A stretch of DNA of 64,000 bases from an uncultured bacterium. Its GTDB lineage: Bacteria > Cyanobacteriota > Vampirovibrionia > Gastranaerophilales > Gastranaerophilaceae. The notes beneath the pieces are model-generated. The model was not told the origin of the DNA. It saw only the letters and a list, made by a program, of their open reading frames with translations, and ran no database searches. Below are positions 1 through 64,000 of the stretch, piece after piece. The first letter of the stretch is position 1, and the number at the start of each line of letters is the position of its first letter. The stretch covers positions 62,001 through 126,000 of the forward strand of contig CANENE010000004.1 in the NCBI GenBank assembly GCA_947428835.1, in the 5' to 3' direction. Made by a program: the position numbers and the translations under genes.

Positions 1-866
1 TCAACATCTTTTACGAAATTTTCAAGCAAATCAGAAGCTACAAAATAATTTTCGCCGTTATATTCAAAAATTGTATAATCAAATCTCGGGTTTAGACAGA
101 TACCATTATTAGATGGAATTGTCCAGGGAGTTGTTGTCCATATTATTGAATATAATTTGTTATTTGAATTTATGCCCGCTTTTTCATATAGTTTTTTAGC
201 ATCTTTGACTTCAAATTTTACATAAATAGAATCAGAAGAGATATCCGCGTATTCAACTTCAGCTTCTGCTAGAGCCGTTTCGCAATCTGCGCACCAATAA
301 ACAGGTTTTAGGCCCTTTTCAATATAGTCTTTTTTATACATTTCACCAAATACTCTGATTTGCTCTGCTTCATAGCCTGGGGCAATTGTCAAATATGGAT
401 TTTCCCAGTTGCCAAGTACGCCAAGGCGTTTAAATGCCGCTTCTTGTCCTTTTAGGGAATTATGAGCGTAATCTCTGCATTTTTGTCTTAATTCACCTTC
501 TGTTATAGAGTGTCTTCCGCCTTTGAGGTTTTTTACAACAGCATTTTCAATAGGAAGACCATGGGCATCGTACCCCGGGACATAAGGCGCAAAGTAGCGT
601 GTTTGGGTTTTGTATTTTATAATAATATCTTTTAAAATTTTATTTAAAGCGGTTCCAACGTGAATTTTATCGGAACTAAGATATGGAGGGCCGTCATGTA
701 AAACGAAGCTTTTATTGTCTTTGTTTTTTTCAAGCATTTTATTATATATATCGTTTTGTTCCCAAAATTTTTGAATTTCAAGTTCGCGTACAGTCGCATT
801 AGCCCTCATGGCCAGTGTCGTATTTGGAAGGTTAAGTGTATCTTTTAATTGTTTATCTTCAGCCAT
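1..866 (-). CDS. ileS: Isoleucyl-tRNA synthetase, N-terminal part (runs off the window)
   Basis: Charges tRNA-Ile with isoleucine in the cytoplasm. Only the first 288 codons are inside the window; the 3' part lies to the left. The protein starts MAEDKQLKDTLNLP and carries the class I signature region DGPPY...KIHVGTALNKILKD, so the HIGH motif reads HVGT here. The editing-domain stretch WTTTPWTIPSN is near the left edge. The ATG at 866 is preceded by GAGGTATGAA, a good ribosome site. The gene is divergent from secA, sharing a 117-bp spacer. Identity is secure from the class I motifs and the IleRS-specific spacing. Confidence 0.95.
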   Translation of the reverse strand, partial: MAEDKQLKDTLNLPNTTLAMRANATVRELEIQKFWEQNDIYNKMLEKNKDNKSFVLHDGPPYLSSDKIHVGTALNKILKDIIIKYKTQTRYFAPYVPGYDAHGLPIENAVVKNLKGGRHSITEGELRQKCRDYAHNSLKGQEAAFKRLGVLGNWENPYLTIAPGYEAEQIRVFGEMYKKDYIEKGLKPVYWCADCETALAEAEVEYADISSDSIYVKFEVKDAKKLYEKAGINSNNKLYSIIWTTTPWTIPSNNGICLNPRFDYTIFEYNGENYFVASDLLENFVKDV

Positions 867-983
867 TTCATACCTCTATTTGTAACTTTTGTAATTATTA
901 TACTATAAATTTTTTTTATGATAACATTATTTTATACATCACATCTTTTATTTTAAAACAAGGGAGTTTGAGGACAAACAAAT

Positions 984-3623
984 ATGGCACTGATTGATAT
1001 ACTTTTAAAAATATTCAAAGACCCGAATGTCAGAAAAATTAATAAAATTATGCCTATTGTTGATAGGATAAATGAGCTTGAAGAAGAATTTTCAAAACTT
1101 ACAGATGACGAGCTTAAAGCCAAGACATCGGAATTTAGAGAAATCCTGTCAAAAAGAGAAACTTCAAACGATATTGAACAAGATAGAATTTTAGAAAAAA
1201 AGGCGCTTGATGAGATTTTGCCCGAAGCTTTTGCGACAGTCAGAGAAGCAGGAAAACGTGTTTTAAATCTCCGTCATTTTGATGTTCAATTAATAGGGGG
1301 TATTTTTCTGCATGATGGTCATATTGCGGAGATGAGAACAGGAGAAGGTAAAACCCTGGTTGCTACACTTCCTGCTTATCTTAATGCGCTTACGGGAAAA
1401 GGTGTTCATATAGTAACGGTTAATGATTATCTTGCAAAACGTGATAGAGACTGGATGGGTAAAATCTATGAATTTTTGGGTTTAACCGTCGGTGTTATTT
1501 TATCAAGCGGCGAATATAATTCCTATGAAAATAAAAAACAGGCCTACAGATGTGATATCACTTATGGAACAAACAACGAATTCGGTTTCGATTATTTAAG
1601 AGATAATATGGCAACAGATGTTGAAAATCTTGTTCAAAGGCCGTATAACTACGCTATTATCGACGAAGTCGATTCTATCTTAATTGATGAAGCAAGAACG
1701 CCTTTGATTATTTCGGGCCGTCTTGAAAAATCAGCAGAAACATATAAATTAATGTCAAAAATTGCGCCGCAGCTTGAAAAAAATGTTGACTATGAAGTAG
1801 ATGAAAAAAATAAAAACATAATCTATACAGAAGCAGGTGTAATTAAGGCAGAAAAGCTTTTGGGGGTTGAAGAGCTCTTTGATATGAAAACGCAGTATGC
1901 ACACTATCTTCTTCAAGCGCTAAAGGCAAAGGAACTTTTTATAAAAGATACGGATTATGTCGTTAAAAACGATGAAGTAATGATTGTAGATGAATTTACA
2001 GGCCGTATTATGGAAGGGCGCCGCTGGTCGGAAGGACTTCATCAGGCAATTGAAGCTAAAGAAAACGTTAAAATTCAAGATGAAACACAAACCCTTGCAT
2101 CTATTACATTTCAAAATCTTTTCAGACTGTATCCGAAATTATCCGGCATGACAGGGACTGCCATGACAGAAGAAGCCGAATTTGGAAAAATCTATAATCT
2201 TCAGGTTACCCAAATCCCGACAAATAAAGAAGATGCAAGAGTTAATTATCCTGATATTATCTATAAAACACGTGCTAAAAAATATGAATATGTTGCAAAA
2301 GAAATTGCTAAGCTTTCAAAAGAAGGAAGACCAATTTTGGTAGGTACTATATCTATTGAAAAATCAGAATATTTGTCTTCTTTGCTAAAAAAAATGGGAA
2401 TTAAGCACAATGTCTTAAATGCCAAACATCACGAAAAAGAAGCATATATTATAGCTCAAGCAGGAAGACTTGGAGCAGTTACAATTGCAACTAATATGGC
2501 AGGGCGCGGTACCGATATTTTACTTGGCGGTAATGCTGAATATCTTGCAAAAGAAGAACTTGATAAAATGGGAATTACAAAAGAAAATCCCAATTATGAA
2601 AATATTAAAAATGATGCACTAACAAGAGCTAGAGAAATTACCCAACAAGAGCACGATAAAGTAGTTGCATTGGGAGGCTTGCATGTTATAGGTACCGAAA
2701 GACACGAGTCACGCCGTATCGATAATCAATTAAGAGGCCGTGCTGCCCGTCAGGGAGACCCCGGATCTACGAGATTTTTCTTATCTTTGGAAGATGATTT
2801 GATGAGAATTTTTGGCGGCGAAAAAATTGCACAATTGATGACTATGCTAAATGTTGATGATGATACTGCAATTGAAAATGTTCTTATTACCCGCCAAATT
2901 GAATCTGCTCAAAAGAAAGTTGAAACATATCACTTTGATATCAGAAAATCTGTTTTGGAATACGATGATGTTATGAATATTCAAAGGGAAAAATTTTATC
3001 ATCAAAGAAGAAGAGTTTTGGCAAAAGAAAACCTCAAAAACGACATTGAATTTATGATTACAAAAGAAGTTGAAAGGCTGATTGGTCAATATGTAAGCAA
3101 GGATATGTCACCTCAGGAATATATATATGATGACATTAATATGCTTGTTAAAGAATATACAAGTATATTCCCGCAGCTTAAGGATAAAGTAAAATTTGAA
3201 AGCATAAAAGATTTAAGACCATCAGAAATAAATAACAAGCTGCAAATGCTTGCCCAAGAAGGATACAGAGATTTTGAAATTGAAACAATAAATGACTTTA
3301 ATTCCGTTATGACTCAGTATTATGCAAATGATTTCAAAGTTCAAGAACCCTTCAAAGATGATAATATCTTAAGACATGTGGAAAGAGATATACTTTTGCA
3401 GGTGGTGGATGCAAAATGGATTGACCATTTGGGAAATATTGACACTTTGAAAGATTCAATAGGTCTTGTTGCTTATGGGCAAAAAGATCCGCTTATTGAA
3501 TATAAAAAAGAAGCTTACAATCTCTTCAATGCACTAATGGCAGAAATTCAATCCGAAGCTGTCCGCCATTTATTCAGGGCAAAGTTTGGTGTTCAGATAT
3601 ATGATGAAACACAAAATGTCTAG
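984..3623 (+). CDS. secA: Preprotein translocase ATPase SecA
   Basis: Motor ATPase that pushes preproteins through SecYEG. The 879-residue protein has Walker A GEGKT at about 120-124, the DEAD-like DEVD at about 227-230 followed by SILIDEARTP, the TNMAGRGTDI helicase motif and the RIDNQLRGRAARQGDPGS motif, so both nucleotide-binding folds are present. The C-terminus stops at about the end of the helical wing and lacks the cysteine-rich zinc tail (CxCxnCH/C) that binds SecB in proteobacteria. It begins after a weak ribosome site (GAGG) and is monocistronic; a small-gene promoter lies 27 bp downstream of its stop. Confidence 0.98.
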   Translation: MALIDILLKIFKDPNVRKINKIMPIVDRINELEEEFSKLTDDELKAKTSEFREILSKRETSNDIEQDRILEKKALDEILPEAFATVREAGKRVLNLRHFDVQLIGGIFLHDGHIAEMRTGEGKTLVATLPAYLNALTGKGVHIVTVNDYLAKRDRDWMGKIYEFLGLTVGVILSSGEYNSYENKKQAYRCDITYGTNNEFGFDYLRDNMATDVENLVQRPYNYAIIDEVDSILIDEARTPLIISGRLEKSAETYKLMSKIAPQLEKNVDYEVDEKNKNIIYTEAGVIKAEKLLGVEELFDMKTQYAHYLLQALKAKELFIKDTDYVVKNDEVMIVDEFTGRIMEGRRWSEGLHQAIEAKENVKIQDETQTLASITFQNLFRLYPKLSGMTGTAMTEEAEFGKIYNLQVTQIPTNKEDARVNYPDIIYKTRAKKYEYVAKEIAKLSKEGRPILVGTISIEKSEYLSSLLKKMGIKHNVLNAKHHEKEAYIIAQAGRLGAVTIATNMAGRGTDILLGGNAEYLAKEELDKMGITKENPNYENIKNDALTRAREITQQEHDKVVALGGLHVIGTERHESRRIDNQLRGRAARQGDPGSTRFFLSLEDDLMRIFGGEKIAQLMTMLNVDDDTAIENVLITRQIESAQKKVETYHFDIRKSVLEYDDVMNIQREKFYHQRRRVLAKENLKNDIEFMITKEVERLIGQYVSKDMSPQEYIYDDINMLVKEYTSIFPQLKDKVKFESIKDLRPSEINNKLQMLAQEGYRDFEIETINDFNSVMTQYYANDFKVQEPFKDDNILRHVERDILLQVVDAKWIDHLGNIDTLKDSIGLVAYGQKDPLIEYKKEAYNLFNALMAEIQSEAVRHLFRAKFGVQIYDETQNV

Positions 3624-3649
3624 TTTTCATAGGCATTTTCTTATTTTTT

Positions 3650-3709
3650 TGTAAACTTTTGTAAATAATTCAACTAAAACATTAAAGTTGAATTATTTTG
3701 GGTCGATAA
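3650..3709 (+). promoter_or_regulatory. HLR1 box plus sigma-28-type promoter, copy 1
   Basis: The 16-bp HLR1 (RpaB-type) box lies at 3650-3665, reading TTTACAAAAGTTTACA on the minus strand. After 17 bp comes the -35 TAAAGTTG (3683-3690), then 11 bp, then the -10 GTCGATAA (3702-3709). A leader inverted repeat follows at 3717-3739 (GGAAATGT, 7-nt loop, ACATGTCC, one mismatch), then the conserved CGATACACAC box. It serves a small gene that is now broken. Confidence 0.75.
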
Positions 3710-3777
3710 CTTATTTGGAAATGTTTAAGATACATGTCCTCGCGATACACACAAGTTTAGACCAGGAAGGAAAATTT

Positions 3778-3984
3778 ATGAAAAACAACGATGCAGGCCG
3801 TACAATTAAAATCATGTACAAAAATGTCGAGTACTAATTTAATTTGGAGAATTTGGTTTCCGTACTTAAATATTTAGGGGATAACAAAAAGATTGATGTA
3901 AATGACAAAGAAGGCATAATTGAAATACTTAAGCAGCATAAAATATACGATGAACTTTTTCTTCAAGAGATTTCAAAATTATAA
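3778..3984 (+). pseudogene. Small-protein family member, copy 1 (premature stop)
   Basis: First of five paralogues in the window; function unknown. It starts MKNNDAGRTIKI after AGGAAGGA and reads in one frame to 3984 except for TAA at 3835-3837 (codon 20), where the paralogues have Glu, Gln or Lys, so one base change explains the stop. Downstream the frame still encodes the family's C-terminal motif (IYDELFLQEISKL). Promoter and leader remain conserved, so the loss looks recent, or the leader RNA may still matter. A short N-terminal peptide could still be made. Confidence 0.75.
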
Positions 3985-3996
3985 AATAAATTATTT

Positions 3997-4025
3997 AATA
4001 GGTGCATGGTTTCCGTGCACCTATT
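3997..4025 (+). terminator. Stem-loop after copy 1
   Basis: A 13-bp stem (AATAGGTGCATGG against CCGTGCACCTATT, one G-T pair) closes a TTT loop. The T-tract after it is poor, so termination strength is uncertain. Confidence 0.5.
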
Positions 4026-4069
4026 TGCAGGCTGATTTATTATAACTTGAGCAAATATGATTAACATTT

Positions 4070-4129
4070 TGTAAACATTTGTAAAAAATTCAAATTTTAT
4101 CCTAAAGTTGAAAAATGTTCAGCCGATAA
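4070..4129 (+). promoter_or_regulatory. HLR1 box plus sigma-28-type promoter, copy 2
   Basis: HLR1 box at 4070-4085 (TTTACAAATGTTTACA on the minus strand), 17-bp gap, -35 TAAAGTTG at 4103-4110, 11-bp gap, -10 GCCGATAA at 4122-4129. The -35 differs from the enterobacterial sigma-28 consensus TAAAGTTT only in the last base, and the -10 is identical to it. A leader hairpin (GAAGTGT, loop, ACACTTT) and the ACGATACACAC box follow before the start codon at 4200. Confidence 0.8.
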
Positions 4130-4199
4130 TAATTTTAGAAGTGTTTAGTTTACACTTTCTAACGATACACACTAACAAGACAAAGGAAGGAAAAATTTT

Positions 4200-4436
4200 A
4201 TGGAAAACGATGCAAGCCGCAAAATTAAAATTACATTCAAAAGAGCAGAGTATGAGATTAGAACAAAAGAGCTGGTCAATGTCTTTAGAACTTTAAAAAG
4301 CGGCCAAAAACTTGAACTTCGAAAAAAGGAAAATATTTTAAAACTCTTCAAAGAATGTAAGTTATACGATGAAGATTTTCTTAAGGTAATGTCAAGTTTG
4401 CAAAAGAGAGCTAAAAAATCCAAGAAACAGTCTTGA
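4200..4436 (+). CDS. Small-protein family member, copy 2 (78 aa, unknown function)
   Basis: I do not recognise the function. The protein begins MENDASRKIKITFKRAEYEI, has a short beta-like start, two probable helices, the family motif LYDEDFLKVMSSL, and a lysine-rich tail (QKRAKKSKKQS). There is no signal peptide or membrane segment, so it is probably cytosolic; the basic tail could bind nucleic acid or an acidic partner, which is a guess. The ribosome site AAAGGAAGG precedes ATG. Its stop codon lies inside the -35 region of the downstream antisense RNA promoter. Homology with copies 1, 3, 4 and 5 shows it is a real gene. Confidence 0.8.
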   Translation: MENDASRKIKITFKRAEYEIRTKELVNVFRTLKSGQKLELRKKENILKLFKECKLYDEDFLKVMSSLQKRAKKSKKQS

Positions 4437-4588
4437 AAAATCAAGAAAGTGGTTTATAATAAAAATACAGGGGGAAGCCCCAAAGAAACATTACTTCTTC
4501 GAGGCTTCACTTCATACCCTATAAACAAATTAGAATAATCTTTAAAATTCTTTAAAATTGCTATTATGACCGTAATAGCAATTTTTAT
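4433..4588 (+). ncRNA. Candidate antisense antitoxin RNA, module A
   Basis: A sigma-70-type promoter TTGAAA (4433-4438), 16 bp, TATAAT (4455-4460) predicts a start near 4467. The RNA would end at a strong intrinsic terminator: stem AAAATTGCTATTA (4554-4566) against TAATAGCAATTTT (4573-4585), then a T-rich tract. The body holds a GAAGCC/GGCTTC pairing. The RNA is fully antisense to the hydrophobic peptide gene on the minus strand, and the terminator stem lies inside that coding region. Confidence 0.65.
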
Positions 4589-4603
4589 TGCTGATTTATT
4601 CAT
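4454..4603 (-). CDS. Small hydrophobic peptide, module A (49 codons, candidate type I toxin)
   Basis: The ATG at 4603 follows a near-perfect ribosome site AAAGGAGGTGAAATT. The peptide begins MNKSAIKIAITVIIAIL, a short hydrophobic membrane-like segment matching the module B peptide (IKIAIKAIIAIL). Module B stops at codon 25; here an altered frame after the hydrophobic part adds a 30-residue polar tail, so copy A may be a decayed or modified form. Its internal repeat forms the terminator of the opposing RNA. Type I toxins are typically short, hydrophobic and opposed by an antisense RNA; toxicity is inferred only. Confidence 0.55.
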   Translation of the reverse strand: MNKSAIKIAITVIIAILKNFKDYSNLFIGYEVKPRRSNVSLGLPPVFLL

Positions 4604-4609
4604 AATTTC

Positions 4610-4657
4610 ACCTCCTTTCCAACCAATTCTTCATAAATTGTCTGTGTTGGGAGAGGT
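4610..4657 (-). promoter_or_regulatory. Ribosome-site sequestering hairpin, module A leader
   Basis: In the peptide mRNA, CCAAC (4650-4646) pairs with GTTGG (4623-4619), and ACCTC (4657-4653) can pair with GAGGT of the Shine-Dalgarno (4614-4610). The equivalent stem in module B is CCTAGC/GCTAGG, so the pairing is kept while the bases change. Confidence 0.55.
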
Positions 4658-4681
4658 TAGGTATTTACCCTTTTTGGGTTT

Positions 4682-4711
4682 ATTATAACTTATGATAAAC
4701 TTTTTTGTAAA
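4682..4711 (-). promoter_or_regulatory. Probable promoter of the module A peptide mRNA
   Basis: On the minus strand, TTTACA (4711-4706), 18 bp, TATAAT (4687-4682). The -35 sits inside the HLR1 box of small-gene copy 3 (4706-4721), so a protein bound to that box should block this promoter. Confidence 0.45.
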
Positions 4712-4765
4712 CATTTGTAAAAAATTCAAATTTTATCCTAAAGTTGAAAAATGTTCAGCCGATAA
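4706..4765 (+). promoter_or_regulatory. HLR1 box plus sigma-28-type promoter, copy 3
   Basis: HLR1 at 4706-4721 (TTTACAAATGTTTACA on the minus strand), 17 bp, -35 TAAAGTTG at 4739-4746, 11 bp, -10 GCCGATAA at 4758-4765. The leader hairpin is GGAAGTGT (4773-4780), a 7-nt loop, ACATTTCC (4788-4795), with one G-T pair, followed by ACGATACACAC. Confidence 0.8.
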
Positions 4766-4833
4766 CTAATTTGGAAGTGTTTAAAATACATTTCCTGACG
4801 ATACACACCAAACTAGATAAGGAAAGGAAAATT

Positions 4834-5076
4834 ATGGAAAACGATGCAAGCCGAATGATTAAGATTAGATTTAGAAATTTGGATTATCAAATCAGAACAA
4901 AAGAACTAACCTTTTTGTTTAAAGCACTTGAAAGAATCAGAGAAGGCAGATGCGAAGCAAGAATTAAAAGCAACAGAGACATTCTTAATTTGATGGACAG
5001 GCACAATTTATATGATGAGTATTTTTTAAACAAGATGTCAAAGTTGAGAAAGAGAAATGCAAAATGTAAAAGTTAG
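4834..5076 (+). CDS. Small-protein family member, copy 3 (80 aa, unknown function)
   Basis: Closest to copy 2: MENDASRMIKIRFRNLDYQI at the start, RTKEL in the middle, LYDEYFLNKMSKL near the end, then a basic tail (RKRNAKCKS). I chose ATG 4834 after AAGGAAAGGAAA because it matches the other copies; a longer frame from 4744 would run through the promoter -10 and leader. The charge pattern and absence of a membrane segment suggest a cytosolic protein. It is followed directly by the second antisense RNA promoter, repeating the arrangement of copy 2 and showing tandem duplication of a unit of roughly 620 bp. Confidence 0.8.
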   Translation: MENDASRMIKIRFRNLDYQIRTKELTFLFKALERIREGRCEARIKSNRDILNLMDRHNLYDEYFLNKMSKLRKRNAKCKS

Positions 5077-5078
5077 TC

Positions 5079-5225
5079 TTGAAAAATCATGAAAATGATT
5101 TATAATAAGAATATAGGGGTAAGCTCCAAAGAAACAAGACTTCCTTGAGGCTTCACTTCACACCCTATAACAAAGAATAAATAAATGTTAAAATTGCTAT
5201 AATTGCCTTTATAGCAATTTTTATT
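5079..5225 (+). ncRNA. Candidate antisense antitoxin RNA, module B
   Basis: Promoter TTGAAA (5079-5084), 16 bp, TATAAT (5101-5106); predicted start near 5113, length about 110 nt. The terminator is AAAATTGCTATAA (5190-5202), 6-nt loop, TTATAGCAATTTT (5209-5221) with a T-rich tail. The RNA covers nearly the whole coding region of the 24-aa peptide on the other strand. Promoter, body and terminator are conserved with module A. Confidence 0.7.
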
Positions 5226-5239
5226 TGTTCATTTGTCAT
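5165..5239 (-). CDS. 24-aa hydrophobic peptide, module B (candidate type I toxin)
   Basis: ATG at 5239 with the ribosome site AAGGAGGCGAAT. The peptide begins MTNEQIKIAIKAIIAIL and ends TFIYSLL: a short polar head, one lysine in a hydrophobic helix, and no tail. Size, hydrophobicity, opposing RNA and locked ribosome site all match the general plan of type I toxins acting at the inner membrane, but I do not recognise it as a named family. It lies 3' of a broken HTH gene on the same strand, which could supply readthrough transcription; no clear promoter of its own was seen. Confidence 0.65.
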   Translation of the reverse strand: MTNEQIKIAIKAIIAILTFIYSLL

Positions 5240-5244
5240 ATTCG

Positions 5245-5289
5245 CCTCCTTCCTAGCCAATTCTTCACAATTGTCTGTGCTAGGGGAGG
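5245..5289 (-). promoter_or_regulatory. Ribosome-site sequestering hairpin, module B leader
   Basis: CCTAGC (5284-5279) pairs perfectly with GCTAGG (5257-5252); the stem continues after a 2-nt bulge with CCTCC (5289-5285) against GGAGG (5249-5245), which is the Shine-Dalgarno core. Translation would need the 5' arm to be opened or removed. Confidence 0.6.
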
Positions 5290-5314
5290 GTTGGGCGCTT
5301 ACCCTTTTAATTTT

Positions 5315-5588
5315 TTATTCATCTATCAAAGTAAAATCTTCACCAAGCTCGTCTTCTAGCATTTTCATAAGCTTGGATGGCTTTAAGCCAAGTGCTTGGG
5401 CAATTCTATAGAAACTTGTAATTTTGCAATCAATAAGCCCACGCTCAACCCTACTTAGATTACTTACATCTATGTCGTATGCATGCGAAAAATTTCTTCC
5501 TGAAAGCCCTTTTTTTTGTTCTTATTTTTCGGACAATTTCACCCAATTGTTTAGTTATTTGTAAAGTTTCTTTACTATGGCGTTGCAT
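5315..5588 (-). pseudogene. HTH regulator, frameshifted paralogue of 5667-5939
   Basis: Starts MQRHSKETLQ and, after a run of eight A residues (plus-strand T run ending about 5517), the reading frame shifts by one base. In the second frame it continues as a DNA-binding HTH ending LKPSKLMKMLEDELGEDFT, identical over that stretch to the intact neighbour. One extra A explains the break. The lesion lies in a homopolymer, so either slippage or sequencing error is possible. The N-terminal frame alone would give only a short peptide. Confidence 0.7.
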
Positions 5589-5599
5589 ATAAATAATTG

Positions 5600-5665
5600 A
5601 AGCATCCTTTCCAACCATACCTAGTGTATTGTCTGAGTCAAGAAGGGTTATACTGCCCTTTTAAA
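5600..5665 (-). repeat. Third, degenerate copy of the toxin-type leader
   Basis: Shares with the leaders of modules A and B the run ATTGTCTG (plus strand), an adjacent TTTCCAACCA and the TACCCTTTT-like end. It lies between the two HTH paralogues, where a peptide would be expected, but leads into the broken HTH start instead. It indicates that an HTH-plus-leader unit was duplicated. Confidence 0.45.
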
Positions 5666-5666
5666 T

Positions 5667-5939
5667 CTATTCGTCTATCAAAGTAAAATCTTCGCCAAGC
5701 TCGTCTTCTAGCATTTTCATAAGTTTGGATGGCTTTAAGCCAAATGCTTGAGCAATTTTATAAAAAGTTATAACTTTACAATCAATTGTACCTTTTTCAA
5801 TTCTATAAAAGTGTCCTGAATCAATTTCATATTCGCAAGAAAATTTATGTTTTGAAATGCCCGTATCTTGCCGCAATTTTTCAACCAACGCGCCAAGTGT
5901 TAAGCTAAGTTTTGTAGAATTTTCATTTCGATGTTGCAT
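5667..5939 (-). CDS. HTH-type regulator (90 aa)
   Basis: A cro/C1-like helix-turn-helix protein: SLTLGALVEKLRQ leads into the recognition part ISKHKFSCEYEIDSGHFYRIEKG, then an acidic C-terminus DELGEDFTLIDE. I use the internal ATG at 5939 because the paralogue at 5588 starts at the same place (MQ-); a longer frame reaches 5987. The sequence TTATGTTTATATGC occurs twice just upstream, 36 bp apart, which could be an operator. It probably controls the local toxin-type genes or itself; no partner is proven. Confidence 0.7.
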   Translation of the reverse strand: MQHRNENSTKLSLTLGALVEKLRQDTGISKHKFSCEYEIDSGHFYRIEKGTIDCKVITFYKIAQAFGLKPSKLMKMLEDELGEDFTLIDE

Positions 5940-6012
5940 ATAAACATAATAGTTGCTATTATTATAAATAGTTCGGCATATAAACATAACAATTAAAGGA
6001 GTAATAATGGTA

Positions 6013-6357
6013 CTATTTTTTCATAGCGAGTAAAATATTATAAATTTCTTGCAGTTTTGCGTTTTCAAAACTTGGAAGCATTCTTTTAATTTTAGAAATA
6101 TAATCTATATCGTTTTGAGAGAAATTCTCCAATCTTCTACTAAAAAAAATATTTGGTTCAACTTCAAAAACGTTACATAAAGCAATTAAAAGTTCGCTTG
6201 AAACAAAATTTCTTCCAGTCTCAATTCTTGTTATAGTTTGTGTTTGAACTCCTACACGTTCGGCAAGTTCTTCTTGTGTGAGTTTATTCAGCTCTCTTAG
6301 TTTTTTAACTGCATTGCCAAATAATTTTTTTAGTTCATTGCTATCTATCATACACAT
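6013..6357 (-). CDS. XRE-family transcriptional regulator
   Basis: 114 residues. The HTH is at about residues 12-70: NAVKKLRELNKLTQEELAE, followed by the recognition helix region GVQTQTITRIETGR. The C-terminal 40 residues are a helical tail and could mediate dimerisation. Typical of single-domain XRE regulators found in mobile islands. No strong ribosome site precedes the ATG; the second Met (6351) is an alternative start. It is not closely similar to the two HTH paralogues to its left. Confidence 0.8.
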   Translation of the reverse strand: MCMIDSNELKKLFGNAVKKLRELNKLTQEELAERVGVQTQTITRIETGRNFVSSELLIALCNVFEVEPNIFFSRRLENFSQNDIDYISKIKRMLPSFENAKLQEIYNILLAMKK

Positions 6358-6475
6358 TATGATAATAATTTTTTTATCTATTACTATCGCACTAAATGGT
6401 AATAAACATGCATTTAAATAAAAGTTTATTTATTCTAAACAAAAAAAGTATACATTTTATGTAAGGAAAAAAATA

Positions 6476-6855
6476 TGAAAAAAAATGAAATTGATATTTC
6501 CTAAATCACACTGGACATCAGTGATGCTGCAAGTTTTTTAAAAGTTCACCCAAGAACATTACGCATTTATGACAAAGAAGGTTTGTTAAAACCTACAAGA
6601 ACGAATAAAGACAGAAGAAAATATAGTATGACAGATTTACAAGTAGCACAAGCTATTTTGTATATGACTCAATGTTTAGGCTTTAATTTAGCTGGTGTCA
6701 AAGTATTTCTTGAATTTTTGCAAGAAAAGAAAATAAAACCAAAAGATTATATCAAATTTATGAGCAGGCTTGCTGCAAGTGCATCAATTGACCAAAACAA
6801 ACAAAAAGAAAATGCGATAAAAGCCAAAAAAAGAGGCAGGAAAAAGAAAGTTTAG
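6476..6855 (+). pseudogene. MerR-like regulator, 5' end broken
   Basis: From about 6514 the frame gives a clear MerR-type winged helix: DISDAASFLKVHPRTLRIYDKEGLLKP, with the RRKYSMTDLQ wing, then a helical region and a very basic tail (KAKKRGRKKK). The plausible ATG (6476, after AAGGAAAA) is one base out of frame, and an in-frame TAA sits at 6502-6504. A TTG at 6583 would give only the C-terminal 90 residues and lose the recognition helix. I infer loss of function. The layout resembles HspR-like MerR proteins. Confidence 0.65.
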
Positions 6856-6868
6856 TAAAATATTGAAT

Positions 6869-7210
6869 TTATTTTTGAGTCAAAATGGCAATAATCTGTA
6901 CTATATTCTTTCTTGTTTTTTCATCAGTTGATTTTAAAAGCCGAACAATTGCGTTGATTGTATTTAGGCTGCCATTATCCAAATCAGCTTCTTTGGTAAA
7001 ATCGAAGAAATAAAAATGCGGTTCATTGAAAAAAGCGGATAATCTATCCAAAATAGCTATAGTAACTGATTTTCTTCCATTTTCAATGTTGCTGAGATGT
7101 TTAGGATGGATTGACAGTTCTTCTGCCAGTTGAATTTGGGTCAACTTTGATTTTTCTCTTAAGGCTTTAATCTTTTTGCCAATTAATTTATTTGTTGAAA
7201 ATTTTTCCAT
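6869..7210 (-). CDS. XRE-family regulator downstream of dxr
   Basis: 113 residues with a canonical N-terminal HTH: IGKKIKALREKSKLTQIQLAE followed by SIHPKHLSNIENGRK, then a C-terminal helical part. It begins 3 bp after the dxr stop on the same strand, so it is probably co-transcribed and translationally coupled. The partner metabolite or operator is unknown. Position at the end of a housekeeping operon, next to the accessory island, may mark the island border. Confidence 0.8.
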   Translation of the reverse strand: MEKFSTNKLIGKKIKALREKSKLTQIQLAEELSIHPKHLSNIENGRKSVTIAILDRLSAFFNEPHFYFFDFTKEADLDNGSLNTINAIVRLLKSTDEKTRKNIVQIIAILTQK

Positions 7211-7213
7211 AAT

Positions 7214-8347
7214 TTATTCTGCAATAAAGGCTAAATCTTTTCTTATTTTTTTATCAATTTCAAAAATCTCTTCCAGTGTTGGATTTGTGATATTATTTGT
7301 ATTTTCCACTGTTTCAAAAACGATTTTTTCAATATCTAAAAAATTTATTTGATTATTCAAAAACTTATAAACTGCTGTTTCATTTGCCGCATTATAAATA
7401 GCAGGCATAATGCCTCCTTGTTTTCCGCAATTTATTGCAAGCTTTAAAAGAGGAAATTTTTCTAAATCAGGTTCTAAAAATTCCAAGTTTTTTCCTATCG
7501 GATTGAAACTGTCCGTTTTTATCCCTTCAAATCTGCTTGGGTAAGTAAGGGCGTATTGAATAGGTATATGCATAGAAGCAACACCCATTTGCGCAAGAAA
7601 GGAACCGTCGACAAATTCTACAAAAGAATGTACAATGCTTTGCGGGTGGATAACAACTTTTATATTATCATAATCAAAATCAAAAAGATGATGCGCTTCA
7701 ATTACTTCCAAGCCTTTATTAACGAGGGTTGAGCAATCAACAGTAATTTTTTTGCCCATATTCCATTTGGGATGATTTAGGGCATCTTTGGCTTTGAAAT
7801 TTTGCATTTCATCTCTCGAATTATTTAAAAAAGGTCCGCCCGATGCCGTTATCCAAAGCCTTTTTGCGTATTCATTTTCAAGATTATTTAAACACTGCAA
7901 AATTGCAGAATGCTCGGAATCTATGGGGATAATTGAAACATTATTTTCTTTTGCGGTCTTCATTACGATATCGCCTGCCATAACAAGAGTTTCTTTATTC
8001 GCCAGAGCAATTTTTTTCTTATTTTTAATAGCTGCAATAACTGCTTCAACAGAAACCGTCGTACTTGTTGCAACAACGAAAATATCAGCTTTTTCGTCGT
8101 TTGCAAGCTCCATCAAGCCTTCTTTTGCAAAAAGAACTTTGACATTATAGTTTTTAAGCTCCTTGATATCTTTTTCATCTTGAATGCAGACAATTTCGGG
8201 CTTATATTTTTCAATTTGCTTTTTTAAAAGTTCTATATTTTTTCCTGCAGACAGTGCAAAAATATTAAAACCATTTAATTTGTCAATGACTTCAAGAGTT
8301 TGGGTGCCGATTGAACCGGTTGAACCTAAAATAACCAAATTTTGCAT
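7214..8347 (-). CDS. dxr: 1-deoxy-D-xylulose 5-phosphate reductoisomerase
   Basis: Second step of the MEP isoprenoid pathway: NADPH-dependent conversion of DXP to MEP. The 377 residues include the nucleotide fold GSTGSIGTQTLEVI at 8-21, the metal/substrate region DSEHSAI, the ASGGPF loop, HPKWNMGKKITVDCST and EVIEAHHLF. Length is normal for the family. The start directly abuts the stop of the upstream 104-aa gene. Use of the MEP pathway fits a cyanobacterial relative. Confidence 0.97.
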   Translation of the reverse strand: MQNLVILGSTGSIGTQTLEVIDKLNGFNIFALSAGKNIELLKKQIEKYKPEIVCIQDEKDIKELKNYNVKVLFAKEGLMELANDEKADIFVVATSTTVSVEAVIAAIKNKKKIALANKETLVMAGDIVMKTAKENNVSIIPIDSEHSAILQCLNNLENEYAKRLWITASGGPFLNNSRDEMQNFKAKDALNHPKWNMGKKITVDCSTLVNKGLEVIEAHHLFDFDYDNIKVVIHPQSIVHSFVEFVDGSFLAQMGVASMHIPIQYALTYPSRFEGIKTDSFNPIGKNLEFLEPDLEKFPLLKLAINCGKQGGIMPAIYNAANETAVYKFLNNQINFLDIEKIVFETVENTNNITNPTLEEIFEIDKKIRKDLAFIAE

Positions 8348-8662
8348 TTAGTTGTTCTCCCTTTGGCTATCTTGTTTTATAAAATCGCACATATGTTCCA
8401 GGCGATTATCTTCTGTTTTTAGCATAAATTCTTCTATATTTTTGATTTTGCCAAGCTTTAGACCAAGTTCATACAAAAGCACGCAATCATTACAGAGTCT
8501 GTATTTTGAATATTGGATGGAACCGGCTAGAGGTGCTGATTTAGCACAAGCAGAACAATCAAACATTTCAAATCCGCTATCGGGGTTTTCTTCAATATCG
8601 TCAAGCTTCATTTGATAAATTACAGCTTGCATATCTTCTATGATTTTTTCTTTATTTTCCAT
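8348..8662 (-). CDS. Small protein with paired CxxC-type motifs
   Basis: 104 residues, unknown function. It has FDCSACAKSAPLAG and, about 20 residues on, RLCNDCVLLYELG, so four cysteines as two CxxC pairs, suggesting a structural zinc or Fe-S site. The N-terminus is acidic and helical. It lies between hemW and dxr in a tight leftward gene string with no gap to dxr, so it is probably co-expressed with them. No closer assignment is possible. Confidence 0.75.
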   Translation of the reverse strand: MENKEKIIEDMQAVIYQMKLDDIEENPDSGFEMFDCSACAKSAPLAGSIQYSKYRLCNDCVLLYELGLKLGKIKNIEEFMLKTEDNRLEHMCDFIKQDSQRENN

Positions 8663-8702
8663 AAATTTATTTTAGTTGAATAGAAAAAAATAGGCAATTT
8701 TG

Positions 8703-9782
8703 TTAAGCTTCAATAAAATCGCAAAGAATTTCATTTGAAACTAAAATTCCTTTTTTGGTAAGTTTTATTTTGTTTTCAATTTTTTCCATAAAACCAAGAC
8801 TTATGTATTTTTCAAATTTTGCCTTAAAATCCTTGTTTTTTTCATATTTTTCAAATTCAATACCATCAGCTAATCTTAGCCCCAGGAATATTTCTTCTTC
8901 AATTTCCTGGCATTTGCTTAAAATTGTATAGTCTTTTTTGGTCGGTTTTTCAAGGTATTTTTTAAAATTAAAGGTATTTGTGTATCTTTTATTTTCAATA
9001 AACCCTGATGCGCTCAAGCCAAAACCAAAGTAGTTTTTTCTTTTCCAATAGCATAAATTATGCCTTGAAAAATAGTTTTCATCTTTTGCAAATGCCGCAA
9101 ATTCGTAGTGACTGTAGCTTTCAGATAATTTTTCCATTGCAAGCTCATACATAAAAGCCTGTATGTCATTATCTGCAATGTTTTTTGGAGGATTTTTATA
9201 AAAATATGTACCTTTTTCTATTTTTAAACCATACAGAGAAATGTGCTTGGGGTTTAATAAAAGCGCTGTATTGAGCGTATTTTTCCAGTTATTTATGTCT
9301 TGATTTGGAAGGCCATAGATTAAATCAATACTAAAATTTTCAAAACCCGCTTTATTTAGATAATCAATTGTATTAAAGATATCTTTTTTGCTGTGGTTTC
9401 TTCCGATTGCCTTTAAAATATCATCATTAAAACTTTGCACTCCAAGGCTTATTCTATTTATGCCAATATTTTTCAGATTTTTTACTTTTTCTTTCGAGAT
9501 ATTAAAAGGGTTCATTTCAAGGGTGATTTCAGGATTTTTTTTGAAATTGAATTTATTGATTAATCTTTCAATATTTTTAATATTCAATAGACTTGGCGTT
9601 CCTCCACCAAAATAGAGGGTTTCAATGGGGTTATTTTGATAAAAATGATTAATTTCTTCTTCTAATTTATCAATATAGATGTTTTCATAATTTAACAGCG
9701 GATATGAGCAAAATGCGCAGTAATTGCACTTTTTGAGACAAAAAGGAATATGAAGATAAATGAAGTTAATGTTGTCTTGCAT
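8703..9782 (-). CDS. hemW: HemW-type radical SAM protein (coproporphyrinogen oxidase-like)
   Basis: Radical SAM enzyme with CLKKCNYC (CxxxCxxC) near residue 17, preceded by YLHIPF, and GGGTPS typical of the HemN/HemW group. The 359-residue length and short N-terminus fit HemW, a haem-insertion chaperone, rather than the longer HemN oxidase. I start at the ATG at 9782 (MQDNINFIYLHIPF); a frame extending to 9836 adds only an improbable hydrophobic tail. It is divergent from the SIS gene with about 15 bp between start codons. Confidence 0.88.
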   Translation of the reverse strand: MQDNINFIYLHIPFCLKKCNYCAFCSYPLLNYENIYIDKLEEEINHFYQNNPIETLYFGGGTPSLLNIKNIERLINKFNFKKNPEITLEMNPFNISKEKVKNLKNIGINRISLGVQSFNDDILKAIGRNHSKKDIFNTIDYLNKAGFENFSIDLIYGLPNQDINNWKNTLNTALLLNPKHISLYGLKIEKGTYFYKNPPKNIADNDIQAFMYELAMEKLSESYSHYEFAAFAKDENYFSRHNLCYWKRKNYFGFGLSASGFIENKRYTNTFNFKKYLEKPTKKDYTILSKCQEIEEEIFLGLRLADGIEFEKYEKNKDFKAKFEKYISLGFMEKIENKIKLTKKGILVSNEILCDFIEA

Positions 9783-9797
9783 AAAATATATTATAAT

Positions 9798-10844
9798 ATG
9801 GAAATGACGATGATGGAAAATGAAATAAACTGCCAAAAAGATATCATTTTAAAATTGGCAGATAAGTATATTATTGGTGATGACATTATTTTGGATGTTC
9901 CAAAAGAAGTTTCGGAAATTAAAATTATTGCAAGCGGTTCATCGCACAATGCTGCTTTGGTTGGCAAGTATTTTTTTGAAAGCATCTCAGATATTGCTTC
10001 TTCAACGGAATTTGCCGCCGAATTTGCAAATTCAAAGCTTAGAACTTTTGACAAAAACACGCTCTATATCTTTATAAGTCAGTCGGGAAATAGTGTTGAT
10101 ACTGTGCTTTCACTTGAAAAAGTAAAAGCTGAAAATATAAAGACACTTTGTATAACAAATAATTTGAATTCTAAAATGAATGCGCTTGCTGATTTTAAAA
10201 TAGATATAATGGCAGGAATTGAGCAGGCAATTGCTGCAACAAAGACTTTTTCTTCAACTGTATTTGTGCTTTATTTAATGGCTTTGAAATTTGCAAAAAA
10301 CAAAGGTGTTTCAATTCAAAATAAACTTGAAGAATTAAAAAATATAGTTGATGATATTGATTTAGAGCCGATTGGCATTGAAAGAGCGTCTGAATTAATT
10401 GCAAATGAAAATGATTTTTCGCTATGCGGGTTTAATGTTACATACCCGCTTGCGCTTGAAGCTGCCCTAAAAATCAAAGAGACAAGCTATATTAATACGT
10501 CAAGTTATCCTACAGGAGAATTTATCCATGGTCATTTTGCGATATTAAATAAATCAAAAGTACTTCTTGCGTTTTTAAAAGACGGTTTTAATGATGTTGA
10601 AAAGAAGCTTCTTGAAAAAATCCAATCGACATATAATCCAAATATGGTTGTAATTACGGATTCGAATTTAAAATTTGAATACCAAATTAAAGTCAAAAAG
10701 GCAAAAAATGAAGCCATAACAATAATCAATATGATAATTACACTACAAAAACTTGCACTGAATATTGCAACTATTCTTAAAAAAGACGTAGATAAGCCTG
10801 TGGGCTTAAATAAAGTCATACAAGATGTTTTAAAGGATAATTAA
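9798..10844 (+). CDS. SIS-domain sugar isomerase/deglycase-like protein
   Basis: About 348 residues with two SIS domains, resembling the isomerase half of GlmS but lacking the glutaminase half. Visible are IASGSSHNAALVGKYFFE, FISQSGNSVDTVLSLEKV and AIAATKTFSSTVFVLYL in domain 1, and LEAALKIKETSYINTSSYPTGEFIHGH in domain 2, a GlmS-like signature. It may act on a phosphorylated amino sugar (FrlB or AgaS-like role), but the substrate cannot be told. Several ATGs (9798, 9804, 9810, 9813) are possible starts; a TATAAT lies just upstream at 9791-9796. The stop overlaps the etfB start by one base. Confidence 0.75.
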   Translation: MEMTMMENEINCQKDIILKLADKYIIGDDIILDVPKEVSEIKIIASGSSHNAALVGKYFFESISDIASSTEFAAEFANSKLRTFDKNTLYIFISQSGNSVDTVLSLEKVKAENIKTLCITNNLNSKMNALADFKIDIMAGIEQAIAATKTFSSTVFVLYLMALKFAKNKGVSIQNKLEELKNIVDDIDLEPIGIERASELIANENDFSLCGFNVTYPLALEAALKIKETSYINTSSYPTGEFIHGHFAILNKSKVLLAFLKDGFNDVEKKLLEKIQSTYNPNMVVITDSNLKFEYQIKVKKAKNEAITIINMIITLQKLALNIATILKKDVDKPVGLNKVIQDVLKDN

Positions 10845-11629
10845 TGAAAATTGTTGTTTGCATAAAACAAGTTCCGGATGTTGATAATATCAAGTGGACC
10901 AAAGAAAATAATCTTGATAGAGCAAATATGCTCTCTAAAATTAATTCATATGATGTTATGGCGCTGAATTATGCCCTTGAAATCAAAAAAAGATTAAATA
11001 ACTCTACAATAACAGCCATTTCTATGGGGCCAAATCAAGCGCAGGATATCTTAAATTATGCCCTTGCCTGCGGTGCTGATGAAGCTATATTACTTTCTGA
11101 CAGAGCTTTTGGAGGGTCTGATACATTAATTACATCAAAAATAATATCAAGAGCAATTGAGAAATATGTGCCTGACTATAAATTAATTATAACAGGAAAG
11201 CTTGCTTCTGATGGAGATACAAGGCAAGTGCCCCTTGCTGTTGCAACGCTGTTAGATATCGCAGCAGTTGTTGATGTTTGTGACATTAAAAATATTAATG
11301 ACAGTTCAATTGAAGTTGTTCAAAAAGTTGAAGACAGTATCAATGATATATCATTGATACTTCCTGCCTTAATTTCCGTGTGTGAATTTAATAAGCCTAA
11401 TTATGTACCGAAAATCGATGATTACATTAGAGCACAGAATAATAAAATTAAAATTTATGATGCAAATTCTCTTGAATTTGATAAAAGCGAAGTTGGAATA
11501 ATAGGGTCGCCTACCATGGTTTATCGGGCATTCAGACCTGAATTTACAAAAGAAGCGGTTGAGGTAAAATTGGATTTTGCAAAATTTGTTTCGGATTTGC
11601 TATTAACTAATGGAGCAAAACATGAATAA
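10844..11629 (+). CDS. etfB: Electron transfer flavoprotein, beta subunit
   Basis: With EtfA forms an FAD/AMP-binding heterodimer that passes electrons between dehydrogenases. The 261-residue protein begins MKIVVCIKQVPDVDNIKW, typical of the family, and contains CGADEAILLSDRAFGGSDT and TGKLASDGDTRQVPLAVA in the nucleotide-binding region. It overlaps the SIS gene by one base and etfA by eight, so the three are one operon. No acyl-CoA dehydrogenase is adjacent, so the electron partner is unknown. Confidence 0.93.
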   Translation: MKIVVCIKQVPDVDNIKWTKENNLDRANMLSKINSYDVMALNYALEIKKRLNNSTITAISMGPNQAQDILNYALACGADEAILLSDRAFGGSDTLITSKIISRAIEKYVPDYKLIITGKLASDGDTRQVPLAVATLLDIAAVVDVCDIKNINDSSIEVVQKVEDSINDISLILPALISVCEFNKPNYVPKIDDYIRAQNNKIKIYDANSLEFDKSEVGIIGSPTMVYRAFRPEFTKEAVEVKLDFAKFVSDLLLTNGAKHE

Positions 11630-12629
11630 AATTACAATTTTTTTAGAAACAAACCGTCAAAATGTTATTGAAGATGTATCTTTCGAATTAATTTCAAAAG
11701 CTTATGCTCTTTCAAAAACTGCGCATGAATTAAACGGAGCAGATTTTATAGTTGAAGGAATTGCACTTGGGCAAAATCTAGACAAAGTCAGTATTGAAAA
11801 AGCCTATAACGCAGGATGCAGCAGGGTAGTATTAATAAAACAGCAAGATAATTCGGATATTTTGTGTGCTAAAAATATGGCACAATATTTAAATGAAAAC
11901 CCATCTTATGTGGTTTTATTTCCTGCAACGTATTTTGGAAGAATAATTGCTTCGAGGCTTTGTACTATGCTTGATACGGGGCTTGTTGCAGATTGTATTG
12001 AACTTGATTTTATATTAAAAAATAATGAGCTAAAGCTCGCTTCGACCCGTCCTACATTTGGTTCAGAGCTTATGGCAACGATTTTGTCCAAAAAAAATCC
12101 CCAATGCGCAACTGTAAGGAAAGGAATTTTCCGGGCAGATTTCACAAAAAGGCCTGAAAATATTGATTTTATTGAATACAAGTCGGACTTAGATTATATT
12201 GAAAACAGAATTAAATTCCTAAATTCCATTATGGCAGACAATAAGGAAAACATAAAAGAAAAACTTGCAAAAGCAAAAATTGTTCTTGTCGCAGGATTTG
12301 GCTTAATGGATGCAAAGGTGGATTATTTTAAAAAACTAAAAGATTTTGCTAAAAAAATAGGGGCCGAATTTGGTGTTACAAGAAAAGTTGTTGATAATAA
12401 AATATGCTCAAATGACTATCAAATAGGGCAAACAGGAATATCGATAAATCCTGATTTATATATTTCTTTTGGAGTTTCAGGAGCAATACAGCATATTTCA
12501 GGGATGAAAAATTCAAAAAAAATTGCTGCAATAAATATAGATGAAAATGCCGATATATTTAAATATGCAGACTATAAAATAGTATCTGACGCAAAAAAAA
12601 TAATTGAAGAATTAGAAATTTATAAATAA
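11622..12629 (+). CDS. etfA: Electron transfer flavoprotein, alpha subunit
   Basis: About 335 residues, starting MNKITIFLETNRQNV at ATG 11622, with GGAG about 6 bp upstream; a start at 11610 is less likely. The C-terminal FAD domain is clear: VLVAGFGLMDAK, GVTRKVVDNK, IGQTGISINPDLYISFGVSGAIQH and the IAAINIDENADIFKYADY motif. Partner of the upstream beta subunit. Confidence 0.93.
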   Translation: MNKITIFLETNRQNVIEDVSFELISKAYALSKTAHELNGADFIVEGIALGQNLDKVSIEKAYNAGCSRVVLIKQQDNSDILCAKNMAQYLNENPSYVVLFPATYFGRIIASRLCTMLDTGLVADCIELDFILKNNELKLASTRPTFGSELMATILSKKNPQCATVRKGIFRADFTKRPENIDFIEYKSDLDYIENRIKFLNSIMADNKENIKEKLAKAKIVLVAGFGLMDAKVDYFKKLKDFAKKIGAEFGVTRKVVDNKICSNDYQIGQTGISINPDLYISFGVSGAIQHISGMKNSKKIAAINIDENADIFKYADYKIVSDAKKIIEELEIYK

Positions 12630-12652
12630 AAAAAAGCCGTCATAAGGCGGCT
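12628..12652 (-). terminator. Intrinsic terminator for the YitT-family gene
   Basis: Read on the minus strand, a 7-bp stem AGCCGCC/GACGGCT (one G-T pair, 4-nt loop) is followed by eight T residues. It lies between the converging etfA and YitT-family genes, about 125 bp past the latter. Confidence 0.7.
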
Positions 12653-12776
12653 ACTAGACTTGGGGAGGAGGTTTTGAATGAGGGTTTTCCCTCTTCAAAG
12701 TATTTATATTATAAATATCGGCCCCAAATCTAAAATCTTTAACACTTTTATTTTAAATTCGTCCAAAAGTTGTAAA

Positions 12777-13607
12777 TTATTTCTTTTTGTATCGCTTTCC
12801 GTAGACTTCGTGGACATTTCCAATAGACATAAAAGCATCTTCATCTATTGCCATTACGATTTCTTTTAATTTATATAGTTCTATTCTTGGAACAATACAA
12901 TAAATCATTGTTTTTTTTGTATTTGTATATCCGCCTTCAGCTTCAATATATGTGACCGTTCTATTTAAATTTTTGATAATCGCTTGCCCTAATTCCTCTT
13001 TTTTGTCTGAAATAATTCTGATGGAATTTTCTTCATTTAAGCCTTGAACTATCAAATCAATAGCTCTATATGCAACAAGATAAGCAAGTGTTGAATACAT
13101 AGCACTTTCCCAGCCATATAATAATCCTGCTGTCATAAAAATAAAAATATTTATAAACATTATGATTTCGCCGACGGAATATGGTATTTTTTTAGCAATT
13201 TTCATAGCCAAAATTTCGGTTCCATCAAGGCAGGCATTATTTTTTAGTATCAGACCAACACCTATACCCAGTATTCCTCCGCCAAATAAGGCAGCAAGAA
13301 GCATATCGTGGGTTACAAAATCTTCATTTGAAAAAATATTTACAAAATATGCAAGAACGCAAACGCTGTAAAAAGCAAGCAATATAAATTTTTTGCCAAA
13401 TTCATTTAAAGCAAGCAATAAAAAGGGTATGTTTAAAATTGTCAAAAATAACCCAAGATTTGCTTTCGTTATGTAGCTTAGCATTATTGAAATACCAACA
13501 ACTCCGCCATCTATGATTTTATTCGGGACTAAAAAATATTCAAGTGAAAAAGCAGCTATAATTGCGCCAATGGTACAAAAAATGATGTTTATAATAAGTT
13601 CTTTCAT
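12777..13607 (-). CDS. YitT family membrane protein
   Basis: 276 residues with about five hydrophobic segments in the first 170 residues (for example IIFCTIGAIIAAFSLEYFLV and AALFGGGILGIGVGLILKN), followed by a soluble DUF2179-like domain (YIEAEGGYTNTKKTMIYCIV). This is the standard YitT layout; transport function is poorly defined in the family. It is divergent from the binding-protein gene at 13631 with a short shared promoter region. The start ATG at 13607 gives a normal family length. Confidence 0.88.
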   Translation of the reverse strand: MKELIINIIFCTIGAIIAAFSLEYFLVPNKIIDGGVVGISIMLSYITKANLGLFLTILNIPFLLLALNEFGKKFILLAFYSVCVLAYFVNIFSNEDFVTHDMLLAALFGGGILGIGVGLILKNNACLDGTEILAMKIAKKIPYSVGEIIMFINIFIFMTAGLLYGWESAMYSTLAYLVAYRAIDLIVQGLNEENSIRIISDKKEELGQAIIKNLNRTVTYIEAEGGYTNTKKTMIYCIVPRIELYKLKEIVMAIDEDAFMSIGNVHEVYGKRYKKK

Positions 13608-13630
13608 GATTTTTATGATAGAATAAATAT

Positions 13631-14473
13631 ATGAAAAAGTATATAGTCTTAGTATTATTTTTACTGATTTCGGCTTTTGTTTTTAGCGGATGTTCAAAAA
13701 ACGACAAGAAACTTAGCGAGCTTGAATTAATTAAACAAAAAGGTTATATAACAGTAGGCGTAAAAAGCGATTCGCCTCCTTTCGGATTCTATGAGGATGG
13801 TATTTTAAAAGGGATTGATATTGAAATTGCCCAAAGAATTGCAAATGATATTTTTAAAAATGATTATCCTTCAAACATTAAATTTGTTACGGTTACTGCA
13901 CAAAATAAAATTTCAAAACTAAATTCAAAAGAAGTTGATATTTTAGTTGCTACAATGAGTATCAGCGACAAAAGAAGGTTGGTTATGGATTTTTCAAAAC
14001 CATATTATGTCACAAGCCAAAAAATCCTTATTCCGATAACTTCTAAAATTACAAGTCTTCAATATTTCAACACAAATGGAACTTTAGCTGTTATTGTGGG
14101 AACTACCGGTGAAAAGAATCTTCGATATTATGCGCCAAATGCCAGAATAATTGGCGTTAAAACATACATAGAAGCCTATAAACTCTTGCTTGCAGGACAG
14201 GTTGATGCAGTGCTTGGAGATGAATCTATACTTTCCGGTTTGAATAATAATAAAAACTATAAGATTTTAAACCATGCGTATTCTAGGGAATTTTATGCTG
14301 TTGCTGTGCGCAAATCCAAAAAATCAAAAGAACTTTTAAATTCAATAAATGGAACCATATCGGCTATTTTGGACGAAAAGAAAATCAATCTTTTAAAAAG
14401 ACACTATGTTTTAATGATTGAAGAACCCAAAAACATACAATACGAACAATCGGAAATTGAGCAAAATGATTAA
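13631..14473 (+). CDS. Amino-acid ABC transporter substrate-binding lipoprotein
   Basis: 280-residue periplasmic binding protein family 3. The signal peptide MKKYIVLVLFLLISAFVF ends in a lipobox FSGC, so the mature protein is lipidated at Cys. The core shows KGYITVGVKSDSPPFGFYEDG, the usual ligand-binding start, then DIEIAQRIA and ATMSISDKRRLVMDFSKPYY. No permease or ATPase gene is adjacent, so it may pair with a distant transporter. It overlaps the next gene by eight bases. Confidence 0.88.
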   Translation: MKKYIVLVLFLLISAFVFSGCSKNDKKLSELELIKQKGYITVGVKSDSPPFGFYEDGILKGIDIEIAQRIANDIFKNDYPSNIKFVTVTAQNKISKLNSKEVDILVATMSISDKRRLVMDFSKPYYVTSQKILIPITSKITSLQYFNTNGTLAVIVGTTGEKNLRYYAPNARIIGVKTYIEAYKLLLAGQVDAVLGDESILSGLNNNKNYKILNHAYSREFYAVAVRKSKKSKELLNSINGTISAILDEKKINLLKRHYVLMIEEPKNIQYEQSEIEQND

Positions 14474-16097
14474 AGATAAAAGAAAAGTACAAATTGAATT
14501 TTATAAAAATATCTTAAAAGAAGGCGAGCTGCTGCTTTTAAAATCGAGTGATGAATTTTTTAATAACCACTATATTTCTTCTCCATTAAACGTACTAACT
14601 AATTTTTCAGGTTCTGAAGGTGAAGCTGTTATTGATAAAAATGGTAAAATTACAATTTTTGTTGATACAAGATATCATATTCTTGTTGAAAAACAGGTTT
14701 TTGTTGATGTTGAAATTTATAAGATGCCACTTGGTGAGACTTTTTTTGATGCTTTCAAAAGAAAGTATAAAAAAGATACAATCTTGCACGTAGCAGATAC
14801 GATTAAGCTGAACGACTATTTAAAATATGATACTTATTTTGATTTAAGAAAATACAAATTAAAAAAGGAATTTAACAAAAACTCTGATTTTAAGATTTTG
14901 AAAAAAATATTTCAAATAGATAAAAAAATAGATACTCATTGCTTTTCTTATAAATTAAAGAAATTGAAATCATTACTTAATGCAGAAAGACTTTTAATAT
15001 TTGATTTGGATATTATTTCTTATTTAACAAATTTAAGAAGCTTTCAAACTAATTTTAGTTCTAATTTTCGCTCTATATTATATATTGATTTTGCTGATAA
15101 CACTAATATTTTATTTTTAGATAAAAGAAATAGAAACGGGGCAAAAAACCTTGAAATTGAAGAATTAGAAATTAAAAGTCTAAAAGAATTTGATAGATTT
15201 ATAATGGAAATTGAAGATAAAATTTGGCTTGATGCAGATGATATTACTTTAAAAAATTATCTTTTAATTAAAAATCCTGTTGAAATGGATAAAAAACAAG
15301 CTGCAATACTTCCGCTTCATGCATCAATTAAACCAAAAAGTGTGATTGAACATCTTTTAGAAGCATCAAAAAGGCTTGATTATGCAATTGCAGAATTCAA
15401 ATCTAAGCTCAAAGCCGGGTTATCCGAATATGAACTTGTTAAAATCTTTGAAGATTCTTTGATTAAAAATGGTGCAAAGGTGCCAAGTTTTAAGACAATT
15501 TTAGCAATTGATGAAAATAGTGCTTCGATACATTATTCGAGCTATGATAAAAAGAAAATTTTAAAAGACGAGAGCTTGATTTTGCTTGATTGCGGCGGAT
15601 ATTATGAAGGTGGTTTTGCAACCGATATAACGCGCACATTTTATTTTGGAAAAAACCCGAATCCTTATTATAAAAAAATCTATACACACGTTTTAAAGGC
15701 TTTTTTGCTCGCTTTTATGTCAAAAGAAAATAATGCCAAAAAATTAGATTTGATGGTAAGAAATTATCTTAAACCTTTTGAAAAAGAAGGCTTTTTCTTT
15801 AATCACGGATTGGGCCATGGGATAGGCACTTCTTGTCATCAAAATCCACCAAGGCTTTCTATGACTTCAAATGATATTATTAAACCATACCAAACCCACT
15901 CTATTGAACCAGGGTTATATGGAACAAATTTAGAAAATAATCTTACTTTTGGAATTAGAATAGAAAATTGTGTATACAATGATATTGATTATAATAAAAT
16001 AAGTCTTTCAAGATTTCCCTTCGAAGAGGTTTTAACAGATTATAGCCTGCTTGATGATAAAGAAAAAGAAGCTATGAAATATTGGGTGCTTAAATGA
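14466..16097 (+). CDS. Xaa-Pro aminopeptidase, M24 family
   Basis: 543 residues from ATG 14466, chosen over 14418 because it gives a four-base-like coupling with the upstream gene. Creatinase-like N-terminal domains precede the pita-bread catalytic domain with metal ligands in LLDCGGYYEGGFATDITRTF (two Asp), HGLGHGIGTSCHQNPP (His), the Glu of EPGLYG, and the Glu of GIRIENCVY. It removes N-terminal residues before proline and needs two metal ions. It is somewhat divergent and A/T-rich but all five ligands appear present. Confidence 0.9.
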   Translation: MIKDKRKVQIEFYKNILKEGELLLLKSSDEFFNNHYISSPLNVLTNFSGSEGEAVIDKNGKITIFVDTRYHILVEKQVFVDVEIYKMPLGETFFDAFKRKYKKDTILHVADTIKLNDYLKYDTYFDLRKYKLKKEFNKNSDFKILKKIFQIDKKIDTHCFSYKLKKLKSLLNAERLLIFDLDIISYLTNLRSFQTNFSSNFRSILYIDFADNTNILFLDKRNRNGAKNLEIEELEIKSLKEFDRFIMEIEDKIWLDADDITLKNYLLIKNPVEMDKKQAAILPLHASIKPKSVIEHLLEASKRLDYAIAEFKSKLKAGLSEYELVKIFEDSLIKNGAKVPSFKTILAIDENSASIHYSSYDKKKILKDESLILLDCGGYYEGGFATDITRTFYFGKNPNPYYKKIYTHVLKAFLLAFMSKENNAKKLDLMVRNYLKPFEKEGFFFNHGLGHGIGTSCHQNPPRLSMTSNDIIKPYQTHSIEPGLYGTNLENNLTFGIRIENCVYNDIDYNKISLSRFPFEEVLTDYSLLDDKEKEAMKYWVLK

Positions 16098-16864
16098 TTA
16101 AAAATACAATAACCAGCCTTCAAAATGATTTAATAAAATATGCAGTTAAATTACAAAATTCTTCTTTTCGAAAAAAAGAAGGCTTAATTTTGCTTGATGG
16201 CGAAAAATCTGTTCAAGGGGTTATTGAAGCAGGTTTAGAATTCGAATATTTATTCATAAAAAATGAAAGCGAGCTTGAAAAATTTAAGAATACCAAAATA
16301 AAAAACCTTGTCTTGGTTGATGATAAAATCTTGAAAAAAATATCTACAACAGTTTCAGCTTCTCAAATTGCAGGAATTGTTAAAGAAAAAAAATACAATA
16401 AAGAAGATTTTTTGAAGTATAAAAAAATAGCATTAATTGAAGATATAAAAGACCCGGGAAACCTTGGCACCATAATAAGAAGTGCGCTTGCTTTTTCAAT
16501 GGATGCAATAATTTTATTTGGAAATTGCGTTGATTTGTATTCTACAAAAACAATTAGGGCTTCTGCTTCAAATATTTTCAAAATTCCGATTTTATTAACA
16601 GATGATATGGATTTTTTAAAAGTGCTTAAAAAAACACATACAATAATTTCAACTGTTGTAAACTCCAAAAAAGATTTTACAAAATACAAATTTGAGCAAA
16701 ATTATGTTATTGCCTTTGGCTGTGAAGCATGCGGTTTAAGCGAAAAAATATTAAACATTTCTGATGAAAAATTGACAATAGCCATGGCAAATAATGTGGA
16801 ATCCCTAAATTTAGGTGTATGCGCTTCAATCGTTTTTGCATTTGCTAAAAATTATAGCCTTTAG
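16094..16864 (+). CDS. SpoU/TrmH-family RNA 2'-O-methyltransferase
   Basis: 256 residues. The SPOUT knot motifs are visible: motif 1 IEDIKDPGNLGTIIRSA, motif 2 FGCEACGLS, and motif 3 NNVESLNLGVCASIVFAF. An N-terminal substrate-binding domain (RKKEGLILLDGEKSVQGVIE) suggests a 23S rRNA methylase of the RlmB/TsnR-like group; the target base cannot be told. It overlaps the M24 gene stop by four bases (ATGA), showing coupling. Confidence 0.9.
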   Translation: MIKNTITSLQNDLIKYAVKLQNSSFRKKEGLILLDGEKSVQGVIEAGLEFEYLFIKNESELEKFKNTKIKNLVLVDDKILKKISTTVSASQIAGIVKEKKYNKEDFLKYKKIALIEDIKDPGNLGTIIRSALAFSMDAIILFGNCVDLYSTKTIRASASNIFKIPILLTDDMDFLKVLKKTHTIISTVVNSKKDFTKYKFEQNYVIAFGCEACGLSEKILNISDEKLTIAMANNVESLNLGVCASIVFAFAKNYSL

Positions 16865-16869
16865 TTGTC

Positions 16870-16898
16870 TTGCAACGTCGGATTTGTTGTGCTAGAAT
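16870..16898 (+). promoter_or_regulatory. Sigma-70-type promoter
   Basis: TTGCAA (16870-16875), 17 bp, TAGAAT (16893-16898), just after the methyltransferase stop and upstream of the 67-aa gene. Spacing is ideal. Confidence 0.55.
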
Positions 16899-16930
16899 AT
16901 ATTGGTGAAGTAGCTTAAAAGGATATGTAA

Positions 16931-17134
16931 ATGCAAATCGTTCCGGTATTATTAGCATGTCGTTTAGTTAAAAATGGTAATACGCATCCGGCGCAGTTTA
17001 CAAGAAGCAAAAACAATAATATTCAAAGCAGACCTTATCACAAATATACAGGAAATGTTAGTGCTGACCTTGCATGGGCAAGCATGTTTGATAACAAAAT
17101 TGCACAAGAATTAAAATTATTAGGCTTAATATAA
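16931..17134 (+). CDS. Hypothetical small protein (67 aa)
   Basis: Begins MQIVPVLLACRLVKNGN after AAAGGATATGTAA and ends KIAQELKLLGLI. The middle is polar and basic (ARFTRSKNN-like, with RPYHKYTG) and there is no true signal peptide. It has its own likely promoter, and a prepilin gene follows 36 bp later. I do not recognise it; codon use and ribosome site support it being real. Confidence 0.6.
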   Translation: MQIVPVLLACRLVKNGNTHPAQFTRSKNNNIQSRPYHKYTGNVSADLAWASMFDNKIAQELKLLGLI

Positions 17135-17170
17135 TATAAGCTTGGTAGTTTTTATTAAAAGGGAGTTTAA

Positions 17171-17902
17171 ATGAGAAGAGCTTTTACACTAGCTGAAATT
17201 ATGATAGTTTTTATTGTTATCGGTGTACTTACCGCAATACTTTTACCTAGCGCTTTTCAAATTACACCGGATGAGGGTGTATTAAAATTTAAAAAAGCAA
17301 ATACGACACTAGGTAATGTTATAAGAGAGTTAGTATATTCCGATAAATATTATGCCGAAGGTGATTTGGGCAAAAAGGCTGATGGCACCTTGGTTGATGA
17401 AACTGATAACAAAAGATATTTTTGTGAAACTTTCTCCGAGATAGTTACTTATAAGAAAAAAGACTGCAGTGATAAGGTTGAAGCTTCCCATGATTATATT
17501 GACCTTTCTACATTAACCAAAGATTATACCGAAGCTCAATATAAAGTAAAAACTGATGAAATTGATGAGTGGTGTAAAGCCGCTGAAAAATCAGTTGGAG
17601 CAGAACTTGTAACTTCAGATGGAGTTATTTGGTTCCAAGCAAGTCCGGGTACAACTTTTGGTCAGCAAACAAAAAAAGATTCTGCAGACGTAAGGATTTT
17701 TGGCGATCCGAATTCAAAAGAAGAGCCTTACGTAAAAGATTACAATGGCTTTGATGCAGCTTATAAGGTAGTATGCTTTGATGTTGACGAATTGGAAGAT
17801 GGCATAGATTCTTTTGGTTATGGCATTCGTGCTGATGGAAAAATGCTTCCAAGTACAAGAACATTAGAATATATCAAAAAATCAATTCAAAAAGAAAATT
17901 AG
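17171..17902 (+). CDS. Prepilin-type N-terminal methylation protein (pseudopilin-like)
   Basis: 243 residues. The N-terminus MRRAFTLAEIMIVFIVIGVL is a short basic leader followed by a type III prepilin signal with Glu at mature position 5 and one hydrophobic helix; cleavage would be between Ala4 and Phe5. The rest is a large periplasmic domain with paired cysteines. It should be processed by a prepilin peptidase and join a type IV pilus or type II secretion pseudopilus, or be a surface protein using that route. No other pilus genes are adjacent. The ribosome site AAAGGGAG precedes the ATG. Confidence 0.85.
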   Translation: MRRAFTLAEIMIVFIVIGVLTAILLPSAFQITPDEGVLKFKKANTTLGNVIRELVYSDKYYAEGDLGKKADGTLVDETDNKRYFCETFSEIVTYKKKDCSDKVEASHDYIDLSTLTKDYTEAQYKVKTDEIDEWCKAAEKSVGAELVTSDGVIWFQASPGTTFGQQTKKDSADVRIFGDPNSKEEPYVKDYNGFDAAYKVVCFDVDELEDGIDSFGYGIRADGKMLPSTRTLEYIKKSIQKEN

Positions 17903-17925
17903 TTAAATAGAATATAAGGTAGATT

Positions 17926-18714
17926 ATGGCAGAAAATATTGCCGAAATAGGCATTTTTGGCGGCTCAGGTTTTTATAAATTTTTGGATGATATCGAAGAG
18001 ATAAATATTGAAACTCCATATGGCAGAACATCTGATGCATTGATGATAGGAAAAATTGCATCTAAAAAAGTAGCTTTTATGCCGCGCCATGGAAGGAACC
18101 ATTCTATTGCACCTCATAAAGTAAATTATAGGGCAAATGTTTGGGCAATGAAAGAAATTGGCTGTAAAAGAGTAATTTCTCCTTGTGCTGCAGGATCCTT
18201 GCAAAAACATGTAAAACCCGGCGATATAGTTTTTTGCGACCAATATATAAATTGGACAAATGGCAGATTGGATACTTATTTTGATGAATGCGATATTCAA
18301 CACATTTCTGCGGCTGAACCGTATTGTCCCGAGCTTAGAAATATTGCGATAGAATGCGCACAAATGCTTGGTTATTCATATCATAAAACAGGAACGGTTG
18401 TAGTTGTGCAAGGGCCCAGATTTTCAACAAAATCCGAAAGTGCATTTTTTACAAAACAAGGTTGGGAAGTCATTAATATGACTCAGTATCCTGAAGCTCA
18501 TCTTGTTAAAGAATTAAATATGTGCCCGTTAAATATTTCTTTAATTACCGATTATGATGCAGGGTTGGTGGGCGACGTTGAACCTGTGAGCCATGAAGCT
18601 GTTATGAAAGTTTTTGAGCAAAATATAACTAAGCTTCAAAAATTGTTATTTTCTATTGTAGAAAATATTGATGAAAATAAAACGTGTGCTTGCGATAATG
18701 CTGCCAAGTGGTAA
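17926..18714 (+). CDS. mtnP: 5'-methylthioadenosine phosphorylase
   Basis: Phosphorolysis of methylthioadenosine to adenine and methylthioribose-1-phosphate, part of methionine salvage. The 262-residue protein begins with IGIFGGSGFYKF (phosphate loop), then MPRHGRNHSIAPHKVNYRAN and the purine-binding part GPRFSTKSES and NMTQYPEAHLVKE. The NMT and the Asp-containing ITDYDAG favour methylthioadenosine or a related nucleoside; some members accept inosine or guanosine. Length is normal. Confidence 0.92.
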   Translation: MAENIAEIGIFGGSGFYKFLDDIEEINIETPYGRTSDALMIGKIASKKVAFMPRHGRNHSIAPHKVNYRANVWAMKEIGCKRVISPCAAGSLQKHVKPGDIVFCDQYINWTNGRLDTYFDECDIQHISAAEPYCPELRNIAIECAQMLGYSYHKTGTVVVVQGPRFSTKSESAFFTKQGWEVINMTQYPEAHLVKELNMCPLNISLITDYDAGLVGDVEPVSHEAVMKVFEQNITKLQKLLFSIVENIDENKTCACDNAAKW

Positions 18715-18739
18715 TAAAATATAAAAAGGAGATTGTCTT

Positions 18740-19006
18740 ATGGGACTTGCTTATGTGGTTGCAAAAATCTTTGATTTATGTTTCCTTGTGCTGTTTATTT
18801 CAATAGTACTGACTTGGATTCCAAATATCAATTGGTATAATGAACCATTTCGCTCTTTAAGAGCGTTTAGCGAGATATTTTTTGCCCCATTTAGAAGAAT
18901 AGTTCCTCCAATCGGAATGATAGATATTTCTCCAATTATTGCATTTTTTTGTCTTTCAATTGCAAGAAATATCATCATCAGACTTCTAATAGGGCTTGGC
19001 CTATAG
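18740..19006 (+). CDS. YggT family membrane protein
   Basis: 88 residues with two hydrophobic segments flanking a conserved middle: an N-terminal helix (CFLVLFISIVLTWIP), the family phrase FAPFRRIVPPIGMIDISPI, and a C-terminal helix. YggT/Ycf19-like proteins occur widely in cyanobacteria and have been linked to membrane and cell-shape functions. The ribosome site AAAAAGGAG precedes ATG. The stop is 18 bp from the converging fabF stop. Confidence 0.9.
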   Translation: MGLAYVVAKIFDLCFLVLFISIVLTWIPNINWYNEPFRSLRAFSEIFFAPFRRIVPPIGMIDISPIIAFFCLSIARNIIIRLLIGLGL

Positions 19007-19023
19007 GTTATAAAACAAGAAGT

Positions 19024-20277
19024 TTAGTTGCCTTTATTGAAAATTAAAACCGAATTATGTCCGCCAAAACCAAAAGAATTAGACATAACATGTGTCATTT
19101 GTTTTTCTTGCGCCACATTTGCAACATAATTGAGGTTTCCGCATTCAGGATCTTGGTTTTCAAGGTTAATTGTAGGCGGCACAATACCTTCATTTAATGC
19201 CATAATTGATATTATTGCTTCAACTGATCCTGCGCCTCCCAACATATGTCCTGTCATTGATTTTGTTGAAGACATAAGAAGCTTTTTATTTTCATTTTTG
19301 TTTTTAAATAGTTTTTCAACTGCTTTTGATTCTGCAATGTCGCCTGCGTGGGTGGATGTTCCGTGCGCATTGATATAGTCAATATCTTGAGGTTTTAAAT
19401 TCGCTTCTTTAAGAGCATTTTCAATAGCTAAAATTACGCCATTTCCATTAGGATCGGGAGCTACCATATCATAAGCATCTGATGATTGTCCATAACCTGT
19501 TAGTTCTGCATATATTTTAGCACCTCTTTTAATAGCGTGTTCTCTTTCTTCTAAAACTAAAATTCCGGCTCCTTCTGACATGATAAAGCCGTCTCTATTA
19601 ATATCGTATGGGCGAGATGCTTTTGTAGGTTCTTCATTATGTTTTGACAAGGTTTTAGCAGATGTGAATGCCCCTATTCCAAGATCGCAAATTCCGGCTT
19701 CGGCACCGCCTGCAATCATAATGTCGGCTTCATTGTACTGTATAAGTCTTGCAGCATCTCCAATTGAATGCGCTCCTGTAGAACAAGCTGTAACAATAGA
19801 TTTAGAAGGACCCCTTAGCCCGTATTTAATTGAAATTTTGCCTGCTGCCATATTACATATCATCATTGGAACCATAAAGGGTGAACACTTATGATAACCT
19901 CTGACAGTCATTACTTCATGGTTTTTTTGTATTGTTTCAAGTCCTCCCGCAGCAGAGCCTGCGATAACTCCAAATCTTGTTAAATCTTCTTTTTCAAGGT
20001 CAAGTTTTGAATCTTCTATAGCAATTGTTGCAGCAACCATTGAACACAAAATGAATTTATCCATGCGACGTGCGTCTTTAGCGTCAACATATTGGCTTGA
20101 ATCAAATTCGGGTATCTGTCCTCCGATATGGACAAGGTGTTTTTCTTTATCTAAGTTAAGATATCGAATACCACTTTTACCTTTTTTTAAATTATCCCAT
20201 AAAATATCCAGCCCGACACCAAATGGGGTAACACAACCCATGCCTGTTACAACAACGCGTCTTTTCATTTTGCTCAT
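19024..20277 (-). CDS. fabF: 3-oxoacyl-ACP synthase II
   Basis: Elongating condensing enzyme of type II fatty-acid synthesis. 417 residues with the catalytic Cys in TACSTGAHS, the first His in INAHGTSTHAGD and the second in STKSMTGHMLGGAGSVEA; GFGGHN near the C-terminus completes the KAS II pattern. AAGGAG lies 3 bp before the ATG at 20277, and a second ATG is at 20268. It is the last gene of a leftward operon starting with a ferredoxin. Confidence 0.96.
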   Translation of the reverse strand: MSKMKRRVVVTGMGCVTPFGVGLDILWDNLKKGKSGIRYLNLDKEKHLVHIGGQIPEFDSSQYVDAKDARRMDKFILCSMVAATIAIEDSKLDLEKEDLTRFGVIAGSAAGGLETIQKNHEVMTVRGYHKCSPFMVPMMICNMAAGKISIKYGLRGPSKSIVTACSTGAHSIGDAARLIQYNEADIMIAGGAEAGICDLGIGAFTSAKTLSKHNEEPTKASRPYDINRDGFIMSEGAGILVLEEREHAIKRGAKIYAELTGYGQSSDAYDMVAPDPNGNGVILAIENALKEANLKPQDIDYINAHGTSTHAGDIAESKAVEKLFKNKNENKKLLMSSTKSMTGHMLGGAGSVEAIISIMALNEGIVPPTINLENQDPECGNLNYVANVAQEKQMTHVMSNSFGFGGHNSVLIFNKGN

Positions 20278-20315
20278 TATCTCCTTAAGCTATTTTTCCA
20301 GTATTCTATTTATGT

Positions 20316-21311
20316 TTATTTTTCCAGTTTTATAATTGCATTTGCTCCAGTCATTCCTGCTCCAAAAGCACTTATTAATATTGTTGCGGGAAGTTTAATC
20401 TTGCCTGCACTGATTGCTTCTGTTATTGCAACGGGAATTGAGGCTGCTGACATATTTCCATAACTTTTGATATTTGATATTACCTTGCTTTCATCAATAT
20501 TTAGCCTTTGGGCTAAAGAATCTATCATTCTTTGATTAGATTGATGTGGTACAAAATAATCAATATCCTCGATTTTAAGATTTGTTTCCTCAAGCAATTC
20601 TTCAATTTTGGGTGGTATAGCCTGCATTACAAACTTGTATACATCTTTACCTTTCATATTTATAAAGCCGTTGTAATTTTCGTGGGTTTGTTCAGTTAAA
20701 GGACAGTTTTCTTTTTGATTTTTTAATGTGATATAATGTCCGACAGAGCCATCTGAAATAAGTTTTACATTAATTATGTCATCTTCTTCAATTTCATCGG
20801 CACTTATAATGGCTGCACCTGCGCCATCGCCGAACAATACACACACACTTCTGTCATGCCAGTCTGTGAATTTTGTTGTTGTATCTGTTGCAACAATTAA
20901 GATATTTTTATACATACCTGATTTTATATATGCTTTTGCAACGCTAAGAGAATATATAAATCCGCTGCAAGCTGCGCGAAGGTCGAATGCTGCTGCATTT
21001 TTTGCATTGATTGCATCTTGTATGATGCAAGCCGTTGAAGGATAGATGTCTTCGGGTGCTGAACAGGCTGATATAATTAAATCAAAATCCATAGGGTTAA
21101 AATTAATTTTTTCAATAACCTTTTTCGCTGCTTTAACCCCTAGTGTCGTTGATGTTTCATCGTTTCCTATGACTCTTCTTTCTTTAATGCCTGTTCTTGT
21201 GCTAATCCATTCATCTGAAGTGTCGAGTATTTGTGTTAAGTCGTCATTTGTTATTATGTTATCTGCAACAGCAAAATCTATTGCTTTTATTTTTGTATAC
21301 ATTTTGTTCAT
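20316..21311 (-). CDS. fabH: 3-oxoacyl-ACP synthase III
   Basis: Starts fatty-acid synthesis by joining an acyl-CoA primer to malonyl-ACP. 331 residues with RTGIKERRV, the catalytic Cys in RAACSGFIYSL, His in VPHQSNQRM and Asn in YGNMSAAS, all standard KAS III. It sits nine bases behind the gamma subunit of a 2-oxoacid:ferredoxin oxidoreductase, an enzyme that can make acyl-CoA primers, which suggests branched or odd primers. Substrate preference cannot be read from the sequence by eye. Confidence 0.96.
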   Translation of the reverse strand: MNKMYTKIKAIDFAVADNIITNDDLTQILDTSDEWISTRTGIKERRVIGNDETSTTLGVKAAKKVIEKINFNPMDFDLIISACSAPEDIYPSTACIIQDAINAKNAAAFDLRAACSGFIYSLSVAKAYIKSGMYKNILIVATDTTTKFTDWHDRSVCVLFGDGAGAAIISADEIEEDDIINVKLISDGSVGHYITLKNQKENCPLTEQTHENYNGFINMKGKDVYKFVMQAIPPKIEELLEETNLKIEDIDYFVPHQSNQRMIDSLAQRLNIDESKVISNIKSYGNMSAASIPVAITEAISAGKIKLPATILISAFGAGMTGANAIIKLEK

Positions 21312-21320
21312 AAGTTTAGT

Positions 21321-21881
21321 TTAGTTATCTCCCTTTTGAGTGTAATTGAAGCCTGTTTGATATGCTTCAATATTTTTTTGTATAAGCTCTTGTTTATTCT
21401 TTAATACATTTTGCGTTGCTTGTTTAACGGTTTCAATAGAAAAATTACCTGTAATTTTGGATAATATTCCAAGTGCAATTGAGTTTGCAACCTTAATGTT
21501 TCCTAAATTCATTGCAAGCTCACTTAATGGTGCAAAGATATAATTTATATCCTGTCTTACTCTGTTTTCCTGCACCATGGAGGAATTAACTATTATTGTG
21601 CCATTTGGTTTTACTTTAGAAATGAATTTATCAAAAGAAGTTTGGTTTAAAGCTATGATATAGTCTGCTTTGTCATTTTGAAGATTAAGGATTTCATCGT
21701 CCGAGCAATTGACTTCACAGTTAACTGCTCCACCTCTCATTTCTGCGCCATAGCTTGAACAGAATGTAACGTGTTTGCCGTCTAACATAAAAATATAGGC
21801 CAAAAATGACCCTGAAGATAAAACTCCTTGTCCTCCTGCTCCGCATACTATGTAATTTTCATCTTCTTTTTTGAAATTCAT
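21321..21881 (-). CDS. 2-oxoacid:ferredoxin oxidoreductase, gamma subunit
   Basis: 186 residues of the pyruvate/ketoisovalerate oxidoreductase catalytic-domain family: GAGGQGVLSSGSFLAYI near the N-terminus and SSYGAEMRGGAVNCEV. It assembles with the alpha, beta and ferredoxin subunits encoded just upstream, to oxidise 2-oxoacids to acyl-CoA while reducing ferredoxin, an oxygen-sensitive step typical of anaerobes. Spacing to the beta gene is one base. Confidence 0.9.
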   Translation of the reverse strand: MNFKKEDENYIVCGAGGQGVLSSGSFLAYIFMLDGKHVTFCSSYGAEMRGGAVNCEVNCSDDEILNLQNDKADYIIALNQTSFDKFISKVKPNGTIIVNSSMVQENRVRQDINYIFAPLSELAMNLGNIKVANSIALGILSKITGNFSIETVKQATQNVLKNKQELIQKNIEAYQTGFNYTQKGDN

Positions 21882-21882
21882 T

Positions 21883-22629
21883 TTATTTTTCCTTAAATAC
21901 CTTGACGGGGTATATTTTGCTTAATTCCTCTTTTATTCTCGTGTGTGAATCCTGCGGGCTTAATTTCCAATTTGTAGGACAGGAAGATAAGATTTCAACA
22001 AAAGAAAAACCCAGGCCTTTAATTTGATACTCAAAAGCCTTTTTAATTGCACTTTTTGCATTAATTATGTTTTTGTAGTCATATAAGGCAACTCTTGCGC
22101 TAAAACAAGTTCCATCGCAAAGTGCTATTTGTTCTGCGGTTTTAATTGGAAAGCCATGGTATTGTTCATTTCTTCCCATAGGGCTTGTGGTTGTAACCTG
22201 GTTAAGTACGCTTGTGGGTCCCATTTGACCGCCTGTCATGCCATAGTTTGTATTATTTATACATATAGCTGTTATTTTTTCACCTCTTAAGGCACTATGC
22301 ATGGATTCTGCAAGTCCAATTGAAGCAAAATCGCCATCTCCCTGATATGTAAATACGATATTATCTTTGCCATTTGCACTAAATGCTCTTTTTGCTCCTG
22401 TTGCAACAGCACATCCTCTTCCGTGCGGAGATTCAATACAATCGACATCTAAAACATTATATAATAATACGGAACATCCTGATGATGCTATAGCAAGAGT
22501 TCTATCTTGTATATTTAATTCATCAATGACCTGTGCTACAAGTTTTATTGCAACTCCATGGTCGCATCCTGCGCAAAATGTAAAGGTACAGTCTTTTTTT
22601 ATCGATTTTGGAACGTTAAATACCTGCAT
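21883..22629 (-). CDS. 2-oxoacid:ferredoxin oxidoreductase, beta (TPP-binding) subunit
   Basis: 248 residues carrying the thiamine diphosphate fold: FCAGCDHGVAIKLVAQV, SSGCSVLLYN, HGRGCAVATGAKRA and the GDGDFASIG...NNTNYGMTGGQ motif that binds TPP and metal. The domain size matches KOR/VOR-type four-subunit enzymes. Its start overlaps the alpha-subunit stop by 14 bases. Confidence 0.92.
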   Translation of the reverse strand: MQVFNVPKSIKKDCTFTFCAGCDHGVAIKLVAQVIDELNIQDRTLAIASSGCSVLLYNVLDVDCIESPHGRGCAVATGAKRAFSANGKDNIVFTYQGDGDFASIGLAESMHSALRGEKITAICINNTNYGMTGGQMGPTSVLNQVTTTSPMGRNEQYHGFPIKTAEQIALCDGTCFSARVALYDYKNIINAKSAIKKAFEYQIKGLGFSFVEILSSCPTNWKLSPQDSHTRIKEELSKIYPVKVFKEK

Positions 22630-23689
22630 TAACGCCTCCTTTAATAATATTATCTATAATATTTATTATTTCTTCTTTTTTGAGCCAGCTTCCGACAGGC
22701 TTTCCGACAAATGATATTTGAGCGTTTGATAATACTGATAACTGCACATCTTTAAGCATTTGACCCATATTCATTTCAATGTCTATAATTTGTTTTGCCT
22801 GTAAAGATAATTCTGAAAGTCGCTTTTTAGGGAAAGGATATAGGGTAATTGGTCTAAATACTCCCATTTTAACCCCCTGTTCCCTGTAGTAGTTGCACAC
22901 AGCTTTTGCATGTCTTGACAGTGAGCCAAAGGCAGTTAAAATAATATCGGCATCATCCAGCATGTATTCTTCGCATTGGACTTCGTTTTCTTCAATATAC
23001 CTGTATTTCTTATGCATTTCGACAATGTGTTTATTTAATGCTGTTTCATTTGGTTCTAATGAATGAATTTTTCTTGAGGTTCTGTCTTTGTTTCCATCTA
23101 ATCTCCAGGAAGAATTATCAATTTCCTGATATGGATTCGTATTAATTTCAACACCTTCTGCCATTTGTCCAAGAAGACCATCTACAAGTAAAATTACAGG
23201 GTTTCTGTATTTTTGGGCAAGATAAAAAGCTTTTTGGGTGAAGTCGGCACATTCTTGTACCGAAGCCGGAGATAGGACTATTGTGTGATAATCGCCATTT
23301 CCTCCACCTGTTACCGCTTGGTTATAATCTCCTTGTGAAGGATAAATATATCCTTGTCCGGGACCTGCTCTCATGACGTTTACAAGGACAATCGGGAGTT
23401 CATCGCTTGCAGCGTAAGATAGCGCTTCTTGCATAAGGGCAACAGCGCATGATGAGCTTGAAACCAAGACTTTAGTGCCGGTTGCAGTACCACCCAGTGC
23501 CATATTGATTGCTGCAATTTCAGATTCAGCACAAACATAGCCTAGTCCTCTTTTTGGCATTTCGCTGCTTAAAAATTCTCCTATTTCGCTCTGCGGAGTA
23601 ATAGGATAGCCAAAATAGCAGCTGCAGCCACTTTCCAAAGCAGCCTTGGCGATTGCAATATTACCTTTTAAAAGGACTTTATTTGTCAT
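22616..23689 (-). CDS. 2-oxoacid:ferredoxin oxidoreductase, alpha subunit (VorB/KorA-like)
   Basis: 357 residues. The N-terminal core domain has KGNIAIAKAALESGCSCYFGYPITPQSEIGE, followed by AESEIAAINMALGGTATG and the RAGPGQGYIYPSQGDYNQA stretch typical of this subunit. The compact form resembles VorB (2-oxoisovalerate) or KorA (2-oxoglutarate); substrate remains open. FabH being in the same operon leans toward branched-chain 2-oxoacids. It overlaps the ferredoxin stop by 11 bases. Confidence 0.9.
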   Translation of the reverse strand: MTNKVLLKGNIAIAKAALESGCSCYFGYPITPQSEIGEFLSSEMPKRGLGYVCAESEIAAINMALGGTATGTKVLVSSSSCAVALMQEALSYAASDELPIVLVNVMRAGPGQGYIYPSQGDYNQAVTGGGNGDYHTIVLSPASVQECADFTQKAFYLAQKYRNPVILLVDGLLGQMAEGVEINTNPYQEIDNSSWRLDGNKDRTSRKIHSLEPNETALNKHIVEMHKKYRYIEENEVQCEEYMLDDADIILTAFGSLSRHAKAVCNYYREQGVKMGVFRPITLYPFPKKRLSELSLQAKQIIDIEMNMGQMLKDVQLSVLSNAQISFVGKPVGSWLKKEEIINIIDNIIKGGVNAGI

Positions 23690-23894
23690 TTACTACTTCC
23701 TCTATTGCCATATCAGGACAAACCATTGCACAAATGGCACAGCCCAAGCATTGGTTTTTTGTATCATTAAACTCTACGGTATATTGTGCCATAGAACCAA
23801 TATTATCGCTTTTTTGGATAAGTTTTTTCGGACATGCATCGATGCATAAATAACAAGATTTGCATTTTGCCTCGTTTATTTTTATATGTGACAT
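23679..23894 (-). CDS. 2[4Fe-4S] ferredoxin subunit of the 2-oxoacid oxidoreductase
   Basis: 71 residues with two clusters: CKSCYLCIDACPKK and CLGCAICAMVCPD, each CxxCxxCxxxCP. First gene of the six-gene leftward operon; it is the electron-transfer (delta) subunit of the complex. The ATG at 23894 follows GGAGAG. Confidence 0.93.
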   Translation of the reverse strand: MSHIKINEAKCKSCYLCIDACPKKLIQKSDNIGSMAQYTVEFNDTKNQCLGCAICAMVCPDMAIEEVVNDK

Positions 23895-23965
23895 AAAACT
23901 CTCCAGAACTAATATACTATATATTATCTCATAAAATAAAAAAAAGTATATTTATTTAAAAAGCT

Positions 23966-25741
23966 TTATATTTTTGGAATGTTCCTGAGCTTTAAGTGCA
24001 GTTCTCTAAGTTGTTCTTCCGATGCCATTGATGGTGCATTTGTCATCAAATCTTTTGCGGCAGAATTCTTTGGAAATGCAATAACTTCTCTTATGGATGT
24101 TGCTCTTAAAAGAAGTGCTACGAGCCTGTCTAAACCTATTGCAAGACCGCCGTGGGGAGGTGTTCCGTATTTGAATGCATCAATCATAAATTCAAATTTT
24201 TCCTGAATATCTTCAGCTGTTAACCCAAGGGCGTGGAATACTTTTCTTTGAATTTCAGCATCATGAATTCTAATTGAACCGCCTCCAAGCTCATTTCCAT
24301 TATAGATAATGTCATAAGCTATTGATTTTACATTGCCTTTATCGTTTTCAAGTTTATCCATGTCTTCGCTTGCAGGCATTGTGAAAGGATGGTGAACGGA
24401 TTTATATGTGCCATCTTCAAAATTATATTCAAACAATGGAAAATCCACTACCCATAGCAAGTCATGGATGCTTTTATCAATTAGATTAAGTTTTTCGCCA
24501 AAGTATAATCTGAATCTTCCAAGTACATCAAAAACAATTTGAGGATAATCTGCTACAAAAAATACTATGTCACCTTTTTGTGCTTGTGCTCTATTTTGAA
24601 TTGATGTAATTTGTTCTTCGTTTAAGAATTTTAAAACAGGGGACTTAACGGATCCGTCTTCCATATAAGTAATCCAAGCCAAACCCTTTGCGCCAAACGA
24701 AATTGCAAGATTTCTTATATCATCCATTTCTTTTCTTGAATAGTTCGCAATACCGGGGATTCTTATGGCTCTTACTGTGCCGCCTTGTTTAATAACTGCT
24801 TTAAATGCTTCAAATGTAGATTGTTCCATAATATCTGAAACATCAAATAATTCTAATCCAAAACGGGTGTCGGGTTTATCTGAACCAAATCTGTCCATTG
24901 CTTCTTTATATGTAATTCTTCTAAATGGAGCGCGGACTTCTACTCCTGCAGCTTCAAATGCTTTTTCAATAAGTCCTTCTGTCATTTTAATGACATCATC
25001 TTGGTTTGCAAAAGACATTTCCATGTCAACCTGTGTAAATTCGGGTTGTCTGTCTGCTCTTAAGTCTTCATCTCTAAAGCATTTTGCGATTTGATAATAT
25101 TTTTCAAAGCCTGAAACCATCAAAAGCTGTTTAAAAATTTGAGGTGATTGCGGAAGAGCGTAGAATTTGCCATCGTGAATACGGGATGGTACTAAATAAT
25201 CTCTTGCGCCTTCAGGTGTAGCTTTGATTAAAATTGGAGTTTCAACTTCCATAAAATCCAAGCTGTTTAAGTAATTTCTTATAGCTGTTACGATATTATG
25301 ACGAAGTCTAAAGTTATTAACCATTTTTTCGCGTCTTAAATCTAAGTAGCGGTATTTAAGGCGAACATCTTCTGATACATTATCGTCATCCAAAACAAAA
25401 GGAAGTGTTTGTGCGGTTGAAAGAATATTGACTTTTGCAGGATACATTTCAATGGAGCCTGTTTGAAGTTTTTCGTTGATTGTGTCGTCGGGTCTTTTTG
25501 AAACCTTTCCTTCAACTTGTATAACATATTCAGGTTTTATTTTTGATAACACCTGATGAACTTCAGGGTTGATTTTAGGGTCGGCAACAATTTGAAAAAG
25601 ACCGGATTTGTCTCTTAATTCAACAAAAATTATTCCTCCAAGATCTCTAATTGTGCTTGCCCATCCGGCAAGAAGTGCATCAGAGCCTATATTGCTTTCA
25701 TTTAATTGTGTGCAATTTTGTTTTTTATACGCTAGTTCCAT
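23966..25741 (-). CDS. aspS: Aspartyl-tRNA synthetase
   Basis: 591 residues. N-terminal anticodon-binding OB fold (LLAGWASTIRDLGGIIFVELRDKSG), class II motif 2 CFRDEDLRADRQPEFTQVDM, a bacterial GAD insertion domain, and motif 3 GLAIGLDRLVALLL. I use ATG 25741 (MELAYKK) because GAGGAAAG lies at the right distance; an ATG four codons earlier is possible. A bacterial-type enzyme of this length may also charge tRNA-Asn in organisms with GatCAB; not testable here. Confidence 0.96.
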   Translation of the reverse strand: MELAYKKQNCTQLNESNIGSDALLAGWASTIRDLGGIIFVELRDKSGLFQIVADPKINPEVHQVLSKIKPEYVIQVEGKVSKRPDDTINEKLQTGSIEMYPAKVNILSTAQTLPFVLDDDNVSEDVRLKYRYLDLRREKMVNNFRLRHNIVTAIRNYLNSLDFMEVETPILIKATPEGARDYLVPSRIHDGKFYALPQSPQIFKQLLMVSGFEKYYQIAKCFRDEDLRADRQPEFTQVDMEMSFANQDDVIKMTEGLIEKAFEAAGVEVRAPFRRITYKEAMDRFGSDKPDTRFGLELFDVSDIMEQSTFEAFKAVIKQGGTVRAIRIPGIANYSRKEMDDIRNLAISFGAKGLAWITYMEDGSVKSPVLKFLNEEQITSIQNRAQAQKGDIVFFVADYPQIVFDVLGRFRLYFGEKLNLIDKSIHDLLWVVDFPLFEYNFEDGTYKSVHHPFTMPASEDMDKLENDKGNVKSIAYDIIYNGNELGGGSIRIHDAEIQRKVFHALGLTAEDIQEKFEFMIDAFKYGTPPHGGLAIGLDRLVALLLRATSIREVIAFPKNSAAKDLMTNAPSMASEEQLRELHLKLRNIPKI

Positions 25742-25899
25742 AACTTTCCTCATGTAATAACTGTTTTTGTAAACTAATTATAAAATAAAAATTTAATTTA
25801 ACAAAATTTTTTAATTTTTTTATGAATATAATAAACTTTAATTAATAAATCTATATATTTTATTGTTTTATTGGTTTATTGTAATACAATATTTATTGT

Positions 25900-25946
25900 G
25901 CCGGGTCGGAATTAAAAACCTTACCGGCGAAATAGAAATTAAGGAG
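25900..25946 (+). promoter_or_regulatory. H-type pseudoknot in the metK leader (candidate SAM riboswitch)
   Basis: Stem 1 GCCGG (25900-25904) pairs with CCGGC (25924-25928). In the loop, CCTTA (25919-25923) can pair with TAAGG (25940-25944), which is the Shine-Dalgarno of metK. Loop 3 (25929-25939) is A-rich. A possible -10 TACAAT (25885-25890) would start the RNA right at stem 1. The plan is that of small translational SAM riboswitches, but I cannot assign a class. Confidence 0.55.
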
Positions 25947-25954
25947 ATAAATTA

Positions 25955-27223
25955 ATGGCACCAAAAAATTTTTTATTTACTTCCGAATCTGTTACGGAAG
26001 GACATCCTGATAAAGTTTGCGATCAGATATCAGATGCGATATTAGATGAATTTTTATCAAAAGACTCTTCTTCAAGAGTTGCTGCTGAAACTACGGTAAC
26101 TACGGGCATGGCTTTAGTTTGTGGAGAAATTACTTCAAATTGTTATGTCGATATCCCATCTATTGTAAGGAATACTATTAAATCAATAGGATATAATGGT
26201 GAAGAAGGGGGCGGTTTTGATTATAAAACATGTGCGGTTTTAACTTCCATAGATGAACAATCTATAGATATTGCAGGAGGTGTCAATAAAGCACTTGAGG
26301 CGAGAAACTATTCTTCCGATACTTCAAGTCAGGAAACTTTAGATATAGGTGCTGGCGATCAGGGAATTATGTTTGGCTTTGCATGTAATGAAACAAAAGA
26401 GCTTATGCCTCTTCCGATTTCTCTTGCCCACAAGCTTGCATACAGATTAGCTCAAGTTCGCAAAGAAAGATTGGTCAGCTACTTAAGACCTGATGGAAAA
26501 AGTCAGGTAACCGTAGAATATAGAGACGGAAAGCCGTATAGAATCGATACAATTGTTATCTCTACCCAGCATGACCCTGCTATTGATGGAATTTCAGATA
26601 ATAAGAAAATCCAACAAATAATCAGGAAAGATATGATAGAACTTGTTGTTAATCCTGTTTTTGCTGATTATGAAATAAAGCCTGATGAAACAACAAAATA
26701 TTTGATAAACCCGTCAGGAAGATTTGTTATAGGAGGTCCTCAAGGAGATGCAGGCCTTACAGGAAGAAAGATTATTGTGGACACTTATGGCGGCTATTCG
26801 CGTCACGGAGGCGGTGCCTTTTCAGGAAAAGATCCAACCAAAGTAGACAGATCTGCTGCATACGCTGCTCGTTGGGTAGCTAAAAATATTGTAAAAGCAG
26901 GGCTTGCCGAAAAATGTGAAATAGAGCTTGCTTACGCAATAGGCAAATCACAGCCTGTATCTATTTTGGTAGATAGTTTTGGCACCGGAAAATTACCTGA
27001 TGAAGAATTGTCTCAAATCGTCAGAGAAACATTTGATTTGAGGCCCGCTGCAATTATAAACAACTTTGATTTGAGAAATCTGCCGGCCAAAAACAACGGC
27101 AAATTCTATCAAAGACTGGCAAGTTACGGGCATGTTGGCAGGGAAGATTTCTTTGTACCTTGGGAAGAGACTCAAATGGTTGAAACTTTGCAAGAAAAAG
27201 CAGGTGTTTTAGCAAGTGTGTAA
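25955..27223 (+). CDS. metK: S-adenosylmethionine synthetase
   Basis: Makes SAM from methionine and ATP. 422 residues with [20 protein letters not shown] at the ATP site, [12 protein letters not shown], the loop [26 protein letters not shown] and the C-terminal domain. Slightly longer than most bacterial MetK (about 380-400). The ribosome site AAGGAGAT precedes ATG 25955 and is part of the leader pseudoknot, so SAM feedback on translation is likely. It is followed by its own terminator. Confidence 0.98.
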
Positions 27224-27230
27224 AATTTTT

Positions 27231-27268
27231 TTTCAGCAGGTTTATATAAACAGACCTGCTGAAATTTT
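27231..27268 (+). terminator. Intrinsic terminator after metK
   Basis: 11-bp stem TTTCAGCAGGT (27231-27241) against ACCTGCTGAAA (27254-27264), then TTTT. Confidence 0.85.
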
Positions 27269-27295
27269 AAAGATAGAAAGAGTTAAAAGAGACTA

Positions 27296-27847
27296 ATGTA
27301 TCCACACAACAACAGGCATGGAAAAACCTTGGCCTTATCAGAGCTTTTAGATAATTCTGTTTTTGCAAAGCATAAATCAAATAAAACGATAGGAAAAGTG
27401 GTTAAAGTATCGACAATTTTTTCTTTTTGGAATGATATTGTAGGCAAAAAATTTGCAAATTTTACAAAGCCAACAGGTCTCAATGCTTCAAAATTATATG
27501 TGAGTGCTAAAAGTCCTGTAATAGTGCAGGAACTTTCGTTGTGCAAAAACAAGCTTTTGCACAAAATAAATTCATATTCAGCTCCTTTGGGAATTGAAAT
27601 AACAGACATTGTTTTTAGTTATAAAAACTTTAATGTGACAAATCCTATTCAAAGTGCCAATGACGCGGGAAATTTACCAAAAAGCATAGATAATGCGGAG
27701 CTTGAAAACTTGGAAATCGACGATGAAATCCAAAGAAAAATTCAGGAAAATATTGAAAGAATTAAATTCTTAAATGACATGCAAAAAAATACTCTTGTTT
27801 CAAAAATAATCTCTACGTATAAAGTCAAGAACCTTCAGGATATTTAA
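27296..27847 (+). CDS. DUF721 / DciA-like protein
   Basis: 183 residues. The N-terminal 100 residues show the DUF721 pattern: ALSELLDNS, FSFWNDIVGKKFANFTKPTGL, then LYVSAKSPVIVQELSLCKNKLLHKIN. This domain occurs in DciA, which loads the replicative helicase in bacteria lacking DnaC. The C-terminal part is acidic and helical. The start ATG 27296 has only a weak upstream purine run. Confidence 0.75.
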   Translation: MYPHNNRHGKTLALSELLDNSVFAKHKSNKTIGKVVKVSTIFSFWNDIVGKKFANFTKPTGLNASKLYVSAKSPVIVQELSLCKNKLLHKINSYSAPLGIEITDIVFSYKNFNVTNPIQSANDAGNLPKSIDNAELENLEIDDEIQRKIQENIERIKFLNDMQKNTLVSKIISTYKVKNLQDI

Positions 27848-27854
27848 AAAAGAC

Positions 27855-27883
27855 TGGACAAAATTTTAAATATAGTATATTAT
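27855..27883 (+). promoter_or_regulatory. Sigma-70-type promoter of the 32-aa gene
   Basis: TGGACA (27855-27860), 17 bp, TATTAT (27878-27883). Right after the DUF721 stop, and the next gene has its own terminator, so the transcript is short. Confidence 0.55.
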
Positions 27884-27915
27884 GTAGACCGTTGATATTT
27901 TTTAAAAGGAAATTT

Positions 27916-28014
27916 ATGCTTAAATTAATTTTTCAGATTGTAAACGAAATTCGACGCAGCTTTGAATTTTCAAACGCAAGGCTCGTATGTATTCCTGTTG
28001 AAAAAGATAATTAG
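27916..28014 (+). CDS. Orphan 32-aa small protein
   Basis: Reads MLKLIFQIVNEIRRSF... and ends CIPVEKDN, preceded by AAAAGGAAATTT. It is flanked by a clear promoter and by a strong terminator, giving a monocistronic RNA of about 180 nt. The first ten residues are amphipathic or hydrophobic, then a basic patch. Function unknown; the transcript could alternatively be a regulatory RNA with a chance reading frame, but the well placed ribosome site argues for translation. Confidence 0.5.
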   Translation: MLKLIFQIVNEIRRSFEFSNARLVCIPVEKDN

Positions 28015-28036
28015 GATAAAATAATATAAGTTTTCA

Positions 28037-28068
28037 AAAGAGCCTTGTTAATTCAAGGCTCTTTTTAT
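28037..28068 (+). terminator. Intrinsic terminator of the 32-aa gene
   Basis: 11-bp perfect stem AAAGAGCCTTG (28037-28047), 6-nt loop, CAAGGCTCTTT (28054-28064), then T-rich sequence. The rest of the spacer to 28253 is AT-rich with no clear gene. Confidence 0.9.
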
Positions 28069-28253
28069 TTGCCAAGATTAATTAATGTAAATAATGCTTT
28101 AAAAAATAGCAATAATTTTTATTTAAGTTTGTTAACAGTAGAGTGAAAGAATATTTATGAAAAAAAATCGCCGAAAATTTCAGATAAATTCACAAGTTCA
28201 AAGATTAATGAACTTAATTTGGGGACTATAATTTTATTTGAATAGGAAAAAAT

Positions 28254-29618
28254 ATGCCGATACCTTCAATCATAACAACAACTTCATTAAAATTTTTATC
28301 AGGATTATCCAATAACACGGATTCAATAATTCCGATGGCTGTTAAGGATACAATGTCTAATTGTGCTATTGTGCATACTTATTCTAAAGAAGGCGGCAAA
28401 GACGATGCAAGGGAAAGAGCAATAGAAGAGTTCGGTACAGGTGTTGTTTGGCTGTTTGGTATTCCTTTAATTAAAAAATTAATGGATAAGACTATTTACC
28501 CTTTGCTTCATTTGAAATCTGATTTCGATGTAAGAGTTTTAGAGGACGAAAAAAGGTTATCAGCTATTAAAGAAAGTCTTGCCGATACTAAAAATAAAGC
28601 GTTAACAGATGAAAAAGAATTGTTCTTGAATTTGGACAATAAAAATGAAGTTTTGAAAGAATTCTATAACAAAGATTTATACAAAGGATTATTTATAGGA
28701 AAATTTGCTATTGCTACAGGTTTAAGTGCTATAGCGCTTTCAAAGCTTATAAAATACAAGCAAAAAACAACCCAAAAAAGAATTGAAAATGAATTTAAGG
28801 AAAATATCGCTTCAAGAACTCTTTTGAATAAAGATATTAAAGATTTTAAATTACAAAATACAGTATTTGAAACATTTTTAGGTAAGAAAGATTCTAAAAA
28901 TCTTTCATTTAAAGGTGTAAAAGAAATTGCCGAAATGTTTATGTTCAATGATATTTTAAATACTTCTATCCTGGATGGTGTTATAACCGGAACCAGATTA
29001 AAAGAAGGTAGAAAAGGTGAAAAGAAAGAAATTCTTTTAAAGGAATTATTTCAAATATTATTTATATATGGAATTGCAAAGCCAACGCAGATGTTATTTG
29101 AATTTATCGGCAAAAAGGCAAATATGCCAATCGAGCTTGATCCTATAGTATTATTTGATAAATCTTTAGAAGAAAATTTATCAAATTCAAAAGATACAAT
29201 TCAATCATTAATGGAATCTGATGATGTGGTAAGCAGTATTCATAATTTAGATGTTAAAAATCCGCTCATTGAGCTTTTGGACAAAAATGGCACTATTAAA
29301 ACAATAAAAGATAAAAATAATAATATCACCGCTATTAGTTATAAAAAAGCATTGAATAGCCCCCATATTAAACAGACTTTGGGCAATCTTCTTTCTTTGG
29401 AAAATAACATCAAAAACATTTCGAAAATAAAAGGATTTAAGCTTGTGAGTATATTTGGAAATATTGCGCTTGCTGCCTGGGCGATGGGAATTTTACAGCC
29501 AAAAGTAAATATATTTATGAGAAAAATATTGAATAATGGTGACAATAGAAACCCTGCAATAGTTAAGCAGGAAAATGAGCTTTATAAACAAGTAAATATT
29601 GCCGATATGATAGTTTAA
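28254..29618 (+). CDS. Lineage-type hypothetical protein, paralogue of 53125-54459
   Basis: 454 residues, unknown function. It has no signal peptide but has hydrophobic stretches: VVWLFGIPLIKKL near residue 63, LFIGKFAIATGLSAIAL near 150, and one near the C-terminus (LVSIFGNIALAAWAMGIL). Architecture, with the phrase GxVWxFGIPxxxKL, matches the protein at 53125, so they are members of one family. Long helical charged regions lie between. The ribosome site AGGAAAAAAT supports ATG 28254. I recall such proteins only from Gastranaerophilales-type genomes, with no known role. Confidence 0.75.
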   Translation: MPIPSIITTTSLKFLSGLSNNTDSIIPMAVKDTMSNCAIVHTYSKEGGKDDARERAIEEFGTGVVWLFGIPLIKKLMDKTIYPLLHLKSDFDVRVLEDEKRLSAIKESLADTKNKALTDEKELFLNLDNKNEVLKEFYNKDLYKGLFIGKFAIATGLSAIALSKLIKYKQKTTQKRIENEFKENIASRTLLNKDIKDFKLQNTVFETFLGKKDSKNLSFKGVKEIAEMFMFNDILNTSILDGVITGTRLKEGRKGEKKEILLKELFQILFIYGIAKPTQMLFEFIGKKANMPIELDPIVLFDKSLEENLSNSKDTIQSLMESDDVVSSIHNLDVKNPLIELLDKNGTIKTIKDKNNNITAISYKKALNSPHIKQTLGNLLSLENNIKNISKIKGFKLVSIFGNIALAAWAMGILQPKVNIFMRKILNNGDNRNPAIVKQENELYKQVNIADMIV

Positions 29619-29869
29619 ACTTCTATAAATAGCTTTCTTCCGACTATATTTGGTTTTCCGTTATAATATCCTGCAAAATATCCTCCCTGAACAGGCTGAT
29701 TTTTACCATATGCATTGCCGGAACCAAAAGTAGTTGTTAAAAAAGGATTGTTGTTACCTTGTTCAAAAGGGTTGTTTGATTTAACGCTGATTGCAGCTAC
29801 GGCAGGGCTTTGTGGAGCTTTAGCAGAGCTTAATGATTTGCTAATCATAGAAACTAAATTTGTTAACAT
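29615..29869 (-). CDS. Hypothetical small protein (84 aa)
   Basis: Begins MLTNLVSMISKSLSSAKAPQ after AAAAGGATATTTT. The middle is rich in Asn, Gly, Pro and Phe, with the repeated phrase NNPFEQGNNNPFLTT, and the end is GRKLFIEV. Low complexity suggests a flexible or exported/structural protein, but no signal peptide is seen. Its stop overlaps the end of the converging 454-aa gene by four bases. Confidence 0.6.
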   Translation of the reverse strand: MLTNLVSMISKSLSSAKAPQSPAVAAISVKSNNPFEQGNNNPFLTTTFGSGNAYGKNQPVQGGYFAGYYNGKPNIVGRKLFIEV

Positions 29870-30138
29870 AAAATATCCTTTTTCTGGTTTTAATTTGGCT
29901 TTTTTTGTTGATTTAATGTTTTTTTATAAAAAAGTCAACTATAATTATAATTTAACATTAATTTATATATTGTGAAATCAAACATTTGGAGTGTAAATAA
30001 AAAAATAAATATGTTCAAATTTCAAAATTTATGATAAAATCTAATTAATTAGATGACTAAATTCATTTTTTATATATAGATTAATTAAATGTTACAGTCT
30101 TCTCTTATGCAGATATAGATTAAAAGAGGATTAGAACA

Positions 30139-31671
30139 ATTAGTACTTCAACTTCATTAATTGTAACTTTCTTGATTTTACTTTCGGGTGCTATGAGCAT
30201 GCTTTTTGTTAGACAAAAAGCAAAAAATGAGGTTCTTGAAAAGAATGAGCAAAAGTATATTCAGGATTTTAAAGAAAAAGAAGAGTTCTTGAGAAAAGAA
30301 GCATTGATTTCAGCTAAAGAAGAGCTTCACCAGGAAAGAAGAGAACTTGACGATTTGCAAAGAGATAAAAAACTTGAATTTGAAAGAATTCAAGCTGATT
30401 TATCAAGAAAAGAAGAAACTCTATTATCCAAAGAGCAGCAAATTGTTGATAAAGAAGCTTCTATAGATAGAAAAGAAGAAGAAATAGAAAAAAAAGAAGA
30501 TTATTTAGCAGAAGCAATTGCAAAGCAAATCTCGGAATTGGAGCGCGTTGCTCAAATGTCTCGTGACGAAGCTAAAACAACTCTTTTAAACCAATTAAAG
30601 GATGAGCTTGCAAACGAAAAACTGCAATTAATCAGAGAAAATGAATTAAAAATTAAAGAATCTGCAGAAGAGAAGTCAAGAGAGATTCTCAGTCAAACTA
30701 TGCAGAAATGTGCGATAGAACAGGTAATTGAAACAAGTGTTTCGGTAGTTTCTCTGCCATCTGACGAAATGAAAGGAAGGATAATAGGCAGAGAAGGAAG
30801 AAACATCCGCACGCTTGAAACACTAACAGGTGTTGATTTAATTATCGATGATACTCCTGAAGCCGTCGTACTGTCTTCATTTGATCCGGTGAGACGTGAA
30901 ATTGCCAAAATTACCATTGAAAAGCTTATTCAAGATGGCAGAATTCATCCTGTCAGGATTGAAGAAGTATACGAAAAAGCTGTAAAAGAAATTGAAAACA
31001 AAATCAAACAAGAAGGTGAGCGCGCAGCTGCTGACCTTGGAATTATGAACCTTAACAGAGAGCTTACAAAAACACTTGGACGCTTATATTATAGAACAAG
31101 CTATGGTCAGAATGTCTTAAAGCATTCAATAGAAGTCGGACAGATTGCAGGTATGCTTGCAGTTGAACTCGGTTCTGATGCTAAACTTGCAAAACGAGCA
31201 GGACTTTTGCATGACATTGGAAAAGCAGTTGACCAGGAACAAGAAGGCACCCATGTTCAGCTTGGTGCCGAGCTTGCCCGCAGATTTGGCGAAAAAGATG
31301 AAATTGTTCATGCAATTGAAGCGCACCATGATGATGTTGCTTGTACAACATTAACTGATGCACTGGTTAAAATTGCTGATACGATTTCAGCAGGTCGTCC
31401 CGGAGCAAGAAGAGATACGCTTGAAATCTATATCAAACGCCTTAAAAAGCTGGAAGAAATCGCAAACAGCTATGAAGGAATTAAGCAGACATTTGCAGTA
31501 CAAGCAGGTCGAGAGGTTAGGGTTGTTGTTCAGCCTAATGTCTTTGACGATGTGGCAAGTGCAAAATTAGCACGTGACATTGCAAAAAGAATTGAAGATG
31601 AACTTGAATATCCCGGGCAAATTAGAGTAACGGTGGTTAGAGAAGCTAGGGTTACCGAAATTGCCAAATAA
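30139..31671 (+). CDS. rny: Ribonuclease Y (apparent AUU start)
   Basis: Membrane-anchored endoribonuclease that starts mRNA decay. From 30139 it has an N-terminal anchor (LIVTFLILLSGAMSMLFV), a long coiled coil rich in Glu/Lys (residues about 40-200), a KH domain with GRIIGREGRNIRTLET, and an HD domain with RAGLLHDIGKAVDQEQEGTH and EAHHDD. No ATG, GTG or TTG lies at the right place: TTG 30172 would cut into the membrane anchor and has no ribosome site. ATT at 30139 sits nine bases after AAGAGG and restores the whole anchor, so I place the start there. ymdB follows 13 bp on. Confidence 0.9.
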   Translation: MSTSTSLIVTFLILLSGAMSMLFVRQKAKNEVLEKNEQKYIQDFKEKEEFLRKEALISAKEELHQERRELDDLQRDKKLEFERIQADLSRKEETLLSKEQQIVDKEASIDRKEEEIEKKEDYLAEAIAKQISELERVAQMSRDEAKTTLLNQLKDELANEKLQLIRENELKIKESAEEKSREILSQTMQKCAIEQVIETSVSVVSLPSDEMKGRIIGREGRNIRTLETLTGVDLIIDDTPEAVVLSSFDPVRREIAKITIEKLIQDGRIHPVRIEEVYEKAVKEIENKIKQEGERAAADLGIMNLNRELTKTLGRLYYRTSYGQNVLKHSIEVGQIAGMLAVELGSDAKLAKRAGLLHDIGKAVDQEQEGTHVQLGAELARRFGEKDEIVHAIEAHHDDVACTTLTDALVKIADTISAGRPGARRDTLEIYIKRLKKLEEIANSYEGIKQTFAVQAGREVRVVVQPNVFDDVASAKLARDIAKRIEDELEYPGQIRVTVVREARVTEIAK

Positions 31672-31684
31672 AAACTAAAGGGCA

Positions 31685-32524
31685 ATGCAAGAAAATTACA
31701 AAATATTGTTTATCGGTGATATTGTTGGAAGGCCGGGACGTGATGCCGTCAGAAGGTTTTTATCTGACAAAAACAACAAAGATAAATATGATTTTATTAT
31801 AGCAAATATTGAAAATGCAAGTCATGGTTTCGGGCTTACCAAAAAAAACCATGATGAGCTTTTGGCGCTTGGAATTGATGCTATGACATCAGGTAATCAT
31901 ATTTTTGACAAAAAAGAAATACTGTCTTTTATAGATGACAGCCCTTTGTTGATTCGTCCTTACAATTACCATAAGTCAGTTCCCGGTGTCGGATATAGAA
32001 TTTATAATGATAAGGTTGTTGTAATTAATTTGCTCGGTAAAACGTTTATGCCGCCAATTGATTGCCCATTTAATGCCTTGGAAAATTTAATGAACAAATT
32101 AAAAAACGAGATTAATTTGGATGACAAAATAATATTTATAGATTTTCATGCTGAAGCGACTGCAGAAAAACAGTGTTTGGCAAAATTTGCATTTAATCTT
32201 GGTGTAAGTGTACTTATTGGTACTCATACCCATGTTCAAACTGCAGACGAAGAAATAGTAGATGGTTGTGCATATCTGACTGATGCGGGTTCTTGCGCCA
32301 GTGCTAATGGAATTATAGGTATGGAATATGAGACATCTGCAAAAAGACTCATTACTTCTATAAATGAACGCTTTGAAGTTGAAACAAGTTATCCTTATGT
32401 TTTTAATGCTGTAAGTTTGGAATTTTCAGGCTGCAAAGCGGTTAAAATAGAAAGATTGAATTTTAAGTATGAAAATGACAGTGCTGTGATAGAAAACGCT
32501 GCGGCTGTGGAGGTGAATAAGTAA
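31685..32524 (+). CDS. ymdB: YmdB-family metallophosphoesterase (2',3'-cyclic nucleotide phosphodiesterase)
   Basis: 279 residues of the TIGR00282 type. Metal-site motifs: FIGDIVGRPGRDAV, NIENASHGFGLT, TSGNHIFDKKE, IDFHAEATAEK and GTHTHVQTADE. In Firmicutes this protein hydrolyses 2',3'-cAMP and lies next to rny, as here, linking RNA decay with signalling. It starts 13 bp after rny and overlaps the PHP gene by one base, so the three form one operon. Confidence 0.93.
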   Translation: MQENYKILFIGDIVGRPGRDAVRRFLSDKNNKDKYDFIIANIENASHGFGLTKKNHDELLALGIDAMTSGNHIFDKKEILSFIDDSPLLIRPYNYHKSVPGVGYRIYNDKVVVINLLGKTFMPPIDCPFNALENLMNKLKNEINLDDKIIFIDFHAEATAEKQCLAKFAFNLGVSVLIGTHTHVQTADEEIVDGCAYLTDAGSCASANGIIGMEYETSAKRLITSINERFEVETSYPYVFNAVSLEFSGCKAVKIERLNFKYENDSAVIENAAAVEVNK

Positions 32525-33372
32525 TGAAAATTGACTTGCATATTCACACAACTTATTCTGACGGTATACTTTCTCCAAAACAAATTGTCGATACGGCGCT
32601 TGATTGCAACTTAGATGTTATAGCACTAACTGATCATGACAATGTACTATCTCATAAAGTTGCAATAAATTATATCAAAGAAAATGGCTTAAAACTCGAA
32701 ATTATTCCCGGGGTTGAGATAAATACTATCTACAAAGGTTTTGAAGTTCATATTCTTGGCTATTTTATGCAAGAAGATAATTCGGATTTTGAAAGTATGC
32801 TTCAATTTCAGCAAAAGGCAAGAATTGAACAGACTCATAAAATAATAAAACTTCTTCAAAAGAAAGAAGGTATAAAAATTAAATTTGAAGATGTCCAAAA
32901 ACTGGTCGCGCCAATGGGCTCTATTGGAAGACCTCATATAGCCCGTGCTATAACTACTTCAGGCGGAAGCTCCAATATAATGGAAGCTTATTCTAAGTAT
33001 ATAAATAGCTCTTCTGATGTTTATGTTGAAAGAAAGACCGTAACCCCCCACGATGCTGTTGAAATTATTTCAGAAGCCAAAGGAATTCCTGTTTTTGCCC
33101 ATCCGATTGATGTTGAAATTGCAGATACGCTCACAAAAGAGCTTGTAAATTGTGGCCTTAGAGGAATAGAAGCTTATCACAGAAAGCATTCTCCTGCTGC
33201 AGTTGAACATTTTTCAACGCTTGCTGAAAAATTCGGCTTAATCGTAACCGGTGGTTCTGATTTTCACGCTCCATCTATTAACCATGGTACGATTTTAATG
33301 GGTAAAAATTTTGTACCTGACTGGATTTACGACAAATTAATGCTCGAAAAAAGAAAAATTGAGCTTTCTTAA
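32524..33372 (+). CDS. PHP-domain phosphoesterase (RNase AM/TrpH-like)
   Basis: 282 residues. Polymerase-histidinol-phosphatase motifs: DLHIHTTYSDG, LTDHDNV, PGVEINT, FAHPID and GGSDFHA, giving the three-metal site. Proteins of this size are 3',5'-nucleoside bisphosphate phosphatases or 5'-3' exonucleases of the TrpH/RNase AM kind. Co-transcription with rny and ymdB supports a role in RNA turnover. The start overlaps the ymdB stop. Confidence 0.88.
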   Translation: MKIDLHIHTTYSDGILSPKQIVDTALDCNLDVIALTDHDNVLSHKVAINYIKENGLKLEIIPGVEINTIYKGFEVHILGYFMQEDNSDFESMLQFQQKARIEQTHKIIKLLQKKEGIKIKFEDVQKLVAPMGSIGRPHIARAITTSGGSSNIMEAYSKYINSSSDVYVERKTVTPHDAVEIISEAKGIPVFAHPIDVEIADTLTKELVNCGLRGIEAYHRKHSPAAVEHFSTLAEKFGLIVTGGSDFHAPSINHGTILMGKNFVPDWIYDKLMLEKRKIELS

Positions 33373-33376
33373 GCCT

Positions 33377-33979
33377 TTAATATTTATTTTCTAAAAAATC
33401 AAATACTACTTTGAATTTTTCATTCAATGTTTCAATATTTTCGGTTTCATCAATCTCTATAGTGACAGTTGGTATTTTTCTTTCTACTCCTGCATATGTT
33501 CCAAAGCTTCCGGGTGTTGGATATCCTATGTCGTTTGAAGTTGGATATCCTAAAATTTTTGAAAGCTCATCTGCAAGGCTTTGGGCGGGTCCGTCAAAAT
33601 TAACGACTTTATAGGGACTGTGGATTGTAATTATTGCATCAAATTTAATTTCTTCCATTAAATCTACAATAAATTTTGTTTCAAATTCGCTTTTTGGCGC
33701 ATGGCCTGAAAAATAGTCGCTTTCTTTTTCGTTAAGCTTCCAGTTTTTTGTTGGAAAGTTCCTGTTTAAATCTACACCGTTTTTATTTTTTCTGCTGTTA
33801 TTAAAATTAAGTCTTGGAATATAATAAACATTATTTTTTGAAGGTTGCTCGCTTGTTTTCAAGTATGAATTTATAAAATATTTTCCTTGTGGTTCATCAC
33901 CATGAAAAACTCCAATTACAAGGATGTTTTTACCTTTATAATTGGAGTTTCTTTTAATTAATTCTATGCTATTGTTCAT
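33377..33979 (-). CDS. M14-family zinc carboxypeptidase/amidase-like protein
   Basis: 200 residues. Zinc ligands are expected in GVFHGDEPQGKYF (His and Glu) and a later His (ITIHSPYK); substrate Arg in NGVDLNRNFP; catalytic Glu in PTVTIEIDET. The short form resembles MpaA-like murein peptide amidases that cut the gamma-D-Glu-diaminopimelate bond. No signal peptide, so it acts in the cytoplasm, which fits peptidoglycan recycling. The stop is 4 bp from the converging PHP gene. Confidence 0.85.
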   Translation of the reverse strand: MNNSIELIKRNSNYKGKNILVIGVFHGDEPQGKYFINSYLKTSEQPSKNNVYYIPRLNFNNSRKNKNGVDLNRNFPTKNWKLNEKESDYFSGHAPKSEFETKFIVDLMEEIKFDAIITIHSPYKVVNFDGPAQSLADELSKILGYPTSNDIGYPTPGSFGTYAGVERKIPTVTIEIDETENIETLNEKFKVVFDFLENKY

Positions 33980-33982
33980 TTG

Positions 33983-34729
33983 TTAACCTATACGTTGAAA
34001 CATATAACCAATACCTCTTGCAGTAAGGATTAATTCCGGATTAGCAGGGTCAGCTTCTAATTTTGAACGCAATCTTGAAATATGGACATCAACTACACGT
34101 GTATCAATTCTGTGATCCGGTGGATATGCCCAAACATGCTGTAAGATTTCGTTTCTGGAGTATGCAGTTCCGGAATTGTTAACAAGGAGTTCCAGTAAAC
34201 TAAATTCCATACCTGTAAGACGGATTCTTTCATTTTTACGATAAACTTGTCTTCTTGCAGTGTCAATTTTGATATTTCCAGTTGTAATAACATTTTTAGT
34301 CGTTTTTCCGGTCGGTACTACTACATCTTTGCTTACTGTTCTTCTAAGGACCGCTTTAACCCTTGCTTCAAGTTCTTTTGGGCTGAAAGGTTTAATTACA
34401 TAATCATCTGCACCAAGTTCAAGTCCGGTGATTCTTTCTGATACGTCGCCCAAGGCAGTAAGGATGATGATAGGAATATCTGAAACTCTTCTAATTTCTC
34501 TTGTCACCCCATATCCGTCCATTTTTGGCATCATAACATCCAAAATAACAATATCGGGGTTAATTTTATTAAAAAGTTCAACTGCTTCTTCGCCATCTTC
34601 TGCGGTAACTACGTTATAGCCTGCCATTTTAAGTCTTGTTTCAAGAATTCTTCTGATACTTGCTTCATCATCTACTACAAGAATTTTTTGTTTAGAATCA
34701 GCTTGTTCGCCTTGTACGTCTTTGGTCAT
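33983..34729 (-). CDS. rpaB: Response regulator RpaB
   Basis: OmpR-type regulator, 248 residues. Receiver domain with ILVVDDEASIRRILETRLKM, phosphorylated Asp in IVILDVMMPKMDGYG, and Lys in DYVIKPFSPKELEARVKAVL; winged helix with RLTGMEFSLLELLV and DTRVVDVHISRLRSKLEADP, ending LILTARGIGYMFQ. This matches RpaB (Ycf27), an essential cyanobacterial regulator that binds HLR1 boxes. In photosynthetic relatives it senses redox and light through Hik33/NblS; here its signal must be something else. The ribosome site AAGGAAGT precedes ATG. Five perfect HLR1 boxes occur elsewhere in the window. It abuts the M14 gene by 3 bp. Confidence 0.92.
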   Translation of the reverse strand: MTKDVQGEQADSKQKILVVDDEASIRRILETRLKMAGYNVVTAEDGEEAVELFNKINPDIVILDVMMPKMDGYGVTREIRRVSDIPIIILTALGDVSERITGLELGADDYVIKPFSPKELEARVKAVLRRTVSKDVVVPTGKTTKNVITTGNIKIDTARRQVYRKNERIRLTGMEFSLLELLVNNSGTAYSRNEILQHVWAYPPDHRIDTRVVDVHISRLRSKLEADPANPELILTARGIGYMFQRIG

Positions 34730-34873
34730 TTTACTTCCTTACTTATTCAAATATTAATTAACATTACAAAATATTTACTTTTTTTAACTTATATTAACAT
34801 AGATTAATTTTTTTTGCAAAGAGAAAAAAATAATCTATGTTACGGTTCCCATAGGCATAAATTAATTTTTTGC

Positions 34874-34898
34874 AAAAAAAAGCCCGATATATTCGGGC
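34874..34898 (-). terminator. Intrinsic terminator upstream of rpaB
   Basis: On the minus strand, GCCCGA, 5-nt loop, TCGGGC, then eight T residues. It ends the 184-aa gene transcript and separates it from rpaB. The rest of 34730-34969 is AT-rich and holds the rpaB promoter; I could not choose one -10. Confidence 0.85.
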
Positions 34899-34969
34899 AT
34901 TTCTTGGTTATAGTTTAATTAGGATTTAGAGAGAGTTAGTTAAAATTTAAATTAGGATATTCTTTGGCT

Positions 34970-35524
34970 TTAAGATAGTTTTATTTTTGGAGTTTGTGCT
35001 GATGTTGCGCTTTCAAGTTGTTCTAAGTATGCTTGATCCATTTCGCATTCAGCGGTGATACTATCTAATTCATTTTGTAATTCTGTTTCTTTTTCATTTA
35101 GCATTGGCTTAATATATTCTTCTGCCCATTCTTTTAGTGATTCTTCGTAGAATTCTTCATACATTTTATCGGTATTTAATGAACCGGATTCATCGAAGTA
35201 AAGACTTGCTTGAGATGCAAGAGCAGGATTATTGTAGTATTGTTCTGCTGTTACATCGCTGTATGCTTGTTCATATAACATAGTTTTGTCTTGAGCTTCG
35301 CCTTGAGCTACATCTCTTCCGTAGCCCATAAAATCCAATGCATCACCAAAAAGCTCATTTCCTACAGAACCTATTTCTGTTGGATTGATTTGGCCATCAC
35401 CAATTGCAGAAGCAAAGTTGCCAAGTTTTGTCAATAATCTTTTGATTTGTGTTTTTTTAAGAATGTTTTCGTTGAGACGCTGGGTCGTTGCAGCCCTTTC
35501 CATTCTCATAAGAATCCAAGCCAT
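34970..35524 (-). CDS. Hypothetical helical protein (184 aa)
   Basis: Unknown function. N-terminus MAWILMRMERAATTQRLNEN, then a helical part with KTQIKRLLTKLGNFASAIGD, an acidic middle, and a Glu/Gln-rich coiled end (LNEKETELQNELDSITAECE). No signal peptide or membrane segment. It is expressed from its own promoter region, which has a near-perfect HLR1 box 94-111 bp upstream, and ends at a terminator before rpaB. The proximity and box make it a candidate RpaB target. Confidence 0.7.
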   Translation of the reverse strand: MAWILMRMERAATTQRLNENILKKTQIKRLLTKLGNFASAIGDGQINPTEIGSVGNELFGDALDFMGYGRDVAQGEAQDKTMLYEQAYSDVTAEQYYNNPALASQASLYFDESGSLNTDKMYEEFYEESLKEWAEEYIKPMLNEKETELQNELDSITAECEMDQAYLEQLESATSAQTPKIKLS

Positions 35525-35617
35525 AGTACACTCCTAACCTAATTAAATTTTAAACTAACCTTTACAATATAATAAAGTATTTTTTTGTTTATTAATTGCC
35601 TAATTGCTTTGATTTAT

Positions 35618-35635
35618 GTTACAAATCTTAACAAT
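35618..35635 (-). promoter_or_regulatory. HLR1-like box with one mismatch
   Basis: GTTACAAATCTTAACAAT on the plus strand matches the HLR1 pattern except for one base in the second half-site. Relative to the leftward 184-aa gene, its strand and distance (about 43 bp from a TATTAT -10) resemble the small-gene boxes. Confidence 0.4.
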
Positions 35636-35669
35636 TTTATTTTATTGAATTTTATAGTTTAATTAAAAT

Positions 35670-37457
35670 ATGCAACAAGACAGTTTTTACAGAGAATATG
35701 GTGCAATATTAAGAAAAACAGAGCGTCCTGCAAGATACATAGGCGGTGAGTTCGGTTCTTGCAATAAAGATTTTGATAGCTGCAAAAAAAGATTTCTATT
35801 GGTTTTTCCTGACAAATATGAAATTGGCATCAGTAATTTCGGGCACAAAATTATCTATGATTTAATAAATAAAAGAGACGATTTACTTTGTGACAGGCTT
35901 TATGCGCCTGATAAAGACTTTATAGATTTATTAAAAGAAAATAACAAAACCTTATACGCACTTGAGACTAAAAGATGTCCAAAAGAGTTTGATGTTGTTG
36001 GTTTTGGGCTTCAATATGAAATGTGTTATACTACAGTTTTAAAACTTCTTGAAATGAGTGATATTCCAATTTGTTCGTCCCAAAGAGATTTATCTCATCC
36101 GCTGATAATAGCAGGCGGCCCCTGCACTTCAAATCCGGCTCCCATGGCATCCTTTATAGATGCTTTTACGATAGGTGACGGAGAAGACATAAGTATTGAA
36201 ATTTTAGAAAAGTTTGTTCAATTAAAAAAAGAAAATAAGCTTTCAAGAAATGAAATACTATTAGAATTGTCCAAAATTCAAGGTGTTTATGTTCCGTTAA
36301 TCGAAAATAACACCACAAAAAGAATTGCAGATTTAACATATGAAAATCACCCTACGATGTCTCCTATTCCGCATTTTGCTTCTATTCAAGACAGAGCCAC
36401 AATAGAACTTAGAAGGGGCTGCGGGAGATTATGCAGATTTTGCCAAGCATCTCATATAAATCTTCCGATAAGAGAGAGAAAAAAAGATGATATTGTAAAT
36501 TTGACAAAAGAGTATATAAAAAATACAGGATATGACGAATATTCCCTGCTTTCTCTTTCATCTAATGACCATGGCAAAATCGAAGAAATACTTAAAGATT
36601 TAAATTGTCATTTTAAAAATACAGGAATAAGTGTTTCGCTTCCTTCTCAAAGAGCAGATAAATTTTCATCCGGGCTAGCAAATCTCGCTCAAGGAGAAAG
36701 AAGGGCAACAGTTACAATAGCGCCTGAAGCAGGAACACAGATTATGAGAGACAGGATTAATAAAAATCTATCTGAAGAACAAATTATAAATGCTACAATT
36801 TCTTGTATTAAAAACGGCTGGAATAAAATTAAATATTATTTTGTTATAGGTTTGCCTTTTGAAACTTATGAAGATTTAGACGGGATTGTTGAACTTATAA
36901 AGAAAGTGAATGAAAATTGCAGATTCGAAGGTTTAAAGTATCCTCAAATTACCTGTTCGATTTCTGTTTTTGTTCCAAAACCTCATACTCCTTTTCAATG
37001 GGCAAGACAAAATACAATTGAAGAAATTAATAAGAAAATTGAATATTTAAAACAATTAAAATCGTCAGTAAAAAATGTTAAGTTCAATTTTCATAATCCC
37101 GTTATGTCGCAGTTGGAATCTTTTATGACAAGGGGAGGCAAGGATATTCAGGAATTTATATTTGAACTATATAAAAATGGCTCGTATTTAGACTCCTGGG
37201 ATGAAAATCTTGATGTTGATATGTATTACAAAACTGCAAATAAGCTTGGTTTAGACATAGAAAAGCTTGCAACAAAAGAATTTAAAAGTGACGAAATATT
37301 ACCTTGGGACAAGATTAATTACGGTGTTGATAAAAGCTGGCTTTTAAATGAATATGAAAAATCAAAACAAGTAATAAGTACAATCCCCTGTGAAGTAAAA
37401 TGCAACAATTGCGGGGTGTGTGCCAATTTAAAAACCCATAAGGTTTTGGATAAATAA
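35670..37457 (+). CDS. B12-binding-domain radical SAM protein (TIGR03960-like)
   Basis: 595 residues. An N-terminal cobalamin-binding-like domain (VFPDKYEIGISNFGHKIIYD, VGFGLQYEMCYTTVLKLLEM, AGGPCTSNPAPM) precedes the radical SAM core with CGRLCRFC (CxxxCxxC) inside ELRRGCGRLCRFCQASH. A cysteine-rich end CEVKCNNCGVC may bind another cluster. The family often adjoins a DUF2344 protein and ribonuclease genes and may act in RNA or tRNA modification; here tRNA-Cys follows instead. No DUF2344 gene is nearby. Confidence 0.88.
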   Translation: MQQDSFYREYGAILRKTERPARYIGGEFGSCNKDFDSCKKRFLLVFPDKYEIGISNFGHKIIYDLINKRDDLLCDRLYAPDKDFIDLLKENNKTLYALETKRCPKEFDVVGFGLQYEMCYTTVLKLLEMSDIPICSSQRDLSHPLIIAGGPCTSNPAPMASFIDAFTIGDGEDISIEILEKFVQLKKENKLSRNEILLELSKIQGVYVPLIENNTTKRIADLTYENHPTMSPIPHFASIQDRATIELRRGCGRLCRFCQASHINLPIRERKKDDIVNLTKEYIKNTGYDEYSLLSLSSNDHGKIEEILKDLNCHFKNTGISVSLPSQRADKFSSGLANLAQGERRATVTIAPEAGTQIMRDRINKNLSEEQIINATISCIKNGWNKIKYYFVIGLPFETYEDLDGIVELIKKVNENCRFEGLKYPQITCSISVFVPKPHTPFQWARQNTIEEINKKIEYLKQLKSSVKNVKFNFHNPVMSQLESFMTRGGKDIQEFIFELYKNGSYLDSWDENLDVDMYYKTANKLGLDIEKLATKEFKSDEILPWDKINYGVDKSWLLNEYEKSKQVISTIPCEVKCNNCGVCANLKTHKVLDK

Positions 37458-37473
37458 TTAGATAAGAGTTTAC

Positions 37474-37501
37474 TTGACAATAAATCTTTATTTAATACTA
37501 T
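37474..37501 (+). promoter_or_regulatory. Sigma-70 promoter of tRNA-Cys
   Basis: TTGACA (37474-37479), 16 bp, TACTAT (37496-37501), about 34 bp before the tRNA. Confidence 0.6.
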
Positions 37502-37535
37502 GAATATTGAACATTATATGTTTTACGGTTGAAAT

Positions 37536-37606
37536 GGCGACATGGCCAAGTGGTAAGGCAGGAGCCTGCAAAGCTTTTACCCCCAGTTCGAATCTGGGTG
37601 TCGCCT
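37536..37606 (+). tRNA. trnC: tRNA-Cys (anticodon GCA)
   Basis: Acceptor GGCGACA pairs with TGTCGCC; D arm GCC...GGC; anticodon loop CCTGCAAAG reads GCA; T arm with GTTCGAATC. Discriminator base T at 37606; CCA is not encoded. A T-rich run follows and may end transcription. Confidence 0.95.
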
Positions 37607-37614
37607 TTTTGTTT

Positions 37615-39018
37615 TTAGTATTGAAGTAGTCCCGGATAGTTTTTTAAATCAGTCTCGACAATTTTGCTTGGATATCCGCCATGATGAATTCTTGGCAGTA
37701 GCTCTTTTGCTTTGTATTCTACAAAATCAGGATTATCATCATCTGTATCTATGCATACAAAGACTGTTTCATTATTTTCATTCAGTTTATAGTCAACGAT
37801 TGTTATTTCATGGCCATTTATAATTTCGTTTGGCCCTCCATGAACAAGAGGATTATAATCAGGCTCACTGCAAATACCTGACATTTGATTAGTTAAAACA
37901 ATTCCTACTATAACGTCGTCGCCTGAATCTATTGTATCTTTAATGTGTTTTTCTATTGTTTCAAACGGGCAATTATAGCTTATTATGTTTTTGTTATCGT
38001 CAATATTTTGATATATCAAAGAAGTTATATTTTTGTTTTTAATCAAAGATTCAACATAGGTTTTTTCAAGTTCAATAAGTCCTTTATCGGATGCACTAAA
38101 CTCCCCTGCGCGAGTGTCTGTTAGAGAATTATAAGTATTTTGTGTTCCAAGCTGCATAATAGCACTTTGAATAAGTACGTCTGCAACATTTCTTTCTCCA
38201 AAGTCCCAATCATTGTTTTGAATGCAAGCTCTTACATAAGCATTATCATCAGGTTTTGCTATAAGCTGCATTTTGTTAAAATTAAATGATTTTTTTTCGG
38301 TTTTAAATAAATTTACTATAGAAAGTGCGCCAAGAGGATTGTTTTCAGAGATGCTGTCTGTTGAACAATTCAATATTACAGATTTATTTTCTCCCGATAA
38401 TCCTTCAAGCCAACGTACAAATTCGCTTGGGTATTTGTCAGCCATATTAACTTCGCTTGAAGCTGCAGGACATACGCCTGAATTAAAGATATCAATACTG
38501 TTTGGATTGGCTGCAATTTGGCCTGACGGGTCAATATTTGAAAGTATTCTTTGTTTTTCATAATCAGGAATATTTCCAAAATTTTGTGTAACAAATTTTG
38601 GATTATTTAAAATATCAAGTGCATTTGAAATAAGATTTTGAGCATTTAAACCATATACTCTTGGTTTTACAGCTATATTATAAAGATTATCCAATGTTGT
38701 TGAGCTGTCATGGGGTGACCTGTTTAAGAGTTTTCCGTTTCTTAAAAGGATTTCAAGCTGCTTAGCTGCTTTGGTATTATTGGAATTTAAACTAATTGGG
38801 ATATCTTTAATAAAATTAACCAAATATATATATTTTTCTGTATCTTGTGGTGAAAGTGTTGTAACGACTGAATTGTATTCAGGCAATGCATTATAATTAT
38901 AAATATTTGTCCGGCTGTAATTTTTTGTGGGGTTGGCCACGCCAAAATTATCGGGGCGTTTGTAACTAACACCTGTTGTTATTGGATATATTTGAGATAT
39001 CGGATAATTTTGCACCAT
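37615..39018 (-). CDS. Putative cysteine-protease-like protein (467 aa)
   Basis: Function unknown. The N-terminus MVQNYPISQIYPITTGVSY resembles other lineage-type cytosolic proteins with a short polar lead. A candidate papain-like triad is Cys in NSGVCPAAS (residue about 183), His in INGHEITIVDY (about 403) and Asp in CIDTDDDNPD (about 424), in the right order and with the usual His-hydrophobic-hydrophobic setting. A transglutaminase-like fold is also possible. I start at ATG 39018 rather than 39060, whose extra residues are unlike the rest. Convergent with tRNA-Cys. Confidence 0.6.
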   Translation of the reverse strand: MVQNYPISQIYPITTGVSYKRPDNFGVANPTKNYSRTNIYNYNALPEYNSVVTTLSPQDTEKYIYLVNFIKDIPISLNSNNTKAAKQLEILLRNGKLLNRSPHDSSTTLDNLYNIAVKPRVYGLNAQNLISNALDILNNPKFVTQNFGNIPDYEKQRILSNIDPSGQIAANPNSIDIFNSGVCPAASSEVNMADKYPSEFVRWLEGLSGENKSVILNCSTDSISENNPLGALSIVNLFKTEKKSFNFNKMQLIAKPDDNAYVRACIQNNDWDFGERNVADVLIQSAIMQLGTQNTYNSLTDTRAGEFSASDKGLIELEKTYVESLIKNKNITSLIYQNIDDNKNIISYNCPFETIEKHIKDTIDSGDDVIVGIVLTNQMSGICSEPDYNPLVHGGPNEIINGHEITIVDYKLNENNETVFVCIDTDDDNPDFVEYKAKELLPRIHHGGYPSKIVETDLKNYPGLLQY

Positions 39019-39160
39019 ACTAAAACAATAAAAACACTTTCTATATATTAGTAAAAACAAATAAGAATAAAAAATTGTTAATAAAGTAAAAAAAATTAAC
39101 TTTTTCTATGTTTTATTATATTATATTTATGTGTAAAGGGTGCTTTTGAAAGGCAAGTTG

Positions 39161-40132
39161 ATGATTAATAAATTACAGAATTCTGATATTTTAACGGCTA
39201 TAAAAACAATAGATACGGAAATTGGTGCTTTAGATGAACTCAAAAATCTTCTTGATGACAATTTAACAAAAGCCCTGGATATTATTCAACAAGCTAAAGG
39301 AAAAGTTATTTTAACCGGTATGGGAAAATCGGGCCATATAGCTAAAAAAATTGCAGCTTCTCTTGCTTCAACAGGTACTCCTTCATTTTTTATGCATCCG
39401 GCAGAAGCAAGTCACGGTGATCTTGGAATGGTAACAAATGATGATGTTATAATTGCCATCTCAAATAGCGGTGAATCAAAAGAGCTGCTTGATATTTTGA
39501 ATTATTCAAAAAGATTCGGCATTAAGCTCATATCAATAACAAAAAATCCGGATAGCTCTCTTGGTCGTGCGGGAAATATTATTCTAAAACTTCCAAACTC
39601 AATCGAAGCTTGTCCTTTGGGGCTTGCTCCAACATCATCTACGACTGCAACTTTGGTTTTAGGGGATATTTTGACAGTCGGTTTAATTGAAAGAAATGGT
39701 TTTTCGGCATCTCAATTTAATCAAAGACACCCCGGCGGCAAATTGGGTTCAATTTTACAAAAAGTTAAAGACGTAATGCATAAAAATGATGAAATGCCAC
39801 TTTTAAATGATGATGCTGATATCAATGCAATTATTCTTGAGATGACTTCAAAACGTTTAGGATGTGTCGGATTTATTGATGATAGCGGCAAACTTGTCGG
39901 AATGTTTACAGATGGTGATTTGAGGCGCTGCATCAATAGTGATTTAAAAAGAGTAACCGCAAAAGATATAATGACAAAAAATCCGATAACTGTTGGCGGG
40001 GAATTGTTTTTAACGGAAGCAATTAAAATTATGAATGAAAAGAAGATTACAAATATTTTCGTAGTTGATGATTCAAGCAGGCCAATAGGTACAATACATA
40101 TTCACGACTTGCTTACAAAAGGTGCGGCATAA
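39161..40132 (+). CDS. kdsD: Arabinose-5-phosphate isomerase, KpsF/GutQ type
   Basis: Converts ribulose-5-phosphate to arabinose-5-phosphate for Kdo and LPS. 323 residues: SIS domain with VILTGMGKSGHIAKKIAASL, ASTGTPSFFMHPAEASHGDL and AISNSGESKELLDI, then two CBS domains (VKDVMHKNDEMPLL and AKDIMTKNPITVGG). Start ATG 39161 is seven bases after AAAGG; GTG 39140 is less likely. Its presence supports a lipopolysaccharide outer membrane. Confidence 0.93.
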   Translation: MINKLQNSDILTAIKTIDTEIGALDELKNLLDDNLTKALDIIQQAKGKVILTGMGKSGHIAKKIAASLASTGTPSFFMHPAEASHGDLGMVTNDDVIIAISNSGESKELLDILNYSKRFGIKLISITKNPDSSLGRAGNIILKLPNSIEACPLGLAPTSSTTATLVLGDILTVGLIERNGFSASQFNQRHPGGKLGSILQKVKDVMHKNDEMPLLNDDADINAIILEMTSKRLGCVGFIDDSGKLVGMFTDGDLRRCINSDLKRVTAKDIMTKNPITVGGELFLTEAIKIMNEKKITNIFVVDDSSRPIGTIHIHDLLTKGAA

Positions 40133-40161
40133 TTTTATAAATTCAGGCGCAATTATTTATA

Positions 40162-40191
40162 TTGAGAAGCATTATATAGATACAGTATAAT
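40162..40191 (+). promoter_or_regulatory. Sigma-70-type promoter of the kinase-like gene
   Basis: TTGAGA (40162-40167), 18 bp, TATAAT (40186-40191). The predicted start of transcription lies downstream of a possible TTG codon at 40195, which is why ATG 40219 is used as the gene start. Confidence 0.55.
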
Positions 40192-40218
40192 ATTTTGCGC
40201 ATTTTTCAAAAAATATCA

Positions 40219-41979
40219 ATGTTGGTAAATACAGTAAAATTAAATAGTGTTAACAATTTAAAAAATATCAAGGTTCAAAATGTAAGTCGTCTTGATATGA
40301 TTTCGTTTGCTCAAAAACGAAAGACGGATGAACAATCACCCCACCCTTTAAACCTAAATGGCCCAATTTTAAATAGGGATATCCTGCGCTACAAGGCTTT
40401 AAAAGAAGAAGTAGAACAGTTTGCGGTTGATAAAAGTAATGCAATTTTTATAGGTAAAGGTTTATGTGCTAATGCTTATGTTTTTAAAAAATATCCCGAT
40501 ATTGTTATAAAAGAATCTATAAACGGAAAAGATGATTTTGCCAGCGAAGAAAAAAATCTTAAAAAAGCTCCAAATGAGCTTGAACACACTCAAAGATTTG
40601 TTGCCAGAATATACAATAAAAGAAATGATTGCTATTATCTTTTATCTACTAAAGCTGATGGCTATATTCCTGATCCAATTGCGGCTCCTTGGACGAAAGA
40701 ACATTTAAAAAGCTTATTTGATAGTATGTATATAATGGATAAGCACGCTTTTTACCATGGAGATTTGAATGCTCGCAATATTTTGCTTGACAATAAAGGA
40801 AATGCAAATTTAATCGATTTTCAATATTCTTATGAATTACCGGAAGATAAGTGGTTTAAAGAGAAAGAAATAAGCACAACGCCTGATTTTATCTACAATG
40901 AAAATGCATTAATGTATGAACAAGCGGCCATTACTGAATATTTGTTGGACATTAAAGATTCCGGCAAGGCAAAAGATTTCTTTAGACTTTATTTAAGCCA
41001 AAAAGCGCAGTATCACCAAAACAGATGCGAATTTCTAAGTCAAGCGACTAAAAACTGGCAAAATGAAGATGAACTTGCCACAATAAGAAAATCTATTGCT
41101 TTTGAAAAATCTCGGGCAAATTTATTTAAAAATCCAAGTGATGATTTAATGAAAATTGAAGCTAAAAAGATTAACTTTTTACACGCTTTTAGAGATGCTT
41201 ATGCTAAAGTTGATGGCGGTATTGAAAATAAAAATATAATTCCTGCAGGTGCATATTATTTATATACATTAAGCACTATTCAAGATTTTCGAAATGAAAT
41301 TCAAAAACAAAAAGAACAAGAAGATATCGATTTTGATACTATTATTTATCTAAAATCCATGGAAAAATTCGGCGACTATTGGTTTGATAAGGTAAAAAGC
41401 TGGGCAGATGGTGCATTTATGTATCCTTTAAGGCATGCAAATAAACTAAAATATGAATGGGAAGGCGAGCTTTTTAATTTTCAAAACGAAAAAATAGATA
41501 TTAATAAATTTGGAAATGTTGTTGATATAGCAAAACATATAGATGAAAATTTTAAACCAAATTATACAAAAAGATTTAATTATGATGATGTTGGATTTTT
41601 AAACCCTCTGGCGATAATAGCAGGCACTACCGAGAAGCTCAAAATAAAAGATGCCGATAAAAAAATACTTCAAAAACTTGATGAAATAAAAGAATTAAAC
41701 CTTAAGCTTGTAAGATCAATGAGAACAAGGCGCTTGATAGAGCTTGTAAATTATTCGCTGCTTGGGGTTGTACGTGCGCAGGAGCTTGATGAAATCAATA
41801 AACAAACAGATAATATAGAAGAGCTTGATGAATATATTCAAACGTTAAAAATGCAATATTCGAATTTTGCGGTATTTTCATATCTTGGTGCTTATGAGGC
41901 AATAGTCAATGATGATACTAAAAAGGGCGAATTAACCGGCTACGATGATATGGGTAATTTTGCTATTCAGGAATTTTAA
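40219..41979 (+). CDS. Protein-kinase-fold protein (586 aa)
   Basis: A kinase or aminoglycoside-phosphotransferase-like domain lies at about residues 75-210: glycine-rich loop IGKGLCANAYVF, the candidate ATP lysine in DIVIKES, catalytic YHGDLNARNILLDN (HGD...N) and metal motif LIDFQYSY in place of DFG. The remaining roughly 380 residues are helical with no recognised domain. An N-terminal polar stretch of about 50 residues could be a targeting signal. Catalytic residues look intact. It may be a Ser/Thr kinase, a small-molecule kinase or an effector; no neighbour points to a substrate. Codon use resembles its neighbours. Confidence 0.65.
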   Translation: MLVNTVKLNSVNNLKNIKVQNVSRLDMISFAQKRKTDEQSPHPLNLNGPILNRDILRYKALKEEVEQFAVDKSNAIFIGKGLCANAYVFKKYPDIVIKESINGKDDFASEEKNLKKAPNELEHTQRFVARIYNKRNDCYYLLSTKADGYIPDPIAAPWTKEHLKSLFDSMYIMDKHAFYHGDLNARNILLDNKGNANLIDFQYSYELPEDKWFKEKEISTTPDFIYNENALMYEQAAITEYLLDIKDSGKAKDFFRLYLSQKAQYHQNRCEFLSQATKNWQNEDELATIRKSIAFEKSRANLFKNPSDDLMKIEAKKINFLHAFRDAYAKVDGGIENKNIIPAGAYYLYTLSTIQDFRNEIQKQKEQEDIDFDTIIYLKSMEKFGDYWFDKVKSWADGAFMYPLRHANKLKYEWEGELFNFQNEKIDINKFGNVVDIAKHIDENFKPNYTKRFNYDDVGFLNPLAIIAGTTEKLKIKDADKKILQKLDEIKELNLKLVRSMRTRRLIELVNYSLLGVVRAQELDEINKQTDNIEELDEYIQTLKMQYSNFAVFSYLGAYEAIVNDDTKKGELTGYDDMGNFAIQEF

Positions 41980-42002
41980 TTTTTTATGTTACCATAAAGC
42001 AT

Positions 42003-43079
42003 ATGAATACGATTTGTAACGGTAAAATCAATCTTTTAAAAACGCTTGCAATAATGGTAGTTGTTGCAGGACATTTGGAATTTTCTTTGATTCCTATGTT
42101 TCCTCCGTATTCATTTCAGGTGATGTTATTTTTCTTTATATCAGGAATGCTTTTTAATGAGAAATACGGACTTGTTGAATATTTTAAAAGACGTTTTAAA
42201 AGCTTACTTGTGCCATATTATTCGTATGCAATTTTTTATTTGGGAATAACAATGCTCATAGCTCCCGTTATAGGTAAATTTTGGGGTTTGAAAATTAATT
42301 TATTTAATGAACTGATTACCCCTTTTTTAACCGGGCATCAGCTTGATTTGATATCTCCTTTGTGGTTTGTTCCTTGTCTTTTTATCACTCTTATGATTTA
42401 TAAAATATTTTCTTATATAAAGTGTTCAAACATATTAAAACTTGTATTTTATTTGTTTTTGGCGTTTTTTGCTATGTATTATCAAAAATATGCGCAAAAT
42501 ATAAATATTCTTTGGCTTTTTAGAACTATGTTTGCACTTGCATTTGTGCATTTAGGTTATTTATACAGAACACATGTAGAAGGAAATATTAATATTTTTT
42601 CAAGCAAAGCATTGTATTCGGTTTTAATAATTCAGGCACTGTTGTGGCTTACAAATCAAGACTATAGTGCGGTTGATGGTATCGGTTTGCATTTTTTGCT
42701 TGTATGGGGACAATATAATAATTGTATTGTGCCGATATTTACCGCCATAACAGGCATTTGGGTGAGTTTATTTATTATAGAAATTACTTATGATAAAATT
42801 TGCGATTGGAAGTTTTTGCACAAAATTGGCAAGAATAGCTATCATATAATGGCAAACCATCTTTTGGTCTTTAATTTTCTAACCTATGTTATTCTTGCAA
42901 TCAAAGGAATTCCTTTTGATATTAAGAACAATGCTGATATATATTGGTTTTATGACCCTGTAAAAACAACATACTTTTATTTTGTGGCAGGTATTATTTT
43001 GCCGATTTATTTTGCACAAGGACTAAAAAACCTAAAACTAGCAATTGCTGATTTTACTGCAAGAAATTTCAATAAATAG
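42003..43079 (+). CDS. Acyltransferase family 3 membrane protein
   Basis: 358 residues with about ten hydrophobic segments. The family start is clear: NGKINLLKTLAIMVVVAGH (catalytic His) and FFFISGMLFNEKY, then RRFKSLLVPYYSYAI. Such proteins O-acylate surface sugars (LPS, peptidoglycan, exopolysaccharide). It lies next to a decayed glycosyltransferase locus, so it may have modified the same surface polymer; it appears intact itself. Start ATG 42003 follows only a weak ribosome site. Confidence 0.87.
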   Translation: MNTICNGKINLLKTLAIMVVVAGHLEFSLIPMFPPYSFQVMLFFFISGMLFNEKYGLVEYFKRRFKSLLVPYYSYAIFYLGITMLIAPVIGKFWGLKINLFNELITPFLTGHQLDLISPLWFVPCLFITLMIYKIFSYIKCSNILKLVFYLFLAFFAMYYQKYAQNINILWLFRTMFALAFVHLGYLYRTHVEGNINIFSSKALYSVLIIQALLWLTNQDYSAVDGIGLHFLLVWGQYNNCIVPIFTAITGIWVSLFIIEITYDKICDWKFLHKIGKNSYHIMANHLLVFNFLTYVILAIKGIPFDIKNNADIYWFYDPVKTTYFYFVAGIILPIYFAQGLKNLKLAIADFTARNFNK

Positions 43080-43102
43080 ATTATTAAAGATAATTTGCTA
43101 TT

Positions 43103-43309
43103 TTAAAGTTTTTGCATCCCAATTAAAAACTTTTCATCAAAAAGTTTATGCTTTTCCATAAGAGTACATATTTCTGCTTTACTTTCAGCTTTTACTTCTT
43201 TTTTGTCTTCTAATAGAGACAAAATAAACAGCAGTTTTGTGGTATTAATTTCATATTCAATGTTTTTAAAAATGATTTTAATTTTGTTTTCAGTATCGTT
43301 AAGTAACAT
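43103..43309 (-). CDS. Small-protein family member, copy 5 (68 aa, unknown function)
   Basis: Reads MLLNDTENKIKIIFKNIEYEI at the start, the KLLFILSLL helix, and LFDEKFLIGMQKL at the end, matching copies 1-4. It lacks the basic tail of copies 2 and 3. The ribosome site AAGGAAGAAGG precedes ATG. It is on the minus strand, convergent with the acyltransferase gene, and about 3 kb from copy 4. The promoter with HLR1 box is fully conserved. Confidence 0.8.
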   Translation of the reverse strand: MLLNDTENKIKIIFKNIEYEINTTKLLFILSLLEDKKEVKAESKAEICTLMEKHKLFDEKFLIGMQKL

Positions 43310-43366
43310 ATAAACCTTCTTCCTTCCTTATAAAAAACTAGTGTGCGATATATAATTGTAGTTTAT

Positions 43367-43426
43367 TTATCGGCCAAAAATATTTGAACTTTAATGTTTT
43401 ATTTGTATTGTTTACAAAAGTTTACA
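43367..43426 (-). promoter_or_regulatory. HLR1 box plus sigma-28-type promoter, copy 5
   Basis: Plus-strand TTTACAAAAGTTTACA at 43411-43426 is the HLR1 box. On the minus strand, after 17 bp comes the -35 TAAAGTTC (43393-43386), 11 bp, then -10 GCCGATAA (43374-43367). The leader hairpin seen in copies 1-4 is absent here, but a TCGCACAC-like remnant of the CGATACACAC box remains. Confidence 0.8.
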
Positions 43427-43449
43427 AGGATATAGATTAAATGCAATGC

Positions 43450-43565
43450 AATGAAAGTTGTTTGCAATTTCCCTAACCTGCTGCTGTAAGCAAAGTAAAG
43501 CCGGATTGCTTTTGTGGTGCCTATACTTTTAAATTCTGCCGAAAAGCCTGTTGTATAAAAACCAG
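43450..43565 (+). other. Intergenic stretch with weak cobalamin-riboswitch-like phrases
   Basis: Between the copy 5 promoter and the broken glycosyltransferase. It holds TTTGCAATTTCC, GCTGCTGTAAGC and an AACCAGCC end, in the order found in cobalamin riboswitches, but the 5' core is unclear. It may be a decayed leader or chance similarity. Confidence 0.2.
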
Positions 43566-43642
43566 CCTTCTAATTGTGATAATGAATTATGAATTTAATT
43601 TTACATTTACCCAATTATTTATTATTATCGTTATAATATGGT

Positions 43643-44870
43643 TTGCAATTAAAAGCGGAGCAAGTTATAAATTTCCTTTTTTCGCATAGAAATTTTCCGG
43701 CACAGTTTAGACATATTATAGCTGAACTTGCCAAAAATCCTCAAAATAGAATAGTTTTTCTAACCAATACGCGAAATTCTGTTGAAATAAAAGGTGTTGA
43801 AAAAATTTACTATGATTTAAAAGACAGGTTCCAAAAAATTGCCATAGATACTTAAGAATGTACGAAGAAAGCATCATTCACGGACAAGCTGCTGCAGAAA
43901 GTTTAATAAAACTAAAAAACGGCGGTTTTATACCCGATGTGATATATGCCCATGGCTAGGGAAATTCTTTGTTTTTTAAGATATTTTCCCCGATGTTCCT
44001 TTGATTAATTATTGCGAGTGGTATTATAATCCTAAAGGAGCGGATATCGGATTTAATAAGGAAAATATTGACTGCGACAGGCTTGCTATGACAAGGTGCA
44101 ATAATTTTCAGTTTCTGCAGGATTTGCTTGCCTGTGATATGGCAATAAGCCCGACTTATTACCAAAAAGCACAATTTCCAAAAATATTTCAAGATAAAAT
44201 AAAAGTTATTCACGATGGCATTAATACGGATTATTTTATGCCTAATTCAAATGCATCTTTTAAAATTCCAAATTCTGATATAATACTTACACAAGATGAT
44301 GAGGTAATTACTTATGTGGCCCGTGGTATGGAGCCATATAGAGCCTTTGCGCAGTTTATGGAAATAGCTGATATATTGCTTCAAAAAAGACCTAATCTTC
44401 ATATAATAATTGTTGGTGAAGACAGGGGTTGCTATGGGCCAAAGCTTGCAAATGGAACATATAAGGAAATAATGCTTAAAAAATTCAACCCGGTTATGGC
44501 AAGGCTTCATTTTACGGGTGACCTTCCTTATATGGATTATAAAAAGGTTTTAGAAATTTCATCTGTTCATTGTTATCTGACATATCCTTTTGTTTTGTCT
44601 TGGTCAATTCTTGAAGCTATGTCTACAGGTTGTCTTATTGTGGCATCAAAAACAGAACCCGTTGAAGAGATTATAAAAAATGGTGAAAACGGTTTTCTTG
44701 TTGATTTTTATGATGTAGATGGTTTTGCTTGGAAAATTGAAAATTTGCTGGATAATAAAGAGCCAAACCAAAGAATTAGAAATGCCGCAAGAAAAACAAT
44801 AGTTGAAAAATACGATTTAAAAAAACTATTGCCAAAACATATAGAAGTTATTAAAAATATGACTGTATAG
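43643..44870 (+). pseudogene. Glycosyltransferase family 4, decayed
   Basis: Fragments match a GT-B glycosyltransferase: SHRNFPAQFRHIIAELAKNP at the start, then INYCEWYYNPKGADIGF, IKVIHDGINTDYFMP and the C-terminal donor site FVLSWSILEAMSTGC...GENGFLVDF. Lesions seen: a one-base loss near 43852 that brings in TAA, a TAG at a Trp-like position near 43957, and a frameshift near 43980. The last 289 codons (44001-44870) form one open frame but lack the N-terminal fold. It probably acted in surface polysaccharide synthesis. Confidence 0.8.
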
Positions 44871-44876
44871 CAGACT

Positions 44877-46235
44877 TTATAAGCTTGGCAGGTTTTCGCT
44901 CAGAATTTTCAGTTTGTAGTTTGCGACAAAACATTTGATGTTATTTTCTTCCAGTTTTTGCTTTTTTTCCAAAAGATTAATTTTTTTTAGTTATGCAGTC
45001 TGCTTTCGCGACAAAACCATTGGCATTCATTCTTTCAAGCATATCAAGATTTTTGTTTACAAGTTCAAGGGTTCTTTTGTTGTTCTCTTCTTGTAAAAGC
45101 AAGTTTTGAGCATCAAGCTGAATTTGGTCATATTTTTTTCTTAGTTGTGCAAGCTCTTCTTCTTTTTGAATTTGCAATTTTTCTATTTCAAGCTTTTTCT
45201 TTTGTGCTGTATTAATATTTTTCATACCGTCAAAAACTGTAAAAGAAGTTGAAATTCTAAATGTCAAACCTCTTTGTTCAATGTCTCTAAAACTGTCTAA
45301 GAAATTATTTGTATCAGAACCGTACAGATTATATTTTGTGCTAAAGCTTAGTTTTGGGTAATTTGCTCTTTTTTGAATTTCATATTCTTTTTGTTTTTTT
45401 AATATTTCATAGTCATAATTTGCCGCTTCATAAGAATTATTTATATCAATATTTGTTTTTTACGCCGAAAGCTTTATTATCCCATTTTCTTCTAAAGGAG
45501 CTTCTTTTAAGTCTGTTTCAAAATCTTTTATTTCAATATCGTTTATATTATATGGTTTCTGCGTATGTAGGAAATTTCTGTCAGTCTTTTGGCCAGGTTG
45601 TTGTTGTATTCCGTTAATTCTGTTATATTTTCGGCAATTGCAATTTGAGAATTAACTACTTCGATTTCACTTTTTTCGCCTGCTTTTTGTAGCCTCTTGT
45701 TTATATCAACAAGTTCTTTTGTTAAATTAATTATTTCATTTTTAATTTGGATTTGCTTGTATAGGTTTAATGCTTCACTATATAAATCAACGCTGTCCAG
45801 TTTTAAATCCCTTGTATTTTTAAGCAGAAGTATTTCCTTTTGTTTGTTGTCGGTTTTTGCTATTTCAAGATTTCTTTTTCTTGTACCAAAATCAAAAAGA
45901 TTATAGTTTATCATCCCTCCGATAACATCTTGATAGTAATTGCGATTTAGCATAATTTCGTTGCCGACAGCAGTTATTTGTCTTTTTCCATCTGATAAAT
46001 CATTATATCTTTCAGTTACCCCGTAACCTCCAATTGTTGGGAAATAATCTGCCCTTGCTTCTTTTGTGCTTTTTTGGGAGATTTGTGTGTCAATTTTTGA
46101 GGTTTTAAGTTTGTATGAATTTTTAAGTGTGTCGGATAAAAAAGAATTAAAATTCAAAGTTTCTGCTCTTGATGGTAATTGAAAGATTAATAATGCCATA
46201 AATATGGCCGTTGTTGTTTTAAATTTTGCATTCAT
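44877..46235 (-). pseudogene. TolC-like outer-membrane efflux protein, decayed
   Basis: An intact signal peptide (MALLIFQLPSRAETL region) is followed by the TolC repeat: DYFPTIGGYGVTERYND, coiled-coil helices, then after a frameshift near 45550 the second half with YPKLSFSTKYNLYG and FRISTSFTVFDG. A TAA near 45460 and a second frameshift near 44990 also break it. It would have formed the outer-membrane duct of the type I secretion system encoded to the right on the opposite strand. Confidence 0.8.
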
Positions 46236-46335
46236 ACGCTAACCGGTGATTCCAAACTTGCTTTCGTTAATTCCTTTAATGTTTAATAATTCTACCATGA
46301 ACGCTTTGTTAAATACGGCGAATTTTCAAATTTTT

Positions 46336-46395
46336 TGTAAACTTTTGTAAATAATTCAACTTTTACCCTAAAGTTGAAAAATTTTGTACCGATAA
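46336..46395 (+). promoter_or_regulatory. HLR1 box plus sigma-28-type promoter, copy 4
   Basis: HLR1 at 46336-46351 (TTTACAAAAGTTTACA on the minus strand), 17 bp, -35 TAAAGTTG (46369-46376), 11 bp, -10 ACCGATAA (46388-46395). The leader hairpin GGAAGTGT (46403-46410), 7-nt loop, ACACTTTC (46418-46425) pairs in full with one G-T. Confidence 0.8.
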
Positions 46396-46469
46396 TTATT
46401 TTGGAAGTGTTTGAACTACACTTTCAAGGTGTACACACATTACTAACAAACAAGGGAAGGAAATTTTTT

Positions 46470-46685
46470 ATGAAAGATTCTGATGATTCAAGAGTACGAC
46501 GAAAAATTAAAATTATTTTCAAAAATTCATCATACAAAGTTGGTGAAAAGAAGTTGTTGGCTTTGCTTAAAACTATGAAAAAATGCAAAGTAAGAAAAAT
46601 CAGAGATGAAGATCATGCAATTGAACTGCTTAAAAAGTTTGATATGTATGATGAGACTATTGTTGAGGGGTTATCTAAAATGTGA
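46470..46685 (+). CDS. Small-protein family member, copy 4 (71 aa, unknown function)
   Basis: Starts MKDSDDSRVRRKIKIIFKNS after AAGGGAAGGAAA and ends MYDETIVEGLSKM, so the family core is kept with a basic stretch (KKCKVRKIR) in the middle. A frame from 46374 would run through the promoter and leader and is not used. It lies between the broken TolC and RTX genes and has its own promoter and terminator, so it appears to have survived their decay. Confidence 0.8.
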   Translation: MKDSDDSRVRRKIKIIFKNSSYKVGEKKLLALLKTMKKCKVRKIRDEDHAIELLKKFDMYDETIVEGLSKM

Positions 46686-46707
46686 TAAATTAAATTAAAA
46701 CAACTTT

Positions 46708-46744
46708 ATTAAAGCAGGCTGATTTAGTGCCTGCTTTAATTTTT
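46708..46744 (+). terminator. Intrinsic terminator after copy 4
   Basis: 11-bp perfect stem TTAAAGCAGGC (46709-46719) against GCCTGCTTTAA (46729-46739), followed by five T residues. Confidence 0.9.
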
Positions 46745-46831
46745 GACTATACTTGCGTATTTTTTGTAAAATGGATAAATTTATAATTTACAATATTTGC
46801 ATTTAAAGTGCCGATTGGACTTATGAAATAA

Positions 46832-47452
46832 GAAGATTATAAACTTATATCAGAGACCACTACAGCTGATGCTATATATTGAAACGAAGGAAATGATACA
46901 ATATTTTCAAGATTGGGCGATGATATTGTTTATGGTGGCCTTGGAGATGACAGTATAAATAATGATTTTGGCGCAGCAACTGTATTTGTCTATAACCTTG
47001 GAGACGGTAACGATACAATAAGTACTTATGCAAGCGGAAGTGATGATGTTCTTGAACTTGGTGAAGGTATTTTGGCGGATGATTTAATAGTAACAGGGCA
47101 AGATGATGATTTGATTATTAAATTTAAAGATAGTGAAGGCTCAATTCGTCTTACACGCGGTTTTGATGTAATTAAGAGAATCGAAAACTTTAAATTCTCT
47201 GATGGAACTGTGCTAAGTCATAGTCAAGTTAAAGATATCATAAGCCAGCAGAAAAATGCTTCTCAAAATATACAAACAACGTTACTCAGTGGCAATACTG
47301 ATGATAGTTTGTATTTACCCGAAATAAATAGTTATGATGTTAATGTAATCATTCAGGATATGTCAGGTTATGCTCCTGAAAATGGAATTGTATTAAATGC
47401 ATTTGAAGAAAATAGAAACAATGCTGATTTGATGACATTAGTTAATGCTTAG
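46832..47452 (+). pseudogene. RTX-type secreted protein, remnant
   Basis: Shows Ca-binding nonapeptide repeats (NEGNDTIF, LGDDIVYGGLGDDSI) followed by a domain with VFVYNLGDGNDTIS and SIRLTRGFDVIKRIENFKFSDG, the usual end of RTX proteins exported by type I secretion. An in-frame TGA at 46880-46882 stands where Gly is expected, and TAA lies at 46829. Only about 200 codons remain, so most of the protein is gone. It was likely the substrate of the neighbouring transporter. Confidence 0.75.
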
Positions 47453-47541
47453 TAAGTTCAATTTTGAAAATGGGTGAATTCTAATCTTTTATATTATAAT
47501 AAAATAAAAAATAAAAGATTGCCAAAAACCAAGGAAGTAAA

Positions 47542-49666
47542 ATGATTACAGGTTTAATTACCTTAGATATCGTTGCAAAGATAAATGGAATTAATATAGA
47601 TATCCGCTCTGTGGTAAGACAATATGCGCTTGATGATGAAATTGAAATTGAAAAATTGCAGCTTATTGCAAAGAATTTCGATTTTAAAACGAGAATAAAA
47701 AATTTGCCTTTAGAGGATATGGAAAAATACCCCCCTTCCTGCAATTATTCTTAAAAATAACAATACATATGGCGTTTTGTTGAAAATAAGCAAGGAAAAT
47801 AAACACTGCTTAATTTATGACATTGAAGAAAATAAAACGAAAGAATTGAGCTATGAGGCAATTCAAGAACTATGCAGTAATAATTTTTTGGTTTTGTCTC
47901 ATAAATTAATTAATTCTCAAATAAAATTCGGTTTTAAGTGGTTTTTCAATGAAATTTTGACGTATAAGCAAATTATTTTAGAGGTTATGTTGGGTTCTTT
48001 CATAGTTCAATTATTTGGGCTTGTGACCCCCTTTATTTACCCAGGTTATTTTAGATAAAGTTATTGTCCACAGAAGCATAATGACTCTTGATGTTTTGGC
48101 TTTTGCATTTGTTGTTGTGCTGATATTTGAACTTTTGCTTAATTTTTCAAGAAAGTATATCTTTGTTCATACGGCAAGCAAAATTGATGCAAAGCTTGGT
48201 TCAAAACTTTTTAAACATCTTTTTTCTTTGCCTTTTACATATTTTGAAAACAGAAAAGTCGGAAATATTATAACAAGAGTACGCGAATTAGACCAAATCA
48301 GAGAATTTATTACAAATAAATCAATTTCTGTGATTTTGGATGTCTTTTTCTCTTTTGTGTTTATAATTATGATGTTTTTGTACAGTCCCTTGTTGTCATT
48401 TATTGTAATTGGTTTTGTAGTTGTAATTGCACTTCATATTTAATTATTACTCCTGAATTTAGAAGCAGATTGGAATATAAGTTTCAAATGGGAGCGCAAT
48501 CCAATTCGTATCTTGTGGAATCTGTTACAGGAATTCAAACAGTTAAATCATTGGCTGTTGAAGCTACTATGCAAAAAAGGTGGGAAGATTATCTTGCAAA
48601 ATATGTAACTTCCTCTTTCAAATTAGCAAATATCAGTAATATTGCTTCGGCATTATCTAATATGCTTCAAAAAGGAATGACAATCACTATATTATATTTT
48701 GGAGTAAAACTTGTTATAGCAAATAAACTTACAATCGGGCAGCTGATTGCTTTTCAGATGTTTTCAAATCAATTTAGCGCGCCTATTTTAAGGCTTGTTA
48801 ATCTGTGGAATGAATTTCAACAGTGTTTGTTAGGGATAGATAGACTGGGCGACATCTTAAATAATCCAATTGAGCTTCAGTCTAATAATTCAATAACTTT
48901 GCCTAATATTAAAGAGGTAGCGTTAAATTTGATAATATTTCCTTTAAATATAATGTTGATTTGCCTAATGCTATAAACAATTTTTCTTATGAAGTTAAGC
49001 CTGCAACGAGTGTTGGCATAGTAGGCAGAAGCGGCAGTGGCAAAAGCACAATTACAAAATTAATTCAAAGGTTTTACTTGCCACAGCTTGGTGCAATATA
49101 TATAGATGGTATAGATATAAGACAGATGAATCCTTATTGACTAAGGTATAATATTGGTGTGGTTTTACAGGAAAATTATTGATTTTCGGGCACAATTAGA
49201 GAAAATATATCTCAATCAAGACCCGATGCGCCTATTGAAGAAATTATAAAGGTTGCAGCTGTTGCAGGCGCTCATGAGTTTATATCACAATTGCCTCAAG
49301 GTTGCGATACGGTTGTAGGTGAGCGCGGTTCAACTTTGTCGGGCGGTCAAAAACAAAGAATAGCAATAGCAAGAGCCTTGATTACAAATCCAAGAATTTT
49401 TATAATGGATGAAGCAACATCTGCTCTTGATTATGAATCTGAAAAAATAATTTTAAATAATATGGAACAAATTGTAAAAGGCAAGGACTACTTTTATTAT
49501 TGCCCACAGACTGTCTGCGGTTAGAAATTGTGATGTGATTTTGGTTATGGACAAAGGCCGAATAATTGAAGCCGGAAGCTATAGGGAATTAATGAAGAAC
49601 GAAAAAGGTTACTATAGGTTTTTACATAGCCGGCAAGGGCAACAAGGAAATATAAATGTTCACTAA
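47542..49666 (+). pseudogene. Type I secretion ABC transporter (HlyB-like), decayed
   Basis: Segments in order: an N-terminal C39-like domain (SVVRQYALDDEIEIEKLQLI), membrane domain (FSRKYIFVHTASKIDAKLG, GNIITRVRELDQIREF), then the ATPase with Walker A GRSGSGKST, signature [15 protein letters not shown] and Walker [13 protein letters not shown]. Frameshifts are visible near 47730, 48035, 48437, 48925 and 49485, and TGA codons replace sense codons near 49138 and 49181. Once exported the RTX protein. Clearly non-functional. Confidence 0.85.
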
Positions 49667-50978
49667 GTTAAGAGAAAGAATTAAAAACATAAGCGATTCT
49701 TACGAATTTAAGCCTCTTTTATCAGAAATTGAAGAAGCACCTGTAAGTCCTCTTGGAAAATTTACATTTTGGACTGTTACGGCTCTTATTATAATTACAA
49801 TTTTGTGGCTGACTTTGGGAAAAATTGATGTTGTAATTAATGCAAGAGGTGTCGTAATTCCTGATGGTGAAGCAAAAATAATACAGTCTTTTGAAACCGG
49901 CGTAGTAGATGAAATACTGGTGCAAGAAGGTGAATTTGTAAGAAAAGGACAGCTTTTGATTACAATTAATTCTAAAACGACTGATGCAAAGTTAAAATCA
50001 ATTACAAAAAATATCGAACAATCTAAGCTTGAGGCTGAAAGATTGGAGTCACTTGGTACTGATAAAAAATTTAATGCTTCTTATGACAATGAAGAATTTA
50101 AAATTCAGCAAAAATTATATAATGAAAACCTAAAACTTTTAAATAGTGAAATAAGGGCAAAATCACAGGAAATTTCTCAAATCCAAAACCAAGTAAATGC
50201 AGCTTTAGCTCAAAAAAGGGACTATGTGATTCAATTGAATAATGCAAAAGATAAACTTGCATAATTAAAAAATGTTGTTGATATAATTGCATATAATACA
50301 TACCAAGAGCAGGAAGATAAAGTTAATTCCCTAAATGAATCAATACAAAGAACAAATTCTGAAATATTGCGCTTAAAAATCCAACAATCACAAGTCAGAA
50401 GCCAAATTACTCAAATTAAAGCTGATTTTAGGACAAAAAACCTTGATTTATTGGCAAATACTCAAAAGCAAATCAAGGATTTGGAGGCAAATAAAGAAGA
50501 AATTGAATTTAATAATGTTAATCAGAAAATAGTCGCGCCGACTGATGGTTATATTGATAAATTGCATATTCATACAATAGGCGGTATTGTAACTCCAGCT
50601 CAACAGTTGATTGCCTTAACTCCTATTGAAAAGCCGCTTTTAATAAAAGCTCAGGTGTTAAATAAAGATATTGGTTTTATCAGAGCCGGCATGCCTGTTT
50701 CAATTAAAATAGATGCATTTGATTTTCAAAAATATGGTATTTTAAAAGGTAAAGTTAAGTCAATTTCTAAAAACAGCATTAATGATGAACAGCTGGGTTT
50801 AATTTATGAAGTATATATACTGCCCGAACAAGATACTTTGCTTGTTGAAGGCAAGGAACAAAAAATCACCACAGGTATGACGCTAAATGCTGAAATTGAA
50901 GTAAACAAGAGAAGAATAATAGAATTCTTTATTTATCCTTTGATTAAATATTTAGATGAAGGTTTGAGTGTAAAATAA
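49656..50978 (+). pseudogene. HlyD-family membrane fusion protein, single nonsense codon
   Basis: One frame from 49656 to 50978, broken only by TAA at 50262-50264 (codon 203). It has the N-terminal membrane segment (FTFWTVTALIIITILWLTLG), the lipoyl half IIQSFETGVVDEILVQEGEFV, a long coiled coil, and the C-terminal DKLHIHTIGGIVTPAQQLIAL. The stop lies in the coiled coil, so a truncated product could not bridge to TolC. It overlaps the transporter remnant by 11 bases. Confidence 0.8.
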
Positions 50979-51045
50979 ATATCAGCATTTAATAAGTATG
51001 TGGTTAGTCTCTTCTTTATTGCTATTACGTGGGTTCTTATTCCAC

Positions 51046-51073
51046 TAAAAAAGAGCTTGAAAATCAAGCTCTT
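51046..51073 (-). terminator. Intrinsic terminator after tRNA-Ser
   Basis: On the minus strand, AAGAGCTTGA, TTT loop, TCAAGCTCTT, then TTTT. Ten-bp perfect stem, just 3' of the tRNA. Confidence 0.9.
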
Positions 51074-51080
51074 AAAATTA

Positions 51081-51166
51081 GGAGGAAGTGGGATTCGAAC
51101 CCACGGAACACTCGCATGTTCGACGGTTTTCAAGACCGCTCCGATCAACCACTCCGGCATTCCTCC
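51081..51166 (-). tRNA. trnS: tRNA-Ser (anticodon TGA)
   Basis: Minus-strand acceptor GGAGGAA pairs with TTCCTCC; anticodon stem CGGTC/GACCG-like with loop reading TGA; a long variable arm (CGAACATGCGAGTGTTC) marks a class II tRNA; T arm GGGTTCGAATCCC. CCA is not encoded. Confidence 0.95.
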
Positions 51167-51214
51167 GAATAGGTACTATATAATAGTACCAAAAAAATAT
51201 ATTAAGTAAAGTTT

Positions 51215-51658
51215 TTATTTTGAAGTATTTAAAGCTTTGACAACTTTGTCTGTAATATCGATTCCGCCAAAGAATACAACTGATTTATCAACTACAGTAT
51301 CAATTTTGTCTGCTATAGCTATTTGTTTAACTGTGTTTAAAATTGCATTATTGATTTCAGTTTCTCTTCTTTGTTTTAATTTAAAATAAGCTTCTTGCTT
51401 TTTTGAGATTTCTTTTGCTGTATTTTCTTCAAAGTTTTTTCTTTCTATGGGGCTTGTAATCTTTTTGTATTCTCTTTCTTTGTCAAGACCGTATCTTTGA
51501 ATTTCGGAATATTTATCTGACATTTCTTCAGCTGCGCTTTTATATTTTGTATAATTATCAATTACTTTATCAAAATCAACAACCCCGATTACTTCAGCAG
51601 AAGCTGAAAGAGTACAAAGTGAAACTAATAATGTCAGTACTGCAAGTGTCTTTTTCAT
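51215..51658 (-). CDS. OmpH/Skp-family periplasmic chaperone
   Basis: 147 residues with a clear signal peptide (MKKTLAVLTLLVSLCTLSASA, cleavage after ASA). The mature part starts EVIGVVDFDKVIDNY, as in Skp/OmpH, and is a long helical hairpin rich in Lys and Glu. It should chaperone outer-membrane proteins in the periplasm, supporting a double-membrane cell. The ATG follows AAAGGAG. It has a separate transcription unit between tRNA-Ser and the divergent plsC genes. Confidence 0.88.
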   Translation of the reverse strand: MKKTLAVLTLLVSLCTLSASAEVIGVVDFDKVIDNYTKYKSAAEEMSDKYSEIQRYGLDKEREYKKITSPIERKNFEENTAKEISKKQEAYFKLKQRRETEINNAILNTVKQIAIADKIDTVVDKSVVFFGGIDITDKVVKALNTSK

Positions 51659-51748
51659 TTATAAACTCCTTTTTTTGTAAAAATTATAACACAATTAAAA
51701 TTTATCTAGTATAATTTTAACATAAAAGTTATTTTTGGGAAAAGCAAA

Positions 51749-52384
51749 ATGTCTAGAAACTATCAAAAAAGAACTGCAAATGAATATAACTTTATAAGAG
51801 GTATTTTTCAGTGGATTACTTGCTCTTTAGTGTATGGAACATATTATAAAATTGCTTTTGGCTTAAAAATTGAAGGCAGGGAAAACGTACCTAAAAAAGG
51901 CTTTTTTATTGCTGCTTCTAACCACATGAGTGCAATTGACCCATTTTTAATTATTCATGCTCTTCAAAGAAATGTTGCGTATATGGCGAAAGTTGAACTT
52001 TTTAAAACCGGAATTGCAAGACTTTTTTTGAATTTGCTGGGTGCTTTTGCAGTGGATAGAGCAAAGCTTTCTCCTTCTACAATAAAAACTGTAATAGCTC
52101 TTAAAAAAACAAACTGGTGCTTGGGAATTTTTCCGCAGGGCACAAGAGAAACAGACAATAATATGGATAATATTAATAAAGGTTTTGCCGTGTTTGCAAA
52201 AACTTTAAAATGCGACATCATCCCTGTTGCTGTTACGGGATTTGCAAAAGGCGAAAGAAAAGTATTCAAGAGCAAAATGAAAGTGAAAATTGGAAAGCCT
52301 ATTCCATATAACGATAATATTGAAGAGATGATCGAGCGTTGGAGCCATACAATTGTGGCCTTAACAGAAGGGGAAGATATATAG
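51749..52384 (+). CDS. plsC: 1-acyl-glycerol-3-phosphate acyltransferase (PlsC), copy 1
   Basis: 211 residues. The acyltransferase motifs are NHMSAIDPF (HxxxxD), the lipid-binding FKTGIARLFLNLLGAFAVDR, and FPQGTRET. It acylates lysophosphatidic acid at the membrane to give phosphatidic acid. It ends one base before a second PlsC-type gene, so the two are coupled; the pair may differ in acyl or head-group specificity. Confidence 0.9.
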   Translation: MSRNYQKRTANEYNFIRGIFQWITCSLVYGTYYKIAFGLKIEGRENVPKKGFFIAASNHMSAIDPFLIIHALQRNVAYMAKVELFKTGIARLFLNLLGAFAVDRAKLSPSTIKTVIALKKTNWCLGIFPQGTRETDNNMDNINKGFAVFAKTLKCDIIPVAVTGFAKGERKVFKSKMKVKIGKPIPYNDNIEEMIERWSHTIVALTEGEDI

Positions 52385-53053
52385 ATGAATTTAGAAAAAA
52401 TAAACTTTGCCCAAAGAAGAGCAGGCGATTTTAACATATTGACCCGATTGTATCAGTATTATGCTTTATATATCTTATTTTTACCGTTTTTTAGCTTGGT
52501 TTTTTATAAATTTAATTTTGTAAGAAATAAAAATCTTGAAAAGAAACCATATATAATTGCACCAAATCACATATCTTATATGGATGTATTTATAGTAAAT
52601 CATGTTATCGGAAGACCAATGGCATATATGGCAAAGCAGGAACTTTTTAAAACAGGTACCTGGCTTAAAGAATGGGTTACAAGAAACGTTTTAAGGCTTG
52701 GCGGTTTTGCAGTTAATCGTGAAAAAGTCGGACTTTCTACAATTAAATCTGTTAAGGAAGTTTTTAAAGCGGGTTATAATCTTTGTATTTTTCCGCAAGG
52801 CGGAATTAGAAAAAATAAAGTAATCGAAAATATAAACCCCGGTTTTATCTATTTCGCAAAGACAAATAAAGTTGATATTGTGCCTGTTGCACTTTCGGGG
52901 CTTGAAAATTATAACTGGAAGCCTTTTAGAAGGCAGAAAGTAGATATAAAAGCAGGTATTCCTATTTCATATGAACTTGATGAACAGGAAATAGTCAAAC
53001 AATGGGCTGAGCAAGTATCCAAGCTTAGTGGATATGAAAATAAAAACAATTAA
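52385..53053 (+). CDS. PlsC-type acyltransferase, copy 2
   Basis: 222 residues, with NHISYMDVF (HxxxxD), FKTGTWLKEW...LGGFAVNREK and FPQGGIRKN, a variant of the usual FPEGTRS. A hydrophobic N-terminal segment (YYALYILFLPFFSLVFY) anchors it. The motif change (PQGG) suggests a different acceptor from copy 1. Same operon as copy 1. Confidence 0.87.
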   Translation: MNLEKINFAQRRAGDFNILTRLYQYYALYILFLPFFSLVFYKFNFVRNKNLEKKPYIIAPNHISYMDVFIVNHVIGRPMAYMAKQELFKTGTWLKEWVTRNVLRLGGFAVNREKVGLSTIKSVKEVFKAGYNLCIFPQGGIRKNKVIENINPGFIYFAKTNKVDIVPVALSGLENYNWKPFRRQKVDIKAGIPISYELDEQEIVKQWAEQVSKLSGYENKNN

Positions 53054-53124
53054 CTTTCTCTAAACTTGTTAACAAAAAATTTTTTTCAGTTGTTTTATAA
53101 TTATGGAAATTTTAAGGTAATACT

Positions 53125-54459
53125 TTGTCAATTGTTAACAACTATTCTACACTTACAAAAATTGTAAGTCATATCAGTAACCCCAATATTCAAACAGGCA
53201 CTTTAATTCAGGAAGTTCCGACAGATATTGGAAGAAGTTGGGCCGGCTATAAAAGAGGGGGCGTAATTGAAGGTGCCGAAAAATTAAGAAAAGAATTAAT
53301 GGGCGCTGTTGTTTGGATATTCGGGATTCCGGTATTTAATAAACTTGGAAATTTGTTTTGTGAAAATATACTTAAAATCCCTATGAATATAGACTATTCT
53401 AATCCGCAAGAAGGCAGAGATTCAATTGCAAATTCTATTAATTATCTGACTAAAGGTTTGAATCCTGATAATCTTGATGTCGGTGATTTAAAAAAGTATG
53501 GCACTAAATTTAGAAAAGAAAATATAAGCAAGGAGGATCTCGATGCTTTAATAAAAAAAACAAGAGGGGCAAAACAGGTGACATCCATTGCCGCTATTGT
53601 TTTAAACTGTCTTGCTATGGGTGTAATTATTCCAAAAATTAATCAGACACTAACTGCAAAAAAGCTCAATGAAACAAAAAATTCTGATACTTATAATAAT
53701 AAATTATTTATTTCAATGGATGATTATAAAAAAGATACCGCCAAGAAAGATGGTTTATCTTTTACAGGGGGGCTTGCCGATTATATTACCTATAAAGTTG
53801 AAAACAGTAACAGATTCAGACTTCTTATAACAGACGGGCCGATGGAGGCAGGAAGAGTTGTTACTTCAAGAAACAAATATGAAGCTTTGGAATATTTGAT
53901 GATGGATCTTGGAAGTATGTATTTTTATAATTTCTGCAAAGATAATGTTCAATCTTTCATTAGAAGCAAAATAACCAAAATGCCCTCTATTAATCCTAAA
54001 GCTGCCGAATTATTGCAAAATTTGAAGCCAAATGAAATTGAAGCTGCTTTAAATATTCAAAATCCTAAAGATTTAGTGCAAATTTTAGGAAAAGATTTGG
54101 AGGGTTTGGCTCAAAATATCTATAAAGAAGCGACCCATGGAAAATATGGAAAAATTAACAAGTTTGTAAAAGATTCTGATTTGAGGCAGATTGATAGCGA
54201 TGTTTTAAGTTTATTTAGAAAAATTAAAGAAGCTGCTAAAGATGGAATAATAGATGAACAAACAATTAAAGATGTAATTGGAAAGGTAAACAAAGCAAAC
54301 GCATTGGCTTTAGGAGCCGGATTATTGTCAAGTATAATAGGTCTTGCAATTTTGGTTCCTAAATTAACATTTGCAGTAACCAAAAAAATAACCGGAAAAG
54401 ACGAATTCACGGGTATTGCAAACTATGATGACGATAAGAAAGATGTTAACAAAAGTTAA
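53125..54459 (+). CDS. Lineage-type hypothetical protein, paralogue of 28254-29618
   Basis: 444 residues, unknown function. Start is TTG 53125, preceded by TAAGGTAATAC. It shares with the other paralogue an N-terminal VVWIFGIPVFNKLGNLF segment near residue 63, a hydrophobic helix near 155 (ITSIAAIVLNCLAMGVIIP), a conserved SFTGGLADYITY / DGPMEAGRVVTSRNK middle and a C-terminal membrane segment (ALGAGLLSSIIGLAILVPKL). The two genes are far apart and not an obvious recent duplication. Probably membrane-associated. Confidence 0.75.
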   Translation: MSIVNNYSTLTKIVSHISNPNIQTGTLIQEVPTDIGRSWAGYKRGGVIEGAEKLRKELMGAVVWIFGIPVFNKLGNLFCENILKIPMNIDYSNPQEGRDSIANSINYLTKGLNPDNLDVGDLKKYGTKFRKENISKEDLDALIKKTRGAKQVTSIAAIVLNCLAMGVIIPKINQTLTAKKLNETKNSDTYNNKLFISMDDYKKDTAKKDGLSFTGGLADYITYKVENSNRFRLLITDGPMEAGRVVTSRNKYEALEYLMMDLGSMYFYNFCKDNVQSFIRSKITKMPSINPKAAELLQNLKPNEIEAALNIQNPKDLVQILGKDLEGLAQNIYKEATHGKYGKINKFVKDSDLRQIDSDVLSLFRKIKEAAKDGIIDEQTIKDVIGKVNKANALALGAGLLSSIIGLAILVPKLTFAVTKKITGKDEFTGIANYDDDKKDVNKS

Positions 54460-54551
54460 TATTTGAAAAATATAGGCAATTTTCATCTAAATAAATACTT
54501 TATTACTACATAAGGAAAAAGTGTTAGTATTATTTTAGTAGTGGGTGAATA

Positions 54552-55259
54552 ATGAATCTATTGCAGCAGTTTATTGGTGCGAAAAGTGGTCTTATAGAAA
54601 ATTCTTATAGTTCAAAGCCTGAACATATTCAGCATCAAAATGAACTTGCTTTGAATTATCCAATTAAATTTATTCAAAAATATCTAAAAGCGGATGTTAT
54701 TGAAAATGCAATTAGAGTTAATCCTAATATAAAAAGAATTCTTGAAGAAAATAAACTTTCTTTGAAATTTAATATCGAAAATGTAACTTCAATTGTTATG
54801 TCTCATTTAATTCCAACAGCGAATATGACAAAAAGAATTTACAAAAATATGGGAAAATCAGAAACTGATGAACATTATGTTTATCTTGTGCAAGCGGCAT
54901 TATTACATGATATCGGAAAAGTATTTATTCCGTCAGAAATTTTAAATAAAAGAGGTAAATTAACTTCTAAAGAACGCGAAATTATTGAGCTTCATAATAC
55001 TTTGAGCTATGAAATTTTAAAAACAACTGATCTTGACAAACAAGTTGCAAAGCTTGCTTTTGAACATCATAACTATAACGGGAAATTGGTTAGGACTCTT
55101 GAAAATCAGGCGCTTACAATTGCTGATGTTTACTGTGCGCTCAAAGAAGTTCGCCCTTATAAAAAGGCAATAAGCGACATTTGCGCTAAGGCTATTTTGT
55201 ATGATATGGGTACAAAAGGAAGCCTTGATTCCAGATATATAAATTGTATAAACTCCTAA
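54552..55259 (+). CDS. HD-domain phosphohydrolase
   Basis: 235 residues. The HD core shows VQAALLHDIGKVFIPSEIL, then IELHNTLSYEILKT and LAFEHHNYNG, giving His and Asp metal ligands. The order resembles HD-GYP c-di-GMP phosphodiesterases but the GYP motif is not clear, so substrate is open. An N-terminal part of about 90 residues has no recognised domain. It ends just before a strong terminator. Confidence 0.82.
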   Translation: MNLLQQFIGAKSGLIENSYSSKPEHIQHQNELALNYPIKFIQKYLKADVIENAIRVNPNIKRILEENKLSLKFNIENVTSIVMSHLIPTANMTKRIYKNMGKSETDEHYVYLVQAALLHDIGKVFIPSEILNKRGKLTSKEREIIELHNTLSYEILKTTDLDKQVAKLAFEHHNYNGKLVRTLENQALTIADVYCALKEVRPYKKAISDICAKAILYDMGTKGSLDSRYINCINS

Positions 55260-55272
55260 AAAACCTTATTAA

Positions 55273-55302
55273 AAAAGCTCTTATAAAAATATAAGAGCTT
55301 TT
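55273..55302. terminator. Bidirectional intrinsic terminator
   Basis: 13-bp perfect stem AAAAGCTCTTATA (55273-55285), 4-nt loop, TATAAGAGCTTTT (55290-55302), with T-rich sequence on both sides. It separates the HD gene from the converging prophage genes. Confidence 0.9.
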
Positions 55303-55307
55303 CTTTT

Positions 55308-55718
55308 TTATTTAATTTTTAGTGCCTGGCCTCTGTTTTTCCCATTAGGGTTGTATGATACGTGGACCCATCTGTTGTGTTCATTTATAACCTGGTCAAA
55401 AATAAGATTGTTTTTTATAAATTTAATCACATTTTCAATACTTTGCCCGGGAACTATAATGTCTGCTGCTTGCCCCAGGGTATGCTGGGAATTATCAACA
55501 CCACCCAGGAGCTTATTTAGTTTCTTGTTTCTATAACCACTGTTTACTTTGACGGGGCAATTAAAATGTTCTCTGATTGGCTGCAAGATATTTGTAATAA
55601 GTTCTAGAAGACAGTCCAGTTCTTTAGCAGTTGGCATATTATAAATACCGTTTTTTATGGCAGTATCTGAATAAATAAGTTCTGATATTTTAAAGTTGAG
55701 TTTTATTTTTTTTAACAT
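55308..55718 (-). CDS. Phage endolysin, M15-type peptidase
   Basis: 136 residues. The peptidase_M15 pattern is visible: VNSGYRNKKLNKLLGGVDNSQHTLGQAADI (first His and Asp zinc ligands) and NRWVHVSYNP (last His). It is the last gene of the late operon, next to a holin candidate, as expected for a lysis enzyme that cuts cell-wall peptides. No signal peptide, so it needs a holin. It overlaps the holin stop by seven bases. Confidence 0.85.
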   Translation of the reverse strand: MLKKIKLNFKISELIYSDTAIKNGIYNMPTAKELDCLLELITNILQPIREHFNCPVKVNSGYRNKKLNKLLGGVDNSQHTLGQAADIIVPGQSIENVIKFIKNNLIFDQVINEHNRWVHVSYNPNGKNRGQALKIK

Positions 55719-55948
55719 CTGTAGTTTTCCTCCAAGTCTTCAATCCTGTGGTTTTCGACTTTGATTTGTTCTTTTAAAACGGATATGTCTTTTTCAATGC
55801 AAAATGTTCTTTCAATTAAGTTGTTGTGTTTGTTTTGCTTTTCTTCAAGGGATGAAATAGATTTTTCTATTACTCCCATTTTGTGTGCAAAGTATAAAGC
55901 CTGAATTATAACAGTTATTAAAATGCCAAGAAGTTCATAGCTCATCAT
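55712..55948 (-). CDS. Holin-like small membrane protein
   Basis: 78 residues: one hydrophobic segment near the start (ELLGILITVIIQALYFAHKM) and a coiled coil behind it (IEKSISSLEEKQNKHNNLIE). This resembles XhlA-type or other single-helix holin partners. Location directly before the endolysin supports a role in lysis. Confidence 0.65.
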   Translation of the reverse strand: MMSYELLGILITVIIQALYFAHKMGVIEKSISSLEEKQNKHNNLIERTFCIEKDISVLKEQIKVENHRIEDLEENYRC

Positions 55949-55950
55949 TT

Positions 55951-56394
55951 TTATACCTTTTTCCAGTTGCAGAATTTTTGAAAGTTGTCTACAGTGTGAA
56001 ACATCATCCAGCGTGTTATAGCATTGACCCCTGAAACATAAAGAAGCCTTTCAAAGACTTTGTCTGCAAAGTATCTGTCATTGTCTACATAGTGATGGTT
56101 TTCGCATAAGATATCATGGATTAATGATGCGATTAAAAATTTGGGTTCAGTTTTAGAGCCGATTAGTCTCCAAAATAGTCTTGGAATTGTGGCTCCATCC
56201 CAGCAATAACCTTTGTTAATCGTAAATTCATATACTTCAAATTTCTTGTAGTCCCAAAGTGTGACTTCAATGTCGTTTTTTAAGATAAAAGGTTTCTCGC
56301 AGTTTTCTTCTTTGTTTTTGGGATAGTTGAAACCGACATCGGGAATGTTTGAAAATAATATTGCAAGGTGTTTGTCTTCATACCATTTAAGCAT
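55951..56394 (-). CDS. DUF1353 family phage protein
   Basis: 147 residues from ATG 56394 (MLKWYEDKHL). The DUF1353 pattern is present: TINKGYCWDGATIPRLFWRL, then LIASLIHDILCENHHYVDNDRYFADKVF. A longer frame to 56457 would overlap the upstream gene by 70 bp. The family is common in phage late regions near lysis genes; its activity is unknown, though the HD-like metal residues suggest a hydrolase. Confidence 0.78.
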   Translation of the reverse strand: MLKWYEDKHLAILFSNIPDVGFNYPKNKEENCEKPFILKNDIEVTLWDYKKFEVYEFTINKGYCWDGATIPRLFWRLIGSKTEPKFLIASLIHDILCENHHYVDNDRYFADKVFERLLYVSGVNAITRWMMFHTVDNFQKFCNWKKV

Positions 56395-56845
56395 TTTGCG
56401 CTTCGCCTTCTTCTTTAATAGGCAGCTTCTTGTTTTTAAAAAGATAGTCGAGGTCATCTGCCGTATAGCCTAATAATGCCCCGATTTGATTGATTAAAGG
56501 GTTTCCTCTAAAGTAGTCATTTGCATATTCAAATTCTATTAAAGCTTCAGGGTTTGTTATTTGTGATTTTAGTTGTTCAGGTGTTATTCCTTTGTCTTTG
56601 AAAAGTGCTAAAAATACTTCTCTTTTTGTTAAAGAAAGCAAGTCTAATCTTTGGCGTTTTTCAATTGCTTTTTCATCTTCCGTTTTCATAGGGCATTTTT
56701 CCGCTAAATACCAGCCGCCATCAATGTCTGATTGAGCTACATTAAGCATTGTCATCCCAATTGAAGAATAAAAGGAATTGTTTGTACCTAATCCAACTTC
56801 ACAAAGTCCAGTTTCATTGTTTATAACTTTTGCATATTTAATCAT
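56387..56845 (-). CDS. Phage protein, tail-fibre-associated (152 aa)
   Basis: Starts MIKYAKVINNETGLCEVGLG, ends in an acidic tail (PIKEEGEAQNA). The pattern of an N-terminal YAKVxNxETGLxxVG domain followed by helices occurs in small proteins encoded after phage tail fibres, perhaps as assembly factors. It overlaps both neighbours by eight bases. Confidence 0.6.
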   Translation of the reverse strand: MIKYAKVINNETGLCEVGLGTNNSFYSSIGMTMLNVAQSDIDGGWYLAEKCPMKTEDEKAIEKRQRLDLLSLTKREVFLALFKDKGITPEQLKSQITNPEALIEFEYANDYFRGNPLINQIGALLGYTADDLDYLFKNKKLPIKEEGEAQNA

Positions 56846-57779
56846 CTGTTTTTGCTCCTTTTACAGGGTAGAAAATTGTGCTTACATTGCCGCTTCTCAT
56901 ATATAGGCTTATAACATCACCTTTGGCGACAGGAATAATAGAGATTTGTTGAGCGCTTGGTGTGCTTACTTTCAATAAAACTTCTTCGTTTATGTATAGA
57001 TATAAGTAACTGTTAGAGCCCGCACAGCTGCCGCATATGTATCCATTAGTAGGGGCTGTATAGGGTAAGCTTGCCCAAATATCTACCCCTGCTGTGTAAT
57101 CAGGCATTGACCAGTTTATTGTTTTATCTGCAAAAGATTGCGAAGGAATGGTATTGGCTAGATTTATGTCAGCTTTTGTTTGAATTGTTTCTTGTATTTC
57201 GTCAATAGTTTCAAATTTTTCATTTTTGCTTACTATATTTTGTTCAATAGCTTTAATTTGTTCTTTGCTATCTTGTATATTTGTTTGAATTTCTATAATT
57301 TTATCTAGATTTTTTTTGCTGTCCGCCGCATTTGCATATATGTTTCGAACTATATCATCAAGTGAGATGTCGCTATTTTCTTCTGCTTTTAGACATAGTG
57401 ATGTTTTTCTTGCAAGTATTTGTATTAACCTTGTCAAATAATCAAGTGAATATTCTAACGTTTCAAGATTTAAAAGAGAACTATTATTATATTGAATTTC
57501 TTGTGCGATTGGCAATACCAGTTCAATTGATAATTTCTGACCTTCTTTTAGTATTTCATATTTGGAACCTTCTATTGGAAATGTTATATAGCTTCCGTTT
57601 CTGTTTTTTATTTCATTTATTGCATAGTCCAAATTTAGTTTTAAGGTCTCTTTGGTGCCATTTTCATCAAAGAAATTGACACTAAGCTGGTCATAGTCTT
57701 CAATGTAAAAATCAAAATCAAAAGTTTTTGTTGAATTGTTCCCTATGTAATTATTTACAGGTAATATGTCGTATATCAA
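56838..57779 (-). CDS. Phage tail-fibre-like protein (313 aa, TTG start)
   Basis: From TTG 57779, nine bases after AAAGGAG, the N-terminus reads LIYDILPVNNYIGNNSTKTF, a T7-gp17-like attachment domain (NNSTKTFDFDFYIEDYDQL). A middle coiled coil (residues about 125-195) follows, then a C-terminal beta domain with SMPDYTAGVDIWASLPYTAP and a Gly/Ser-rich region that would bind the host. A frame reaching 57860 has no ribosome site. It overlaps the upstream stop by 29 bases. Confidence 0.7.
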   Translation of the reverse strand: MIYDILPVNNYIGNNSTKTFDFDFYIEDYDQLSVNFFDENGTKETLKLNLDYAINEIKNRNGSYITFPIEGSKYEILKEGQKLSIELVLPIAQEIQYNNSSLLNLETLEYSLDYLTRLIQILARKTSLCLKAEENSDISLDDIVRNIYANAADSKKNLDKIIEIQTNIQDSKEQIKAIEQNIVSKNEKFETIDEIQETIQTKADINLANTIPSQSFADKTINWSMPDYTAGVDIWASLPYTAPTNGYICGSCAGSNSYLYLYINEEVLLKVSTPSAQQISIIPVAKGDVISLYMRSGNVSTIFYPVKGAKTDD

Positions 57780-58227
57780 AATTTTCTCCTTTTGTATAGT
57801 AAAATATTTTGTAATCAAATCTGCCCATAATATCTTTTTGCGCAAAACCGAGTTTGCCAAGCCATTTTAATGCTTTGAAATTAGACTTATAAATATAGTT
57901 ATATAAAATATCGTTTTCTTTTTTAAATATGTTTATTTTTTCTGTAATATATTTAAAAACTTCTTTTTTGTGCTGTTCAATTTTATTTGTGCTCAAAAGC
58001 CATATAACCGATGTTTTGACATTGGTTATTATGTAGCCGCCTATTATCAGAGGATTGTACATATTGTCTGCAAGAAAGTATGTTGTTTCTGTGTTTTTTA
58101 AACAAACATCTATGAATTTTTCTTTGTAGTTTTTAGGATATGAAAATACAAGTTCTTCCTTATCTTCTTTCTTTATATCCTTTAGAAATGCAATTAGATT
58201 TTGCTTGTTTATTTCTATTTCTATCAT
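57751..58227 (-). CDS. Phage gp13-like (GNAT-fold) protein
   Basis: 158 residues. The shape is that of small acetyltransferase-fold phage proteins (DUF2833, gp13 of T7-like phages): NPLIIGGYIITNVKTSVIWLLST followed by KYITEKINIFKKEND and NFKALKWLGKLGFAQ. These help virion assembly rather than act as enzymes in characterised phages. Overlaps the tail tubular B stop by four bases. Confidence 0.6.
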   Translation of the reverse strand: MIEIEINKQNLIAFLKDIKKEDKEELVFSYPKNYKEKFIDVCLKNTETTYFLADNMYNPLIIGGYIITNVKTSVIWLLSTNKIEQHKKEVFKYITEKINIFKKENDILYNYIYKSNFKALKWLGKLGFAQKDIMGRFDYKIFYYTKGENFDIRHITCK

Positions 58228-60290
58228 GTGCTTTCAACCTCTTCTAACGAAATGGTTGCTTCAATTGAAAGAATTGTTAATGGCAGCGGTAAATCCTGTA
58301 TTATTTTAATAGATGATTGAATTGAAGCGTTTTTCATTGGACAAAGTTCTACATCTTTGTTGAATAATTTTTCGGGAAAATCCACACTTTCTTTACTTCT
58401 TGCGCTTAAAGAAAAGCCCGAATTATCATTTTGGATTTTTAATTCTTCTCTGGAATCCAAAATTTTAATTTCCACTTTGTTGATTATTTTTTTAAGCCCG
58501 AGGGTTCCTTGACCTTCAATATTTAATGTTTCCATTTCAAAAGCATACGGCAGCCCTATTGTGATGTTCTTTGCTTTGTATGGCAGTGTTAGTGTGCCAT
58601 TTTCATCTATAATTAAATCTTGAACTACGCCATAGTCTAAAACTGCATTGACTTTCTCACCTTTCAGATGCTCCAGTCCCGATATTTTTTGAACCTTGTT
58701 ATCGAAGGTCTTTTTTAGAGCACAATCTAAAAAGAATGCTTCATCCATGCGTTTTACCACTCTTGAAGTAAATCTTTCAATGTAGCGGACTTCTTTAGAA
58801 TTAATTGTTCTTTTTATAACAAAATATGCTGTATCTTCACTACCTTCTCTTATGATTGCAACGCTTTCAAAGCTTCCTTTTGTCTTGTGGGTGTGCCAGG
58901 CTGCAATTTTTTGAGTTTTGTTGTATGTGAGTATATTTAAAGTTCCATCGTCTAAAACACAGATAAGAAGTCTGTTGGGCTCTTTTAGATAGCCCATATC
59001 GACAATTTTTTTGCCTTCAAACAGGTGACTTGCAAGAAGAGTCAATTCTTCGCCATTGTAGGAGTTTGAATAATAATCAAATCCAAGATCCCTTACGATA
59101 TTGCCTCCTGATTGAACAAAAAGAACCATTGAGCCCGATATAACAGGTTTTATTGAAGATGTTCCATAGTACGTTTGTAATTTTGCAACAGGTGCAGGAT
59201 TTGCACAAAATACTCCATCAGTTCCATTTACAATCCATTCGGCATTAGTTGTCATAACGATTAAATCATCAAAGGGCACAAGGTGTTTTATTTTTCCCGG
59301 TGCGTTGTCGTGTATGGTGACATTTATACTGTCCGTTGCATTAAGAAGGTGTGAAATATTAAAGTTGTTATTTGTTCCGCTTTGGCTTGCAAAAAGGGTT
59401 TGCGGTGATTTTGAGCCTCCCGAATAGATTTTTCTCTCCTGAAAAAAGCAAACGCTGCTTGGATTTTCGTTTTCAAACGGGTTTTTAAAAATTGGTGCAC
59501 AGCTTGTTAAGTCCGGCTCTATATTATCATCTTTAAAAGTTGTTTTTCCATTACTTGCCGTTCCCAAATACCCGAATAGCCCGTTAACAGATCTGTAGAT
59601 GTTATATTGAGAGGCATTTGCAACCTCATCCCAGCTTATTGTTATATATTCGGAAGTCGTCCAATAGCCTTCCTTGTGTCCCGTGACACTTGCGATTTGG
59701 CTTGAGGTGCTTTCTTCAAGCGTGTCTTTGTCTACAGCACAAACAACATATTCGTATACTGTGGTATTGGCTGATGTTGAACCTGTATATATTGCTTGCA
59801 CATTATTTGGTGTTTCGATTGCCGATTTGAACTCAATTTTATTGAGCTGCCAGTTATTATGTTCAATTCTTGTAAGTTCATAAGGACTGTAATTTTCGTG
59901 CACAAGACTTATTGAATCCATATTTTGGCAGTAATTGATTTCGAAAAGATCTTGTTCATCATAAGGAGAGGCAATTTCATATATTTCGTTGTCTTCATCT
60001 AAAATATAGCCGCCGTCTTTTAAAAATCTTATGTATTTATGTCCGAATTCCAATATATAATTTTGGTTAAAATTAAATATAAAAGGAATAATTCTTGTTT
60101 TTTTATCTTCGTATTTGCATTTGGCAAGATATTCAAGTCCGGGGCGGTTTTGTACACAGCCTTCCTGTAGAACTATTCCGTTTGTCAGATTTTTTAATCC
60201 GAGTTTATATTGCTCCAAATCCACTCTGCCTTGAAGCGACGGAGACAATATTCCTTTTGAAAATGAATTTTGTGTAATTCTTATACTCAT
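58224..60290 (-). CDS. Tail tubular protein B-like (nozzle) phage protein (688 aa)
   Basis: The largest phage gene here. It begins MSIRITQNSFSKGILSPSLQ, followed by NGIVLQEGCVQNRPGLEYLA, a typical start for podovirus nozzle/stabilisation proteins. A fibronectin-type-III-like stretch at about 160-260 (YEYVVCAVDKDTLEES, ITISWDEVANASQYNIYRSV) lies inside. It would form the tail tube below the adaptor. Abuts the tail tubular A gene by 1 bp. Confidence 0.75.
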   Translation of the reverse strand: MSIRITQNSFSKGILSPSLQGRVDLEQYKLGLKNLTNGIVLQEGCVQNRPGLEYLAKCKYEDKKTRIIPFIFNFNQNYILEFGHKYIRFLKDGGYILDEDNEIYEIASPYDEQDLFEINYCQNMDSISLVHENYSPYELTRIEHNNWQLNKIEFKSAIETPNNVQAIYTGSTSANTTVYEYVVCAVDKDTLEESTSSQIASVTGHKEGYWTTSEYITISWDEVANASQYNIYRSVNGLFGYLGTASNGKTTFKDDNIEPDLTSCAPIFKNPFENENPSSVCFFQERKIYSGGSKSPQTLFASQSGTNNNFNISHLLNATDSINVTIHDNAPGKIKHLVPFDDLIVMTTNAEWIVNGTDGVFCANPAPVAKLQTYYGTSSIKPVISGSMVLFVQSGGNIVRDLGFDYYSNSYNGEELTLLASHLFEGKKIVDMGYLKEPNRLLICVLDDGTLNILTYNKTQKIAAWHTHKTKGSFESVAIIREGSEDTAYFVIKRTINSKEVRYIERFTSRVVKRMDEAFFLDCALKKTFDNKVQKISGLEHLKGEKVNAVLDYGVVQDLIIDENGTLTLPYKAKNITIGLPYAFEMETLNIEGQGTLGLKKIINKVEIKILDSREELKIQNDNSGFSLSARSKESVDFPEKLFNKDVELCPMKNASIQSSIKIIQDLPLPLTILSIEATISLEEVEST

Positions 60291-60291
60291 T

Positions 60292-60879
60292 TTATCCTCT
60301 TGAATCTAAATAAGTTTCTTGCTCATAAGTTATATCCGTGCCTTCTGTGGCATTTAGGACTTTTGCATGTTTTAACAGAGTTATGTACTTCTGATAGGCA
60401 ATTTCGCCTTTTTGCATATTTCCTGTGAGAACATTTGAAGTAAGTGATGCCAAATAGTGTGCAAGTGCTATTGAAAATTCGCTTGTAAAGAATGTTTCTT
60501 TTTCTATTCTTTTTGTATACCTTAAAACAGGTTGTTTTATATTTGTAAGTATGATTTTGCTTGAATTTTCATCGCATGCTATCATAAATTTTTGTGCAGT
60601 ATGATTATCTTTTTCAAAAACTTCTCTTGCTGAAATGCAATTATTTGGATATTCAAAAGAGTATTTAAATTTTCCTGTATTTTTGCTGACCAAAGACAGC
60701 TCTTTCAAACTTGATGCAAAATTCCAGTCGAAATCTTTTAAAACAAAGTCTCTGGCTAACTCATAGTAGTTGTTAAGTAGAATTATTCTTGAATCTTGCG
60801 ATTTTGTGTTTTCAACAGGTGCCGAAATTCCAAGTATGTTTAGTGCGATATTAAAAATTTGTACTTTAGAAAAACCCAT
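60292..60879 (-). CDS. Tail tubular protein A-like (adaptor) phage protein
   Basis: 195 residues from ATG 60879, after GAAGGGAAATTGT. Reads MGFSKVQIFNIALNILGISA, then FVLKDFDWNFASSLKEL, which is typical of the adaptor (gp11/TTPA) family that joins the portal and nozzle in podoviruses. The longer frame to 60924 is not supported. It overlaps the upstream gene by 14 bases. Confidence 0.78.
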   Translation of the reverse strand: MGFSKVQIFNIALNILGISAPVENTKSQDSRIILLNNYYELARDFVLKDFDWNFASSLKELSLVSKNTGKFKYSFEYPNNCISAREVFEKDNHTAQKFMIACDENSSKIILTNIKQPVLRYTKRIEKETFFTSEFSIALAHYLASLTSNVLTGNMQKGEIAYQKYITLLKHAKVLNATEGTDITYEQETYLDSRG

Positions 60880-61408
60880 ACAATTTCCCTTCTTCTTTAT
60901 TGCCTTCATACCACTGTGCCGCAACGGAATTTTCGCTTTGCAGATAGCTCATAGCTTTTCCAAATAAGCCTTCATTGTAGTCGTGCTTTATGTTTCTTGC
61001 GGTGTCTAAGTATGAATTAGCTTGTTTAAAATAGCTGCCTGCCTGTGCGGCCGAATTTTCTTGTGTGATTCTTGCATTTGTATTAGCTGTATCAATTGTA
61101 TCTTGGTAATTGAGCAGGTTAGTTCCGCTATTTGAATCAAATCCGCTTGCCGCTGCTTTTGCTTTTTCGAGATTTGCTTGCTGCAGTCCTTTGATTTTTT
61201 CTTTTCTTGAATTTTCAATGCCTTCCTGCAGTGTTTGCTGCCCTTGTCTTTTTGCGTTTAGTGCGTTTTGATATGCGGTTTGCATTTGATATTTTGCGTT
61301 TGATCTTTCATTTTTAAGGTTTGAAAGTTGTTTTGCCCTTTCTAATGTTTGGCTGATGGCAAAAAAAGTTATTGATACCGGGTCTGCCCCCGGAATAGGT
61401 GTACACAT
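60866..61408 (-). CDS. Internal-virion-protein-like phage protein (180 aa)
   Basis: An Ala/Gln-rich helical protein: MCTPIPGADPVSITFFAISQ then long coiled helices (RSNAKYQMQTAYQNALNAKR, LEKAKAAASGFDSNSGTNLL), the style of gp14-like internal virion proteins. Such proteins leave the capsid at infection to form a channel. No catalytic motif. Ahead of it lies a terminator at 61448-61472. Confidence 0.65.
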   Translation of the reverse strand: MCTPIPGADPVSITFFAISQTLERAKQLSNLKNERSNAKYQMQTAYQNALNAKRQGQQTLQEGIENSRKEKIKGLQQANLEKAKAAASGFDSNSGTNLLNYQDTIDTANTNARITQENSAAQAGSYFKQANSYLDTARNIKHDYNEGLFGKAMSYLQSENSVAAQWYEGNKEEGKLYGFF

Positions 61409-61447
61409 ATTATTCTTGTCTCCTATGTTTGGTTTTGTTTTAAAATT

Positions 61448-61472
61448 AAAAAAAGGCAGGCAGAGCCTGCCT
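61448..61472 (-). terminator. Intrinsic terminator between capsid and tail genes
   Basis: On the minus strand, GGCAGGC, 3-nt loop, GCCTGCC, then seven T residues. It should lower transcription of tail genes relative to capsid genes. Confidence 0.85.
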
Positions 61473-61496
61473 GAGATTATAATATGGAAGAAGTGG

Positions 61497-61871
61497 CTAT
61501 TCTAAATTTGAAAAAGTTGCACCTGCAGTTATAGCCCCTGTTGTAGGCGCCGTTCCTTCAATTGTGTATAGAATTCTCATATATCCTTGGTTTCCCTTTG
61601 GAAACTGCGAAATTGGGAATTTATTACCTGCTTTTAATTGTGCAAGCAATAATTTTGATTCTATTAAAGTTGTTGGCGTGCTAAAATCTTCGCTGTTGCT
61701 TGTTTGTAGTGCAATTGTTAGTGAAGTTAGGTTATCAAAGTCACTTGTGACTTGTGCAAAAAACGGAAGAAATGAAACATCTCCTTTTCCAAATTTAATT
61801 ATGTTCTGCGATGCTGCTGTTGCAGTGATAGTTTGATTATCTGAAAATAAATTTTGTGAATCTAGTAACAT
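61497..61871 (-). CDS. Head decoration-type phage protein (Bbp16-like)
   Basis: 124 residues: MLLDSQNLFSDNQTITATAA, SFLPFFAQVTSDFDNLTSLT, IALQTSNSEDF and a C-terminal YMRILYTIEG. This matches the pattern of the small beta-rich protein encoded directly after the capsid gene in BPP-1-like phages. Spacing to the capsid gene is 11 bp. Confidence 0.75.
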   Translation of the reverse strand: MLLDSQNLFSDNQTITATAASQNIIKFGKGDVSFLPFFAQVTSDFDNLTSLTIALQTSNSEDFSTPTTLIESKLLLAQLKAGNKFPISQFPKGNQGYMRILYTIEGTAPTTGAITAGATFSNLE

Positions 61872-61882
61872 TTTTTCTCCTT

Positions 61883-62878
61883 CTAGCCTACTTTGCTTTC
61901 ATTATTTCTGATTTGATCTGCACATTTGATCGGAACGCCAAGAAAAGAAACTATAGGGCGTCCGGCAAATTCGCTCATTGTCAAATTTACGTTTTGTTTT
62001 TCAATTGCCTGGAAATGCAAGAAAGTTTCAATTGTTTCGTTGCAGTAAATAACAGTGTTTCCGGTTTTAGCAAATCTTTTAATCCTGTGATACGCTTTAA
62101 TCATAAGTTCAATAAGATTAGCCGCACTTGAAGTTCCAAGTTTTGTAACGTCAATATTGGCTATTCTTGCTGTTGATCTAAAATCGCGGACAGTAAGACC
62201 TATATCCCATTTATAGTGGTCTCTATAGACTTCATACATTTTTCCGTCTGCATCAGTTGCAGTTTGTGCACCTTTATCCACATGGTCAAAACCAAGATTG
62301 CTGCCTTTTGGATATAAAAGATGTGTATGTAAATCACCCCAGGTTATAAACCAAATAGATGTATTTGTATTAGCGGTACCTCCTGCATCAAGCACTCTAT
62401 AGCCTATTGAATTTTTATCTGTTGAAACTTTATTATAGCGCACTGCTAGGCCGTCAAATCCTGCAGGATTTGTTGCTTTTGAGCCATAGAAAATATTTTC
62501 TTGAACGGTATTGTTCATACTTTCTAAAAATGCTTGTGCTTCATTCATTCTGAACTGTTCGCAGTCTCCTTCAAGATCAGCAAGAGCTTTATCGACTTGT
62601 GAATAAGTTTCAAGCATTCCTGTTGAATCCGTAATTTGAGTGTATTCGCCTTTTGAAGCATTTACCCCTTGATAGAATTTTCTGAATTCAACTTCAGGAA
62701 GCCCGTTTCTAACTGTTGTCTTGTGGGTAGAGCCTTCGTTGCATTCGCGAACGACTGCATCTTCGATTAATGAATTGGTTTGTGATAAAACTTCAATAAT
62801 TGCACTTGCAATTTTTCCGTTTTCTCTTTGTGCAAATTTGTCTTTTAAAGTTAAATAAGTGTTTCCTTTAAGTGTCAT
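61883..62878 (-). CDS. Phage major capsid protein (BPP-1-like)
   Basis: 331 residues. Starts MTLKGNTYLTLKDKFAQREN, then TVRNGLPEVEFRKFYQGVNASKGEYTQ-like delta-domain sequence in two parts and the core phrase PKGSNLGFDHVDKG, with CNETIETFLHFQ and FLGVPIKCADQI near the end. This is a capsid family seen in BPP-1-like podoviruses and prophages, with an HK97-type fold. Flanked by assembly and decoration genes as expected. Confidence 0.85.
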   Translation of the reverse strand: MTLKGNTYLTLKDKFAQRENGKIASAIIEVLSQTNSLIEDAVVRECNEGSTHKTTVRNGLPEVEFRKFYQGVNASKGEYTQITDSTGMLETYSQVDKALADLEGDCEQFRMNEAQAFLESMNNTVQENIFYGSKATNPAGFDGLAVRYNKVSTDKNSIGYRVLDAGGTANTNTSIWFITWGDLHTHLLYPKGSNLGFDHVDKGAQTATDADGKMYEVYRDHYKWDIGLTVRDFRSTARIANIDVTKLGTSSAANLIELMIKAYHRIKRFAKTGNTVIYCNETIETFLHFQAIEKQNVNLTMSEFAGRPIVSFLGVPIKCADQIRNNESKVG

Positions 62879-62894
62879 TTTTTCTCCTTTTCAA

Positions 62895-63452
62895 TTACTG
62901 TTGTTTTTTTGTTGTGCCATACAAAATTTGTGCCGGTGTTAGTTCTTTTTCTGCCGGCGCATTTAAGATAGTGAGCGTATCTTCTTGAATCAGTTCTCCA
63001 ATTTTGTGAAACAATTTGATTAATTCAGGATGGCAAACAAGTCCTGTTGATTTAAAAATTGCTTTTAAATTGCAAGAACACATTTTTCTATACGCTTCAT
63101 TTGCTACTTTCATATATTCGTTAGTTTTTTGATAGTTGTGTGATGGAATTTCATCATCTTGTTTAAATAGATTTGAAAATTCTTCAATTTTTTCTTTCAG
63201 TTTGTCTTCATCACTCTTTTCGTAAATTGATTTTTGTTTTTTTGACATCTCCAAAGCTATTTCCATCAAAAGCTCAATATCTTCCTGATTTAAATTGAGT
63301 TTTTTTGCAATCGGGCAAAATTTTGAAATAAGCTCTTCGTCCAGTCTAAAATCATCTATATTTGTGTATTTTGTAAAATCGTAGCCAAATTCTGTTATTT
63401 TTTGACTGTCGTCTTGTAAACAAATTGGATTATTATTTAAATTTTCTTGCAT
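62895..63452 (-). CDS. Probable capsid assembly/scaffold protein
   Basis: 185 residues, acidic and helical, with no catalytic motif that I can see. It precedes the major capsid gene by 16 bp, the usual scaffold position. Mid-section CPIAKKLNLNQEDIELLMEIALEM and the C-terminal NAPAEKELTPAQILYG are notable; the latter could be a capsid-binding tail. Start ATG 63452 follows AAAGGAT. Confidence 0.6.
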   Translation of the reverse strand: MQENLNNNPICLQDDSQKITEFGYDFTKYTNIDDFRLDEELISKFCPIAKKLNLNQEDIELLMEIALEMSKKQKSIYEKSDEDKLKEKIEEFSNLFKQDDEIPSHNYQKTNEYMKVANEAYRKMCSCNLKAIFKSTGLVCHPELIKLFHKIGELIQEDTLTILNAPAEKELTPAQILYGTTKKQQ

Positions 63453-63508
63453 TTTTATCCTTTCCTATGTAGTATAATGTTTGTATGTAGAGGGGATTAG
63501 TTGTATTT

Positions 63509-63937
63509 ATGAAAAAAATATATTTATTGTCATTTATGATTTTTAGTTTTTTGTTTTGTACTGCTACCGAATTTGCTTTTGCGGAAACAAATTTTACTAA
63601 AGCGTTAAGAACTTGTGAAAAATATTCCCAAACGGGAACAATCCCATACAAAAATGAGATATTCAGTATTGACATTTCTCTTGATAAAAAAGTAAACAAA
63701 TGTGTTTATAAAGAAAAAATTTATCAAGGTGCAAATTGGCAAATGTTGACTTGCGAATTTGATAAAGGACAGCTTCCGTTTTTAGCTAATTCAATGAGTT
63801 CTTTTGCTAACGAATATAAAAAAGATATTGCTAAAAATAAGATTTTTGAAGCTAAAATGACAACGAATGCTGAAATTTTTCAAAAATATCTAATCGATCC
63901 GAAGTATTGTGCGATTACTCACCAGAAGAAAAAGTAG
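63509..63937 (+). CDS. Secreted protein with signal peptide, opposite to the phage late genes
   Basis: 142 residues, on the plus strand, in a leftward prophage operon. The signal peptide MKKIYLLSFMIFSFLFCTAT is followed by EFAFAETNFTKALRTCEKYS. The mature domain has four cysteines at intervals and no recognised fold. The orientation and export signal suggest a phage-carried cargo gene (moron) expressed from the prophage, or a host gene. Its 3' end overlaps the next phage gene by 23 bases. Confidence 0.65.
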   Translation: MKKIYLLSFMIFSFLFCTATEFAFAETNFTKALRTCEKYSQTGTIPYKNEIFSIDISLDKKVNKCVYKEKIYQGANWQMLTCEFDKGQLPFLANSMSSFANEYKKDIAKNKIFEAKMTTNAEIFQKYLIDPKYCAITHQKKK

Positions 63938-64000
63938 ATTCTGATAATGTTTTTTTGTAGTATTTTTCTGCCGAGTTTTTAAAGACTTCAATACGTTTTT
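63915..64000 (-). CDS. 3' end of a phage gene (partial)
   Basis: Last 27 codons of a leftward gene ending KRIEVFKNSAEKYYKKTLSE and then STFSSGE. By position before the scaffold and capsid genes it could be the portal or a neighbouring protein, but the fragment is too short to tell. Confidence 0.5.
   Translation of the reverse strand, partial: KRIEVFKNSAEKYYKKTLSESTFSSGE

Follow-up and report, generated by a model that had tools for sequence, protein, structure and literature searches.

HLR1 boxes at a fixed distance from sigma-28-type promoters suggest a regulon under joint RpaB and FliA control in Gastranaerophilales

A promoter architecture in which an HLR1 box lies at a fixed distance upstream of a sigma-28-type promoter recurs across the Gastranaerophilales, and we consider it probable that these are dual-control promoters, at which the response regulator RpaB, bound upstream, activates the FliA-RNA polymerase. 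In cyanobacteria, RpaB runs photosynthesis genes. The boxes, their spacing and conservation, the genes of both regulators, and the absence of flagellin and canonical FlhA from the genome studied here were observed directly, while RpaB binding, activation, FliA dependence and the transcription starts are inferred. In the mechanism that we propose, a FliA-type sigma-28 RNA polymerase would recognise TAAAGTTT-N11-GCCGATAA, and an RpaB dimer, placed on the HLR1 direct repeat with its centre at about -57.5, or a full helical turn farther from the start, would recruit this polymerase as an activator from the same helix face. The architecture would define a Gastranaerophilales regulon of non-flagellin, often small unknown proteins; in the genome studied here, a family of 68-80 aa proteins that expanded in this lineage may have acquired it, and it appears to persist after flagellum loss. 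A more far-reaching version, in which RpaB is the dedicated upstream activator of the flagellar sigma for an order-wide, non-flagellar and possibly type III-exported protein set that is retained beyond flagellum loss, and in which the "light" regulator mainly serves this purpose in non-photosynthetic relatives of cyanobacteria, is tentative, and we lean slightly against it.

The window, by which we mean the whole 64,000-nucleotide stretch of DNA analysed, contains five paralogous genes, each preceded by a perfect HLR1 box, 17 bp, TAAAGTT(G/C), 11 bp and a -10 element resembling GCCGATAA. A preliminary description had reported these five composites, and their places, both gaps and the -35 sequence were all confirmed, with a -10 match of 7 or 8 of 8 bases. 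The HLR1 boxes are located at 3650-3665 (copy 1, KTTACAWWNNKTTACA on the minus strand), 4070-4085 (copy 2), 4706-4721 (copy 3) and 46336-46351 (copy 4), all on the minus strand, and at 43411-43426 on the plus strand (copy 5, whose gene is on the minus strand). They read along the plus strand as TGTAAA-N4-TGTAAA at copies 1-4 and are oriented opposite to transcription in all five copies. The sigma-28-type promoters all score 14-15 of 16 against a -35 of TAAAGTTT, an 11-bp gap and a -10 of GCCGATAA. They are TAAAGTTG-N11-GTCGATAA at 3683-3709 (plus strand, 14/16), TAAAGTTG-N11-GCCGATAA at both 4103-4129 and 4739-4765 (plus strand, 15/16 each), TAAAGTTG-N11-ACCGATAA at 46369-46395 (plus strand, 14/16) and TAAAGTTC-N11-GCCGATAA at 43367-43393 (minus strand, 15/16); the -10 element agrees with GCCGATAA at 7 of 8 bases before the genes starting at 3778 and 46470, and at all 8 before those starting at 4200, 4834 and 43309. 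Among the five copies the boxes are better conserved than the spacers, with a pairwise identity of 100% for the HLR1 half-sites and the -35 element, 71% for the spacers and 53% for the leader. A tandem duplication, with spacings of 420 and 636 bp, accounts for copies 1-3, which therefore are not independent of each other. In addition, an inverted repeat close to the start, of the type GGAAGTGT...ACA(C/T)TTTCC, was observed in the 5' leaders of copies 1-4 (3717-3740, 4135-4163, 4773-4796 and 46397-46431) and not in copy 5. It may form a hairpin in the RNA or serve as an operator, and a hairpin in the 5'-UTR had no significance when compared with shuffled sequences.

The genome of the window (referred to as G000 in coordinates) comprises 1.8 Mb in 24 contigs and is 97.7% complete. 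Its only exact composites of HLR1 and sigma-28 promoter are the five in the window, and HLR1 alone was found 22 times, compared with once for the reversed pattern. We scored 16 HLR1 sites outside the window, of which four are followed at exactly N17 by a sequence with a sigma-28 score of at least 11/16; none of the 16 reached this score when the gap was set to any of the other lengths between 0 and 59, or when the opposite side of the box was scored. These four additional N17 composites precede genes for unrelated proteins. When up to three mismatches were allowed, the composite was found 12 times in this genome, against one match for the reversed control. We also observed a second class of HLR1 sites, in which the box is followed at a constant distance by a TACTTTATATATATGTAAG/GTGAG block that resembles a promoter of a non-sigma-28 kind (sites L072, L073, L075 and L087, at C1:88194, C2:55122, C3:86837 and C7:81653).

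Comparison with the relatives of this bacterium, which the preliminary description had suggested, revealed that the composite recurs at a fixed spacing throughout the order. The search string given there, TAAAG-N14-CGATAA, was miscounted and returned zero matches; the correct gap is N16. With at most three mismatches, the composite is present in 18 of the 21 genomes of the order, and a search of 117 genomes of the order for HLR1-N{3,33}-TAAAGTTT, with no constraint on the -10 element, gave 317 matches compared with a single match for the reversed control. Among 150 of these matches that were listed, and that are dominated by a few motif-rich genera, the gap is 17 bp in 118, 16 bp in five and 27-28 bp in 19; the last peak lies one helical turn further upstream, as is expected of a protein bound to one face of the DNA. 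Across 84,980 species genomes, an exact scan gave at least 115 stretches with the composite, a lower bound that leaves occurrence outside the order possible. The 80 exact sites listed are all from metagenome-assembled genomes, from gut or rumen where the title states a source, and the informative titles among them name Gastranaerophilales, Melainabacteria or Cyanobacteria, with the one exception of a rumen bin labelled Acinetobacter. When 115 exact sites from other species were compared, the bases that the search had left unconstrained matched the sigma-28 consensus, with T, T and T after TAAAG in 89%, 96% and 91%, and G and C before CGATA in 91% and 88%. No match to the composite was found in 2.9 million viral contigs. 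The assignment of the window to Gastranaerophilales is itself an inference, drawn from these matches and from its RpaB.

The genes downstream of the composite belong to recurrent families of unknown proteins that are found across genomes. Among 105 such genes (from loci L172-L286), the product is a 51-aa "MLKKI...GVEFILRGAKKRR" protein in 23 cases, a member of a linked cluster of "MGMAASQARFL.."-type and EF-hand-like long proteins in 21, a 137-aa "MAETFNLN.." protein in 10, a 50-aa "MRIENEML.." protein in a further 10 and a 156-aa "MSNFTVNG.." protein in nine. Representatives of these families had no Pfam match, apart from one with weak EF-hand and DUF matches, and many of the downstream genes inspected have no close following gene. 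A Sec-like N-terminus was recognised in only 3% of the products by a crude hydrophobicity test, and there is no direct evidence of export. None of the downstream products resembles flagellin or a recognised chemotaxis protein. In two genomes (G017 and G016, loci L290 and L291), the flagellin genes themselves are preceded by a sigma-28 box without HLR1, so FliA promoters appear to be of two kinds, with and without an RpaB box. The joint regulon of RpaB and a motility-type sigma factor that had been inferred from the five copies is therefore supported at the level of sequence, by the genes of both regulators and by the order-wide motif at fixed spacing, and it extends much more widely than the small-protein family to which it had been assigned.

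Genes for both presumed regulators are present in the genome of the window. The rpaB gene is located within the window itself (33983-34729, minus strand) and encodes a response regulator that passes the NCBIfam RpaB equivalog NF045944 with 359 bits (cut-off 330); its cyanobacterial orthologue binds HLR1. The absence of a sigma-28 gene would have refuted the initial proposal, and a FliA/WhiG-family gene was found at about G000:C2:168394-169218 (TIGR02479, 233 bits, cut-off 189.6), with an open reading frame and intact sigma domains. It adjoins the gene for triosephosphate isomerase, and no recognised flagellar gene is among the neighbours scanned. OmpR-family proteins generally bind direct repeats of about 10 bp, and this genome has four OmpR-type C-terminal domains that score above the Pfam cut-off, so that another of its OmpR-family regulators, for example an RpaA-like one, could bind HLR1-like repeats with the promoter logic otherwise unchanged. 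We regard this as unlikely, though it deserves to be kept in mind: the repeat is the RpaB consensus KTTACAWWNNKTTACAW itself, as seen in the 22 sites against one for the reversed control, and, of the two OmpR-type regulators tested, only the protein encoded in the window clears the RpaB equivalog cut-off of 330, the other reaching 207 bits.

That RpaB would act here as an activator is inferred from position. At the E. coli aer promoter, transcription starts 6 bp after the -10 octamer (PMC2859248), and numbering by analogy, with the start itself unmapped, places HLR1 at about -50 to -65, with its centre at -57.5, or at about -68 in the class with N27-28. In cyanobacteria, RpaB bound at about -45 to -66 activates, while a site that overlaps the start brings about repression (PMC13421787), and the earlier suggestion that the position fits activation thus holds for the inferred numbering. 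In addition, CRP activates the sigma-28 promoters aer and trg, and at aer a site on the opposite face abolishes activation (PMC2859248). Given this precedent and a position within the activating range, RpaB most likely recruits the FliA polymerase from upstream. As a counterpoint, CRP acts best at E. coli sigma-28 promoters from -49.5, which is not the position seen here (PMC2859248). RpaB might also repress these promoters, or gate them in both directions, activating when bound and phosphorylated and being neutral when only bound. Repression from sites overlapping the start is established for cyanobacterial RpaB, and its DNA binding and phosphorylation are separable (PMC13421787); the boxes studied here, however, all precede the -35 element with a constant helical phase (N17 or N27-28), a regularity that steric repression would not call for, and we hold repression or gating to be improbable, to about the same degree as a different OmpR-family regulator.

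A still less probable explanation is that the TGTAAA repeats are AT-rich, UP-element-like or bent DNA contacted by the alpha subunits of the sigma-28 polymerase. Such upstream contacts by alpha subunits are known from sigma-28 promoters (PMC2859248), and A-tracts appear between HLR1 and the -35 element in the profile of the 80 sites listed. The enriched element, however, is the strict HLR1 and not mere A/T, as the single reversed match against 317 indicates; the flagellin promoters inspected, which have a sigma-28 box without HLR1, indicate that sigma-28 itself needs no such element; and HLR1 is also paired with the second, non-sigma-28 promoter-like block. Finally, a chance resemblance of duplicated intergenic DNA, carried along with the gene family, to both motifs can be practically disregarded: the five copies are indeed paralogues, three of them side by side, but in many genomes the same composite precedes gene families that are unrelated, the boxes are retained between copies where the spacers have diverged, and the 317-to-1 control and the fixed spacing exclude an origin of the motif by chance or by duplication.

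The dual-control regulon that we favour appears to have outlived the flagellum in the genome of the window, in which flagellin and canonical FlhA are absent while FliA is kept. No flagellin was found in this genome, compared with its presence in 20 of 20 relatives searched, and the canonical FlhA that is found in most relatives is missing as well; flagellum loss is known in some Gastranaerophilales (PMC4040986). The FliA of this genome shows 72% identity to its counterparts in flagellated congeners, among which the identity is about 85%. The sole full-length FHIPEP protein encoded in the genome is a second, divergent FlhA that adjoins a FliF/FliH-like set. The FlhA of this divergent FliF/FliH/FlhA-like export system (G000:C8:20635-27226, L170) is shared by most, if not all, of 21 genomes, and nearly all of these also have a third FlhA homologue, a truncated C-terminal one (G000:C2:148645-150096, L171).

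The five small-protein genes of the window are located at 3778-3984, 4200-4436 (78 aa), 4834-5076 (80 aa) and 46470-46685 (71 aa) on the plus strand and at 43103-43309 (68 aa) on the minus strand. All five copies that had been described are present, but only four are intact, as copy 1 carries an in-frame TAA at codon 20 (3835-3837) and is pseudogene-like. A divergent sixth member (G000:C6:18211-18390) has no HLR1 box within 300 bases upstream. Within the genus, 10 of 13 genomes encode the family, and a search of seven other genera gave no member. Consistent with the initial view of these products as unknown proteins of 68-80 aa, searches of Pfam, PHROG and PDB revealed no known relatives: there is no Pfam family common to the members (only scattered weak matches), no PDB relative and no convincing PHROG match, and none of these searches supported an identity as FlgM or another known flagellar or chemotaxis protein, as chaperones or as a known DNA-binding family. 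AlphaFold models of the family propose a beta-hairpin followed by three helices, with a mean pLDDT of 58 that is too weak for use. Nor was there support for the idea that the promoter or the family came from a phage or a mobile element, as the viral contigs contained neither the composite nor relatives of the proteins.

Homologues of the family in sister species lack HLR1 and the sigma-28 promoter upstream, which makes the family a recent recruit to the regulon; we infer from these sequence comparisons that it expanded in the lineage of the window and may then have come under RpaB and FliA. Among 20 homologue matches (L017-L040; 19 in sister species and one the divergent copy in the genome of the window), 15 have an (A/G)GCGAAC(C/T) element, mostly followed by TTTT, at 110-190 bases upstream of the matched stretch, where about 1.4 would be expected; it is an unidentified regulatory or recombination element. 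Separately, two duplicated short hydrophobic open reading frames with good ribosome sites are located on the minus strand of the window at 4454-4603 and 5165-5260 (MNKSAIKIAITVIIAILKNF... and MTNEQIKIAIKAIIAILTFIYSLL), opposed by a TTGAAA-TATAAT-like promoter on the plus strand; this arrangement is reminiscent of a type I toxin-antitoxin module present in duplicate.

Homologues of RpaA, RpaB and NblS have been reported in Melainabacteria, possibly with another function (PMC3787301, PMC4040986), and have been known there since 2013 (PMC3787301). The accessible parts of these reports concern the same regulator in the same group and give no targets, HLR1 sites or sigma partner; our results provide a concrete target set and a promoter logic for RpaB, and suggest a role for a leftover "light" regulator in dark, non-photosynthetic gut relatives of cyanobacteria. 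In addition, they describe an inferred FliA regulon that survives flagellum loss, and a clean motif with which members of an otherwise unannotated regulon of gut bacteria can be found. Within the library searched, we found no published description of HLR1 sites in Gastranaerophilales or Melainabacteria and no published coupling of RpaB to a motility sigma factor.

Three known systems can be compared with the one proposed here. The RpaB/HLR1 regulon of photosynthetic cyanobacteria shares the HLR1 consensus, a close RpaB orthologue and a box within the activating range of -45 to -66 (PMC13421787, PMC11633204, PMC9241938); it differs in that the host studied here is inferred to be non-photosynthetic, the promoter is of the sigma-28 rather than the housekeeping type, the targets are unknown proteins instead of photosystem or high-light genes, and HLR1 is opposite to transcription in all five copies. 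The sigma-28 (FliA) regulons of flagella and chemotaxis share TAAAGTTT-N11-GCCGATAA and a FliA-family sigma gene, whereas the products here are neither flagellin nor any recognised chemotaxis protein, the genome of the window lacks flagellin and canonical FlhA, and HLR1 is added at a fixed spacing. Similarly, the CRP-activated aer and trg of E. coli combine a sigma-28 promoter with an upstream regulator in helical phase (PMC2859248), as would be the case here if the inferred activation by RpaB holds; CRP, however, is centred at -49.5 and acts at two promoters only (PMC2859248), whereas an OmpR-family box at about -57.5 is found here across an order, which would tie a response regulator to an alternative sigma factor through an invariant spacing. 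The parts are known, and their combination and its order-wide conservation appear to be new.

Follow-up and report, generated by a model that had tools for sequence, protein, structure and literature searches.

Type I toxin-antitoxin systems were known only from Proteobacteria, Firmicutes and Tenericutes until a candidate from Microcystis was reported in 2025, and their narrow range has been suspected to result from search bias (PMC12390103). In this candidate, msoT1/msoA1 of Microcystis aeruginosa, the antisense RNA is complementary to the 3' end and 3' UTR of the toxin transcript (PMC12390103). Toxin mRNA and antisense RNA of the bsrG/SR4 and txpA/RatA pairs of Bacillus subtilis are convergent and overlap by about 75-120 nt at their 3' ends (PMC4147584). 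The aapA/IsoA systems of Helicobacter pylori, which are present in several chromosomal copies, comprise a peptide of about 30 aa, a cis-antisense RNA of about 80 nt and mRNA structures masking the Shine-Dalgarno (SD) sequence (PMC6733600). The E. coli antisense RNA IstR-1 acts by base-pairing at a standby site within the 5' UTR of tisB, whose SOS-induced product of 29 aa has its polar positions on one helical face (PMC8309996). In the open-licence literature, we found no type I system for Gastranaerophilales/Melainabacteria and no toxin-antitoxin system at all for Vampirovibrionia; two papers in which Gastranaerophilales and toxin-antitoxin co-occur bear titles on unrelated topics. Within the phylum, msoT1/msoA1 was the single type I system that turned up, and the paper describing it does not mention Melainabacteria or Vampirovibrionia (PMC12390103).

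The DNA analysed here is a stretch of 64,000 nt (the window) from the genome of an uncultured member of the Gastranaerophilaceae. Gastranaerophilales ("Melainabacteria") are non-photosynthetic, mostly gut-dwelling and largely uncultured Cyanobacteriota. An initial annotation had pointed out one locus of the window, module B, as carrying the hallmarks of a type I system: a hydrophobic ORF of 24 aa preceded by a strong ribosome site, opposed by a short RNA with a sigma-70-type promoter and an intrinsic terminator lying inside the peptide gene, and a leader that can lock the ribosome site by CCTAGC/GCTAGG and CCTCC/GGAGG pairing. This anatomy was borne out in all parts within positions 5079-5305 (Table 1), including the leader stem, which covaries in the family described below. 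The AU-rich hairpin of the antisense terminator was not listed by a simple terminator scan and was recovered by folding. The complement of the 3' hairpin of the predicted toxin mRNA forms the 5' stem of the predicted antisense RNA.

Table 1. Features of module B and of related elements in the window.
Feature	Position	Strand	Basis or score
Whole conserved module B, predicted toxin mRNA (leader to 3' hairpin)	5109..5305	-	covariance model R1, 205.9 bits
Antisense RNA (putative antitoxin) promoter, TTGAAA-N16-TATAAT	5079..5106	+	11/12 consensus
Antisense -35, TTGAAA	5079-5084		
Antisense -10, TATAAT	5101-5106		
Predicted antisense RNA, ~115 nt: 5' stem-loop (5112-5169), then terminator hairpin	5113..5227	+	promoter position, folding, alignment A2; start (~5113) estimated from promoter spacing
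Antisense intrinsic terminator, within peptide ORF	5190..5227	+	hairpin and T-run
3' hairpin of predicted toxin mRNA, TATAGGG...CCCCTATA	5112..5169	-	
Predicted toxin ORF, 24 aa, MTNEQIKIAIKAIIAILTFIYSLL	5165..5239	-	length conservation, cationic amphipathic helix
SD of peptide gene, GGAGG	5245..5249	-	sequence
Predicted SD-locking leader hairpin	5252..5289	-	pairing probability, covariation
Anti-SD CCTCC with SD GGAGG	5285-5289 with 5245-5249		
Leader arms CCTAGC with GCTAGG	5279-5284 with 5252-5257		
Frameshifted XRE/HTH gene directly upstream of toxin B	5313..5590	-	three-frame translation
Third toxin-leader remnant, 3' of XRE/HTH gene C terminus	5606..5664	-	aligned to A and B leaders
Module A, second copy	4463..4671	-	alignments A1 and A2, ORF calls
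Module A antisense promoter, TTGAAA-N16-TATAAT	4433..4460	+	11/12
Module A sense (toxin) promoter, TTTACA-N18-TATAAT	4682..4711	-	11/12

Of the checks proposed in the initial annotation, the one answered here is the homologue search: the peptide module is conserved across about half of the sampled order. A DNA search of 58 relatives recovered related modules in several genera, and eight modules were aligned from leader to 3' hairpin; seven of these encode exactly 24 aa, the eighth being module A. The covariance model R1 comprises 199 positions with 48 pairs and leaves out the antisense promoter. Within Gastranaerophilales, R1 detected modules in 182 of 383 genomes, representing 32 of 52 genera, and full-length matches still occurred at weak scores. 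Across the whole phylum, a sample of 292 genomes gave 73 positives, all of them in the family of the host, while the order-wide search gave a few positives from two further families. One genome, scored with lax filters, contained 12 matches, including tandem copies; the genome of the window itself has three clear copies, modules A and B and a distant one on another contig. We also scanned about 85,000 species genomes with a pattern made up of the antisense promoter and the first bases behind it (TTGACAAAN{12,16}TAAATAATN{5,7}ATAGGGG). The pattern matched at 70 loci, and at all 70 an R1 module was present at the site. Records naming a lineage gave Gastranaerophilales, Melainabacteria or Cyanobacteria, except for two labelled Muribaculaceae and Brachyspira; modules on contigs with one or the other of these titles were noted at four loci. 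The Brachyspira title (RUG745) is probably wrong, as the match on this contig is the same in coordinates and score as that in a genome grouped in the host's family. Given the homologues in 182 genomes and the conservation of an antisense promoter that lies outside the search model, module B is far beyond chance.

The antisense promoter scored a mean of 10.9 out of 12 at one fixed position, compared to 7.0 in shuffled controls, and in 91 of 101 family modules it has the same position with respect to TATAGGG. The sense promoter is weaker (mean 9.2), which is the usual imbalance in type I systems. Module A and most family members possess a sense promoter of their own; that of module B is poor (7/12, the level of controls) compared to module A. 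In 78 of 87 modules, the antisense strand gives the more stable fold of the terminator region, and a T-rich stretch (6-7 T per 8 nt) follows this region in each of the 81 modules counted. Conversely, in 77 of 80 modules it is the mRNA strand that gives the more stable terminal hairpin of the peptide mRNA. This strand specificity, which is brought about by G-U pairs, argues that both strands are transcribed, each predicted transcript ending at its own hairpin. Of 137 distinct modules, 116 have both the peptide intact and a good antisense promoter; 19 have kept the promoter without a peptide of standard length (some of these encode intact variants of 28-30 aa), and in two the peptide is intact and the antisense promoter weaker. 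An apparent one-way decay, in which the peptide is lost and the antisense promoter is kept, is suggestive only, because part of the set was chosen by the promoter pattern and the counts in the unselected part (set 1) are small, 8 versus 2.

The predicted SD-locking stem of the leader is conserved by covariation. In the eight-sequence alignment, 15 pairs of the whole structure were changed on both sides compared to 7.6 in shuffles; none of 500 shuffles reached 15, and slid partners yielded at most five such pairs. RNAalifold returned no structure for a MAFFT alignment of 70 leaders because the registers of the arms shift, and a test in which partners were shuffled among modules was used instead. 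Perfect five-base arms occurred in 38 of 69 modules where about 10 were expected, with a maximum of 17 in 1000 shuffles; this test is conservative, as some left arms were cut one register off. Mean pairing of the SD was 0.95 over 98 modules and 0.72 in shuffles, and folding of module B gave a pairing probability of 0.99-1.0. Structures that restrain translation of the toxin mRNA are common, though not universal, in type I systems. The 5' end of the module B mRNA, AGGGTAAGC (5297-5305, - strand), is in addition complementary to its 3' end, GCTTACCCC (5116-5127), a contact that might provide a long-range lock in competition with the 3' hairpin; the 5' end common to the family, AGGGTAAGTACC, is also nearly palindromic.

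Taken together, module B displays at the sequence level a peptide of less than 60 aa with its own ribosome site (24 aa, SD AAGGAGG), an overlapping antisense RNA gene with its own promoter and terminator, and an mRNA structure expected to restrain translation, a covarying anti-SD leader stem; these hallmarks are conserved as a unit across about half of the sampled order. We therefore consider it likely that module B represents a type I toxin-antitoxin-like unit of a previously undescribed family, with the toxin and both transcripts being predicted from sequence. In such a unit, the antisense RNA would be made constitutively in excess and would form a duplex of about 115 nt with the toxin mRNA, covering it from around codon 5 to its 3' end; this duplex would block translation and/or expose the mRNA to RNase III. 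The leader hairpin would silence fresh or leaky mRNA as a second safety. The peptide would be made once the antisense RNA drops or is outrun by upstream transcription, and it may then depolarise the cell as TisB does, by inserting as an amphipathic helix into the inner membrane. A leader locking the SD this strongly would require an opening step, which counts against this reading.

The peptide itself had been described in the initial annotation as outside any known family, and for 44 family members this holds in Pfam, NCBIfam and PHROGs. No Pfam match was obtained at E<=0.1, NCBIfam gave a single marginal match, to an unrelated RiPP-precursor family (E 0.018), and the matches to PHROGs were scattered and weak, none of them convincing. 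Family peptides have a mean GRAVY of 1.56 and a net charge of mostly +1 to +4, and their hydrophobic moment of 1.26 exceeds that of shuffles (0.62, sd 0.31). Lys occupies position 7 in 67 of 72 distinct ORFs, and the remaining polar positions (4, 8, 11 and 18) lie on one helical face. Cationic amphipathic 24-mers of this kind would also suit antimicrobial peptides, and the toxicity of the peptide is deduced from its sequence alone. The antisense RNA might accordingly control a small membrane peptide that is no self-toxin but, for example, regulates a membrane complex or is secreted as a leaderless bacteriocin-like antimicrobial, and the one RiPP-precursor match fits such a role. We regard this as unlikely, as genes for export, modification or immunity do not recur beside the module. 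Among the neighbour genes at 100 loci, none was common to more than 14, and copies lie between ordinary genes or beside XRE/MerR regulators; with no conserved neighbouring gene, a leader-peptide attenuator was rejected as well. Many divergent copies per genome, tandem arrays, and a locked SD together with a cis-antisense RNA are, moreover, the pattern of type I systems.

The presence of unrelated peptides on the same RNA chassis also speaks against a non-toxin role. Beside the 24-aa class, an IK-AI-IA-L helix, we found peptides of 24-25 aa (IIMLLL), 28-30 aa (IKALVILELLAK) and 32 aa (ELLELF). The unrelated 32-aa peptide ending in ELLELF was seen on this chassis at six loci, including L031 (2076-2307) and L032 (824-1058). 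At four loci, among them L031, two or three modules encoding different peptides follow one another in tandem at distances of about 300 bp, which suggests diversification by tandem duplication. On balance, we favour the view that one RNA chassis, made up of the locked leader, an internally terminated antisense RNA and shared hairpins, has spread through the Gastranaerophilales in up to a dozen copies per genome, that unrelated toxin peptides were swapped on it, and that it has in places become hard-wired into XRE-regulator operons or beside prophage-like genes.

The module is multicopy, intergenic and highly structured, with hairpins on both strands, features that would also suit a trans-acting sRNA or a MITE-like repeat, the antisense RNA or the repeated DNA then being the functional unit and the ORF incidental. 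The conservation of the ORF makes this very improbable. In 103 modules read individually, the ORF is exactly 24 aa long in 79, most others having 21-25 or 32 aa; 72 of the 79 24-aa ORFs start with ATG, and nearly all modules have AAGGAGG or AAGGGGG as SD. Start codon, SD, length and helical periodicity are thus kept across 72 distinct ORF sequences, while the two other frames of the same stretch are open in 0 of 87 and 40 of 87 modules. All-pairs dN/dS was uninformative due to saturation; nearest-neighbour pN/pS of the peptide ORFs was 0.48, a moderate value only, and antisense overlap and RNA structure constrain synonymous sites, too. Conservation ends at the two promoters with no conserved element ends beyond them, and on this ground a MITE or insertion element was rejected. 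Antisense control of a holin-like lysis peptide derived from a prophage is just as improbable. The match to a phage holin/anti-holin family (phrog_10340) is weak (E 0.017) and limited to module B among 44 peptides. Genes related to phrog_6034, a relative of which is also present in the prophage of the window, were seen next to modules at about six distinct loci, but the copies have no phage neighbour in common in general, and many are flanked by ordinary chromosomal genes. The pattern and BLAST searches run on IMG/VR contigs, INPHARED phages and PLSDB plasmids recovered no module, and none of the 51 matches to a looser viral pattern carried one; based on these viral scans, a phage-borne origin of the whole family was rejected.

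Within the window, the type I-like module B stands beside the remains of further copies. The toxin frame of module A is shifted by a 10-nt insertion, resulting in a reading frame of 49 aa (4454-4603). The stop of the frameshifted XRE/HTH gene is located only a few bases before the leader of toxin B, and its frameshift lies near a poly-A run. In one other genome the layout is the same, with the module just after the stop of an XRE/HTH gene. From this position and the lack of a good sense promoter, the mRNA of module B probably derives from upstream transcription through the XRE gene; as no promoter of its own is recognisable, toxin B may be weakly expressed or silent in its own genome. An intact XRE/HTH paralogue (5667-5987, - strand) shares a C-terminal stretch of 119 nt with the frameshifted copy at 91% identity. 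The leader remnant between these two HTH copies has no toxin ORF and is also supported by two repeats (D3 and D8), indicating that a unit of HTH gene and module was probably duplicated and one toxin then lost. Three tandem genes for small basic proteins of 78-80 aa starting with MENDASR, the first one containing stops, occupy 3787-5076 (+ strand) and have a common 142-nt upstream repeat. The antisense promoters of modules A and B are situated at the 3' ends of two of these genes. The proteins have no family match and only weak relatives within the genus; a first protein search found no relatives in genome contigs. The MENDASR protein was rejected as a fixed partner of the module. A prophage-like block (55951-63452, - strand) encodes a tail protein (phrog_376) and a major head protein (phrog_212). 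At the gathering score, Rfam detected two tRNAs only in the window, with sub-threshold matches to unrelated families.

If the reading of a spreading chassis is true, the family would represent the first type I system of Vampirovibrionia. A family that occurs in roughly half the genomes sampled from a major gut lineage and was missed by Rfam, Pfam and NCBIfam supports the suspicion of search bias. A calibrated model is now at hand for finding more such modules, and more than 100 natural variants are available for testing the coevolution of antisense RNA, anti-SD leader and membrane peptide. Like msoT1/msoA1 in the same phylum, the module directs its predicted antisense RNA against the 3' end of the toxin gene; however, MsoT1 is larger (~8.8 kDa as expressed with tag) and stems from photosynthetic cyanobacteria. 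With bsrG/SR4 and txpA/RatA it shares convergent, 3'-overlapping RNAs and a small hydrophobic peptide. TxpA, in contrast, is longer (59 aa), whereas in the module family the antisense RNA is predicted to end inside a 24-aa ORF and an anti-SD hairpin is built into the leader; Rfam and Pfam showed no relation to these two systems. The single amphipathic helix with its narrow polar face resembles TisB, while standby-site pairing and SOS induction are features of tisB/IstR-1, and the family peptides are without a Pfam match. The closest analogue for small multicopy peptides with an SD-masking mRNA is aapA/IsoA, a likeness by architecture only. AapA mRNAs use a 5'-3' long-range lock and metastable hairpins, whereas a local leader stem dominates in the module family, in which module B, with its possible contact between AGGGTAAGC and GCTTACCCC, may have a counterpart of the AapA long-range lock as well.
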